A stretch of 36,966 bases of DNA from contig QIAH01000350.1 of the NCBI GenBank assembly GCA_003225465.1, positions 1-36,966 of the forward strand, written 5' to 3'. The notes below the pieces were generated by a model, which worked only from the letters and a program-made list of their open reading frames with translations, did not search any database and had not been told where the DNA came from. Shown one piece after another: positions 1 through 36,966 of the stretch. This DNA is from Acidobacteriota bacterium. GTDB lineage: Bacteria > Acidobacteriota > Terriglobia > Terriglobales > Acidobacteriaceae. Each line of letters starts with the position of its first letter. Position 1 is the stretch's first letter. The position numbers were made by a program, and so were the translations under genes.

Positions 1-497
1 TAATCGGAATTGTCGCCTACGCTTTGGTCGTGCTGCGGCAGAGACACTTTTCAGCACTTGCTGGCGGAGTGGCACTCGCAATCATGATGGTGCCCACCAT
101 TACGCGCACGACAGAGGAGATGCTGCTGCTGGTCCCCAATACGCTCCGCGAAGCCGCCTATGGCCTCGGAATACCGCGCTGGCGCACCATGTTCTCGATT
201 ACGTTGCGAACGGCCACTTCCGGCGTCATCACCGGGGTGATGCTGGCGTTTGCGCGCGTAGCCGGAGAAACGGCCCCGCTGCTGTTCACGGCATTCGGGA
301 ACCAGTACTGGAACTGGCGGTTGGATCAGCCAACGGCGGCATTGCCGTTGCAGATTTTCACCTATGCGATCTCGCCCTATGACGACTGGCACCGGCAGGC
401 GTGGGCAGGAGCCCTGGTGCTGATCGTGTTGATCGTATCGGCGGTGGCCGCGGTCCGGTTTGTCGTGCGGCGCGGCACTCTGGGGGGAGTGGTTTAG
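1..497 (+). CDS. pstA: Phosphate ABC transporter permease PstA (C-terminal part)
   Basis: The reading frame is open from the window edge, so the 5' end is missing. About 164 residues of the inner-membrane permease remain. The remnant carries the binding-protein-dependent permease signature region ([15 protein letters not shown], the cytoplasmic EAA loop that contacts the ATPase), followed by [15 protein letters not shown] and a final hydrophobic segment ending in Arg-rich residues. These are typical of PstA. PstA pairs with PstC to move inorganic phosphate across the inner membrane. The stop codon lies 2 bases before the pstB ATG, so the two genes are almost certainly translated from one message, with phoU next. 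The identity is well supported by sequence and by context. Confidence 0.93.
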
Positions 498-499
498 TC

Positions 500-1258
500 A
501 TGGGTGTCGGAATCAGGGTGGAAAACCTGAATGCCTGGTATGGCAAGACCCAGGCGCTGCAGGACATCAACCTGAATGTGCAAGCAAACCACGCGACCGC
601 GCTGATTGGGCCGTCGGGCTGCGGGAAGTCGACGTTCATCCGTTGCCTGAATCGCATGCATGAGACCACGCCGGAAGCTCGAGTGGAAGGCAAAGTAAAG
701 ATCGGCGAGCACGACGCCTACGACGGTACGTCGGCGACCAAGTTGCGGCGCCGGATCGGCATGGTGTTTCAAAAGCCGAATCCGTTTCCGACCATGTCGA
801 TCTACGAGAATGTGGCAGCCGGCCTGAAGCTGAACGGCTATCACGACCGGAAGCACCTCGATGAGGTGGTCGAGAAATCGCTGGTATCGTCGGCACTCTG
901 GGAAGAGGTCAAGGACTCCATCCACAAGAAATCCGGGGCCAGCCTGTCGGGGGGGCAGCAGCAGCGTCTGTGCATTGCGCGCGCACTGGCGGTCGAACCC
1001 GAAGTCCTGCTCATGGATGAGCCGTGCTCCGCGCTCGATCCGATCTCCACGGGCAAGATCGAAGAACTTATTTTCGAGCTCAAAGCGCAGTACACTATTG
1101 TGATCGTGACGCACAATATGCAACAGGCGGCGCGGGTGGCGGAATACACAGGATTCTTCCTGCTGGGCCGCCTCATTGAATACGGCAAGACGGAGAAGAT
1201 CTTCACGAATCCTTCTGACAAGCGCACGGAAGACTACATCACAGGCAGGTTTGGATAA
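500..1258 (+). CDS. pstB: Phosphate ABC transporter ATPase PstB
   Basis: 252-residue ABC ATPase that powers phosphate import through PstCA. It has Walker [10 protein letters not shown] (about residues 37-45), the Q-loop in VFQKPNPFP, which is the PstB-typical sequence, signature LSGGQQQR (about 149-156), Walker B VLLMDEP (169-175) and the switch His in VTHNM. The length matches the family. I chose the ATG at 500 because the protein begins right at the family N-terminus ([11 protein letters not shown]). The frame stays open upstream, but that extra sequence only overlaps pstA. The stop shares one base with the phoU start (TAATG), so the two are translationally coupled. Confidence 0.97.
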
Positions 1259-1968
1259 TGCGAACGCGATTTCAGCAAGGCCTCGATGAGTTACGGCAGA
1301 AGCTGCTCAAGATGGGCGGACTCGCTGAACAGGCAGTGGATCGCGCGTGTCAGGCCTACCTCGATCGGGATTTGACCCGCTGCCAGATGGTGCTGGAAGG
1401 CGAGACGCAGATCAACATCTCCGAACGCCAGATCGACGAACTGGCTTTCGATCTCCTGGCCATGCAGCAGCCGATGGCGGTCGATCTGCGCTTCATCCTG
1501 GCCGTGACCAAGATCAATGCGGACCTCGAACGCGTCGGCGACCAGGCCGTTAACATCGCCGAGCGCGTGATGGATATGGTGAGTCTGCCGGCAGTGGACT
1601 TGCCTGTGGACATCGGGCGCATGTCGGCAGCCGTGAGCGCGATGGTGCGGCGTTCGCTGGAATCCTTCATTGAGGCCAAGGCGGAACTGGCGCAGGCGGT
1701 GCTTGAGATGGATAACGTCGTCGACCGGATGCGCGACGAGGCGTTTATCACGCTGGTCAAGACCATGAACGAGCGTCCGGAGACCACCCGCCAGGCGCTA
1801 GACGCCCTGCTGGTCGCCCGGAACCTGGAACGGGTGGCCGACCACGCGACCAATATCGCCGAAGACGTCATCTTCTGGGTGCGGGGAGCCGACGTGCGCC
1901 ACAACGCTCCCCAGGAGGGGAATGGACAGGAACAACCGGCGCAGCGTGCGGCCAGCGAAACGCATTGA
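1258..1968 (+). CDS. phoU: Phosphate transport system regulator PhoU
   Basis: 236 residues, two tandem PhoU helical-bundle repeats. The first contains ISERQIDELAFDLLAMQQP and DLRFILAVTKINADLERVGD; the second contains the matching ARNLERVADHATNIAEDVIF. The E/DxxxD clusters in these helices bind metal ions in known PhoU structures. PhoU links the PstSCAB transporter to the PhoR-type sensor kinase and restrains phosphate uptake. Its start overlaps the pstB stop by one base. It is the last gene of the operon; a strong intrinsic terminator follows within 30 bases. The last 20 or so residues are Gln/Ala-rich and probably disordered. Confidence 0.96.
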   Translation: MRTRFQQGLDELRQKLLKMGGLAEQAVDRACQAYLDRDLTRCQMVLEGETQINISERQIDELAFDLLAMQQPMAVDLRFILAVTKINADLERVGDQAVNIAERVMDMVSLPAVDLPVDIGRMSAAVSAMVRRSLESFIEAKAELAQAVLEMDNVVDRMRDEAFITLVKTMNERPETTRQALDALLVARNLERVADHATNIAEDVIFWVRGADVRHNAPQEGNGQEQPAQRAASETH

Positions 1969-1996
1969 GTGCAACTCGGTTCGCAGAACGAGAGAG

Positions 1997-2030
1997 CCGG
2001 TCAGAAAAATCTGACCGGTTTTTGTTTTTG
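1997..2030 (+). terminator. Rho-independent terminator of the pst-phoU operon
   Basis: Perfect 9-bp stem CCGGTCAGA (1997-2005) / TCTGACCGG (2010-2018) with an AAAA loop, followed at once by TTTTTGTTTTT. It sits 28 bases after the phoU stop and before the next gene's ribosome binding site, so it separates the pst operon from the phosphoesterase gene. Confidence 0.93.
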
Positions 2031-2078
2031 CAGACGGCGTTCTTTGCGCAATGCGCCGGCTTTGTTCAGAATCAGATC

Positions 2079-2083
2079 GGAGG
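2079..2083 (+). promoter_or_regulatory. Ribosome binding site deciding a GTG start
   Basis: GGAGG at 2079-2083, 5 bases before GTG 2089. The frame is open further upstream, but that part runs through the terminator. This site together with the signal peptide that follows fixes the start of the phosphoesterase gene. Confidence 0.75.
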
Positions 2084-2088
2084 AACCT

Positions 2089-4899
2089 GTGCGACGTACA
2101 CCGCTACTCGCAGTTGGGATGCTGAGCCTGTTTCTCGCGCCCCTGCTCTCTCAACAGAAGATCAAGCCAACCGGCACTGCTCTACCTACGGGCAAGACTC
2201 TCGCAGCGGTCGACGGGCGAGTGGGGAAGCTGAACAGCTTTCCGGCGACGATTGCCCTCACTCCTGACCGGCGCTATGCCGCGATGCTGCATGCGGGCTA
2301 CGGAACGCAGCAGACCCGCGGTTGCCAATCAATCTCGGTTTTCGACTTCAGCACTGGAAAGGTTGCGGATTTTCCTGACGACCGGCTGTGCGAAGACGCG
2401 CACCAAAGCTATTTCATGGGCCTGGTTTTCAGTGCAGACGGAAATCATCTCTATGCTTCGCTGGGCTCGATCACGGATGCAACTGGCGAGAAGCCGGGAG
2501 ACACCGGGAACGCGATCGCGGTGTACGGGTTTCAGGGAGGGACGCTGACGCGCGAGCGGTTGATCAAGATTGCCCCGCAACCGCTGGCATCGGGGAAGTG
2601 GGTGGCGCACGCGTTGTTCAAGATGGGGAAAGGAAGCGCAATTCCGTATCCCGGCGGCATGGCAGTCGTGCCGGGCGGACGGACCGAGCGACTGCTGGTG
2701 GCGAACAATTTGTCCGATAATGCAATCCTGCTCGACACTGCGAGCGGCGAGGTCCTGGCGCGCTTTGATCTGAGCACCAACACGATGGTGCCCTCGTCTT
2801 ATCCGTACACGGTAACGGTGACCCGTGACGGACGCCGTGCCTGGTGCAGCTTATGGAACGCCTCGAAGGTGGCCGAACTTGACCTCGAGGGTAGAAAAAT
2901 AACGCACTGGATTTCACTGCGCGAGCCAGACTCCGCGACCGCTCCCGGCTCGCATCCGACTGCCCTGCTGCTGAGTCCGGATGAAAAACTGCTCTATGTG
3001 GCACTCGCGAACGCAGACGCAGTTGCGGGCGTGTCCACTGACACAGGCAAGGTGGAGCGCTGGTTTTCTACCGAGCTTCGCGAACAAAAGTATGGAGGCA
3101 CGGCCCCGATCGCACTGGCTCAGTCTGCCGACGGCAGCCGGCTGTTTGCCGCCAACGCCAATCTCAACGCGGTCGCCGTGTTCGACACGACCACGAAAAC
3201 AAAATCTGAGGAGCCCCAATCGGCTGTGGGGTTCATTCCGACCGAGTGGTATCCCAGCGCGCTGGCGATTCGTGGCGAGGAGTTGCTGGTAGCCACAGCG
3301 AAAGGCCTGGGCAGCGGGCCAAACGGGGGGTCGAATACGATTCCCAGCGGTCGCCGTCACCGCGAACATCCCTACATCCCGACACTGATCTACGGATCGC
3401 TGGCGAAGATCAACTCCAAGGAGGCCGAAAAGAAGCTGGCGGAACTTACCCGGCAGGTGGAAGAAAGCAACCGCCTCAAAGCGGAGGCCGACAGCATTCG
3501 ATTTCACGCGGCCGGGAATCCCATCAAGCATGTCATGTACATCATCAAAGAGAATCGAACATACGATCAGGTATTTGGCGATCTGAAGGTCGGCAACGGC
3601 GACCCATCGTTGACTTTGTATGGCGAAGACATCACTCCCAACGAGCACAAGCTCGCCCTGCAGTTCGGCGTGCTCGACAATTTTTACGACAGTGGCGAGG
3701 TCTCAGGAGACGGGCACGTGTGGTCGACTGCTGCGATCACGAGCGACTACAACGAGAAGACCTGGCCGATTGCCTATCGGGGGCACGAGCGCACGTATGA
3801 CTTCGAGGGCATGGTGGCCGATGAGTTCCCGCTGGAGCACGGGATCGCGGACGTCGACTCGCCCCGGACAGGATATTTGTGGACGGAAGCGGCCAGTCAC
3901 GGGCTGAGTTATCGCGATTACGGCGAGTTTATCTCAACGGAGTTCTGCGTCGGACGAGGTGAAGAGCAGCCGTCGCCGAAGGAGGGTACCCCGGCACCTC
4001 CGCCTGCCGGGGCTTGCGAGCACAAAGCCGTGAAGCAGGGAGAAGCGTTGCCGGTCACAAAGGGTGCCGAACGCAGTGAAGCGAGCCCCTATGCATGGGA
4101 TATTCCGCTGATCAAGCAGAGCGTGCCCACCATGGCCGAGTTGCGCGACCACGCGGATCTGCAGTTCGCATCCTTCAACGTGGACTATCCGGATCAACTG
4201 CGCGCGGACGAGTTCCTCAGCGAATTTACGGAATTCGTGCAGGGGCGCGGCAAGGGCAAGGAACAAGAGCTGCCCAATCTGATCATCATGCATTTGCCCA
4301 ACGACCACACGGGTGGAACTCGCCCCGGAAAGCCGACACCTTCGGCTTCCGTGGCCGACAACGACCTCGCGCTGGGAAGGATCGTGGAGGCGGTTTCGCA
4401 CAGTCCCTATTGGGACGATACAGTCATCTTTGTGCTGGAAGACGATGCGCAGGATGGTGCAGATCATGTGGATGCGCATCGCTCTCTGGCGCTGGTCATC
4501 AGCAGATATGCTCCGGGATCAAGCGATCGTCCGTTTGTCGATCATGACTTCCATACGACGGTCAGTTTGATGCGGACCATGGAGATGCTCCTCGGCCTGC
4601 CTGCTATGAATTTGAATGACGGATACGCGCCAGTAATGTCAAAGGAATTTTCGGGTGCGGGAAATCAATCAGCATTTACAGCCGACCTTCGCAATCGCGA
4701 GAACGGCTTGCTTTACCGCGCGAATCCGGCCAAGGCCGCAGGCGCGAAACAATCGCAGCGCATGGATTTCTCGCGGCCAGACGCAGTCGACGCGCGGGTG
4801 CTCAACGCAATACTCTGGCGCGATCGCAAGGGCAAGACGCCGATGCCCGCAGCTGCGCATCACGTAATTCCCGCGGGCGTGCGGCGGGAGGACGACTAG
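2089..4899 (+). CDS. Secreted beta-propeller / phosphoesterase-family protein
   Basis: 936 residues with a GTG start. An N-terminal signal peptide (RRTPLLAVGMLSLFLAPLLS) is followed by a YVTN/YncE-like beta-propeller of repeated xLSPDxxxLYVA-type strands (about 50-420), an Arg-rich linker with a short coiled coil (about 440-475), and a C-terminal Pfam04185-type phosphoesterase domain starting at KHVMYIIKENRTYDQVFG. Likely metal or catalytic residues are Glu488/Asn489, the NDHT motif near 738 and EDDAQDGADHVDAH from 784. The family includes phospholipase C and acid phosphatase AcpA. The position after pst-phoU suggests phosphate release from organic phosphates outside the cell, but the terminator shows it is a separate unit. 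The exact substrate is unknown. A Pro/Gly-rich stretch (about 625-665) looks like an insertion. Confidence 0.85.
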   Translation: MRRTPLLAVGMLSLFLAPLLSQQKIKPTGTALPTGKTLAAVDGRVGKLNSFPATIALTPDRRYAAMLHAGYGTQQTRGCQSISVFDFSTGKVADFPDDRLCEDAHQSYFMGLVFSADGNHLYASLGSITDATGEKPGDTGNAIAVYGFQGGTLTRERLIKIAPQPLASGKWVAHALFKMGKGSAIPYPGGMAVVPGGRTERLLVANNLSDNAILLDTASGEVLARFDLSTNTMVPSSYPYTVTVTRDGRRAWCSLWNASKVAELDLEGRKITHWISLREPDSATAPGSHPTALLLSPDEKLLYVALANADAVAGVSTDTGKVERWFSTELREQKYGGTAPIALAQSADGSRLFAANANLNAVAVFDTTTKTKSEEPQSAVGFIPTEWYPSALAIRGEELLVATAKGLGSGPNGGSNTIPSGRRHREHPYIPTLIYGSLAKINSKEAEKKLAELTRQVEESNRLKAEADSIRFHAAGNPIKHVMYIIKENRTYDQVFGDLKVGNGDPSLTLYGEDITPNEHKLALQFGVLDNFYDSGEVSGDGHVWSTAAITSDYNEKTWPIAYRGHERTYDFEGMVADEFPLEHGIADVDSPRTGYLWTEAASHGLSYRDYGEFISTEFCVGRGEEQPSPKEGTPAPPPAGACEHKAVKQGEALPVTKGAERSEASPYAWDIPLIKQSVPTMAELRDHADLQFASFNVDYPDQLRADEFLSEFTEFVQGRGKGKEQELPNLIIMHLPNDHTGGTRPGKPTPSASVADNDLALGRIVEAVSHSPYWDDTVIFVLEDDAQDGADHVDAHRSLALVISRYAPGSSDRPFVDHDFHTTVSLMRTMEMLLGLPAMNLNDGYAPVMSKEFSGAGNQSAFTADLRNRENGLLYRANPAKAAGAKQSQRMDFSRPDAVDARVLNAILWRDRKGKTPMPAAAHHVIPAGVRREDD

Positions 4900-4968
4900 A
4901 GAGTACGGCGGGGCCAAGTCTGAGCGCCGGTGGGGACCGTCGTTGATGCAGAGTGTCGTTTCAAAGCT

Positions 4969-4998
4969 TGTCATTCCGAGCGCAGCGAGGAATCTGCT
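4969..4998. repeat. CATTCCGAGCGCAGCGAGG-type intergenic repeat
   Basis: A 30-base unit that reads CHSERSEESA when translated forward. ATTCC and GGAAT near the ends pair, and the centre GAGCGCAGCGAG is nearly self-complementary. I recognise this phrase as a dispersed intergenic element in acidobacterial genomes. That is recollection; only one copy occurs here. Confidence 0.55.
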
Positions 4999-5013
4999 CT
5001 GCCTGGAACCCCA

Positions 5014-5322
5014 GCCCTGCGGAAGCTCGATGAGGCTATGCGGCAGCTAGTCGGCAGTGTTCAGGATACAAACCCTGGGCTACGTGCTACGGGGAATCCG
5101 GTAAACATTAGCGTGGGCGGAAGAGCGGCCAAGAGTATGGAAATGTTGGGAAAGTCGGTGATCCGTGTGAACGGTGAGCCCATCGCCGAGCGCATCCGGC
5201 TGGTCGCTTTGCAAGGGAAGGGGAGTCTGGTGTTGTACATGGCATTCGTCGCTCCAGATGCCGACTTTGATTCCATGCGTCCCACGTTTGACCGGATCAT
5301 GAGGAGCTTTGCCGCGCGCTGA
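5014..5322 (+). pseudogene. Remnant C-terminal domain of an M48-type protease gene
   Basis: The frame encodes about 102 residues (KLDEAMRQLVGSVQDTNPGL ... RPTFDRIMRSFAAR). They resemble the non-catalytic C-terminal domain found after the peptidase domain in long acidobacterial M48 proteins: a bait-like beta domain with a VNG..AER core, YMAFVAP and DSMRPTFDRIMRS. There is no protease domain, no signal peptide and no good start. Upstream the frame runs straight into the 4969-4998 repeat. I read it as the leftover 3' end of a gene whose front was lost, perhaps by recombination at the repeat. It could instead be a small free-standing domain gene starting further in, such as ATG 5037. Confidence 0.5.
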
Positions 5323-5486
5323 CGGGATTTCATGTGTTTGGACCCACTTTCTCGGCCGCGGCTCCCGCACTGCGCTTTTCTAGGTAGCGAAATTCAACGG
5401 ATGACCCACTGTTTGTGGATAACCTATACCCATTTTTCGGCGTCCAAGTCATCAGAATCGTTGGGGGTTGCTTTGGCTACCGAGCG

Positions 5487-5492
5487 TATAAT
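5487..5492 (+). promoter_or_regulatory. Possible -10 element of the M48 protease gene
   Basis: A perfect TATAAT about 38 bases upstream of the ATG at 5530. No -35 at ideal spacing is visible: TTGGGG at 5461 is 20 bases away and TTGCTT at 5468 is 13. The call rests on the -10 match and the position. Confidence 0.4.
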
Positions 5493-5529
5493 TTCTGTGT
5501 GGGGCCCCGGGTCAGGCCAGGAGTCAGTC

Positions 5530-6804
5530 ATGAAGTTTCGGCTCGCATTCGCAACGGCCGCTTTGTCCGCATTGTTGTTCGTTCCAACCGTGTTCGCTCA
5601 ACAGCAAGATCCAAAACTTGATCCGGACGCGAAGACAGCGAACGCTCCCGCGGAAACGAGTGCCCAGCCCGCCAATCAAGGGAACAAACCTACGGACCAG
5701 AGTCCGCAGCCAGCCGATCAAAGCACCAGGCCATCGGACTCAAAGACGACGACTCCGCCGAACTCAACTCCGCCCACGCTTCCACCTACGACCGCGCCTT
5801 CGGACGAAAAGAAAGACGACACCTCGAAAGAGCCCACGCCCTCTGTCGTGCAGCAGCCCGATGACAGCAAGGTCAAGCACGATGGCAGCAAGAACGACGT
5901 GAATGCCATCGGAAATCGCAAAGTTGGGGGACGGGGATTGGGCGACTGGTATTCGCTTGAGGGCGAGATTCGCATGGGTAAGCAGTACGCCCAGGAAGTC
6001 GAGGCGACTTCCAAGCTGATTCGCGATCCGGTGATTACGGAGTACGTGAATCGTATCGGGCAGAACCTGGTGCGCAACTCGGATGCGCAGGTTCCGTTCA
6101 CGATCAAAGTAGTGGATTCGGACGAAGTGAACGCCTTCGCGCTGCCGGGTGGATTCTTCTACGTGAATTCAGGGCTGATCCTGGCCGCGGACGAGGAGTC
6201 GGAACTAGCGGGCGTGATGGCGCACGAGATCGCGCACGTGGCGGCCCGGCATGCGACTCGCCAGATGACACGCGCCCAGTGGGCGAATATCGGCACCATC
6301 CCGCTGATCTTTGTGGGCGGCGGGATTGGATATGCGGTGCGTTCGGCGGCCGGCCTGGGATTGCCGCTGACTTTCCTCAGCTTCTCGCGCGGTTTTGAGT
6401 CGGAAGCGGACTACCTCGGCCTGCAATACATGTACAAGGCGGGCTACGATCCGAACGCGTTCGTGCAGTTCTTTGAGAAACTGCAGGCGCGGGAAAAGAA
6501 GAAGCCGGGCACACTGGCCAAAGCGTTCGCCACGCATCCTCAGACTCCGGATCGCATCAGCAAGTCGCAGGAAGAAATTTCGCGCATCCTTCCGGCCCGG
6601 CAGCAATACATCGTGACGACTTCAGAATTCGCGGACGTCAAGTCACGGCTCGCGAGTCTCGAGAACCGCCGCAAGGTGGTCGATGACAAGCCGGGCAACA
6701 AGCCCAGCCTGCGTCGTACTTCCAATACAGATAAATCGGGAGATAAGAGCGGCGATAAGGGCGGGGACGATGATCGTCCCACGCTACATCGCCGGGACGA
6801 TTGA
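5530..6804 (+). CDS. Secreted M48-family zinc metalloprotease
   Basis: 424 residues. The start ATG 5530 has AGGAG 6 bases upstream and opens a clear signal peptide (MKFRLAFATAALSALLFVPT, cleavage near VFA-QQ). Residues about 22-125 are Pro/Thr/Ser/Asp-rich and probably disordered. The peptidase domain covers about 140-360: zinc motif HEIAHVAARH (His232, Glu233, His236), hydrophobic glycine-rich helix after it, and third ligand Glu292 in FESEADYLG. The C-terminus is a charged GDKSGDKGGDDD tail. It resembles BepA/YfgC-type periplasmic proteases, which help outer-membrane protein quality control, but lacks their TPR domain. The function is inferred from the family only. Confidence 0.9.
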   Translation: MKFRLAFATAALSALLFVPTVFAQQQDPKLDPDAKTANAPAETSAQPANQGNKPTDQSPQPADQSTRPSDSKTTTPPNSTPPTLPPTTAPSDEKKDDTSKEPTPSVVQQPDDSKVKHDGSKNDVNAIGNRKVGGRGLGDWYSLEGEIRMGKQYAQEVEATSKLIRDPVITEYVNRIGQNLVRNSDAQVPFTIKVVDSDEVNAFALPGGFFYVNSGLILAADEESELAGVMAHEIAHVAARHATRQMTRAQWANIGTIPLIFVGGGIGYAVRSAAGLGLPLTFLSFSRGFESEADYLGLQYMYKAGYDPNAFVQFFEKLQAREKKKPGTLAKAFATHPQTPDRISKSQEEISRILPARQQYIVTTSEFADVKSRLASLENRRKVVDDKPGNKPSLRRTSNTDKSGDKSGDKGGDDDRPTLHRRDD

Positions 6805-6834
6805 TTAAGAGTTAGGATTCATTTCAGAAATTAG

Positions 6835-6860
6835 AAACCGGCAGCGCTTGCTGCCGGTTT
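6835..6860. terminator. Terminator between convergent genes
   Basis: Perfect 11-bp inverted repeat AAACCGGCAGC (6835-6845) / GCTGCCGGTTT (6850-6860) with loop GCTT. The stem ends in A/T pairs and is flanked by A-rich sequence on the left and ACATTTT on the right. It can work for the M48 gene (+) and for the small gene ending at 6911 (-). Confidence 0.82.
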
Positions 6861-6910
6861 ACATTTTCCGCTAAATTTTGATTTCAGCCGGGGAGGATGG
6901 CTTTCCGATA

Positions 6911-7147
6911 TTAAGAGGCTTCTTTCGTAGCCAACGAGCGAACACCCGCCGCGTTGTCTCGCCCTGGTTCAACGACCTTCATCTGTTGCCAGTCATAGGC
7001 GAATTCCTTGCCACAATCGAGACAGACCACGTAGGTGCCCGTCACAGCGGCAGCCTTATTTCGCCGTGTGCCAGGACGAACCGTGATCGGAAAACTGTAA
7101 TGGCTATGCCAACAACCGAACAGCGCATCTATCAGTTTCGACACCAT
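6911..7147 (-). CDS. Small conserved CxxC protein of unknown function
   Basis: 78 residues. I chose the inner ATG at 7147 because GGGAGG lies 7 bases upstream; the ATG at 7183 has no ribosome binding site. The core reads CWHSHYSFPITVR, then GTYVVCLDCGKEFAYDW. The single CLDCG pair plus upstream Cys/His could form a small zinc ribbon. I recall similar small proteins in acidobacteria but know no function. It is convergent with the M48 gene and lies 233 bases downstream of the anti-sigma gene on the same strand. Confidence 0.65.
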   Translation of the reverse strand: MVSKLIDALFGCWHSHYSFPITVRPGTRRNKAAAVTGTYVVCLDCGKEFAYDWQQMKVVEPGRDNAAGVRSLATKEAS

Positions 7148-7328
7148 ACCCAACCCTCCCAGAACCCGAACCGAACTTGTCATGCAATAGTTCGGCCAAT
7201 CCCGCTCTGGGACATTAGATTCCCATGCGAGAGAAAAGGTTCGATGTTGCGGGGTATGGGGACGGTCGTAAGCCTATAGAACTGAAAACTATTGCATAAA
7301 ATGGTCTGGTATTTGGTTAAGAGGAAGA

Positions 7329-7356
7329 GCGGGCGGTGGCCAAAGGCTCCGCCCGA
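7329..7356 (-). terminator. Possible terminator after the anti-sigma gene
   Basis: GGGCGG ... CCGCCC arms with an inner GCC/GGC pair, about 25 bases past the anti-sigma stop on the minus strand, followed by pyrimidine-rich GCTCTTCCTCTT. The stem is good but there is no true T-run. Confidence 0.4.
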
Positions 7357-7380
7357 GTCTTTTCGAGTGCTGTGCCGGGT

Positions 7381-7635
7381 TTACAGGCTCTCCTGGGTCT
7401 TTTTACGCTGCTGGCACTTCGACATGATGGCCGAGCGGAGCCGGGTGCGAAGGTCGTCAGGAAGTTCGTAGAGCTCGGAGTCGCGATAAATCTCGATCGT
7501 CTTCTTGGTGGTATCGCAAACTACATAGCAGTTGTGGCACCAAGCCAGATGATCTTCGAGCTCGGACTTGGTCCGATCATCAAGCGCGCCGTCCAGGTAA
7601 TTGGTCAGCTCTTGCAGGAACTCAGAGCATTTCAC
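7381..7635 (-). CDS. Zinc-binding anti-sigma factor (zf-HC2 type)
   Basis: 84 residues with a GTG start. It has the HxxxCxxC zinc motif (HLAWCHNC, about residues 29-36) plus Cys3, the layout of ZAS-type anti-sigma domains that hold an ECF sigma factor inactive. No membrane segment follows, so it is probably a soluble cytoplasmic anti-sigma, possibly redox-sensitive through its cysteines. Its GTG overlaps the sigma-factor TGA (GTGA, 7632-7635), giving translational coupling and a near 1:1 ratio. What releases it is not visible. Confidence 0.87.
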   Translation of the reverse strand: MKCSEFLQELTNYLDGALDDRTKSELEDHLAWCHNCYVVCDTTKKTIEIYRDSELYELPDDLRTRLRSAIMSKCQQRKKTQESL

Positions 7636-8261
7636 TTTTGTCCATCTCCGCTCTCACGTTTCTTGAAGTACCGGCTCAAGCGTTCGCGCAATTGTAAGCG
7701 AGCCCGCAACAACCTTGACTTCACCGCTGGGATACTGAGGCCCAGCGCCTCTGCCGTCTCTTCGGTCGAAAGGCCTTCCACATCTCTCAGGACGAACACC
7801 GTCCGAAAGCTCGGGGGCAGGCCTTGGATGGTCCGCGTGAGAATGTCTTTCAACTCCGCTTGCTTGTAGAGTTGTTCGGGATTCGGGCTCCAGTCCGCGA
7901 TTTCACGGGGAACCGAATCCTCTTCGGTCTTGACGTCCTCATCCAGCGAGACCGTACGCTCGGGCCGACGACGGCGCAACTTCATCAGCGCCTCGTTAAC
8001 CGCAATGCGTACGAGCCACGTATAAAACTTCGACTGGCCCTGGAACTGTTCCAGGTTGCTGTAGGCCTTCAGGAAGGCATCCTGCACCACGTCTTCCGCA
8101 TCTTCGCGGTTCTGCGTGATGTGCTGGGCGATCCGAAACACGTTGCGGTCGTATCGCTTGACCAGTTCCTCGAACGCCGAAACGTCGCCCTTTTTGGCCG
8201 CCTGAACCAGCGCCAGTTCGTCGCTTACGGGCTCACCTATTTTTGGTTGGATGGCGCTCAT
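7632..8261 (-). CDS. ECF-type RNA polymerase sigma factor (RpoE-like)
   Basis: 209 residues from the ATG at 8261. Region 2 contains EDAEDVVQDAFLKAYSNLEQF and the Trp-rich helix KFYTWLVRIAVNEALMKLRR (binds the -10 element). Region 4 contains LPPSFRTVFVLRDVEGLSTE and LGLSIPAVKSRLLRARLQLR, the -35-binding helix-turn-helix. An ATG at 8336 would add 25 residues without family similarity, so I prefer 8261. Neither start has a strong ribosome binding site. It heads a two-gene operon with its anti-sigma factor. The target regulon cannot be read from here. Confidence 0.92.
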   Translation of the reverse strand: MSAIQPKIGEPVSDELALVQAAKKGDVSAFEELVKRYDRNVFRIAQHITQNREDAEDVVQDAFLKAYSNLEQFQGQSKFYTWLVRIAVNEALMKLRRRRPERTVSLDEDVKTEEDSVPREIADWSPNPEQLYKQAELKDILTRTIQGLPPSFRTVFVLRDVEGLSTEETAEALGLSIPAVKSRLLRARLQLRERLSRYFKKRESGDGQK

Positions 8262-8452
8262 TCTTAGTCCGATGCAGTATTTTCGGAAGTCCCCGGCTGC
8301 AGCAGGAGTTGTTATTCTACTTGGTAACCCGCTCATCTGACGAGTCGTTTTGGAGTGTGCAGAAGAAACCTTTGCGATAAATTTTCAAAGGAGCCAGTGA
8401 GCACCAGGGAACACGTCCTAAGGTTACTTCGGGTCCGGTTGCGCAAGTACCG

Positions 8453-8458
8453 TATAAT
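8453..8458 (+). promoter_or_regulatory. Possible -10 element of the GAF / lytic transglycosylase pair
   Basis: TATAAT 50 bases upstream of the ATG at 8509, in the spacer divergent from the sigma gene. No clear -35 lies at 16-18 bases. Confidence 0.4.
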
Positions 8459-8508
8459 CAAGAGTTAGCTGGGCAGTTCCCAGGTATTTTCGAGGACAGC
8501 CAAGATCC

Positions 8509-9648
8509 ATGGCAGAGAAGAACGAACTCGCACACGTGGTCGAACGTGTGGTCACGCAGGTCCTGCAGGGGCACCTTCCGCAGTTGCGCGAAGAGCTGGT
8601 GCGGCGTGTATTGGCAGAATTGCCGCAGGGATCGATTGAGTCGGCTCACGACACGAATGCGGCGGGACCTGCAGATTTGCTGCGTGGGGTAGCCGCCATT
8701 CATGCGGGCGGCACTCAAAAAGAAATCCTGCGGGCATTGCTCGACAGCGTGACCCAGCATAGCGGGCGGACAGCACTCTTCGTTATCAAGGGCGGGACCT
8801 CGAGCGGTTGGCAAGGACGCGGATTTGAAGACAACGAGGCGGTCAAGGACTTCGCCTTGGATACTTCGCGCGGCCTCCCGGAGCGTGTGTTGCATGAGAA
8901 GGCCCCTTTCAGTGGCCAGGTTCTCGACATGGATCCGCGGTTCATCGATCACTTTGGGAGCCCGGCAGAAGATCAAATCGTGATGTTGCCGCTGCTGCTG
9001 AAGGACAAGGTGGCAGCGTTGCTTTACGCGGACGGTGGCCTGGAGATGAACCGGCTGGATACGGCTTCAATCGAGCTGCTGGTGGTCTCGACCAGCGCAT
9101 GGCTGGAGCTGACTTCCATGCGCAAGCAGGCCCCCAAGGAAAGCGCTCCCTATGCGGAAAGCATGCCGGCAGCGCCTCCGGTAGCGCAGACGGTCTCCCG
9201 CTTCAATGATCCGTTTGCGGGGCACGCGCCTCAGCACACGTCGGCCGCTTCCGCTGCATCTTATGAACAGCAAGTGACCGCGGAATTAGCGCACGCCGAA
9301 GTGGTCTCGGCAGCGGCTGCAGCGGCTGGCCTGGATCCAGGTGGCGCAACCGCGCATGCGGGTGCAACCCTCAGCGAGGAAGATGCTGACATTCATCGTA
9401 AAGCGCAGCGTTTTGCCCGGCTGTTGGTCGATGAGATCAAACTCTACAACCAGGCGAAGGTGGCCGAAGGCCGAAAAAACAAAGACCTCTATGACCGTTT
9501 GAAAGACGACATCGACAAGAGCCGCGCTACGTTCAAGAAGCGCTACGGCAATACCGCGGCAGCAAATGTGGATTACCTCCAGGCGGAACTGGTACGCAGC
9601 CTGGCGGAAGACGATATTACAGTGATGGGCGCCAACTTCCGGCGATAG
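8509..9648 (+). CDS. GAF-like domain protein with conserved C-terminal helical domain
   Basis: 379 residues, no signal peptide and no membrane segment, so cytoplasmic. Residues about 62-195 look like a GAF sensor fold (LRALLDSVTQHSGRTALFVI ... VMLPLLLKDKVAALLYADGG ... ASIELLVVSTSAWLEL). A low-complexity Ala/Pro/Ser linker covers about 200-300. The last 80 residues (AQRFARLLVDEIKLYNQAKV ... RYGNTAAANVDYLQAELVRS) are a charged helical domain. I recall that tail after various sensory domains in acidobacteria. No DNA-binding, kinase or cyclase motif is visible. The stop is one base before the transglycosylase start, implying co-translation with a cell-wall enzyme. The ligand is unknown. Confidence 0.75.
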   Translation: MAEKNELAHVVERVVTQVLQGHLPQLREELVRRVLAELPQGSIESAHDTNAAGPADLLRGVAAIHAGGTQKEILRALLDSVTQHSGRTALFVIKGGTSSGWQGRGFEDNEAVKDFALDTSRGLPERVLHEKAPFSGQVLDMDPRFIDHFGSPAEDQIVMLPLLLKDKVAALLYADGGLEMNRLDTASIELLVVSTSAWLELTSMRKQAPKESAPYAESMPAAPPVAQTVSRFNDPFAGHAPQHTSAASAASYEQQVTAELAHAEVVSAAAAAAGLDPGGATAHAGATLSEEDADIHRKAQRFARLLVDEIKLYNQAKVAEGRKNKDLYDRLKDDIDKSRATFKKRYGNTAAANVDYLQAELVRSLAEDDITVMGANFRR

Positions 9649-9649
9649 A

Positions 9650-12028
9650 TTGCGAGCAGTGTTCTATTCCCGAACCTCGGTTCTAATTCTTGTTACAGGC
9701 ATCGCCTGCGGCTCGTTGTGGGCGTCCTCGCGCGCACACGGCCGGCAGACGGACCAAAGCACGGCTGCCCCGGCGCAAACTGAAACTTCGAAAGCGCCTG
9801 CAACTTCCAAAACAACGAGATCCTCGACCACCAATTCCTCGAAATCCACGTCGGCGAAGGCCGCCTCCGCAAAATCTAAAACCGCACACGCGAGTGCGGC
9901 GCGCAAGAAGCGCCGCAAAATTTCGCCGCGCGTGCGACGCATTCGTCAGGCATTTGTCGCGTCGACGACGCTGAAGCCCATGGCGCAGCAACTCCTCCAG
10001 GAGCGCACGCCGGCAGGATATGCGGCCGTAACGGCATACGCGCAACGTCATGCGAAGGAAGATGCGGGCGCACTGGCCTGGCTGGTGGTCGGCTATGGGC
10101 ACGTGCTGGATCACGACTATGCCAAGGCGATCGATCCTCTGAACCGTGCGCGAGCTCGTGCAGGTGATTTGGGAGACTACGTCTCCTACTATCTGGGCAG
10201 TTCCTATCTGCAGGTAGGCAGAAGCGCCGAGGCGGGCGCTGCCCTGGCGGAGTTCAGCACGAATTATCCGGACTCGCTGCTAGGCAAAGATGCGCATGTG
10301 GTGTACGCGGGCGCGTTGATGGCCGAAGGACGCGCAGCCGATGCCGCCGCCTTGCTCGAGAAAGATCGCGTGCCGCAACGTGCCGACGTGGAACTTGGCC
10401 TGGGACGCGCCTACGCCGCGACCGGGCAGACCGAGAAGGCGCTGGCGGCTTTGCGTAATGTGTATTACCGGATGCCAACCAGTCCGGAAGCCGACACTGC
10501 CAGTGGTGAACTTAGGAAGTTGGGCGCCGCCATTCCACCCGTGACGTTGGCCGATCGGCGCACTCGGGCCGACTTGCTGGCCAAAGGCAAGCGCTACGCG
10601 GACGCGGCCGAGGAGTATCGCGGATTGTTAGATGAAGTCCCGCCGGCGGATCGGCCATCGGTGTTACTCGCGCTGGCTACCGCGCTCCAGAAAAGCGGTC
10701 GCAACAAAGACGCAAACCAGATTCTCGGCTCGACTCCTGAAAGCACTCCGGAAATTGCGGCGCAGCGGTTGTATTGGCTGGCCGAGGTGGCGCGCTCCAG
10801 CGACGATATCGACGGCTTCCTGCGCCTCCAGGGGCAGCTGCGGCAAGCGGCTCCCACCAGTCCGTGGCTTGAGCAATCGCTCCTGGCCGCGGGAAACATG
10901 TACCTGCTGAAGAAAGACTATGACCGCGCCATCGACGCGTACCGTGAAATGCAGCAGCGTTTCCCGAATGGAACGCGCGCCTCCTACGCGCATTGGAAGG
11001 TTGCATGGCTGAGTCTGCGCCAGGGGCGCAAGACCGAAGCGGAGCAGGGTTTCGAGGAACAGATTGCGTTGTATCCAGCGTCGGGAGAAGTGCCGGCCGC
11101 TCTCTACTGGCGGGCGCGGCTGGCGGAAGAAGATGGGGAACCGGCGAAGGCTGCCGCGTATTACCAGAAACTCTCAGAGCGCTACCGGAATTTTTATTAC
11201 GCGGAGCTGGCGCGCCAGCGGCTGAAAGTGCTGGCCCCGGTCAGCGATCCCGTACATTACGCGCTGCTCGACCGTGTGCCGCCGCTCAACATTCCCGGGA
11301 AGGTTACGACTGACGAGCCCCCGGTCGACGATCTGCACGTACAGAAGGCGCACCTGCTCGAAAACGGAGGCTTGGTCGATTTCGCCGTGCGGGAACTTCA
11401 GGCCGCAAATGAGCAGGACGGGAACTGGGCGCTCGCCGAGACGGCGCGCCTCTACCAGGACAGCGGACGCTTCGATCGCGCCATCGAGGTCATGAAGCAC
11501 GGCGTGCCGAACTATTTCGCGGTCGATGTCCCCGAGTTGCCGCGCACCTACTGGGAGGCATTGTTTCCGAAAGCGTACTGGGGCGACCTGAAGCGGTTCT
11601 CGACCCAGAACGAGCTAGACCCGTACCTGGTGGCATCGCTGATTCGGCAGGAATCGGAATTCAATCCGAATGCACTCTCACGCGCCAACGCTGTGGGTTT
11701 GATGCAGCTGCTTCCGATAACCGGGAAGAAGGTGGCTAGGGAAGTGAATCTGCATCACTACAACCCCAGCCAGCTTTTCACGCCGACCGTGAACTTGCAG
11801 TTAGGCACGCGCTACTTCAAAGCGATGGTCGACAAGTTCGGCTCGTTCGAGTACGCGCTGGCGGCCTACAACGCCGGCTCGGATCGAGTGCAGGATTGGC
11901 TGGCGGAAGGAAAATACCGCGACCCGCAGGAATTCGTAGAATCCATTCCGTTCACGGAGACGCGCGAGTACGTACAGGCGATTTTGCGGAATGCGAATGT
12001 GTATAAACAGCTCTATGGCACACCGTGA
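9650..12028 (+). CDS. TPR-containing soluble lytic murein transglycosylase
   Basis: 792 residues; TTG start at 9650 (GTG 9659 is an alternative). A signal peptide is followed by a Thr/Ser/Lys-rich stretch ending in a basic patch KKRRKISPRVRRIR (about 82-98). A long TPR-like superhelix (about 100-600) is next, then a C-terminal SLT domain (about 645-790). Catalytic Glu668 sits in IRQESEFNPNALS, followed by AVGLMQLLP and the AAYNAG motif. Such Slt70-type enzymes cleave MurNAc-GlcNAc bonds in peptidoglycan in the periplasm and leave 1,6-anhydro ends. The basic patch is unusual and may bind wall polymers. It is coupled to the upstream GAF-like gene. Confidence 0.92.
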   Translation: MRAVFYSRTSVLILVTGIACGSLWASSRAHGRQTDQSTAAPAQTETSKAPATSKTTRSSTTNSSKSTSAKAASAKSKTAHASAARKKRRKISPRVRRIRQAFVASTTLKPMAQQLLQERTPAGYAAVTAYAQRHAKEDAGALAWLVVGYGHVLDHDYAKAIDPLNRARARAGDLGDYVSYYLGSSYLQVGRSAEAGAALAEFSTNYPDSLLGKDAHVVYAGALMAEGRAADAAALLEKDRVPQRADVELGLGRAYAATGQTEKALAALRNVYYRMPTSPEADTASGELRKLGAAIPPVTLADRRTRADLLAKGKRYADAAEEYRGLLDEVPPADRPSVLLALATALQKSGRNKDANQILGSTPESTPEIAAQRLYWLAEVARSSDDIDGFLRLQGQLRQAAPTSPWLEQSLLAAGNMYLLKKDYDRAIDAYREMQQRFPNGTRASYAHWKVAWLSLRQGRKTEAEQGFEEQIALYPASGEVPAALYWRARLAEEDGEPAKAAAYYQKLSERYRNFYYAELARQRLKVLAPVSDPVHYALLDRVPPLNIPGKVTTDEPPVDDLHVQKAHLLENGGLVDFAVRELQAANEQDGNWALAETARLYQDSGRFDRAIEVMKHGVPNYFAVDVPELPRTYWEALFPKAYWGDLKRFSTQNELDPYLVASLIRQESEFNPNALSRANAVGLMQLLPITGKKVAREVNLHHYNPSQLFTPTVNLQLGTRYFKAMVDKFGSFEYALAAYNAGSDRVQDWLAEGKYRDPQEFVESIPFTETREYVQAILRNANVYKQLYGTP

Positions 12029-12095
12029 GCACCACAAGAGTCACAGAGACGCAGAGGAAACCCTAATGGTTTTCCTTTTCCCTCTGTGGTGAAAC
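12029..12095. repeat. ACACAGAG/CTCTGTGG hairpin element, degenerate copy
   Basis: The left arm CACCACAAGAGTCACAGAGA (from about 12030) and right arm CCCTCTGTGGTGAAA (12080-12094) pair imperfectly. It starts directly after the transglycosylase stop and resembles the better copy at 18335-18408. It may serve as a transcription end between these convergent genes. Confidence 0.6.
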
Positions 12096-12166
12096 GACGG
12101 GGCGAGGGTCCCGCTTACCGGCAGTTCCCAAATAGCGTCCAAAATGCAATGTCAAAGGGTACTCGC

Positions 12167-12658
12167 CTAAGACCTGAGACCTGATTCCGCCGGACCTTTC
12201 GTAAAGACAATCTCGTAAACAAGCAAGGTGGCCCCCACCACGATGGCGCTGTCGGCGACGTTGAAAGCGGGCCACTGGTATCGGCCTACGTAGAAGAGAA
12301 GAAAGTCGGTGACGTGGCCGGCCGTTAGGCGATCCCAGAGATTGCCGACGGCTCCGCCCAGAATCAGCGCGAGGCCGATGCCGGTGATCGAGATGGTGTG
12401 GCTGTTTTTCCAGAGCAGTGCAGATACCACCACGAGTGCGATCACGGAGAACAGTACGAGCGCGCCGATTTTCCACGGCGAGGGCGAGTCCGCGAAGAGA
12501 CCGAACGCGGCTCCGCGATTCTCCAGATGTGTCAGACGAAAGAAGCCGGGAATGATCTGGATGCCGTCGTGGAGCGGGATTTTGTGCTCCACGACCAGCT
12601 TGGCGAGCCGGTCGAGCACGATCACAAACAACGCGATCAGGAAGTGAAGTTTGCGCAT
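12167..12658 (-). CDS. lspA: Lipoprotein signal peptidase (signal peptidase II)
   Basis: 163 residues with four membrane segments, the usual size. The two catalytic aspartates are in HVTDFLLFY and FNVADSAI, and the conserved ENRGAAFG and GGAVGNLWDRL stretches are present. It cleaves the signal peptide of diacylglyceryl-modified prolipoproteins at the outer face of the inner membrane. The gene starts 25 bases after ileS, the classic ileS-lspA pairing. Confidence 0.96.
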   Translation of the reverse strand: MRKLHFLIALFVIVLDRLAKLVVEHKIPLHDGIQIIPGFFRLTHLENRGAAFGLFADSPSPWKIGALVLFSVIALVVVSALLWKNSHTISITGIGLALILGGAVGNLWDRLTAGHVTDFLLFYVGRYQWPAFNVADSAIVVGATLLVYEIVFTKGPAESGLRS

Positions 12659-12683
12659 CGGATGCGTCGCTCAGCGCGACGTT

Positions 12684-15509
12684 CTAGTGGCCGCTCTCGA
12701 GCTCCCGCAACACGGCACTGCAGCGTTCGCAAACCGTCGGATACTTCGAGTCTTCGCCCACATGGACTGAGTAATTCCAGCAGCGCTCGCACTTCTTTCC
12801 GTCCGCCCGGGCGACGGTTACGGCGACCGCACCGGTACCGTTGCCCGATTCCTTCTGCTCCAGCGTTACGGAAGAGACGATGAAGAGATAGCGCAGTTGA
12901 TCGCGGTGCCGGGCAAGGGCGGAATATACCGGCTCGGCAGCGGTGATCTTGACCTGCGCCTCGAGCGCTTTGCCGATCTGCTTGCTGTTGCGCGCGGATT
13001 CGAGTTCTCGAAGAACCTGCTCGCGCACTCCGCGCAATGTATTCCATTCCTCCGATTGCTTGGGATCTTCAGCCACCTGCTGGGAACCGAGAATTTCTTC
13101 CGGCTTGGGGAACAGGGCCATGTGTACGCTTGGCGGCCGGCTCGCGACCTTGGGCAGATGTCCCCAGACCTCCTCGCAGGTGAAACTCATGAGCGGCGCC
13201 AGCAAACGCACCGTGGCTTCCAGAATCCGCCAGATGACAGTCTGGGCGGCGCGGCGACCCGCCGAATTTGCCGCCGAGGTGTAAAGGCGATCCTTAAGCA
13301 CATCGAAGTAGAACGCGCTCAGTTCGACCGCGCAGAAATTCAGAATGCGCTGGTAGATTTTGTGAAAAGCGAACTCCTCGTACCAGCGTTCGACATCGGC
13401 AGCCATGGTCGCGGTTTGCCGCAGCATGTACTGGTCGAGCGCCTCGAGCTTTTCGAACGGAACCGCATCCTGTGCGGGATCGAAGTCGTACAGATTGCCG
13501 AGCCCGTACTTGAACAGATTGTTGCGGATGGTGCGGTAATTTTCGGCGATGTTCTGCATGAGCCGCTCGGAGCCCACCACGTCTTCCCGGAAGTCGACCG
13601 AGGCGACCCACAGGCGGACGATTTCCGCGCCCAGACGACCGGCGATATCGACCGGGTCGACGTCGTTGCCGCGCGACTTCGACAAGGCTTGACCGTTTTC
13701 ATCGAGCGTCCAGCCCACGGTCGCGACGTGCTTGTAGGGGGCATGATTCTGCGTGCCTACCATGCAGAGCAGGGAAGAGTGAAACCATCCCCGATGCTGG
13801 TCGCCGCCTTCAAGATAAAGATTCGAGGTCGGTGGATATTCCGGTTCGGCAGCACGCAACGCGAGATAGCTTGAGCCAGATTCGAACCAGACATCGAGAA
13901 TGTCCATTTCTTTTTTGAAGCGCGTGCCCTGGCAATGCGCGCATGTGGCATCGGAGGGCACGAGAGCATCCGCTTCGGGCGTATACCAGGCATCGGCCCC
14001 GGCGCGGCCGAAGAGAGCTTCGACCTTCTTATTCACCGCAGGATCGAGCAGCGGCTTGCCGCATTTTTCGCACAGGAACACGGCGATGGGATCGCCCCAG
14101 ATACGCTGGCGCGAGATGCACCAGTCGGGACGAGTGGCAATCATGTTGGAGATGCGGCCCTCGCCCCAGGCGGGGTCCCATTTCACCTTGCTGATTTCTT
14201 CGAGCGCCCGCGAGCGCAACGTGCCGCCGGCCATGGGCGTCTCCATGGAGATGAACCACTGCTCGGTGGCGCGGAAGATGATCGGGTTGTGACAACGCCA
14301 GCAGTGCGGGTAAGAGTGCTCGATGTTCTCCGTGTGCAACAAAACACCGCGTGACTTCAGCAACTCAACGATGGACGCGTTCGCGTCGAAAACTTTTTTG
14401 CCTTCGTATTCGGGCAGGCCTTCGTGCAGTATGCCAGCCTCATCCACGCGCGAGGTGGCATCCAGGTTGTACTTCAGCCCAGTCAGGAAATCGTCAGCGC
14501 CGTGCGAAGGCGCGGTGTGCACCACGCCCGTGCCGGTATCCATGGTGACGTATTCGGCGAGCACGCCGAGCACGTTGCGATCGAGAAACGGATGGCGGAA
14601 GTTGATGCGCTCCAGCCTGCGGCCTGGGAACCCAGCGATTTCGCGCGCGTCTTCAAGCTGGCATTTCGCGATAACATCCTGCGCCAGCTTCGCAGCCACG
14701 ATGTAGACCTCACCGCGCGATTCGAGTGCGACGTAGTCTTCGTCGGGATGAAATGCCACCGCCATCGAGGCAGGTAGGGTCCACGGGGTCGTAGTCCAGA
14801 TGATCGTGAAGACCTTCTTTCCGGCCAGCGCAGGATCGAGCGCGGCCGGATCATCGGCCATCGCATACTTCACCCACACCGTGGGGCTGGTGTGATTTTC
14901 ATACTCGACTTCCGCCTCAGCGAGCGCGGTCTTGTCGTAGATGCACCAGTAGACCGAGCGCAAGCCCTTGTAGACGAACCCCTTCTCGAGGAAATCGTAG
15001 AAAGTGCGCAACACGACAGATTCATAGCCCGGCGTCATGGTCGAGTAAGGGTTATCCCAGCGCCCAAACACGCCGATGCGCTTGAACTGCTCGCGCTGCA
15101 GATCGAGAAACTTCTGCGCGTATTTGCGACATTCCAGGCGTACCTCGGTGGGGTTCAGTTGGAGCTTCTTCTTTCCAAGTTGCTGGTCGACTTTGATCTC
15201 GATAGGCAGGCCGTGGCAGTCCCAGCCCGGGACGTAGGGCGCATCCAACCCGGCCATGCTCTTGGACTTGACGATGAAATCTTTCAGGCACTTGTTGAGG
15301 GCATGGCCAAGATGCAGGGCGCCGTTGGCGTAGGGCGGCCCGTCATGCAGAACATACACAGGCAAGCCCTTGCGGACGTCTTGAATGCGCTCGTAGATGC
15401 CCATCTCTTCCCAGCGAGCCAGAATCTTGGGCTCGTTTTGCGGCAAATTGGCCTTCATCGGGAAGTTAGTGTTGGGCAGATTCAGGGTATTCTTCAACTC
15501 GAGCGGCAC
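12684..15509 (-). CDS. ileS: Isoleucyl-tRNA synthetase
   Basis: 941 residues, class I synthetase that charges tRNA-Ile. The HIGH-type motif is PYANGALHLGHALNK, the CP1 editing domain is present with WTTTPWTLPAS and GTGVVHTAPSHGADD, and the adenylate loop is ALSKSRGND. There is a DILDVWFESGSS motif, preceded by an inserted CEKC ... CAHC zinc-knuckle pair. The C-terminus carries CERCWNYS ... CERC, the usual zinc finger for tRNA acceptor binding. The GTG start has AGGAG 11 bases upstream. The KMSKS loop has Ala-Leu in place of the first Lys-Met; the second Lys is kept. First gene of ileS-lspA. Confidence 0.97.
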   Translation of the reverse strand: MPLELKNTLNLPNTNFPMKANLPQNEPKILARWEEMGIYERIQDVRKGLPVYVLHDGPPYANGALHLGHALNKCLKDFIVKSKSMAGLDAPYVPGWDCHGLPIEIKVDQQLGKKKLQLNPTEVRLECRKYAQKFLDLQREQFKRIGVFGRWDNPYSTMTPGYESVVLRTFYDFLEKGFVYKGLRSVYWCIYDKTALAEAEVEYENHTSPTVWVKYAMADDPAALDPALAGKKVFTIIWTTTPWTLPASMAVAFHPDEDYVALESRGEVYIVAAKLAQDVIAKCQLEDAREIAGFPGRRLERINFRHPFLDRNVLGVLAEYVTMDTGTGVVHTAPSHGADDFLTGLKYNLDATSRVDEAGILHEGLPEYEGKKVFDANASIVELLKSRGVLLHTENIEHSYPHCWRCHNPIIFRATEQWFISMETPMAGGTLRSRALEEISKVKWDPAWGEGRISNMIATRPDWCISRQRIWGDPIAVFLCEKCGKPLLDPAVNKKVEALFGRAGADAWYTPEADALVPSDATCAHCQGTRFKKEMDILDVWFESGSSYLALRAAEPEYPPTSNLYLEGGDQHRGWFHSSLLCMVGTQNHAPYKHVATVGWTLDENGQALSKSRGNDVDPVDIAGRLGAEIVRLWVASVDFREDVVGSERLMQNIAENYRTIRNNLFKYGLGNLYDFDPAQDAVPFEKLEALDQYMLRQTATMAADVERWYEEFAFHKIYQRILNFCAVELSAFYFDVLKDRLYTSAANSAGRRAAQTVIWRILEATVRLLAPLMSFTCEEVWGHLPKVASRPPSVHMALFPKPEEILGSQQVAEDPKQSEEWNTLRGVREQVLRELESARNSKQIGKALEAQVKITAAEPVYSALARHRDQLRYLFIVSSVTLEQKESGNGTGAVAVTVARADGKKCERCWNYSVHVGEDSKYPTVCERCSAVLRELESGH

Positions 15510-15876
15510 TCTGTGTTTTTCTCCTAAATGGTTGATTTTTCATTATAGGGAGCCAGAAGAGGTACGTCCATTGAGCCACGACAAGTACGTCCTTCGGAGG
15601 GCGGATCGATGGCACGGAAGTGGTAGTCCGATCGAACCTGGAAATGTAGTGTCGAATCTGAAGAAAAAAAGTGTACAATTTTCATCGAGAGTGATCGTTT
15701 GTAGCATCCAACCATCTGAAAGTACTGGGGAATGCCAATCCCGCAAAAAGGGAAAGGCGATTGCATGCAAACGCAGCGCATATTTAGGCAACTTGGCGCT
15801 CACGACTTTCATCAGGTACACAGGAGACGTCTAACCGGAAGCCCGGCCCCCGCGAAAGCGACCGTTGTTCTTAGCT
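15510..15876. other. Intergenic region between ileS and the TonB-like gene
   Basis: 367 bases between divergent genes. It holds the ileS ribosome binding site (AGGAG complement at 15521-15525), a duplicated GTACGTCC (15560 and 15585 areas), and a TACAAT at 15674-15679 that could be a plus-strand -10. A short plus-strand frame from ATG 15732 (53 codons, GGGGA just upstream) runs into the start of the TonB-like gene. It has no recognisable similarity and may only be chance. I see no riboswitch fold. Confidence 0.4.
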
Positions 15877-17118
15877 ATGGCACCGAATAATCAGATTCCC
15901 GACAATCGCCAGCCCGAGCTAGACCTGCTTCTTCCAAAAGATACCTTGGAAGTGCCGCTGTGGAAGTCTCTGTTTGCCAGCATTGATGCAGCCCTGTTTC
16001 CGAAGAAGCTTCCACCTCTCGTGCTGACCTCGAAGCCCGTCGAGCAAGGCGAGCTATGGGGAGAGCGCCTGACGCGCCCGTGGTGGCAATCGGTTTTCAG
16101 CAATCTGCGCGATGTGCTGTTCCCGCCAAAACTGCCGCCGCTGCAATTGACTTCCCGTCCGGTTGAGGGCGGAAACGCGCTCGATGACGATCTTGCGCTG
16201 CCTTGGTATCGTTCGCTGTACGCAAACGTACGTGAAGTTCTGTTCCCCGAAAAGCTGCCCCCGCTGCAATTGACTTCCAAGCCGGTTGCGGTACGCGACA
16301 TTTGGGGCTTCTACAGTCACAAGAAAGATGGCGCGCTGGCATCCACGGGAGTTCATGCGGTGCTGATTGCACTGCTGATCGGTGGAACCATGTTTGCGCG
16401 GAGGGCGGTCACTCCGACCAAGCCGACAGGGCCGGTGATGCCTCTGTTGTCGGAGGGTGATATTCCCGCGTTACCACCTGCGAAGACGCAGGTTGGTGGC
16501 GGCGGAGGTGGCGGCGATCGCGACAAGCTGGCAGCGTCCAAGGGCAAGCTTCCGAAGTTGGCTATGGAACAGTTCACTCCTCCCATGGTGGTTGCGCGGA
16601 ATCCGGATCCAAAGTTGCCGATGGAGCCCACCGTGGTGATTCCTCCGCAGATCAAGCTGGCCACGAACAATATGCCGAACCTCGGAGATCCCATGGCGGC
16701 GATTCCCAACGGGCCATTATCGAACGGAACTGGTTCGGGCGGCGGCATTGGATCTGGCTCCGGCGGCGGCGTAGGTTCGGGAGAAGGTCCCGGAGTCGGG
16801 CCAGGCAAGGGCGGTGGTATCGGTGGAGGCGTGTTTCATGTTGGTGGCGGAGTCTCCGCCCCCCGGGCAATCTTCCAGCCCGATCCGGAATATTCTGAGG
16901 AAGCGCGCAAGGCGAAATATCAAGGCGTGGTCGTGCTGGGGCTGGTCGTGGGGCCCGACGGACGTCCTCGTGACATGAAGGTGCTGCGCAGCCTCGGGCT
17001 TGGGCTCGACGAAAAAGCGATCGAGGCGGTGCGGAATTGGCGCTTTGACCCGGCCGTAAAGGATGGCAAGCCAGTGGCCGTCTATATTAGCGTGGAAGTG
17101 GATTTCCGGTTGTACTGA
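15877..17118 (+). CDS. TonB-like energy transducer with three N-terminal repeats
   Basis: 413 residues. One membrane segment (about 158-174, VHAVLIALLIGGTMF) is followed by a Pro/Gly-rich periplasmic linker with long GGG and GSG runs (about 205-330), then a TonB C-terminal domain (about 330-413: PDPEYSEEARKAKYQGVVVL ... AIEAVRNWRFDPA ... VEVDFRLY). TonB proteins pass proton-motive energy to outer-membrane transporters. Before the membrane segment lie three copies of a unit of about 41 residues (starting at 27, 68 and 109), each with PxW.S...N...LFP.KLPPL.LTS.PV. That part should be cytoplasmic, which is unusual for TonB. The ATG at 15877 has no clear ribosome binding site; TTG 15865 is the only other in-frame start. 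No exbB/exbD are adjacent. Confidence 0.85.
   Translation: MAPNNQIPDNRQPELDLLLPKDTLEVPLWKSLFASIDAALFPKKLPPLVLTSKPVEQGELWGERLTRPWWQSVFSNLRDVLFPPKLPPLQLTSRPVEGGNALDDDLALPWYRSLYANVREVLFPEKLPPLQLTSKPVAVRDIWGFYSHKKDGALASTGVHAVLIALLIGGTMFARRAVTPTKPTGPVMPLLSEGDIPALPPAKTQVGGGGGGGDRDKLAASKGKLPKLAMEQFTPPMVVARNPDPKLPMEPTVVIPPQIKLATNNMPNLGDPMAAIPNGPLSNGTGSGGGIGSGSGGGVGSGEGPGVGPGKGGGIGGGVFHVGGGVSAPRAIFQPDPEYSEEARKAKYQGVVVLGLVVGPDGRPRDMKVLRSLGLGLDEKAIEAVRNWRFDPAVKDGKPVAVYISVEVDFRLY
15955..16309 (+). repeat. Three in-frame tandem repeats in the TonB-like gene
   Basis: Three units of about 123 bases encode PLWKSLFASIDAALFPKKL, PWWQSVFSNLRDVLFPPKL and PWYRSLYANVREVLFPEKL, each followed by PPLxLTS(K/R)PV. Copies two and three are closest in DNA; CTGCCGCCGCTGCAATTGAC and CTGCCCCCGCTGCAATTGAC are near-identical. 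Confidence 0.85.
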
Positions 17119-17141
17119 GAATCAAAGGTTCGACTCAGCTG

Positions 17142-17171
17142 AGGACCGCCGTGTGCGGTCCTTTTGCTTTT
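17142..17171 (+). terminator. Terminator after the TonB-like gene
   Basis: 8-bp stem AGGACCGC (17142-17149) / GCGGTCCT (17155-17162), loop CGTGT, then TTTGCTTTT. It begins 24 bases past the stop codon. Confidence 0.82.
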
Positions 17172-17191
17172 GAAAAGCCAACAAAGCCGGG

Positions 17192-17224
17192 TGCCCCACG
17201 TTTCGTTTTTTGAAACGTGGGATT
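17192..17224. repeat. Stem-loop with a T-run in the loop
   Basis: 10-bp perfect stem CCCACGTTTC (17195-17204) / GAAACGTGGG (17212-17221) around the loop GTTTTTT. The T-run is inside the loop, so this is not a normal terminator. The rest of the 315-base gap between the TonB-like gene and murI holds the terminator above and the half-element at 17392-17430; otherwise I see nothing. Confidence 0.55.
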
Positions 17225-17391
17225 CCACTTGCAACCTCGGTCTTAGGATTTGCAGAATGTCTGAATCCCAATGACCAAGGATCTCGGATGCTCTCACGCT
17301 AAGCTGTCGATTACACAAGAGCAGGGTGGAGGGATAACCAACGCTCCCGGTCGATCCTCTACCTGACTCCGCCGGGAGAAGAAGCGGGGAA

Positions 17392-17430
17392 TTGTTTTCC
17401 TAGTGCTTTGTGTCTTTGTGGTGAAAACCC
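17392..17430. repeat. Half copy of the CTTTGTGTCTTTGTGGTG element
   Basis: TTGTGTCTTTGTGGTGAAAA matches the right arm of the hairpin family seen at 18335-18408 and 12029-12095. GTTTTCC at the left and GTGAAAAC at the right can pair. It sits directly at the 3' end of murI. Confidence 0.5.
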
Positions 17431-17433
17431 TAG

Positions 17434-18258
17434 CTATTCCTTCAGGTCGACATGCTCGACTGAATCCACAGGATGGCCCAAGAAGTTCGGTCCCATCCGC
17501 CGGAATTTTTCGGCCGAGTCGGTCGCGAAAAAACGTAAGGTAGGCTGTCCAGCAGGCCCCTGCGCCGAGCTTACACAAATCTCTGCGATCTTCCCAGACA
17601 CGGCATAGGCGGTGGAGTGCGCGGAATCCACGATGCTCACGTGCGGGGGTGCGACCCGCCGCAACAGCGGCTTGATCAAGGGATAATGAGTGCATCCCAA
17701 CACGAGCACGTCCGCACCCTGAAAGCCATCGCCGAACGCATCCTGCAAGTAAATACGCGCAACCTGCTCGGTGACAGCGTGCTCGACCCATCCTTCCTCG
17801 ACTAACGGCACCAGCAGCGGACACGCTTTTTCACGGGCTTCAATCGCGCGCCGCTGCAGCGCTTTGAGATACGCGTGGCTACTGACCGTCGCTTCGGTGC
17901 CGATGACGACCACCCGCCGGTTCTTGCTGGCAGCGGAGGCCTGCTCTGCTCCAGGCTCAACCACGCCAATGACGGGTACGTGCACAGCGCCCGTGATCTG
18001 ATCGAGCGCAAGCGCAGTTGCGGTGTTGCAGGCGATAACAAGCAAATTCGCGCCTTGCCTCTCCAAAAAATGCGTGGCTTCGACAGCGTAGCGGGCGACG
18101 GTCTCAACCGATTTCGATCCGTATGGGAGACGCGCCGTGTCGCCGAAGTAGAGATAGTCGGCACCCGGAATTAGAGCGACCAGTTCCTTGAGCACGGTGA
18201 GGCCACCGAAGCCCGAGTCGAACACTCCGATGGTGGGTCTGGGCGCGAGAGGATTCAT
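17434..18258 (-). CDS. murI: Glutamate racemase
   Basis: 274 residues, the usual length. It converts L-glutamate to D-glutamate for peptidoglycan precursors in the cytoplasm without a cofactor. The N-terminal IGVFDSGFGGLTVLKEL supplies the active-site Asp-Ser. The two catalytic cysteines lie in IACNTATA (about residue 75) and LGCTHYPL (about 187). YFGDTARLPYG is also diagnostic. The gene stands alone, with repeat elements on both sides. Confidence 0.97.
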   Translation of the reverse strand: MNPLAPRPTIGVFDSGFGGLTVLKELVALIPGADYLYFGDTARLPYGSKSVETVARYAVEATHFLERQGANLLVIACNTATALALDQITGAVHVPVIGVVEPGAEQASAASKNRRVVVIGTEATVSSHAYLKALQRRAIEAREKACPLLVPLVEEGWVEHAVTEQVARIYLQDAFGDGFQGADVLVLGCTHYPLIKPLLRRVAPPHVSIVDSAHSTAYAVSGKIAEICVSSAQGPAGQPTLRFFATDSAEKFRRMGPNFLGHPVDSVEHVDLKE

Positions 18259-18334
18259 CGTTCCAGTTCATCATAAAGGAAATCGGAAAAGGAACCTGTA
18301 GCAGGTATGGTTACGAAGGTGACGAAAGATCTTC

Positions 18335-18408
18335 CCACCACAGAGACACAGAGACACAGAGAACGCGCAAATGCTTTCTCTGTGACTCTGTGTCTCTGTG
18401 GTGAAAAC
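18335..18408. repeat. Long hairpin element CACCACAGAGACACAGAG ... CTCTGTGTCTCTGTGGTG
   Basis: The left arm (18336-18363) and right arm (18376-18403) are inverted copies over about 27 bases with one mismatch, separated by CGCGCAAATGC. The whole unit lies in the 304-base gap between murI and the iron-operon ATPase. It is the best of three copies in the window. The element has no coding capacity; it looks like a non-autonomous palindromic repeat. Confidence 0.8.
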
Positions 18409-18468
18409 AAGATTGCACGAGAGTTGGGCGACGTTGCTCTTTCGCGGTTCGGACCACAACGCTTTGCG

Positions 18469-18555
18469 GTAGCGCCGGCGTCTCGCCGGCACTCGGGCGC
18501 GCGTTCCATCGGCGCGTCCAGGCAACAGCCGATGCCGGCAGGATGCCGGCGCTAC
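18469..18555. repeat. GTAGCGCCGGCG inverted-repeat element
   Basis: GTAGCGCCGGCGTCTCGCCG at the left and its inverted counterpart TGCCGGCAGGATGCCGGCGCTAC region at 18533-18555 match at 20 of 23 positions. Inside each arm GCCGGC repeats make smaller hairpins, and GGCGCG also recurs inverted. It ends 8 bases before the ATPase stop, so it may act as the transcript end of the iron operon. Confidence 0.75.
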
Positions 18556-18562
18556 CTGGTGC

Positions 18563-19789
18563 TTAAACTCCGGCGCGTTCGGAAAGCGCTGCTCCATCCT
18601 CGACGAACTTCTTGCCTTCGCAGCATGGTCCCGGCGGAATGGGGGCGCCGTGTGGACAGGTCCGAGGGTGCCCGAGGAACGAGCAGATTTTGTCCGTAGC
18701 GCCGGGCGAGAGGATGTGCTCAAACTTGCAGGCCTGCTGCTCGATTTCCGATTCGCTGTCCATGGCGAGGCTATCGGTGAAGAGGCGCTCAGCCAGGCGA
18801 TGGCGGCGGATGATGCTGCCCGCCCGGTTGCGTCCTCGCGGCGTGAGCGTGACCACCGCGCTCCCGTCCGTCGAGAAGATGCCTTCGGGCCGCATGGCAT
18901 CGTGGCAGGGGTTCACGAACGGCTTATGCGCGTGGGCTTCGGGCGGATGCGGTGTCGATGTCACTAGCCCGAGTTCCGCCATCTTTTCGACGGCGATGCT
19001 GACGGGCAAGGCGCCGTGCACGTCCATATGTTCGACCTCGGCCAACTCGCCGTGTTCTTCGAGCACCCATAATTCTTCGAGAATCTCATCGAACTGCTCC
19101 TCGTCGGCCATCGAGAAAACTTCCTGGGCGGCGATCTTGCCATGATGCAATTCAATGCGGCGGTCGGCGAGACGCGCGACCACCGGGTCGTGCGTCACCA
19201 TCACAATCGTGCGTCCCTGCTGATGGAATTCGCGCAACAGGCGCAGGACGATTTCTTCGTTCTGCGCGTCGAGGTTGCCGGTAGGCTCGTCGGCCAGGAT
19301 GATTTTCGGATCGTTAATGAGGGCGCGGGCGATGCAGACGCGCTGCTGCTCGCCTCCGGAAAGCTGCGACGGCACATGATGGCAACGATCTTTCAGGCCA
19401 ACCCGCTCCAGGGCTTCAAGAGCTTCTTTCTCATCGGTCATGCTGTGGAAGTATTGCGCGAGCATGACGTTTTCGACGGCGGTCAGGTAGGGGATGAGGT
19501 GAAATTGCTGGAACACGAAGCCGATCTTTTCTGCGCGCACGCGATTCAATTCAACCGCGGAAATGCTGGCCACGTTCTGGCCGTCGAGCCATATCTCGCC
19601 AGTGGTGGGCCGGTCGAGGCACCCGATCAGATTCACCAACGTGGATTTCCCGGAGCCTGACGGACCCATGATCGACACCCACTCTCCCGGTGCGACGGTA
19701 AGAGAAAAATCGTCCAGCGCCTTGATGCTGCCGCCGTTCTCCTCGGCCTTGGCCGGATACAGGCGACTGACGTTGATGAGCTTGATCAC
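18563..19789 (-). CDS. ABC transporter ATPase fused to a DtxR-type metalloregulator domain
   Basis: 408 residues, GTG start. Residues 1-222 are a complete LolD/MacB-class ATPase: Walker A GPSGSGKS (42-49), signature LSGGEQQR (143-150), Walker B IILADEP (163-169), switch His200. Residues 228-390 match a DtxR/IdeR protein: winged-helix start [29 protein letters not shown], wing [11 protein letters not shown], then [12 protein letters not shown] and [12 protein letters not shown]. By eye His330, Glu334, Cys354, Glu357 and His358 match DtxR metal ligands His79, Glu83, Cys102, Glu105 and His106; Met10 and His98 positions are Glu. A His/Cys-rich insert (about 278-305) splits the wing, and the tail has GHPRTCPHG and PGPCC. 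The ATPase half should energise the two upstream permeases. The start is 2 bases after the permease stop. The fusion is unusual, and its DNA-binding helix looks shortened. Confidence 0.9.
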
Positions 19790-19791
19790 CT

Positions 19792-20946
19792 TTACTCTCC
19801 CTTCAAGATGATAGCTGGTTGCACGCGACGCAGGAGCGACATAGGCACGATGGCGGAAAGCAGCGCAACCGCAATGCTTCCGGCGAGCACAATGGGCAGC
19901 ACGCTTAAGCGCGGTACCACGACCGCGTTGAAATTCACGCGGCCGATCCAGGCAGCGATCCCGATGCCGATAACGAATCCAAGCAACGCACCGACCGCGC
20001 CCAGAGCGGCTGCTTCTGCAGCGAAAAAGCCGCTGATCAGGCGTTCGGATGCGCCCAGAGCTTTCATGATCGCAAAATCGCGGCGCCGGTCAAAGACCCA
20101 TCCAGTCAAAGTGGCGAGCACACACAACGCCGCCGTCAGGATGATCAGGGTGGCTGCCGCGTAAAGGGTGGCCCGGGTTTTGCCGAGCACACGCGCTTCG
20201 CCTTCGACGATCTGCCGCACTGGCCGGACGTCTGCGTTCGGAAAAGTCTGGGCAAGACGATTCACGACGGCATTCAGTTCTTCAGACGAGCCGTTGGCGG
20301 CAACTTCGATGGTGGAGGGCTGGACGCCAGTCCACGCTGCGAAATCACTCATGGGCAAGTACACCCGGCTGTCCTCCGCGGCGCCGGTCTGCAGCGTGCC
20401 CGTGGGGGTCAGATGAACGGTGTGCCCCTGGAAGCTGAGATCGAACGGCTTGCGTTCGGGCGAGACTACCGGGAGGGCGCGCATGCCGACCAAAGCCTCG
20501 CCCGTAGCGGAAGGCCAGGCGCTTACCGACCACCAGCGATCGAGTCTCTGCACGCGCTCGAAGTCCGTGCCCGCCACCACGACGGATTGTCCAGCAGGGG
20601 TGCGCGCGACCACATAGGCAAACGGAACGGCCATGCCGCGACCCCCAAGCACGCTCTCCACTTTGCTGATGGCGTCAGGTGGAAGGAAAGCGCCATCTTT
20701 GCCCACGACCACCACGTTTGCACCGTAGCTGCGGAATTCTTTGCGGAGCTTGGCCTGCACGTCGACGTACAGATTCATCATCGCGGTGGCGACCGCCGCG
20801 GCTACGACCATGGCGAGCAATGCGGAAGCCGCGCGGCCCCGGCGCACCACGGCCGCGCGCAGCAGCATGCGTAAGAACATGGAGGCATGCGGGGCGGCGG
20901 CCCGGCGCTCGGCTACGCTTTGTGGAGTTCGCGGCACCGTGCTCAT
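19792..20946 (-). CDS. FtsX/MacB-type ABC permease of the iron operon (second)
   Basis: 384 residues. One N-terminal membrane segment (ASALLAMVVAAAVATAMM), a periplasmic domain of about 200 residues beginning LRKEFRSYGANVVVVGKDG, then three C-terminal segments with the FtsX motif RRRDFAIMKALGASERLI. FtsX-type permeases often act as mechanotransmitters rather than channels. The ATG overlaps the stop of the first permease gene (ATGA, 20943-20946). In context it matches Cj1662 of the Campylobacter FTR1/P19 iron system. The N-terminal 22 residues are polar, and the ATG for MFLRMLL (codon 23) is an alternative start. Confidence 0.85.
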   Translation of the reverse strand: MSTVPRTPQSVAERRAAAPHASMFLRMLLRAAVVRRGRAASALLAMVVAAAVATAMMNLYVDVQAKLRKEFRSYGANVVVVGKDGAFLPPDAISKVESVLGGRGMAVPFAYVVARTPAGQSVVVAGTDFERVQRLDRWWSVSAWPSATGEALVGMRALPVVSPERKPFDLSFQGHTVHLTPTGTLQTGAAEDSRVYLPMSDFAAWTGVQPSTIEVAANGSSEELNAVVNRLAQTFPNADVRPVRQIVEGEARVLGKTRATLYAAATLIILTAALCVLATLTGWVFDRRRDFAIMKALGASERLISGFFAAEAAALGAVGALLGFVIGIGIAAWIGRVNFNAVVVPRLSVLPIVLAGSIAVALLSAIVPMSLLRRVQPAIILKGE

Positions 20947-22202
20947 GCGTCGCCTCGAAGCGCAAAGACCGGATCAAACTGCACGGCGCGGCGGATCGCG
21001 GCGGCGCTGCCCGCAAAAGTCACGATCACCGCAATGGCCATGATCACCGGAAACAGCACCGGCTGAATCGTGATCTGAGAATCGAAAATCGAGCGACCGA
21101 TGCGATGCGCCAGCCACGACCCCGCAAAGAAGCCGACCAGTCCGCCCAATAACGCCAGCAACGTGCTTTCGGCAAAGAACAACGCCGCGACGGCGACGTT
21201 TCCCGCGCCCAGGGCTTTCATGAGGCCAACTTCACGGCGCCGCTCGAAAATAGCCGTTGCCATCGCCGCCGAAACCGCCAAGGCCGAGGCGAACAGCGCC
21301 GCCAGCGTGATCAGCAACATCAGTCCCTGGATGCGCGATAGCACCGTGCCTTCATTCTGTGCAACCTGCCGAATCTGTTCGGCGTGCGAATGGGGAATCG
21401 CTTCCTGCAACTGGTAAGCGATGGATTGCGCGTACGGGGAGCAGTACCAGCGATCCCAGACTTCGCCGCTCATGCTCTTCGGATCGCGGCGCGCGAGGGC
21501 GTCTTCCGGCTTGGTCAGCGCACTGACGTACACCCTGCGCACGGCGTCCGGCTTGCCCAGAATTTGCTGCGCGACGTGCAGGGGAGCAACCACCTGCTCG
21601 TCCTCTGCTCCACCGGTCGAGAGTACTCCAGCAACGTGATGAGCCTGACCGGCAATCTCGACAGTGTCTCCGGCCTGCTCATTGAGCTTGCGCGCAAGGT
21701 GTTCGCCCAATAACACGTCTTCGGAATCATCGGCCGGCCAGGAACCCTGGATTCTCCACCAGGGATGCGTGTTGCGCACGCCGGTCGTGAACTGATCCTT
21801 GCCGAAGTTAAGTTTCTTCGCGAAATAGGTGCCGACGAGCGTCGTTTGCTGGCCGGAGCTGCCGAGCGAAACATTCACGGGCAGCATCGGGGAGAATCCA
21901 AGAATGTTGTTCCGCCAGAAAGTGCCTTTGATTTTCGGCAGGTCGGCTTCGTTCAGGAAATTGCCATCACTGGGCGGCTTGAGGTTCACGCCGCCGATTT
22001 CGACGTCAAGCGTGTCTTCCTGCGGGCTGACCAGCAGGTTGGCGCCGTAGCTGCGCAGCTCACGATTGATTTTGTCCCCAATGTCAGTGGCCACGGCGAT
22101 CATCGCGGTCGCAATGGCGACACCCAAGGTGATAGCGATGCCGGCCAGCAGTTTGCGCCGCTTCTGCCGACGAAACGATTCATAGAGGAGACGGGCGAAC
22201 AT
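20943..22202 (-). CDS. FtsX/MacB-type ABC permease of the iron operon (first)
   Basis: 419 residues. An N-terminal membrane segment after RRQKRRKLLAGIAITLGVAI, a MacB-like periplasmic domain beginning LRSYGANLLVSPQ, and three C-terminal membrane segments with RRREVGLMKALGAGN. A WYCSPYAQSIAYQLQEAIP stretch lies before the second membrane segment; its Cys could be functional, since partner systems in other bacteria contain thioredoxins. It starts 3 bases after the FTR1 stop. Both permeases share the SYGAN motif, so they likely arose by duplication and work as a heterodimer with the downstream ATPase. Confidence 0.87.
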   Translation of the reverse strand: MFARLLYESFRRQKRRKLLAGIAITLGVAIATAMIAVATDIGDKINRELRSYGANLLVSPQEDTLDVEIGGVNLKPPSDGNFLNEADLPKIKGTFWRNNILGFSPMLPVNVSLGSSGQQTTLVGTYFAKKLNFGKDQFTTGVRNTHPWWRIQGSWPADDSEDVLLGEHLARKLNEQAGDTVEIAGQAHHVAGVLSTGGAEDEQVVAPLHVAQQILGKPDAVRRVYVSALTKPEDALARRDPKSMSGEVWDRWYCSPYAQSIAYQLQEAIPHSHAEQIRQVAQNEGTVLSRIQGLMLLITLAALFASALAVSAAMATAIFERRREVGLMKALGAGNVAVAALFFAESTLLALLGGLVGFFAGSWLAHRIGRSIFDSQITIQPVLFPVIMAIAVIVTFAGSAAAIRRAVQFDPVFALRGDA

Positions 22203-22205
22203 GAG

Positions 22206-23453
22206 CTATTTCTGGAAAAAGCGGGTCTGGGCCGCGACGTCGGCTTCCTTGATGATCACCGCGTCCGCGGTCGTTTCCGCCTTCAGCGGGATGGGATTGC
22301 AGCCGCCTGGCGTGCCGACCGATTGAGGATTAATGGGCGCGGCGCAGTTCTTGCAGACCACTCCGCTGGTCCCTTTGTAAAAACCCACGGAACCGCAGAT
22401 CTCGCACGCATCGAGCACGGTCGCTATCTTGCCGTCGGGCTTCTGATAAAGCCAGAAGCGCACGTCCACGCCGTTTTCCGCGGCCTGGTAGAAGTGGATG
22501 TCGCCGTCGGAAACCTGATTGAGTGGGATGGAAGCCTGGCCATTCACGAACGCAATCTCGGCCGCCTTCTGGGGCGCGCTCAGACTCTTGGCGTAGATGA
22601 ATTCCGCCGTGACCAGCATGATGAACAGGAACGAGCTGACGTAAACCGAACCCATCCACAGGCGCTCGCGGCGCGCGCTCCAGACAGCCTTGCGACGCTC
22701 GGCCGGGGTCGTGGGCGCGGGCGCGGGTTGGCGCGACTTCACTTCGAAAAGCACCATCAGCGCGGCCAGCGCGAAGATCGTGATGAAGAAGAACACGTCG
22801 TTGCGAACGATCGGGCCGATCAGCGCCATTTCCTGCTTGGAAGAGGGAAGTACGCCATTCTCCGAAAGTTCATGCAGGCCGCTGATGATCAACTGCGCGG
22901 CCACGAACCACAGGATTACGGTGGTCACACGGAAAAATTTCTGCAGGTTGATGCGCACGCTCCCCTTCACGAACATCACGCCGAAAGCGATCGCGGCGAC
23001 CACTCCCAGCAGGGTACCCAGGAAGCCCAGGAGTTCGGTCGAGTTCAGGGTGACCGCAGAGAGGATCAGCACCGTCTCCACACCCTCTCTCATGACCATC
23101 AGGAAGACAAAAAGGAACACTCCAATGCGGGAGCTTTGGCTGGCCAGGGATTCAAGTTTGCCTTCAATTTCTCCCTTCATCTTCTTGCCAGTGCGCATCA
23201 TGAAGATGATCATGGTGATGACGAAGAAGGCCGCCGCCAGCATGACCCAGCCCTCAACGACGTCTTCGTTGAGGTGCAAACGCGAGACCAGGACGGCAAC
23301 GCCAATGCTGCCCACGAACGCCGCCCCCAGGGCTGCAAAGACGGATTTCCGGAGGTCGCTGCGGCCGATCTTGGTCAGGTAGGCGAGGGTAATGCCTACG
23401 ATCAGGGCCGCTTCGACCCCCTCGCGGAGCGTGACTATGAAGGCCTGCAGCAT
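22206..23453 (-). CDS. FTR1-family iron permease with C-terminal DUF2318-type domain
   Basis: 415 residues. The first part is an FTR1/EfeU permease with two REGVE iron-handling motifs (residues 10-14 and 122-126) in membrane helices and seven or so membrane segments. After a further membrane helix (about 275-295) comes a periplasmic domain (about 300-415) with CEIC (350, 353), CKNC (367, 370) and GGCNPIPL (Cys385). This is the pattern of DUF2318 proteins, which may bind Fe-S or haem-like cofactors or metal. In Campylobacter these are two genes (Cj1658 and Cj1660); here they are one. Role: high-affinity iron uptake across the inner membrane. First gene of the operon, preceded by a Fur-like operator. 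Confidence 0.92.
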   Translation of the reverse strand: MLQAFIVTLREGVEAALIVGITLAYLTKIGRSDLRKSVFAALGAAFVGSIGVAVLVSRLHLNEDVVEGWVMLAAAFFVITMIIFMMRTGKKMKGEIEGKLESLASQSSRIGVFLFVFLMVMREGVETVLILSAVTLNSTELLGFLGTLLGVVAAIAFGVMFVKGSVRINLQKFFRVTTVILWFVAAQLIISGLHELSENGVLPSSKQEMALIGPIVRNDVFFFITIFALAALMVLFEVKSRQPAPAPTTPAERRKAVWSARRERLWMGSVYVSSFLFIMLVTAEFIYAKSLSAPQKAAEIAFVNGQASIPLNQVSDGDIHFYQAAENGVDVRFWLYQKPDGKIATVLDACEICGSVGFYKGTSGVVCKNCAAPINPQSVGTPGGCNPIPLKAETTADAVIIKEADVAAQTRFFQK

Positions 23454-23476
23454 AACTAGAAGTGCACCTTAGATTT

Positions 23477-23497
23477 TGAAAATGAATTTCAATTTCA
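23477..23497 (-). promoter_or_regulatory. Fur-box-like operator upstream of the FTR1 operon
   Basis: Two overlapping 7-1-7 palindromes offset by 6 bases: TGAAAATGAATTTCA (23477-23491) and TGAATTTCAATTTCA (23483-23497), each 6 of 7 symmetric. Bases 23478-23496 match the 19-base Fur consensus at 13 positions by my count. It lies 24-44 bases before the FTR1 ATG, in an AT-rich island. Iron-dependent repression is the natural reading. A DtxR-type site would look different. Confidence 0.6.
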
Positions 23498-23580
23498 ACT
23501 TTATAAGGATAGCTGTTTGCCGCGGGATGCGTCAACGCGTGAAATCACCCGCGCACGTGATCTCGATCACACAGAGGGGG

Positions 23581-24267
23581 TTACAGGCGCCGCAGAAAAC
23601 GCTGCGCCGCTTCCAGTTGTGGAAACACCTTCTCTTCGGCCCGGAATTCCGCGGAGTGAACGCAGCGTCGGCTGCCCTTCAGCTTCACCGGATGCCTCAG
23701 GTGGAGCATCTCGTGATAGACGATGTACTCGACGGCGTAGCGGGGAACGGCAGGATGGTCGAAGATGCGGCTGACGACAATCGCGTTGTGGGCTGGATCG
23801 TAGTGGCCGAGCAGATTGCGGGCCCGACCCTGGCTCCAGCTCATCTGCGGGCGCGCCTGCATGCCTCCAAAAAAGCGCAGGTTCAAATCTTCAAAGATCG
23901 CTTCGAGATCATAGACGCGTCCCTGTGCTGAGGCGATTCGCTTGCGCCCGCGCACCTGGCGCACGAGATGCGCCTTGTGCCGGATTTCATGGCTGTGCAC
24001 ATAGCGGCGGTAGCGAGTGGCGTGTGAGCGCTCAATGGGCTTACGGTACATCTTCGCCAGCAAAATATGAGCGAGGGCCCGCAGCACAGGCTCCGGGGCA
24101 CCTTCGAGCAGATCAGAGAGGCGCACGTGCAGTTTTCCTTCGCGCAGACGGATCGTGTTATTCACGTTGGCAAAGGCAAAGAATTCAACGGTGAGCGGGG
24201 GCAGGGAGGAGCCGGGGCGCAGTTCGCGGAAACTCTGCTGGAAGATTGCGACAATCCCGTCTCTCAC
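23581..24267 (-). CDS. SprT/YgjP-like zinc metalloprotease
   Basis: 228 residues, GTG start, no signal peptide. The metal site is YHEMLHLRHPV (HExxH near residue 178) with a likely third ligand in CVHSAEFRAEE. The preceding YDPAHNAIVVSRIFDHPAVP and the Trp in MSWSQGRARNLLG fit SprT-like or YgjP/WLM-type metallopeptidases. The N-terminal half (VNNTIRLREGKLHVRL ... LAHILLAKMYRKP) is a helical region I cannot name. A role in cleaving DNA-protein crosslinks or in general proteolysis is possible from the family, unproved here. It lies 127 bases upstream of FTR1 on the same strand. Confidence 0.8.
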   Translation of the reverse strand: MRDGIVAIFQQSFRELRPGSSLPPLTVEFFAFANVNNTIRLREGKLHVRLSDLLEGAPEPVLRALAHILLAKMYRKPIERSHATRYRRYVHSHEIRHKAHLVRQVRGRKRIASAQGRVYDLEAIFEDLNLRFFGGMQARPQMSWSQGRARNLLGHYDPAHNAIVVSRIFDHPAVPRYAVEYIVYHEMLHLRHPVKLKGSRRCVHSAEFRAEEKVFPQLEAAQRFLRRL

Positions 24268-24450
24268 CTTGAGGGGTAGGGTAGCACGATTCGGAATTTG
24301 ATTCGGGAACTTGCGTTAGTAATTGAGGCAACCGGGAGACGGCGTTACTCCAAGCGTGCAGAAGGTATCCTGGTTTCTTTCCACGAACTCAGAGCGGCGA
24401 TAGAGCCGCGGGCTTCCTCGACGCGGTCGTTGAAACGGTTGCCGAACGGG

Positions 24451-24981
24451 TTACGGCTTCTTGCGGTGCCTCCAGATCTCGTCCTGTTCTGTCAGCATCT
24501 TGCGATGCTCGTCGACGGCGCTATCGACGGTCTCGATGGCGCTGGACAGCACGAATTCGTACTCATTCGCTTCTTCTTTTGAACTGCGCGGGTCGCCTTT
24601 GATCGCGCGCAGCTTAGCCTGAAATTCGTTGTCGCCCTCGATCACCACCTTCAGAGCCTTGCGCAGATCGGCCTTGCGTCCCTCAAAGTTATCGAGATTG
24701 TCGTTCAGTTCGTTGTAAATGGTCAGGAATTCTTCCAGCAGGGCGTGAGTCTGGCGAGCGCGATCGGTAATCTTCGGGTCCGAGCGCATCTGTTCGAGCT
24801 TCACCAGGCGAGCACGCGCGAACGCGACATACAACTTCATGCGGGGCTCGGCTTCCATGGCGGCATCGCGCAACTGATCGATCTCGGCGGGTGTGAGCGG
24901 ATCAGAACGGTGTTGCGCGAACGCCGGCAGCGCGAGACACAACAGCAAAGACATGCAGAAAAGATTTCGAAGTACGCTCAT
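24451..24981 (-). CDS. Secreted helical protein of unknown function
   Basis: 176 residues. A signal peptide (LFCMSLLLCLALPAFA) is followed by a wholly helical, charged protein (ARARLVKLEQMRSDPKITDR ... DNFEGRKADLRKALKVVIEG). No enzymatic motif is visible. It overlaps the upstream gene by ATGA (24978-24981) and so belongs to an operon with two other secreted proteins, after uvrA. I do not recognise the family; similar proteins appear to be acidobacterial. It probably acts in the periplasm. Confidence 0.75.
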   Translation of the reverse strand: MSVLRNLFCMSLLLCLALPAFAQHRSDPLTPAEIDQLRDAAMEAEPRMKLYVAFARARLVKLEQMRSDPKITDRARQTHALLEEFLTIYNELNDNLDNFEGRKADLRKALKVVIEGDNEFQAKLRAIKGDPRSSKEEANEYEFVLSSAIETVDSAVDEHRKMLTEQDEIWRHRKKP

Positions 24982-25415
24982 CTGGGATTCTTCCCGAACA
25001 TCCGGCTGAGCAGGTCGGTGCGGATCTTGTCGAGGGTCTCCACGGCGGATTGCACGGAAGCCTGGTCTTCGAAGGGAAGCGTACGCTTGATGTCGCTGAG
25101 GCGATGCGACATCTTCCGCATAGCGATTTCAGTGTTCTTGAGGTGGTGTCCGGTCTGCCCCGCGGATTCACTGGCCTGCTGGGCGTAGGAGATTACGTCG
25201 TGAATCGCGGCTTCCGCCTCTGCGGTCTTCCCGTCCGTATAGAGCTTGTTGGACGCTTCCACCTGGCGCTCCGCGATTTGGATGCAAAGACTGGTTCGCT
25301 CGTCCGGCTTGGCGTGTTCGACGCGCGCCTTCAGTTCCTCGAGCGAGAGTTCCTTCGCCAACGCGCCAGTGACCGCTGCGAGCAAGGTGATGCCGAGAAT
25401 GAGCGAGTTTCGCAT
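24978..25415 (-). CDS. Secreted helical protein of unknown function
   Basis: 145 residues from ATG 25415, which opens a signal peptide (MRNSLILGITLLAAVTGALA). TTG 25437-25439 would add 8 residues and overlap the previous gene. The mature part is helical (SLEELKARVEHAKPDERTSL ... YAQQASESAGQTGHHLKNTE). It starts 7 bases after the TPR gene and overlaps the next gene by four bases. The two small secreted proteins share size and helical make-up and may interact. No known domain is evident. Confidence 0.73.
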   Translation of the reverse strand: MRNSLILGITLLAAVTGALAKELSLEELKARVEHAKPDERTSLCIQIAERQVEASNKLYTDGKTAEAEAAIHDVISYAQQASESAGQTGHHLKNTEIAMRKMSHRLSDIKRTLPFEDQASVQSAVETLDKIRTDLLSRMFGKNPR

Positions 25416-25422
25416 GCGTGAT

Positions 25423-26742
25423 TTATTTTTTCGGTTCAATGGTGATCAAGCGATGCCGTGCTTGCCACTCCTGATCAGGATACTTCCCGTTGGCCACTTG
25501 AAGAAAGAGATGGTAGTTGGCGGCCGCCTGATGATAGTCGCGCAAATGATCGTAGGCCGTCGCGCGTAGGAAATACCCGACCGGAATCTCCGGCAGGAAC
25601 TTGGCACGCATGTCGAGCGCCTTGATGGCGAGCGGATAGTCGTGCATCTCGTTGGCGGCCACAGCCAAATCTCCATAGGCCAAGCCCCAGTCGGGCTTCA
25701 GCTTCACCGTGCTGAGATACTCCTGTTCGGCCCCGGCAAAGTTTTTCAGCTTCATAAAGGTCTGGCCCAGTTGGTGGTGGAGTTCGGCGTCGTTCGGATT
25801 CGCCGTGAGCAGGGAGCGATAGAGCGTTTCGGCTTCGGAGTACTTCCCGGCACTCAGGTAAACGTCGGCCAGATCGCGTTGCGCGTCGCTGTCGCCAGGC
25901 GCGATCTTCAGGCCCGCCTGCAGTTCCGCGATGGCGTCATCGTATTTCTGATCGGCCGCGAGGACTCGTCCGAGTTGTACGTGGGGAGCGGCCTCGTTCG
26001 GACGCTGGTTGACGACCTTGCGCAGATACTCCTCGGCCTCCGGGAAACGCTGCCCACGCATGTAGACATTGGCAAGCCCGACCAGCGCATCCTGAGAAGA
26101 GGGATCGAGCACGAGCGCCTGCTTGTATTGTTCCTCGGCGTCGGCGAACTTCTTTTCGTTCTCAAGCAGCCTGCCCGCCGAGAGACGGGACTCAGGATCC
26201 TTTGGCTGCAGGGCGGCAGCCTGGCGATAAGCTTCGAGCGCCTGAGCCGGGTCGCTGTCCTCTTTGAGACGTGCCAGCGCGAGCCACGCACGGGCGCGAG
26301 CTTCGTCGACATGGCTCTCGGGCTTGAGCCGGGTCGCCGCCTTGAGAAACTCCTCAGCGTCCGGCTGTTTGTGCTTTACCAGCATGAGACCAAGATTCAG
26401 GTTGGATTCGAAGACGTCGGGCTTGGCCGCGACGGACTTTCGATAAGCGGTGATGGAGTCATCCGTCCGACCAAGTGCGTTGTAGACGAAGCCCAGATCG
26501 AACCATGCCTCGTAGTTTGCGGGGTGTGCATCTACCACTTTTTTCAGCAGGGGTTCGGCGGCCGCGTAGTCTTTTTTCTCAATGGCGCTTTCGGCCTGGA
26601 TAAGCTCCGGGGGCTGCGAGGGATCGTCGACGGCGACCCGATGATGCCGCACGGTCTTGCTGCTGGAGACTTGCGCGAAAAGTGGAGTGCCGGCGAGGAG
26701 TACTCCGCAGAGCCAGCGCCGTAATTGCCTATTTGTGGCCAT
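25423..26742 (-). CDS. Secreted TPR-repeat protein
   Basis: 439 residues. Signal peptide (WLCGVLLAGTPLFAQ), then about ten tetratricopeptide repeats with the usual 34-residue spacing and A/Y/P landmarks (for example AEEQYKQALVLDPSSQDALV and AEEYLRKVVNQRPNEAAPHV). TPR solenoids bind partner proteins, so this is probably a periplasmic scaffold, perhaps for the two small secreted proteins made from the same message. I chose ATG 26742 because it starts the signal peptide cleanly; ATG 26760 is possible. The gene start overlaps the uvrA end by 14 bases. Confidence 0.85.
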   Translation of the reverse strand: MATNRQLRRWLCGVLLAGTPLFAQVSSSKTVRHHRVAVDDPSQPPELIQAESAIEKKDYAAAEPLLKKVVDAHPANYEAWFDLGFVYNALGRTDDSITAYRKSVAAKPDVFESNLNLGLMLVKHKQPDAEEFLKAATRLKPESHVDEARARAWLALARLKEDSDPAQALEAYRQAAALQPKDPESRLSAGRLLENEKKFADAEEQYKQALVLDPSSQDALVGLANVYMRGQRFPEAEEYLRKVVNQRPNEAAPHVQLGRVLAADQKYDDAIAELQAGLKIAPGDSDAQRDLADVYLSAGKYSEAETLYRSLLTANPNDAELHHQLGQTFMKLKNFAGAEQEYLSTVKLKPDWGLAYGDLAVAANEMHDYPLAIKALDMRAKFLPEIPVGYFLRATAYDHLRDYHQAAANYHLFLQVANGKYPDQEWQARHRLITIEPKK

Positions 26743-29662
26743 TGGAACCGGAAGTTCCATTCCCGTTCAGCACCGCCGCCAGATATTTTCCAGTATAGGA
26801 ATTGGGAAGCTTCGCAATCGCCTCGGGAGTTCCTGCGCCCACGACATACCCGCCCCGCTCCCCGCCTTCGGGGCCCAGATCGATTACCCAATCCGCCGTC
26901 TTGATGACTTCGAGATTGTGCTCGATCACGACGATTGAGCCTCCTGCGTCAATTAGACGTCGAAACGCCGAAAGCAGTTTGCTGACGTCATCAAAATGAA
27001 GGCCGGTAGTCGGCTCGTCAAAGATATAGAGTATGCGCCGCTTGCGTTGTGGCGACCCCATAGAGCTGGGACGGCCAATCTCGCGCGCCGCCGGCTGAAG
27101 ATGCGCGGCCAGCTTCATGCGTTGCGCTTCGCCTCCGGAAAGCGTAGTGGCGGACTGGCCCAGCCGCAGGTAGCCGAGTCCGACCTCTTCGAGGACGCGA
27201 AGCTTCTCGGTAATCTTAGGAGCCTCGGCGAAGAACTTCAGCGCTTCCTTCACCGTGAGGTTGAGGACTTCGTGAATATTCTTTCCCCGGTACCGGACAT
27301 CGAGCACCTGGGGCTTGTAGCGCGTTCCCTTGCATTCCTCGCAAACCAGTTCGACGTCGGCGAGAAACTGCATCTCAACCGTGACGGTGCCGTCGCCCTG
27401 ACAGGTCTCGCAGCGGCCGCCTGGAATGTTGAACGAAAAATGCCCGGCGGAAAATCCACGCTTCTGCGACTCCGGCAGGGAAGCGAACAGATCGCGGATG
27501 CCATCGAACGCCTTGATGTAGGTCACCGGGTTCGAGCGCGGCGTACGTCCGATGGGAGATTGATCCACCAGCACGACGTCGTCCAGATAGTCCGCACCCT
27601 CGATGCTGTCCCAGTATGGAGCGGGCGGCTGGCTGCCATTGGTCTGCTTCTTCGCGCTCACCAACGCCTGATAAAGCACGTCGTGCAACAGGCTCGACTT
27701 GCCCGATCCCGATACACCCGTGATGGCCACGATCATGCCCAGCGGAATCTTCAGATCGATACTCTTCAGGTTGTGTGCGCGCGCGCCCCGAATCTCGATG
27801 GATTGTGGCCCGGGTTTGCGCCGGTTGTTGGGCAATTGAATGCGCAGGTCCTCGGCAAGATACCGTCCTGTCAGAGATGCGGGGTTCTTCTTGATTTCCG
27901 CGTACGTTCCAGTCGCGATGACCTTGCCGCCGTTCTCGCCGGCCCCGGGCCCAAGGTCAAGAATGCGGTCCGAAGACTTCATGATGTCGGGATCATGCTC
28001 AACCACGAGAATCGTGTTCCCCAGATCGCGCAGGTTGTGCAGAATCTTTATGAGACGATGCGTGTCGCGGCTGTGCAGCCCGATCGAAGGTTCATCGAGA
28101 ACATATAAAGTTCCGACCAGACGCGAACCGAGCGACGTGGCCAGCTGAATCCGCTGCGCTTCGCCGCCCGAGAGAGTCGATGCCAGACGATCAAGCGTGA
28201 GATATTCCAGCCCAACGTCGTTGAGAAATCGCAGCCGCTCCCGGATTTCCACCAGCAACCTGTCGGCGATCGCGGCTTCCTGCGGGCGCAATTCGAGCGA
28301 CTGGAAAAAGTCGGAAGCCTGCTCGACGGTCATGCTGCAAACCTCGCAGATGTTGCGTCCATTGATCTTGACCTGCTGGGCTTCCGGACGCAATCGCGCT
28401 CCACCGCAGGTCGTGCACATGGAATAGCCGCGGTACCGGCTCAGGAAAACGCGCACATGCAACTTGTACTTCTTGCGCTCGAGATGATTGAAGAAGCCGC
28501 GGACACCCGGAAATTTGCCTTCGCCATCCACGATGAGCTTCTGCTGTTCCGGATCCAGTTCGGACCAGGGGACGTCCAGCGGAATCTTGACCTGCTTGGC
28601 AAAGCGCTTCAACTCCGTGAAGAGTGGACGATACTTCGGCTTCGTCCACGGCTCGATGGCACCATCATTCAAGGTCTTCGACTGGTCTGGAATCACCAGA
28701 TCGAGGTCGAAGTCGATGGTGTTGCCGAATCCCTGGCAGCGCGGACAGGCGCCGTAGGGATTGTTGAAGGAGAACAGGATCGGCTCGGGCTCTTCGTAGC
28801 GGATGTGATCCCGCTTGCATTCGAAGCGCTGGCTGAAGCGCAACTGCTGGGGTGCTTCGCCTTCGCGCGGCGCAGTCTCAAAAATCACCTCGCCCGATTC
28901 GCGGTAGCCCGTCTCAATCGCGTCGACAATGCGCGTCCGCGCATCAGCTGCAACCACCAGGCGGTCTACCAGGACGAATACCGGTGCATTGAAATCAATA
29001 TCCAGTAGCGACTCGGGAGTCGAGAACTCGAAGATCTGCCCATTCTGATGCAACCGGTTGAAGCCCCGCGTCCGCAAGTCGAGCAAACGGGTCTTCAACA
29101 CGTCGGAAGGAAGGCGCGACTCTTCGGCCTTGCTCTTCTTAGGGCCCCGCACATTCTTTTTCGCTGTATCGACGGACCGGGTCGGGGTCGATTGCAGCGG
29201 AAACAACACCTGCAACCGGGTTTCTTCTTCCATCCCCAGGATCGTGTCAGCGACTTCGTCCACCGCGTCTTTCTTGACCTCCTGGCCGCACTTCAGACAG
29301 AAGGTACGTCCCACGCGCGCGAACAGCAGCCGCAGATAATCATAGATCTCGGTCGCAGTGGCAACCGTGGAGCGAGGATTACGGGTGGAGTTCTTCTGCC
29401 GGATTGCCACTGCGGGAGCGATCCCATCGATGACGTCGGCATCCGGCTTCTCGATGCGTTCCAGAAACTGGCGAGCGTAGGCGGACAGCGACTCGACATA
29501 CCGCCGCTGGCCTTCCGCATAGATGGTGTCGAAGGCGAGCGAGGATTTACCCGAACCGGACACACCCGTCACCACGGTGAGGGTGTTATGCCCAATCGTA
29601 AAGTCGATATTCTTCAGGTTGTGAACGCGAGCGCCGCGAACAACAATACTGTCTGTGGACAT
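26729..29662 (-). CDS. uvrA: Excinuclease ABC subunit A
   Basis: 977 residues. Damage-recognition ATPase of nucleotide excision repair, with two ABC modules: Walker A GVSGSGKSS in both halves, signatures LSGGEAQRIQLA and LSGGEAQRMKLA, Walker B LYVLDEPSIGLH and LYIFDEPTTGLH. Zinc modules are CLKCG with CPRCQG, CTTCGG with CEVC, and CETCQGDG with CEECKG. A segment of about 15 residues (QPAAREIGRPSSMGSPQRKR) sits between the second signature and Walker B, where most UvrA proteins have only a few residues. I chose ATG 29662 by family alignment; TTG 29683 has AGGAG just upstream and would add 7 residues. Confidence 0.97.
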   Translation of the reverse strand: MSTDSIVVRGARVHNLKNIDFTIGHNTLTVVTGVSGSGKSSLAFDTIYAEGQRRYVESLSAYARQFLERIEKPDADVIDGIAPAVAIRQKNSTRNPRSTVATATEIYDYLRLLFARVGRTFCLKCGQEVKKDAVDEVADTILGMEEETRLQVLFPLQSTPTRSVDTAKKNVRGPKKSKAEESRLPSDVLKTRLLDLRTRGFNRLHQNGQIFEFSTPESLLDIDFNAPVFVLVDRLVVAADARTRIVDAIETGYRESGEVIFETAPREGEAPQQLRFSQRFECKRDHIRYEEPEPILFSFNNPYGACPRCQGFGNTIDFDLDLVIPDQSKTLNDGAIEPWTKPKYRPLFTELKRFAKQVKIPLDVPWSELDPEQQKLIVDGEGKFPGVRGFFNHLERKKYKLHVRVFLSRYRGYSMCTTCGGARLRPEAQQVKINGRNICEVCSMTVEQASDFFQSLELRPQEAAIADRLLVEIRERLRFLNDVGLEYLTLDRLASTLSGGEAQRIQLATSLGSRLVGTLYVLDEPSIGLHSRDTHRLIKILHNLRDLGNTILVVEHDPDIMKSSDRILDLGPGAGENGGKVIATGTYAEIKKNPASLTGRYLAEDLRIQLPNNRRKPGPQSIEIRGARAHNLKSIDLKIPLGMIVAITGVSGSGKSSLLHDVLYQALVSAKKQTNGSQPPAPYWDSIEGADYLDDVVLVDQSPIGRTPRSNPVTYIKAFDGIRDLFASLPESQKRGFSAGHFSFNIPGGRCETCQGDGTVTVEMQFLADVELVCEECKGTRYKPQVLDVRYRGKNIHEVLNLTVKEALKFFAEAPKITEKLRVLEEVGLGYLRLGQSATTLSGGEAQRMKLAAHLQPAAREIGRPSSMGSPQRKRRILYIFDEPTTGLHFDDVSKLLSAFRRLIDAGGSIVVIEHNLEVIKTADWVIDLGPEGGERGGYVVGAGTPEAIAKLPNSYTGKYLAAVLNGNGTSGSNGHK

Positions 29663-29753
29663 CTGCAAAAAGGACCCGCGCAAGCTCTCCTGACAACCGC
29701 CTGAGAAGACCGGAGTGTCCCAGACGAGGCCAGCAAGCCTACAGAATCCTTCT

Positions 29754-29759
29754 ATTATA
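29754..29759 (-). promoter_or_regulatory. Possible -10 element for uvrA
   Basis: TATAAT on the minus strand, 70-95 bases before the uvrA start and overlapping the stop of the 56-codon gene. No good -35 is seen, and I see no LexA-type box nearby. Confidence 0.3.
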
Positions 29760-29925
29760 CGGCACGGCGAGAGCGGGCTTCGGAACGACGGCGGAAGGAC
29801 GGCGAATCCGACAAAATGTAATCCACTGACTCGCGAGGAACGAAGATCAGCGCAATCAAGGCCCCCAAGCCAAGTCCCGCGAGCAGAAAGCTAACTGCGG
29901 TTCGGGCATCATAATCAGTTCGCAT
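29755..29925 (-). CDS. Small single-span membrane protein (56 residues)
   Basis: Begins MRTDYDARTAVSFLLAGLGL, one membrane helix (about 11-30, ending LIALIFVPRE), and ends with an Arg/Ser-rich tail SFRRRSEARSRRAV. The pattern of a short polar start, Gly-rich helix and a P(R/K)S/E turn is like YtxH-type envelope proteins. GGGGA about 7 bases upstream of the ATG serves as a ribosome binding site. It sits between the DUF5818-like gene and uvrA on the same strand. Function unknown; small size means it could be missed by gene callers. Confidence 0.65.
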   Translation of the reverse strand: MRTDYDARTAVSFLLAGLGLGALIALIFVPRESVDYILSDSPSFRRRSEARSRRAV

Positions 29926-29948
29926 ATACAGTCCCCGGAAAAAGTTTT

Positions 29949-29976
29949 GCGCGCCTGGTCGAACCAGGCGCGCACA
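29949..29976 (-). terminator. Hairpin after the DUF5818-like gene
   Basis: Perfect 11-bp stem GCGCGCCTGGT (29949-29959) / ACCAGGCGCGC (29963-29973), loop CGA. On the minus strand it is followed by AAAACTTTTT, so the T-run is 5 bases off the stem. It lies 34 bases after the stop at 30007 and just before the 56-codon gene. Confidence 0.65.
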
Positions 29977-30006
29977 TTCTCAAAAGCGATCTACTCATTT
30001 ACGTGG

Positions 30007-30360
30007 CTATTGCACGCCGGAGATACTTTGAACCTGGATAATGTTGGTTGACGTGTCCAGTTTACCCGTCACCCGAACCTGTTTGCCGACGTATGCTTTC
30101 GCCATCTTCTCATCATCGAGTTTGTAGTTGGCATTGCCCGCGCTGTCTTTTAGCCGCACGCTGTTGCCTTCATCTACGATGGTACCGGTATATTCCTTTG
30201 CACGCTGTACTTGGCCGGTGGGCTGCCTGCTTGATTGCCCAGCTTGTGGTGTATCAGGCGATGGCTGAGTTTGCTGCGGCTCTTGCGCATACAGCGAACC
30301 CACGCTTGCGAGCGCCAAAATGACGACAAGAACTGAGCCGTGAATAAGGTTCTTTATCAT
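30007..30360 (-). CDS. Secreted DUF5818-like small protein
   Basis: 117 residues from ATG 30360, which has a strong AGGAGG 6 bases upstream. A signal peptide (IHGSVLVVILALASVGSLYA) is followed by a Gln/Pro/Ser-rich linker and a small beta domain of about 60 residues (EYTGTIVDEGNSVRLKD ... GKQVRVTGKLDTSTNIIQVQ). That domain looks like the OB-fold-type DUF5818 family I associate with acidobacteria. Function is unknown. It is transcribed apart from uvrA, given the hairpin that follows. Confidence 0.75.
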   Translation of the reverse strand: MIKNLIHGSVLVVILALASVGSLYAQEPQQTQPSPDTPQAGQSSRQPTGQVQRAKEYTGTIVDEGNSVRLKDSAGNANYKLDDEKMAKAYVGKQVRVTGKLDTSTNIIQVQSISGVQ

Positions 30361-30687
30361 TGGATACCTCCTAGACAAGAATTTCCACTCGCTCGAAATC
30401 ATCTGGAATGCACGCACGATTCCAGAACGCGCTGACTGTGTAAAAACAGAAAACGCTTCGTTTATCCATTCCGCTCTTACTACTGGAGTGCAATTTCAAC
30501 TGTGTTGCAGGCAATTCTTTCGCGTCTGAAGTGCGTGACAGTCCGGTAGTGAGCACTTGTCCTTCTCCAGAAGAAGCTTCATCCCGCGTCGAGAGAGCGT
30601 TTGTACTGGATTCTACCTAGGGAATTGCTTTGGCACTCCCGGTGCAACGTACGAACGGCAATCATTCATCCATAGGGAGTTAACGTA
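30361..30687. other. Intergenic region between divergent small genes
   Basis: 327 bases. It holds the AGGAGG of the DUF5818-like gene at its left edge and AGGGAG (30674-30679) before the ATG at 30688 at its right edge. No clear sigma-70 promoter is visible. GGAATTGC (30620 area) followed after a spacer by CAACGTACG could be an ECF-type promoter, but the match is loose. No gene is convincing. Confidence 0.35.
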
Positions 30688-31257
30688 ATGCGGGCGACAC
30701 TCGTTGCGGCGGTGCGTTCGTGTGAGGAGGGAGGAGTGGGCTCTGCAGAAAACAAGACAGCGGCGTATGGACTCTTCCGCATGGAAGTTCGTCTCGATGA
30801 GGTAATGACGTCGCTGAATTCCGCCGGCTTCGAGAGTGAAGACATTTGTGTGTTCTTGCCGCCGGCGCATCCGATCGTCGAAGGAATGCGGAATATGAAG
30901 GCCGCCGCTTCTGAATTCGAGATGGAAGCGGGTCCAGAGCGTATGGTTTCGTGGCTTTCCACCTTCGGCGGAGTGGTGATTCCCGACCTCGTCTGTTTTG
31001 TGGGATCGCGCGAGTACCTGCAAGCGCTTACCCACACAAATCACCTGCCTGACGTGACCGGCAACCAGGGGATGCTGGCGAGCCTGGGGATCCCCGCGCG
31101 CTACGCCGCGCGTGTGCGTCGGGATGCCAGCCTGGTCTTCGTCAGCTGCGATGGTTCGGCTCAGTCGGAATGGGCAAGGGAAATTCTGCGGCGCCTGCGG
31201 GCGGAGGAAGTGCGTTTGCTGGGAGAATTGGACGAAGTCGGAGCTGGCCTCAGCTAG
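30688..31257 (+). CDS. Cytoplasmic protein with a general-stress-like N-terminal domain
   Basis: 189 residues, no signal peptide; AGGGAG lies 8 bases upstream of the ATG. The region AAYGLFRMEVRLDEVMTSLN and AGFESEDICVFLPP resembles the YflT/general stress protein 17M ferredoxin-like fold, where the protein senses or modulates through an alpha-beta sandwich. The middle (STFGGVVIPDLVCFVGSREY) is a glycine-rich hydrophobic turn as in membrane-associated stress proteins. The end (VFVSCDGSAQSEWAREILRR) again suggests an alpha-beta fold with one Cys. No enzyme motif. The similarity is by eye and moderate. Confidence 0.65.
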   Translation: MRATLVAAVRSCEEGGVGSAENKTAAYGLFRMEVRLDEVMTSLNSAGFESEDICVFLPPAHPIVEGMRNMKAAASEFEMEAGPERMVSWLSTFGGVVIPDLVCFVGSREYLQALTHTNHLPDVTGNQGMLASLGIPARYAARVRRDASLVFVSCDGSAQSEWAREILRRLRAEEVRLLGELDEVGAGLS

Positions 31258-31296
31258 AACCAGGCTCTCGAATCGAAAAACGAAATAGTCCAGGAA

Positions 31297-31527
31297 CTAC
31301 TGCCGTTCGCGGTCACGGCGCTGCCCGTAGCGGAACGCGAGTCCCACCCCGACCGTCATAAACCCGAGCGGCGGCAGAAGCAACACGATCACTCCCCGGC
31401 TGATGGCACGCTGACCATCCTTGGTAGCGCCGGTTGCGTTCGCGTAGCACATTGCGCAGCCTTGAGCGAAGGTCGGCGCCGACCAGAATCCAAGCGCGAT
31501 GATCGAAATCCAAAGGTGGCGCCTCAC
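31297..31527 (-). CDS. Small membrane protein with a CAMCY motif, cox operon end
   Basis: 76 residues, GTG start overlapping the ctaF stop (GTGA, 31524-31527). An N-terminal membrane/signal segment ends near PTFAQ, then GCAMCYANATGATKDGQRAI, a second membrane segment (GVIVLLLPPLGFMTVGVGLA) and a basic tail. The CxxC after the first segment would face the periplasm and could bind copper or be a redox pair. Tight coupling to the oxidase genes suggests a role in oxidase assembly or copper handling, but this is inference. I recall similar CAMCY proteins near acidobacterial cox genes. Confidence 0.75.
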   Translation of the reverse strand: MRRHLWISIIALGFWSAPTFAQGCAMCYANATGATKDGQRAISRGVIVLLLPPLGFMTVGVGLAFRYGQRRDRERQ

Positions 31528-31838
31528 TTCACCCCCAATGTCAGAATGCGATCGGCATCGCGGAAGAAAAAGATCCACATCAATGCAAAGCACCCGGTCA
31601 CCGAAATAGTGAGCAGCCAGCGCATGCGCGGAATTTCCGACTTCAGGTGCATGAAATACATCGTGATCAATCCCGCTTTGACCACCGAGAGCACCAGCAA
31701 AACTTCAAGCATCCGCACGGGCTGGAGAACCTGCTTGTAGGCGAGAACAACTTCCACCGCCGTGAGAAGAAGAAGCGCTCCCCACACCCAGAGGTATGTG
31801 CCCTTGCTTTCTCCGTGTACTGCGCTGACGTCATGCAT
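31524..31838 (-). CDS. ctaF: Cytochrome c oxidase subunit IV
   Basis: 104 residues, three membrane helices (YLWVWGALLLLTAVEVVLAY; LLVLSVVKAGLITMYFMHLK; WLLTISVTGCFALMWIFFF). The YFMHLKSE motif between helices two and three is typical of the prokaryotic COX4 family. A small accessory subunit of the haem-copper oxidase in the inner membrane. AGGAGAGG lies upstream of the ATG. It follows the second subunit III gene by 19 bases. Confidence 0.9.
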   Translation of the reverse strand: MHDVSAVHGESKGTYLWVWGALLLLTAVEVVLAYKQVLQPVRMLEVLLVLSVVKAGLITMYFMHLKSEIPRMRWLLTISVTGCFALMWIFFFRDADRILTLGVK

Positions 31839-31857
31839 CGTGAAATCCTCTCCTTCA

Positions 31858-32613
31858 CTAAACCTTGGTGGACATCAGGTACACCAGCGGGAAGATGAAC
31901 ATCCACACCAGATCGACAAAATGCCAGTACAACCCGGACACCTCGACGTCATTCGCATCGTAATCCTTTGGCTTCAGGAAGAGAACAATCGCCGAAATTA
32001 CCGCGCCGACCAGCAGCACGTGGATGCCGTAATGGAACACACTGTCCGCCGGTGTCAGAAAAAATCCGAGCGCCCACAAGACCAACAGCACGGGAAGGAA
32101 CTTTTTCCGCAGCGCAATGACTCCGAGATAAATTACGCCGATGGTCACGTGCAACATGTGCATACCGGTCAAGGTAAAGAACGTTCCCCCAAAGAGCGGC
32201 ACTGCGGACCAGGGGTTTCCGGAAGGCGTCATCTTGTCGGCGATGAGCCGGGTCCACTCCTGGGCATGGAGCACTGTGAAAGCCGCGCCGAAGAACATGG
32301 TCGCCAGCAGCCAGTTACGAACCCAGGGCTTGTCGCCGCGGTTGGCCGCCATCACGGCCAGCACCATCGTCAGCGAACTTGAGAGCAGGCAGGCCGTCAT
32401 GATGGTGGCATTCGCGATGCTTTCTTTGCCGAACGGTGTCGGCCATGCCGGGTTGGAGATGCGCCCATAGCTATAGGCGAACAGCAAGGCTCCAAACGTG
32501 AGCGAATCGGAGGCCAGGAACAACCACATCCCGACTTTCTTCGAATAGGTTCCGAACAGGGACGGCTCGAATGCGCCGTGAGTATCGTGGACCGCGTGTT
32601 GCACGGTTGCCAT
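31858..32613 (-). CDS. ctaE: Cytochrome c oxidase subunit III (second copy)
   Basis: 251 residues, seven membrane segments. Diagnostic features are KVGMWLFLASDSLTFGALL at the start, FFTLTGMHMLHVTIGVIYLG and the C-terminal SGLYWHFVDLVWMFIFPLVY. These mark the COX3/CyoC family; subunit III stabilises the catalytic core and its proton uptake path. AGGAG precedes the ATG. This copy has the longer, canonical loop between segments three and four. Confidence 0.93.
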   Translation of the reverse strand: MATVQHAVHDTHGAFEPSLFGTYSKKVGMWLFLASDSLTFGALLFAYSYGRISNPAWPTPFGKESIANATIMTACLLSSSLTMVLAVMAANRGDKPWVRNWLLATMFFGAAFTVLHAQEWTRLIADKMTPSGNPWSAVPLFGGTFFTLTGMHMLHVTIGVIYLGVIALRKKFLPVLLVLWALGFFLTPADSVFHYGIHVLLVGAVISAIVLFLKPKDYDANDVEVSGLYWHFVDLVWMFIFPLVYLMSTKV

Positions 32614-32635
32614 CGTTAGGGATCTCCTTAACTCG

Positions 32636-33388
32636 CTATCGGACGATCATCAAAAGAACCACAATATAAATCCACAGCAATGCCATGAAGTGCCAATACC
32701 ACGCCGCAATATCCACCACGATGCGTTGCGCTTCAATGGGCTTGTGAAGCATCCAGGATGCCGCGGCCGCATACATCAGCGCGATCACTCCGCCAGCGAG
32801 GTGAACCGCGTGCGTGGCAAATAACAAGTATGCGAACGAACTGCTCGGTCCGGTGTTCACGAAGAAGCGATGCTCGTGCAGGATCCGCCACACCAGAAGC
32901 TGTCCCGCCAGAAATCCCATGCCCAGGATGACCGTCGTCCCGAGCCACGGGAAGCCGCGCTCGTCGCCCAGCGAAACACCGGGGATGGATTTCACGGGCG
33001 CCAGCGCGGCCTTGCGCGTGATGGCGCGCCGCGCAAACTCCATGGTCAAGCTGCTTACCAGCAGCACCGCCGTGTTCACAAACAGCAGAACCCAGGGAAG
33101 ATTAATCGGCACCCAATCGCGCGAATAGGTATTCGTCTGGGCATCAAATGAGGGGAGGCCTTTGCGCACGAGCAGCGCGCTGGTGAATCCCACAAACAGC
33201 ATGATAACGGCGGTGAGTCCCAGCACCAGTCCGAGGCGGGCACGGCGCAGGCGCTCGCCGTAATTAAAGGCCCCATTGCCTCCACCGCCATTGCCATCGC
33301 CCCCACCGCCAAACGAGGGAGGAGCGCCTCCCCCGGCATCGCGGGCTTTCGGGTCCTTTACTGCAAAATTCGGGGCCAAGGTTGACAT
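32636..33388 (-). CDS. Cytochrome c oxidase subunit III paralog (first copy)
   Basis: 250 residues. An N-terminal Gly/Asn-rich cytoplasmic stretch (about 20-40, GGGGDGNGGGG) is followed by about six membrane segments, including LLFATHAVHLAGGVIALMYA and the COX3-like end IAAWYWHFMALLWIYIVVLL. It is diverged from the next gene but clearly the same family. Two tandem subunit III genes suggest a split or duplicated role, for example one being an assembly factor. It lies 12 bases after ctaD. Confidence 0.87.
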   Translation of the reverse strand: MSTLAPNFAVKDPKARDAGGGAPPSFGGGGDGNGGGGNGAFNYGERLRRARLGLVLGLTAVIMLFVGFTSALLVRKGLPSFDAQTNTYSRDWVPINLPWVLLFVNTAVLLVSSLTMEFARRAITRKAALAPVKSIPGVSLGDERGFPWLGTTVILGMGFLAGQLLVWRILHEHRFFVNTGPSSSFAYLLFATHAVHLAGGVIALMYAAAASWMLHKPIEAQRIVVDIAAWYWHFMALLWIYIVVLLMIVR

Positions 33389-33400
33389 ACCTGATTTGAA

Positions 33401-35134
33401 TTAGTGAGCTGCGCCAACCGCCGGATCGGTCTGCATGACGAAATCGCGAGCCGCTCCCGGAACTCCGTATTCGTAGGGTCCGTTATGGATCACGGGCGTT
33501 TGTCCGCCGAAGTTGTCATGGGGCGGCGGCGTAGCTGTTGTCCATTCGACGGTGGTGGCATCCCAAGGGTTGTCCGCTGCTTTCGGGCCCTTGAGCATGC
33601 TCCAGAACAGGTTGATCACGAAAATAAACTGCGCGCCAATCGTGATGAACGCAGCGTACGTCATGAACGTCTGCAGGGGGATCAGATTATGAAGATAGGC
33701 AACCTCGGTCAACTGGGAGTAGCGCCGCGGATGTCCCGCCATGCCGAGATAGTGCATAGGCATGAAGATCGCGTAGGTGCCGATGAAGGTCAGCCAGAAG
33801 TGCGCCTTGCCCAATCCCTCATTCATCATGCGCCCGAACATCTTTGGGAACCAATAGTAAGTTGCGGCAAAGATTCCGAAGATGGCGGCTACGCCCATGA
33901 TCAGGTGGAAATGGCCGACCACGAAATATGTGTCGTGCAGCGGAATGTCGAGCGTGGGCTGCGCGAGGAACGGTCCGCTCAGGCCGCCCGAGACGAACAG
34001 GGAAACGAAACCGACGGCGAACAACATCGGGGTATAGAAGCGAATGCGTCCCTTGTAGAGGGTGCCGAGCCAGTTGAACGTCTTGATCGCGGATGGAACC
34101 CCGATCGCCATGGTCAGGAGCGAGAACGCGAATGCGGAATAGGGGCTCATCCCGCTCATGAACATGTGGTGTCCCCAGACCATGAAGCCCAGGAATCCGA
34201 TCCCGAGCATGGCATACACCATCGCGCGATAGCCGAAGATCGGCTTACGTGCGAAGGTGGAAAGGATCTGCGAGGTCACGCCCATGCCGGGCAGGATCGC
34301 GATGTATACCTCGGGATGACCGAAGAACCAGAACAGGTGCTGCCAGAGTAGAGGCGATCCCCCCTTGTGTCCCATCAACTGACCATTCACCACGATCACG
34401 GGAACAAAGAAGCTTGTGCCCAGATTCCGGTCCATCAGGAGCAGGATTCCTGCCGAGAGCAACACCCCGAACGCCAGCAACCCGAGAATCGCGGTAATGA
34501 ACCACGACCACACCGTGAGCGGCATACGCATCAGGGTCATGCCCTTGGCGCGAAGATCAAGCGTGGTCGTGATGAAATTCAAGGCACCCATCAATGAGGC
34601 AGCGCAGAAGATGGCGATGCTGGTGATCCAGAGATCTGCGCCTAATCCCTCGCCCGGCCCCGTGGATTGGACTGCGCTCAGCGGCGGATAGCCGGTCCAG
34701 CCATGCAACGGTGCGCCGCCGGTGACAAAGAATGCGGCGAGCATCACCACGAACGCCACGAACGTCGTCCAGAACGAAAGCATGTTCAGGACGGGGAACG
34801 CCATGTCGGGCGCCCCGATCTGGATGGGCAGGAAGTAGTTGCCGAAGCCGCCCTGCGGGGCCGTGGTCAGTACGAAGAACACCATGATGGTGCCGTGCAT
34901 GGTCAGCAGGCTGAGATATGTTTCCGGTTGAATATGGCCGACGATGGGCAGGTTCACCTGCGGCCAGATCAGGTGAATGCGCATTAATAGGGACAGGAAC
35001 ATTCCCACCCAGACCGCGGTCAGGGCCAGGAAGAAGTACTGGATGCCGATCACCTTGTGGTCGAGGCTGAAGATGTATTTCCGAATGAAGCCCTGCGGAC
35101 CCGCGTGGGCATGTACGACTTCTGAGGTAGCCAT
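33401..35134 (-). CDS. ctaD: Cytochrome c oxidase subunit I
   Basis: 577 residues, twelve membrane helices. Haem-copper site motifs: MHGTIMVFFVLT, WQHLFWFFGHPEVYIAILPG (CuB His with the cross-linked HPEVY Tyr, which marks A-type enzymes), MVWGHHMFMSGM (two CuB His) and DTYFVVGHFHLIMG (haem ligands). It reduces oxygen to water and pumps protons. I chose ATG 35134, which has GGAG 8 bases upstream and shares one base with the ctaC stop (TAATG). Confidence 0.97.
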   Translation of the reverse strand: MATSEVVHAHAGPQGFIRKYIFSLDHKVIGIQYFFLALTAVWVGMFLSLLMRIHLIWPQVNLPIVGHIQPETYLSLLTMHGTIMVFFVLTTAPQGGFGNYFLPIQIGAPDMAFPVLNMLSFWTTFVAFVVMLAAFFVTGGAPLHGWTGYPPLSAVQSTGPGEGLGADLWITSIAIFCAASLMGALNFITTTLDLRAKGMTLMRMPLTVWSWFITAILGLLAFGVLLSAGILLLMDRNLGTSFFVPVIVVNGQLMGHKGGSPLLWQHLFWFFGHPEVYIAILPGMGVTSQILSTFARKPIFGYRAMVYAMLGIGFLGFMVWGHHMFMSGMSPYSAFAFSLLTMAIGVPSAIKTFNWLGTLYKGRIRFYTPMLFAVGFVSLFVSGGLSGPFLAQPTLDIPLHDTYFVVGHFHLIMGVAAIFGIFAATYYWFPKMFGRMMNEGLGKAHFWLTFIGTYAIFMPMHYLGMAGHPRRYSQLTEVAYLHNLIPLQTFMTYAAFITIGAQFIFVINLFWSMLKGPKAADNPWDATTVEWTTATPPPHDNFGGQTPVIHNGPYEYGVPGAARDFVMQTDPAVGAAH

Positions 35135-35943
35135 TATTGTTTCTCCGCCTCCCGCGCGGCGATCCACTTGTCGAAGTCCTCCTGACTGACGACTTTCACC
35201 ATGCCGTGCATCTTGTAGTGTCCCAAGCCGCAGAGTTCGGCGCAGGCAATCTCGTAATCGCCGATCTGGGTGGGGGTGACATGCATGTGGATGGCAAGCC
35301 CGGGAACGGCATCCTGTTTAAAGCGCATGTTGGGAATAAAAAAGCTGTGAATCACGTCCACCGCGCGCAGGGTGAAATCGACCTGGCGGTTCACCGGAAG
35401 GAACATCGTTCCGGTGACGACATCGTCCTTGGCGGCAGGGTCGCTGGTATCGAGTCCGATGGCCGCCTCGCTGCCGGCAGAAGGATCCATGAGCTTGGGA
35501 TTCGTGATGCCGAATTTTCCGTCGGGACCAGGATAGCGGAAGTACCACGCGAACTGCATGCCGGTGACTTCGACGGGAACGGCCGAGGCCTGCGCGGGTT
35601 CGAACCGTTCCGCTGCCCAGATCTTGCTTCCCATCAAGTTCAGGCCTACAAAGAGGACACCGGTCAGCACCGTCCAGACGATCTCCATGGTCGTGTTGCC
35701 GTGGGAATAGTCGACTGGAGGCGCGGAAGATCCTCGATCGCGGTATTGCCACGCGAACAGTCCCAGCGAGCACTGGGCCAGCACGAAAACGATCCCCATC
35801 AGGATGTATGTAGTGACAAACTGATGGTCGATGGCCGCTGCCGACGCCGAAACGCCCGCCGGCAACCACCAGGGATGCCAGATGAAAAAGTATGTGCTGA
35901 CAAAGGTGATCAACCAGATAACAGCCAGAAGAGCGAGGCCCAT
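35134..35943 (-). CDS. ctaC: Cytochrome c oxidase subunit II
   Basis: 269 residues. Two N-terminal membrane helices (LLAVIWLITFVSTYFFIW and TTYILMGIVFVLAQCSLGLF), then a periplasmic cupredoxin domain with the CuA ligands: His in VDVIHSFFIP, and CAELCGLGHYKMHGM (two Cys, His, Met). It accepts electrons from cytochrome c. The protein ends without a fused cytochrome c domain, so a soluble donor is expected. GGAGG lies 9 bases before the ATG. First gene of the ctaC-ctaD-ctaE-ctaE-ctaF-small-protein operon; 177 bases separate it from the divergent thioesterase. Confidence 0.96.
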   Translation of the reverse strand: MGLALLAVIWLITFVSTYFFIWHPWWLPAGVSASAAAIDHQFVTTYILMGIVFVLAQCSLGLFAWQYRDRGSSAPPVDYSHGNTTMEIVWTVLTGVLFVGLNLMGSKIWAAERFEPAQASAVPVEVTGMQFAWYFRYPGPDGKFGITNPKLMDPSAGSEAAIGLDTSDPAAKDDVVTGTMFLPVNRQVDFTLRAVDVIHSFFIPNMRFKQDAVPGLAIHMHVTPTQIGDYEIACAELCGLGHYKMHGMVKVVSQEDFDKWIAAREAEKQ

Positions 35944-36105
35944 CTACAACGACCTCCAGGGTCGATTTTCCGCACACCGCAGCGCGCGCCAAAAACAGAA
36001 AACTGCGGATGGCCGCAAAGTCTATCACAGCGGCCTGTGGCAAGTGCAAGTCGCCTCCTGGTGTGCGCGCGCACCCTGCGCCACACTCGCGCTCGAGTCG
36101 CAAGC

Positions 36106-36111
36106 TACAAT
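36106..36111 (+). promoter_or_regulatory. Possible -10 of a leaderless thioesterase mRNA
   Basis: TACAAT 9 bases before the ATG at 36121, with no Shine-Dalgarno between (CGTTTTCCT). Transcription would start within a few bases of the ATG. Confidence 0.35.
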
Positions 36112-36120
36112 CGTTTTCCT

Positions 36121-36591
36121 ATGTCGACCAAGGCACGGGGTCACGGCCACGACACTCGTTACGTGCGCTTACAGAAAAACTATTGCTTCGCCTGCGGAAG
36201 GAACAATCCCGAAGGCATGCGCCTGAAGTTCAGCTACGACGAAGAGCGAGACTGCTTTGTCTGCCGCTTTCGCCTGGGCAAGCGCTTCACCGGCCCGCCC
36301 GGTCACTGCCACGGCGGCATCATCGCGACGCTGCTCGATGAAGCTATGGGCAAGGTCAACAAGCTCCGCCACGTGGTCGCGCTGACTTCCGAAATCACGG
36401 TGAAATACCTGAAGCCGGTACCGCTGAACAAGCCCCTGCGCGTGGAGTCACGCGAAGTGCGTGTCCGCGGGCGCAAGCACGTGAACATGGCCGAGATCCT
36501 GAATCAGAAGGGCGAGGTCCTGGCCCAGGGACAGGGACTGTTTATCGCGATCGATCCCAAGAAGATGTTCGCGAAGTATGTGGACAAGTGA
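36121..36591 (+). CDS. PaaI/4HBT-like hotdog-fold thioesterase
   Basis: 156 residues from ATG 36121. The N-terminal YCFACGRNNPEGMRLKF and the hotdog core GHCHGGIIATLLDEAMG, with Asp/Glu and the HGG helix start, are typical of PaaI-type acyl-CoA thioesterases. ALTSEITVKYLKPVPLNKPL and EILNQKGEVLAQGQGLFIAI complete the fold. It probably hydrolyses an acyl- or aryl-CoA; the substrate cannot be told. The frame stays open for almost 1 kb upstream through ctaC, but that is antisense to a real gene. No ribosome binding site is visible. Transcribed divergently from ctaC. Confidence 0.85.
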   Translation: MSTKARGHGHDTRYVRLQKNYCFACGRNNPEGMRLKFSYDEERDCFVCRFRLGKRFTGPPGHCHGGIIATLLDEAMGKVNKLRHVVALTSEITVKYLKPVPLNKPLRVESREVRVRGRKHVNMAEILNQKGEVLAQGQGLFIAIDPKKMFAKYVDK

Positions 36592-36598
36592 TGTGAAT

Positions 36599-36626
36599 GT
36601 AGCGACGGGCGTCCTCGCCCGTCGAG
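36599..36626. repeat. GTAGCGACGGGCGTCCTCGCCCGTC palindromic element
   Basis: 8-bp stem GACGGGCG (36604-36611) / CGCCCGTC (36616-36623) with loop TCCT, directly after the thioesterase stop. It shares the GTAGCG...GGCGTC layout of the 18469 element. No T-run follows, so it is a weak terminator at best. Confidence 0.6.
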
Positions 36627-36715
36627 GAGCAACCGAAAATGGGATCTGCCTGGCTGGACTGTGATCTCCGAGCCGACCACTAGTGTCCTTTGTGCACCTT
36701 CGTCTCCCTTTGTAG

Positions 36716-36966
36716 TTATTCCTGATTCTTCCGGTGCAATATCTTCGCCAACTCCTCTACCCCCCGCCGCAACTCCCGCGGATCGACCGCCGCAAATCCC
36801 AGTATCAGTCCATTCGGCCGCGACTCTCCCGAGACATACCGGCTCAAAGGGACGACCTCCACCGAACGGTCTGCGGCGAGTTCGACGACCCGCTCGGCCC
36901 GGATGCCGCCCTTGAGCCAGCCCACCGTCTGCAGCCCGGCTTCCACGCTCGAAATCTCCAGCACAC
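36716..36966 (-). CDS. MocR/PdxR-type regulator, C-terminal part
   Basis: About 83 residues; the gene runs off the window edge. The sequence GLQTVGWLKGGIRAERVVEL, then VPLSRYVSGES, GLILGFAAVDP and RRGVEELAKIL is the end of the aminotransferase-like domain of MocR/PdxR regulators (GntR-type helix-turn-helix fused to a PLP-dependent fold). The GLxxxxWL and LGFA...ELRRGVxxLA spacing supports it. The target pathway, often vitamin B6 or amino-acid metabolism, cannot be seen. Plain class I aminotransferase is the alternative. Confidence 0.75.
   Translation of the reverse strand, partial: VLEISSVEAGLQTVGWLKGGIRAERVVELAADRSVEVVPLSRYVSGESRPNGLILGFAAVDPRELRRGVEELAKILHRKNQE

Follow-up and report, generated by a model that had tools for sequence, protein, structure and literature searches.

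A fused FTR1-DUF2318 permease with a predicted Rieske-like domain in a putative Fet-type iron-uptake operon of a soil acidobacterium

Why would an iron permease end in a cysteine-rich domain? The question is raised by an open reading frame (ORF) of 415 aa on the minus strand (22206..23453) of the window, by which we mean the whole stretch of 36,966 nucleotides analysed here, from a soil acidobacterium. An earlier note read positions 22206-22600, which correspond to residues 285-415 of the product, as a DUF2318-type domain fused to an iron permease, and suggested that its cysteines could bind an iron-sulphur or haem cofactor and couple iron oxidation or reduction to uptake. Such coupling of redox chemistry to iron uptake is a hypothesis that has already been published.

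Both domains are indeed found in this one ORF. Residues 1-200 match FTR1 (PF03239) with 128.2 bits against a gathering score of 25.3, and residues 314-413 match FtrD-like (PF10080, DUF2318) with 98.9 bits against 26.3; in a Pfam search of the genome each family occurs a single time. The FTR1 channel part (residues 1-240; 22734..23453, minus strand), delimited by Pfam and an AlphaFold2 model and comprising predicted helices TM1-TM7, has two REGxE motifs, both REGVE, at residues 10-14 and 122-126 in predicted helices. Two REGxE motifs within membrane helices are the mark of the FTR1 family, and by family membership this part is a predicted iron permease. An EfeU-type system was considered and rejected, as the fused permease scores 154.2 bits on the NCBIfam EfeU equivalog NF041756, below its curated cut-off of 255.

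The five cysteines, the only ones in the protein, lie just where they had been described, in the pairs C350-E-I-C353 (22395..22406, minus strand) and C367-K-N-C370 (22344..22355, minus strand), which are separated by 13 residues, and in the loop GGC385NPIPL (residues 383-390; 22284..22307, minus strand). Their arrangement, C350xxC353-x13-C367xxC370-x14-C385, agrees with the pattern CxxC-x13-CxxC-x14,15-C that passages of PMC6083913 already give for Campylobacter FetA; the same passages propose an iron-sulphur site in Campylobacter jejuni 1651, a membrane protein with a periplasmic DUF2318 domain. The DUF2318 domain and its association with FTR1 are thus already known. Of the 297 genomes of the phylum that were scanned, 53 contain PF10080; we took 40 of the 53 matches outside the window, and together with the window 40 DUF2318 ORFs were recognised, 29 of which (window included) are fusions with FTR1. 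The five-cysteine spacing is present in all 29. A scan of named genomes with the fusion itself as the query, which shows conservation and not how often DUF2318 is fused, returned 80 loci, all acidobacterial, and both the spacing and the fusion are kept in 80/80, the two REGxE motifs being present in 77 (of the remaining three, two are ORFs that are split or cut). The five cysteine columns are also invariant in an alignment of 25 sequences that includes unfused DUF2318 proteins and FetA of an E. coli plasmid. These sequence comparisons confirm that neither the motif nor the fusion is due to chance. Two fusion proteins (locus L043, 7773-9269; locus L046, 3214-4638) have a further C-terminal extension containing cysteines, which in L043 is a YHS domain like that of Campylobacter FetA. 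Loci L048-L052 hold another DUF2318 system, in which short proteins with one N-terminal helix-like stretch stand beside a single FtsX-type permease and an ATPase, with no FTR1 match within the stretch.

On which side of the membrane would the cysteines lie? Eight long helices precede the DUF2318 domain in the AlphaFold2 model, the last of which is the additional membrane helix that had been claimed (residues about 266-290, or 250-290 in the AlphaFold2 model; 22584..22658, minus strand). Averaged over 22 diverse proteins, the number of K+R residues is 2.5, 5.1, 2.1 and 9.2 in loops 1-2, 3-4, 5-6 and 7-8, which would be cytoplasmic, and 0.7, 0.1 and 2.5 in the outer loops 2-3, 4-5 and 6-7. Since these charges obey the positive-inside rule, the N-terminus and the DUF2318 domain are predicted to lie outside the cytoplasm. 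The periplasmic position of the cysteines put forward in the earlier note is therefore borne out by the predicted helices and the charge pattern, and the topology analysis did not place them in the cytoplasm.

The model further suggests what kind of domain holds them. Confidence in the whole protein is fair (mean pLDDT 70.5, pTM 0.51), and the DUF2318 part (residues 305-413; 22215..22541, minus strand) is the best-modelled region, with a block-mean pLDDT of about 75-90. Foldseek matches the model first to Rieske oxygenases, through their Rieske domains (E 0.16, best probability 0.97); these account for 41 of 50 among the matches listed, as counted by eye, with no Rieske match at E 0.001 or better. 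The upper VIA matches are membrane transporters aligned to the FTR1 part, which we read as a common helical arrangement and not as kinship; residues 305-413 align to residues 2-109 of the Rieske ferredoxin 4p1b chain H (Z 8.2, rmsd 3.3, 99 residues). When a profile of 38 DUF2318 domains was compared with one of 27 Rieske domains from related genomes, the two were colinear around both cysteine loops with a score of 28.1 (P 2.1e-4), against at most 19.8 in 60 column shuffles, at most 18.8 in 60 cysteine-fixed shuffles and 18.1 for the reversed profile. Rubredoxin, found in 0/21 relatives, was unusable as a comparison family. Sequence searches against solved structures gave 0 matches for the full fused protein and weak ones for the DUF2318 profile (best E 0.13, zinc-ribbon-like and others, none of them Rieske), and a Pfam scan of 25 DUF2318 members gave no Rieske (PF00355) match. 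Because ordinary HMM searches miss Rieske, the case rests on the predicted model and one shuffled profile-profile test, and on these we take the domain to be probably Rieske-like, cysteine standing at the position of each ligand histidine. The Rieske ligand motif CxH...CxxH is absent and CxxC...CxxC stands in all 25 aligned sequences; judged by this motif, DUF2318 is not classed as a Rieske protein.

An all-cysteine iron or iron-sulphur centre appears to be the likeliest reading of the modelled domain, because five invariant cysteines, a Rieske-like frame and an adjoining iron channel occur together. The FtrD-like family name implies a bound iron-sulphur centre. Of the two cofactors in the original suggestion, an iron-sulphur or iron centre is favoured indirectly, by the predicted fold, the profile match and the need for the DUF2318 protein at low iron in a published system (passages of PMC10783030). 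For haem, the other, the covalent form (haem c) is rejected, as no His follows either CxxC and the domain therefore lacks CxxCH. Rieske clusters are normally inserted ahead of Tat export, and Rieske proteins use Tat; that a loose Tat-like RRx(hydrophobic)2 pattern precedes helix 8, inside a very basic linker, in only 61 of the 109 fusion proteins is a possible point against an exported cluster in DUF2318.

Two other roles for the cysteines deserve consideration, both of which would dispense with such a centre. The cysteines might form two dithiol/disulphide pairs, relaying reducing power to iron or keeping partner proteins reduced, with the remainder of our reading, sensor and operon, unchanged. 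Both pairs are CxxC, E. coli clusters contain TlpA-type proteins, and a dithiol role has been suggested for FetA of Campylobacter, where two thioredoxins, FetE and FetF, are encoded in the same cluster (passages of PMC10783030). However, a homologue of the E. coli TlpA is absent from 119 of the 120 acidobacterial loci (the count refers to the loci only), and the Rieske-like arrangement and the fifth invariant cysteine would suit a single centre better, so we regard the dithiol role as unlikely. Alternatively, the four CxxC cysteines might bind structural zinc with no redox role, the domain shaping the channel mouth or binding the ABC permeases. Zinc ribbons and similar folds do appear among the weak sequence-search matches of the domain, but such matches are expected of any CxxC..CxxC protein; in addition, DUF2318 is tied to iron-uptake clusters, both in passages of PMC6083913 and by synteny here, and it has a fifth invariant cysteine. 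Structural zinc thus seems to us distinctly improbable.

The genes that follow the permease make it part of a larger system. Pfam matches and synteny identify an FetB-like ABC permease B (MacB_PCD and FtsX; 20943..22202, minus strand) and an FetC-like ABC permease C (FtsX; 19792..20946, minus strand), whose gene overlaps that of permease B by 4 bases, followed by an ATPase gene; the order fused permease, permease B, permease C and ATPase recurs in most loci that are long enough to judge. FTR1, a DUF2318 membrane protein and FetBCD-type ABC genes, the combination that marks Fet systems, are found together, and gene content marks the operon as Fet-type but compact: beside the fused permease it encodes two permeases of FtsX type and an ABC ATPase, and no P19. 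P19/FetP (PF10634) has no match in the genome, which is 95% complete. Among the 120 loci, a P19 homologue occurs in one, L053, which is also the one with separate FTR1 and FetA-like genes, and 118 lack any homologue of the thioredoxin, FMN protein or P19 of the E. coli cluster. Passages of PMC10783030 ascribe eight predicted helices, DUF2318 and YHS to C. jejuni FetA, report that growth at low iron suffers when fetA, B, C or D is deleted, and state that what FetA/DUF2318 and the FetBCD ABC transporter do biochemically is unknown. In FetA proteins with a separate FTR1 (L053, 7942-9189; L154, 3964-5331), the eight-helix membrane part weakly matches a profile of FTR1 plus TM8: P is 1.2e-5 for the L053 FetA-like protein and 3e-4 for E. 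coli FetA, against 0.13 and 0.23 for reversed copies and 0.18-0.56 for five shuffled copies, and the L053 match drops to P 0.018 without the linker and TM8. It is suggestive, though we do not claim it, that the membrane part of FetA might be a decayed FTR1. Upstream of the permease lies a gene for an SprT/YgjP-like metallopeptidase (window 23581-24267), a homologue of which is on the same strand in 52 of the 80 named loci and less than 400 bp from the permease in 29.

The ATPase itself suggests how such a system might respond to iron. The 408-aa ORF (18563-19789, minus strand) consists of an FetD-like ABC ATPase part recognised by Pfam and fold (residues 1-226; 19112..19789, minus strand) fused to a DtxR-type iron-sensor part (residues 228-391; 18617..19108, minus strand). 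Residues 316-385 match Fe_dep_repr_C (PF02742) with 87.7 bits against 27, phmmer relates the sensor part to IdeR with E 1.1e-15, and in VIA its predicted model aligns with residues 3-140 of DtxR 1g3y (Z 17.6, rmsd 2.0, 133 residues). The sensor domain is present on 75 of the 86 complete ATPases of fusion loci (21/27 in the first set, window included, and 54/59 in the named set, nine ATPases cut by contig ends being excluded), absent from the other 11, and found in 0/6 complete ATPases of other DUF2318 loci. The primary metal ligands of the DtxR family, Met10/Asp, Cys102, Glu105 and His106, have counterparts here: CxxEH, with the C, E and H of the primary site, is retained in 74 of the 75 ATPase-DtxR proteins, and the position of Met10 is E, D or H in 74/75. 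His79 is retained in 69 and substituted in five, and the position of His98 is Glu in 69/75. A cysteine-rich end of the sensor part (CPHGxxIPxGxCC, 13 residues; 18620..18658, minus strand) is conserved in 74 of the 75 complete ATPase-DtxR ORFs. In a tree of the ATPase domain with 54 rows, 10 of the 11 sensor-less rows from fusion loci, including Edaphobacter aggregans, form one clade (support 99/93), and the sensor label changes 4 times, against 15.4 with shuffled labels. The fusion of ATPase and DtxR is therefore old, and loss of the sensor in the sensor-less clade is the simplest reading of the tree. Substrate-sensing C-terminal domains exist in other ABC importers, such as MetNI, and by analogy we infer that the sensor acts on the ATPase. 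Residues 281-296 of the window's ATPase-DtxR protein are a His/Cys-rich insertion, HxxxxHxHKxxxNxCH, which is near-invariant in 46 Terriglobales ATPase-DtxR proteins and absent from the sensor parts of other families.

If the sensor acts on the ATPase, what controls the operon? A perfect palindrome, TTGAAATTGAAATTCATTTTCAA as read on the minus strand, occupies 23476..23498, 22 bp ahead of the permease start, and is a predicted Fur-type operator; no such palindrome arose in 100 shuffles. Its pattern was drawn by eye from the window and its relatives and scored afterwards. The genome has six sites with at most three mismatches, against 0 for a backward control, and one of them stands some 100 bp in front of a fur gene. 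The palindrome is recorded at 1501-1521 in each of L189, L190 and L191, and by eye no obvious iron gene stands beside two other sites. With at most four mismatches in 23, 68 of the 108 upstream regions contain the palindrome; among 1080 control stretches, taken from the same loci so that some may overlap sites, 16 do. It is missing from the other 40 upstream regions, including 10 of the 11 loci without the sensor part. The Fur consensus has at least 14/19 matches in 50/108 upstream regions, but this generic consensus alone is not decisive, because 4 of 200 scrambled palindromes do equally well on the mean. Taken together, the operon is probably repressed by Fur at plentiful iron, as predicted from these sites. 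One could also suppose that the DtxR part is still a DNA-binding repressor, the ATPase doubling as an iron-dependent transcription factor of its own operon, given that its predicted fold spans the DNA-binding part of DtxR and that the metal ligands are mostly retained. Against this, an IdeR/DtxR-type box with at least 14/19 matches occurs in 0/108 upstream regions (the mean is no better than in shuffles), the second helix of the DNA-binding motif is unformed in the model despite the overall match, and the base-contacting Gln43 of DtxR aligns, by eye, to Ile265, so that the DNA-binding helices look degraded. Because a Fur-type palindrome stands upstream and an IdeR/DtxR-type box does not, the DtxR part is probably not the repressor of the operon, and we consider such a dual role highly doubtful.

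We therefore lean, with modest confidence, toward an iron importer under Fur control that is assisted by redox chemistry, carries a Rieske-like all-cysteine centre and has an ATPase able to sense iron in the cytoplasm. Domain content, the fusion, synteny, conservation of the cysteines and metal ligands, predicted topology and folds, and the palindrome were computed, and from them we infer the cofactor, the direction of electron flow, the inhibition of the ATPase by iron and the binding of Fur. The FTR1 part would move iron across the inner membrane by means of its two REGxE motifs, and the eighth helix would position DUF2318 at the periplasmic mouth. There, C350, C353, C367 and C370 may hold one metal centre, either a [2Fe-2S] cluster or a single iron, with C385 in what is, in Rieske proteins, the loop over the centre, and the domain may pass electrons to or from the iron entering FTR1. 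The two FtsX-type permeases and the ABC ATPase, as a putative counterpart of FetBCD, would give energy or mechanical work to the iron-entry step, the DtxR-type domain would most likely bind cytoplasmic Fe2+ and throttle the ATPase, and Fur would repress the whole operon when iron is plentiful. It would be tempting to go further and see here an importer, encoded in one operon, with sensing and gating at the level of the proteins: an FTR1 channel that bears an electron gate of all-cysteine Rieske type on its outer side, and inside the cell an ABC ATPase whose DtxR sensor stops the pump once cytoplasmic Fe2+ suffices. This is a tentative idea that we hold to be possible; if it were true, the sensor would show the fold of a transcription factor converted into a brake on a transporter, and DUF2318 would be a four-cysteine branch of the Rieske superfamily.

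As the basic system is known, and the idea of a five-cysteine metal site by FTR1 has been published in outline, the novelty lies in a variant of it: the fused permease without P19, the prediction that DUF2318 is Rieske-like, and the fusion of ATPase and DtxR. The word "fusion" is used 0 times in main-text passages of PMC6083913 and PMC10783030, and in the open-access literature we found no description of an ABC ATPase-DtxR fusion or of a likeness between DUF2318 and Rieske. The Rieske-like prediction points to the expected seat of a cofactor and to the measurements worth making. The ATPase-DtxR fusion is a direct hint that the ABC part may respond to cytoplasmic iron, and the natural fusion of FTR1 with DUF2318 allows the two to be studied jointly in one polypeptide, without P19.

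How does this operon compare with known systems? The closest likeness is to FetMP-FetABCDEF of Campylobacter jejuni (Cj1658-1663 region; CJJ81176_1649-1656), in which, according to passages of PMC6083913 and PMC10783030, FTR1, a DUF2318 protein with CxxC-x13-CxxC-x14,15-C, two ABC permeases and an ATPase are encoded in one cluster. Here, however, FTR1 and DUF2318 form one chain with intact REGxE motifs, the operon has neither P19, which is missing genome-wide, nor the thioredoxins FetE/FetF, and the ATPase bears a DtxR-type domain. FetMP-Fls of Salmonella and E. coli plasmids shares FTR1, a membrane DUF2318 protein, two permeases and an ATPase, and passages of PMC7285068 report that the cluster on a Salmonella plasmid is required for growth at low iron; it differs in that FTR1 and DUF2318 are separate, P19 and TlpA are present, and the 231-aa ATPase has no sensor part. 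With FTR1/EfeU permeases our protein has in common the FTR1 domain, two REGxE motifs and seven channel helices, whereas the eighth helix and DUF2318 are additions and its score is far under the EfeU equivalog cut-off. The Rieske ferredoxin T4moC (4p1b chain H) resembles residues 305-413 in predicted fold and in the colinear profile match, although DUF2318 has CxxC/CxxC in place of CxH/CxxH, a fifth cysteine and no Pfam Rieske match. Finally, unlike DtxR/IdeR, the sensor part is fused to an ABC ATPase, has a helix-turn-helix that looks degraded and mostly carries Glu at the position of His98, while it shares with them the metal-binding and dimerisation region and the C, E and H of the primary site.
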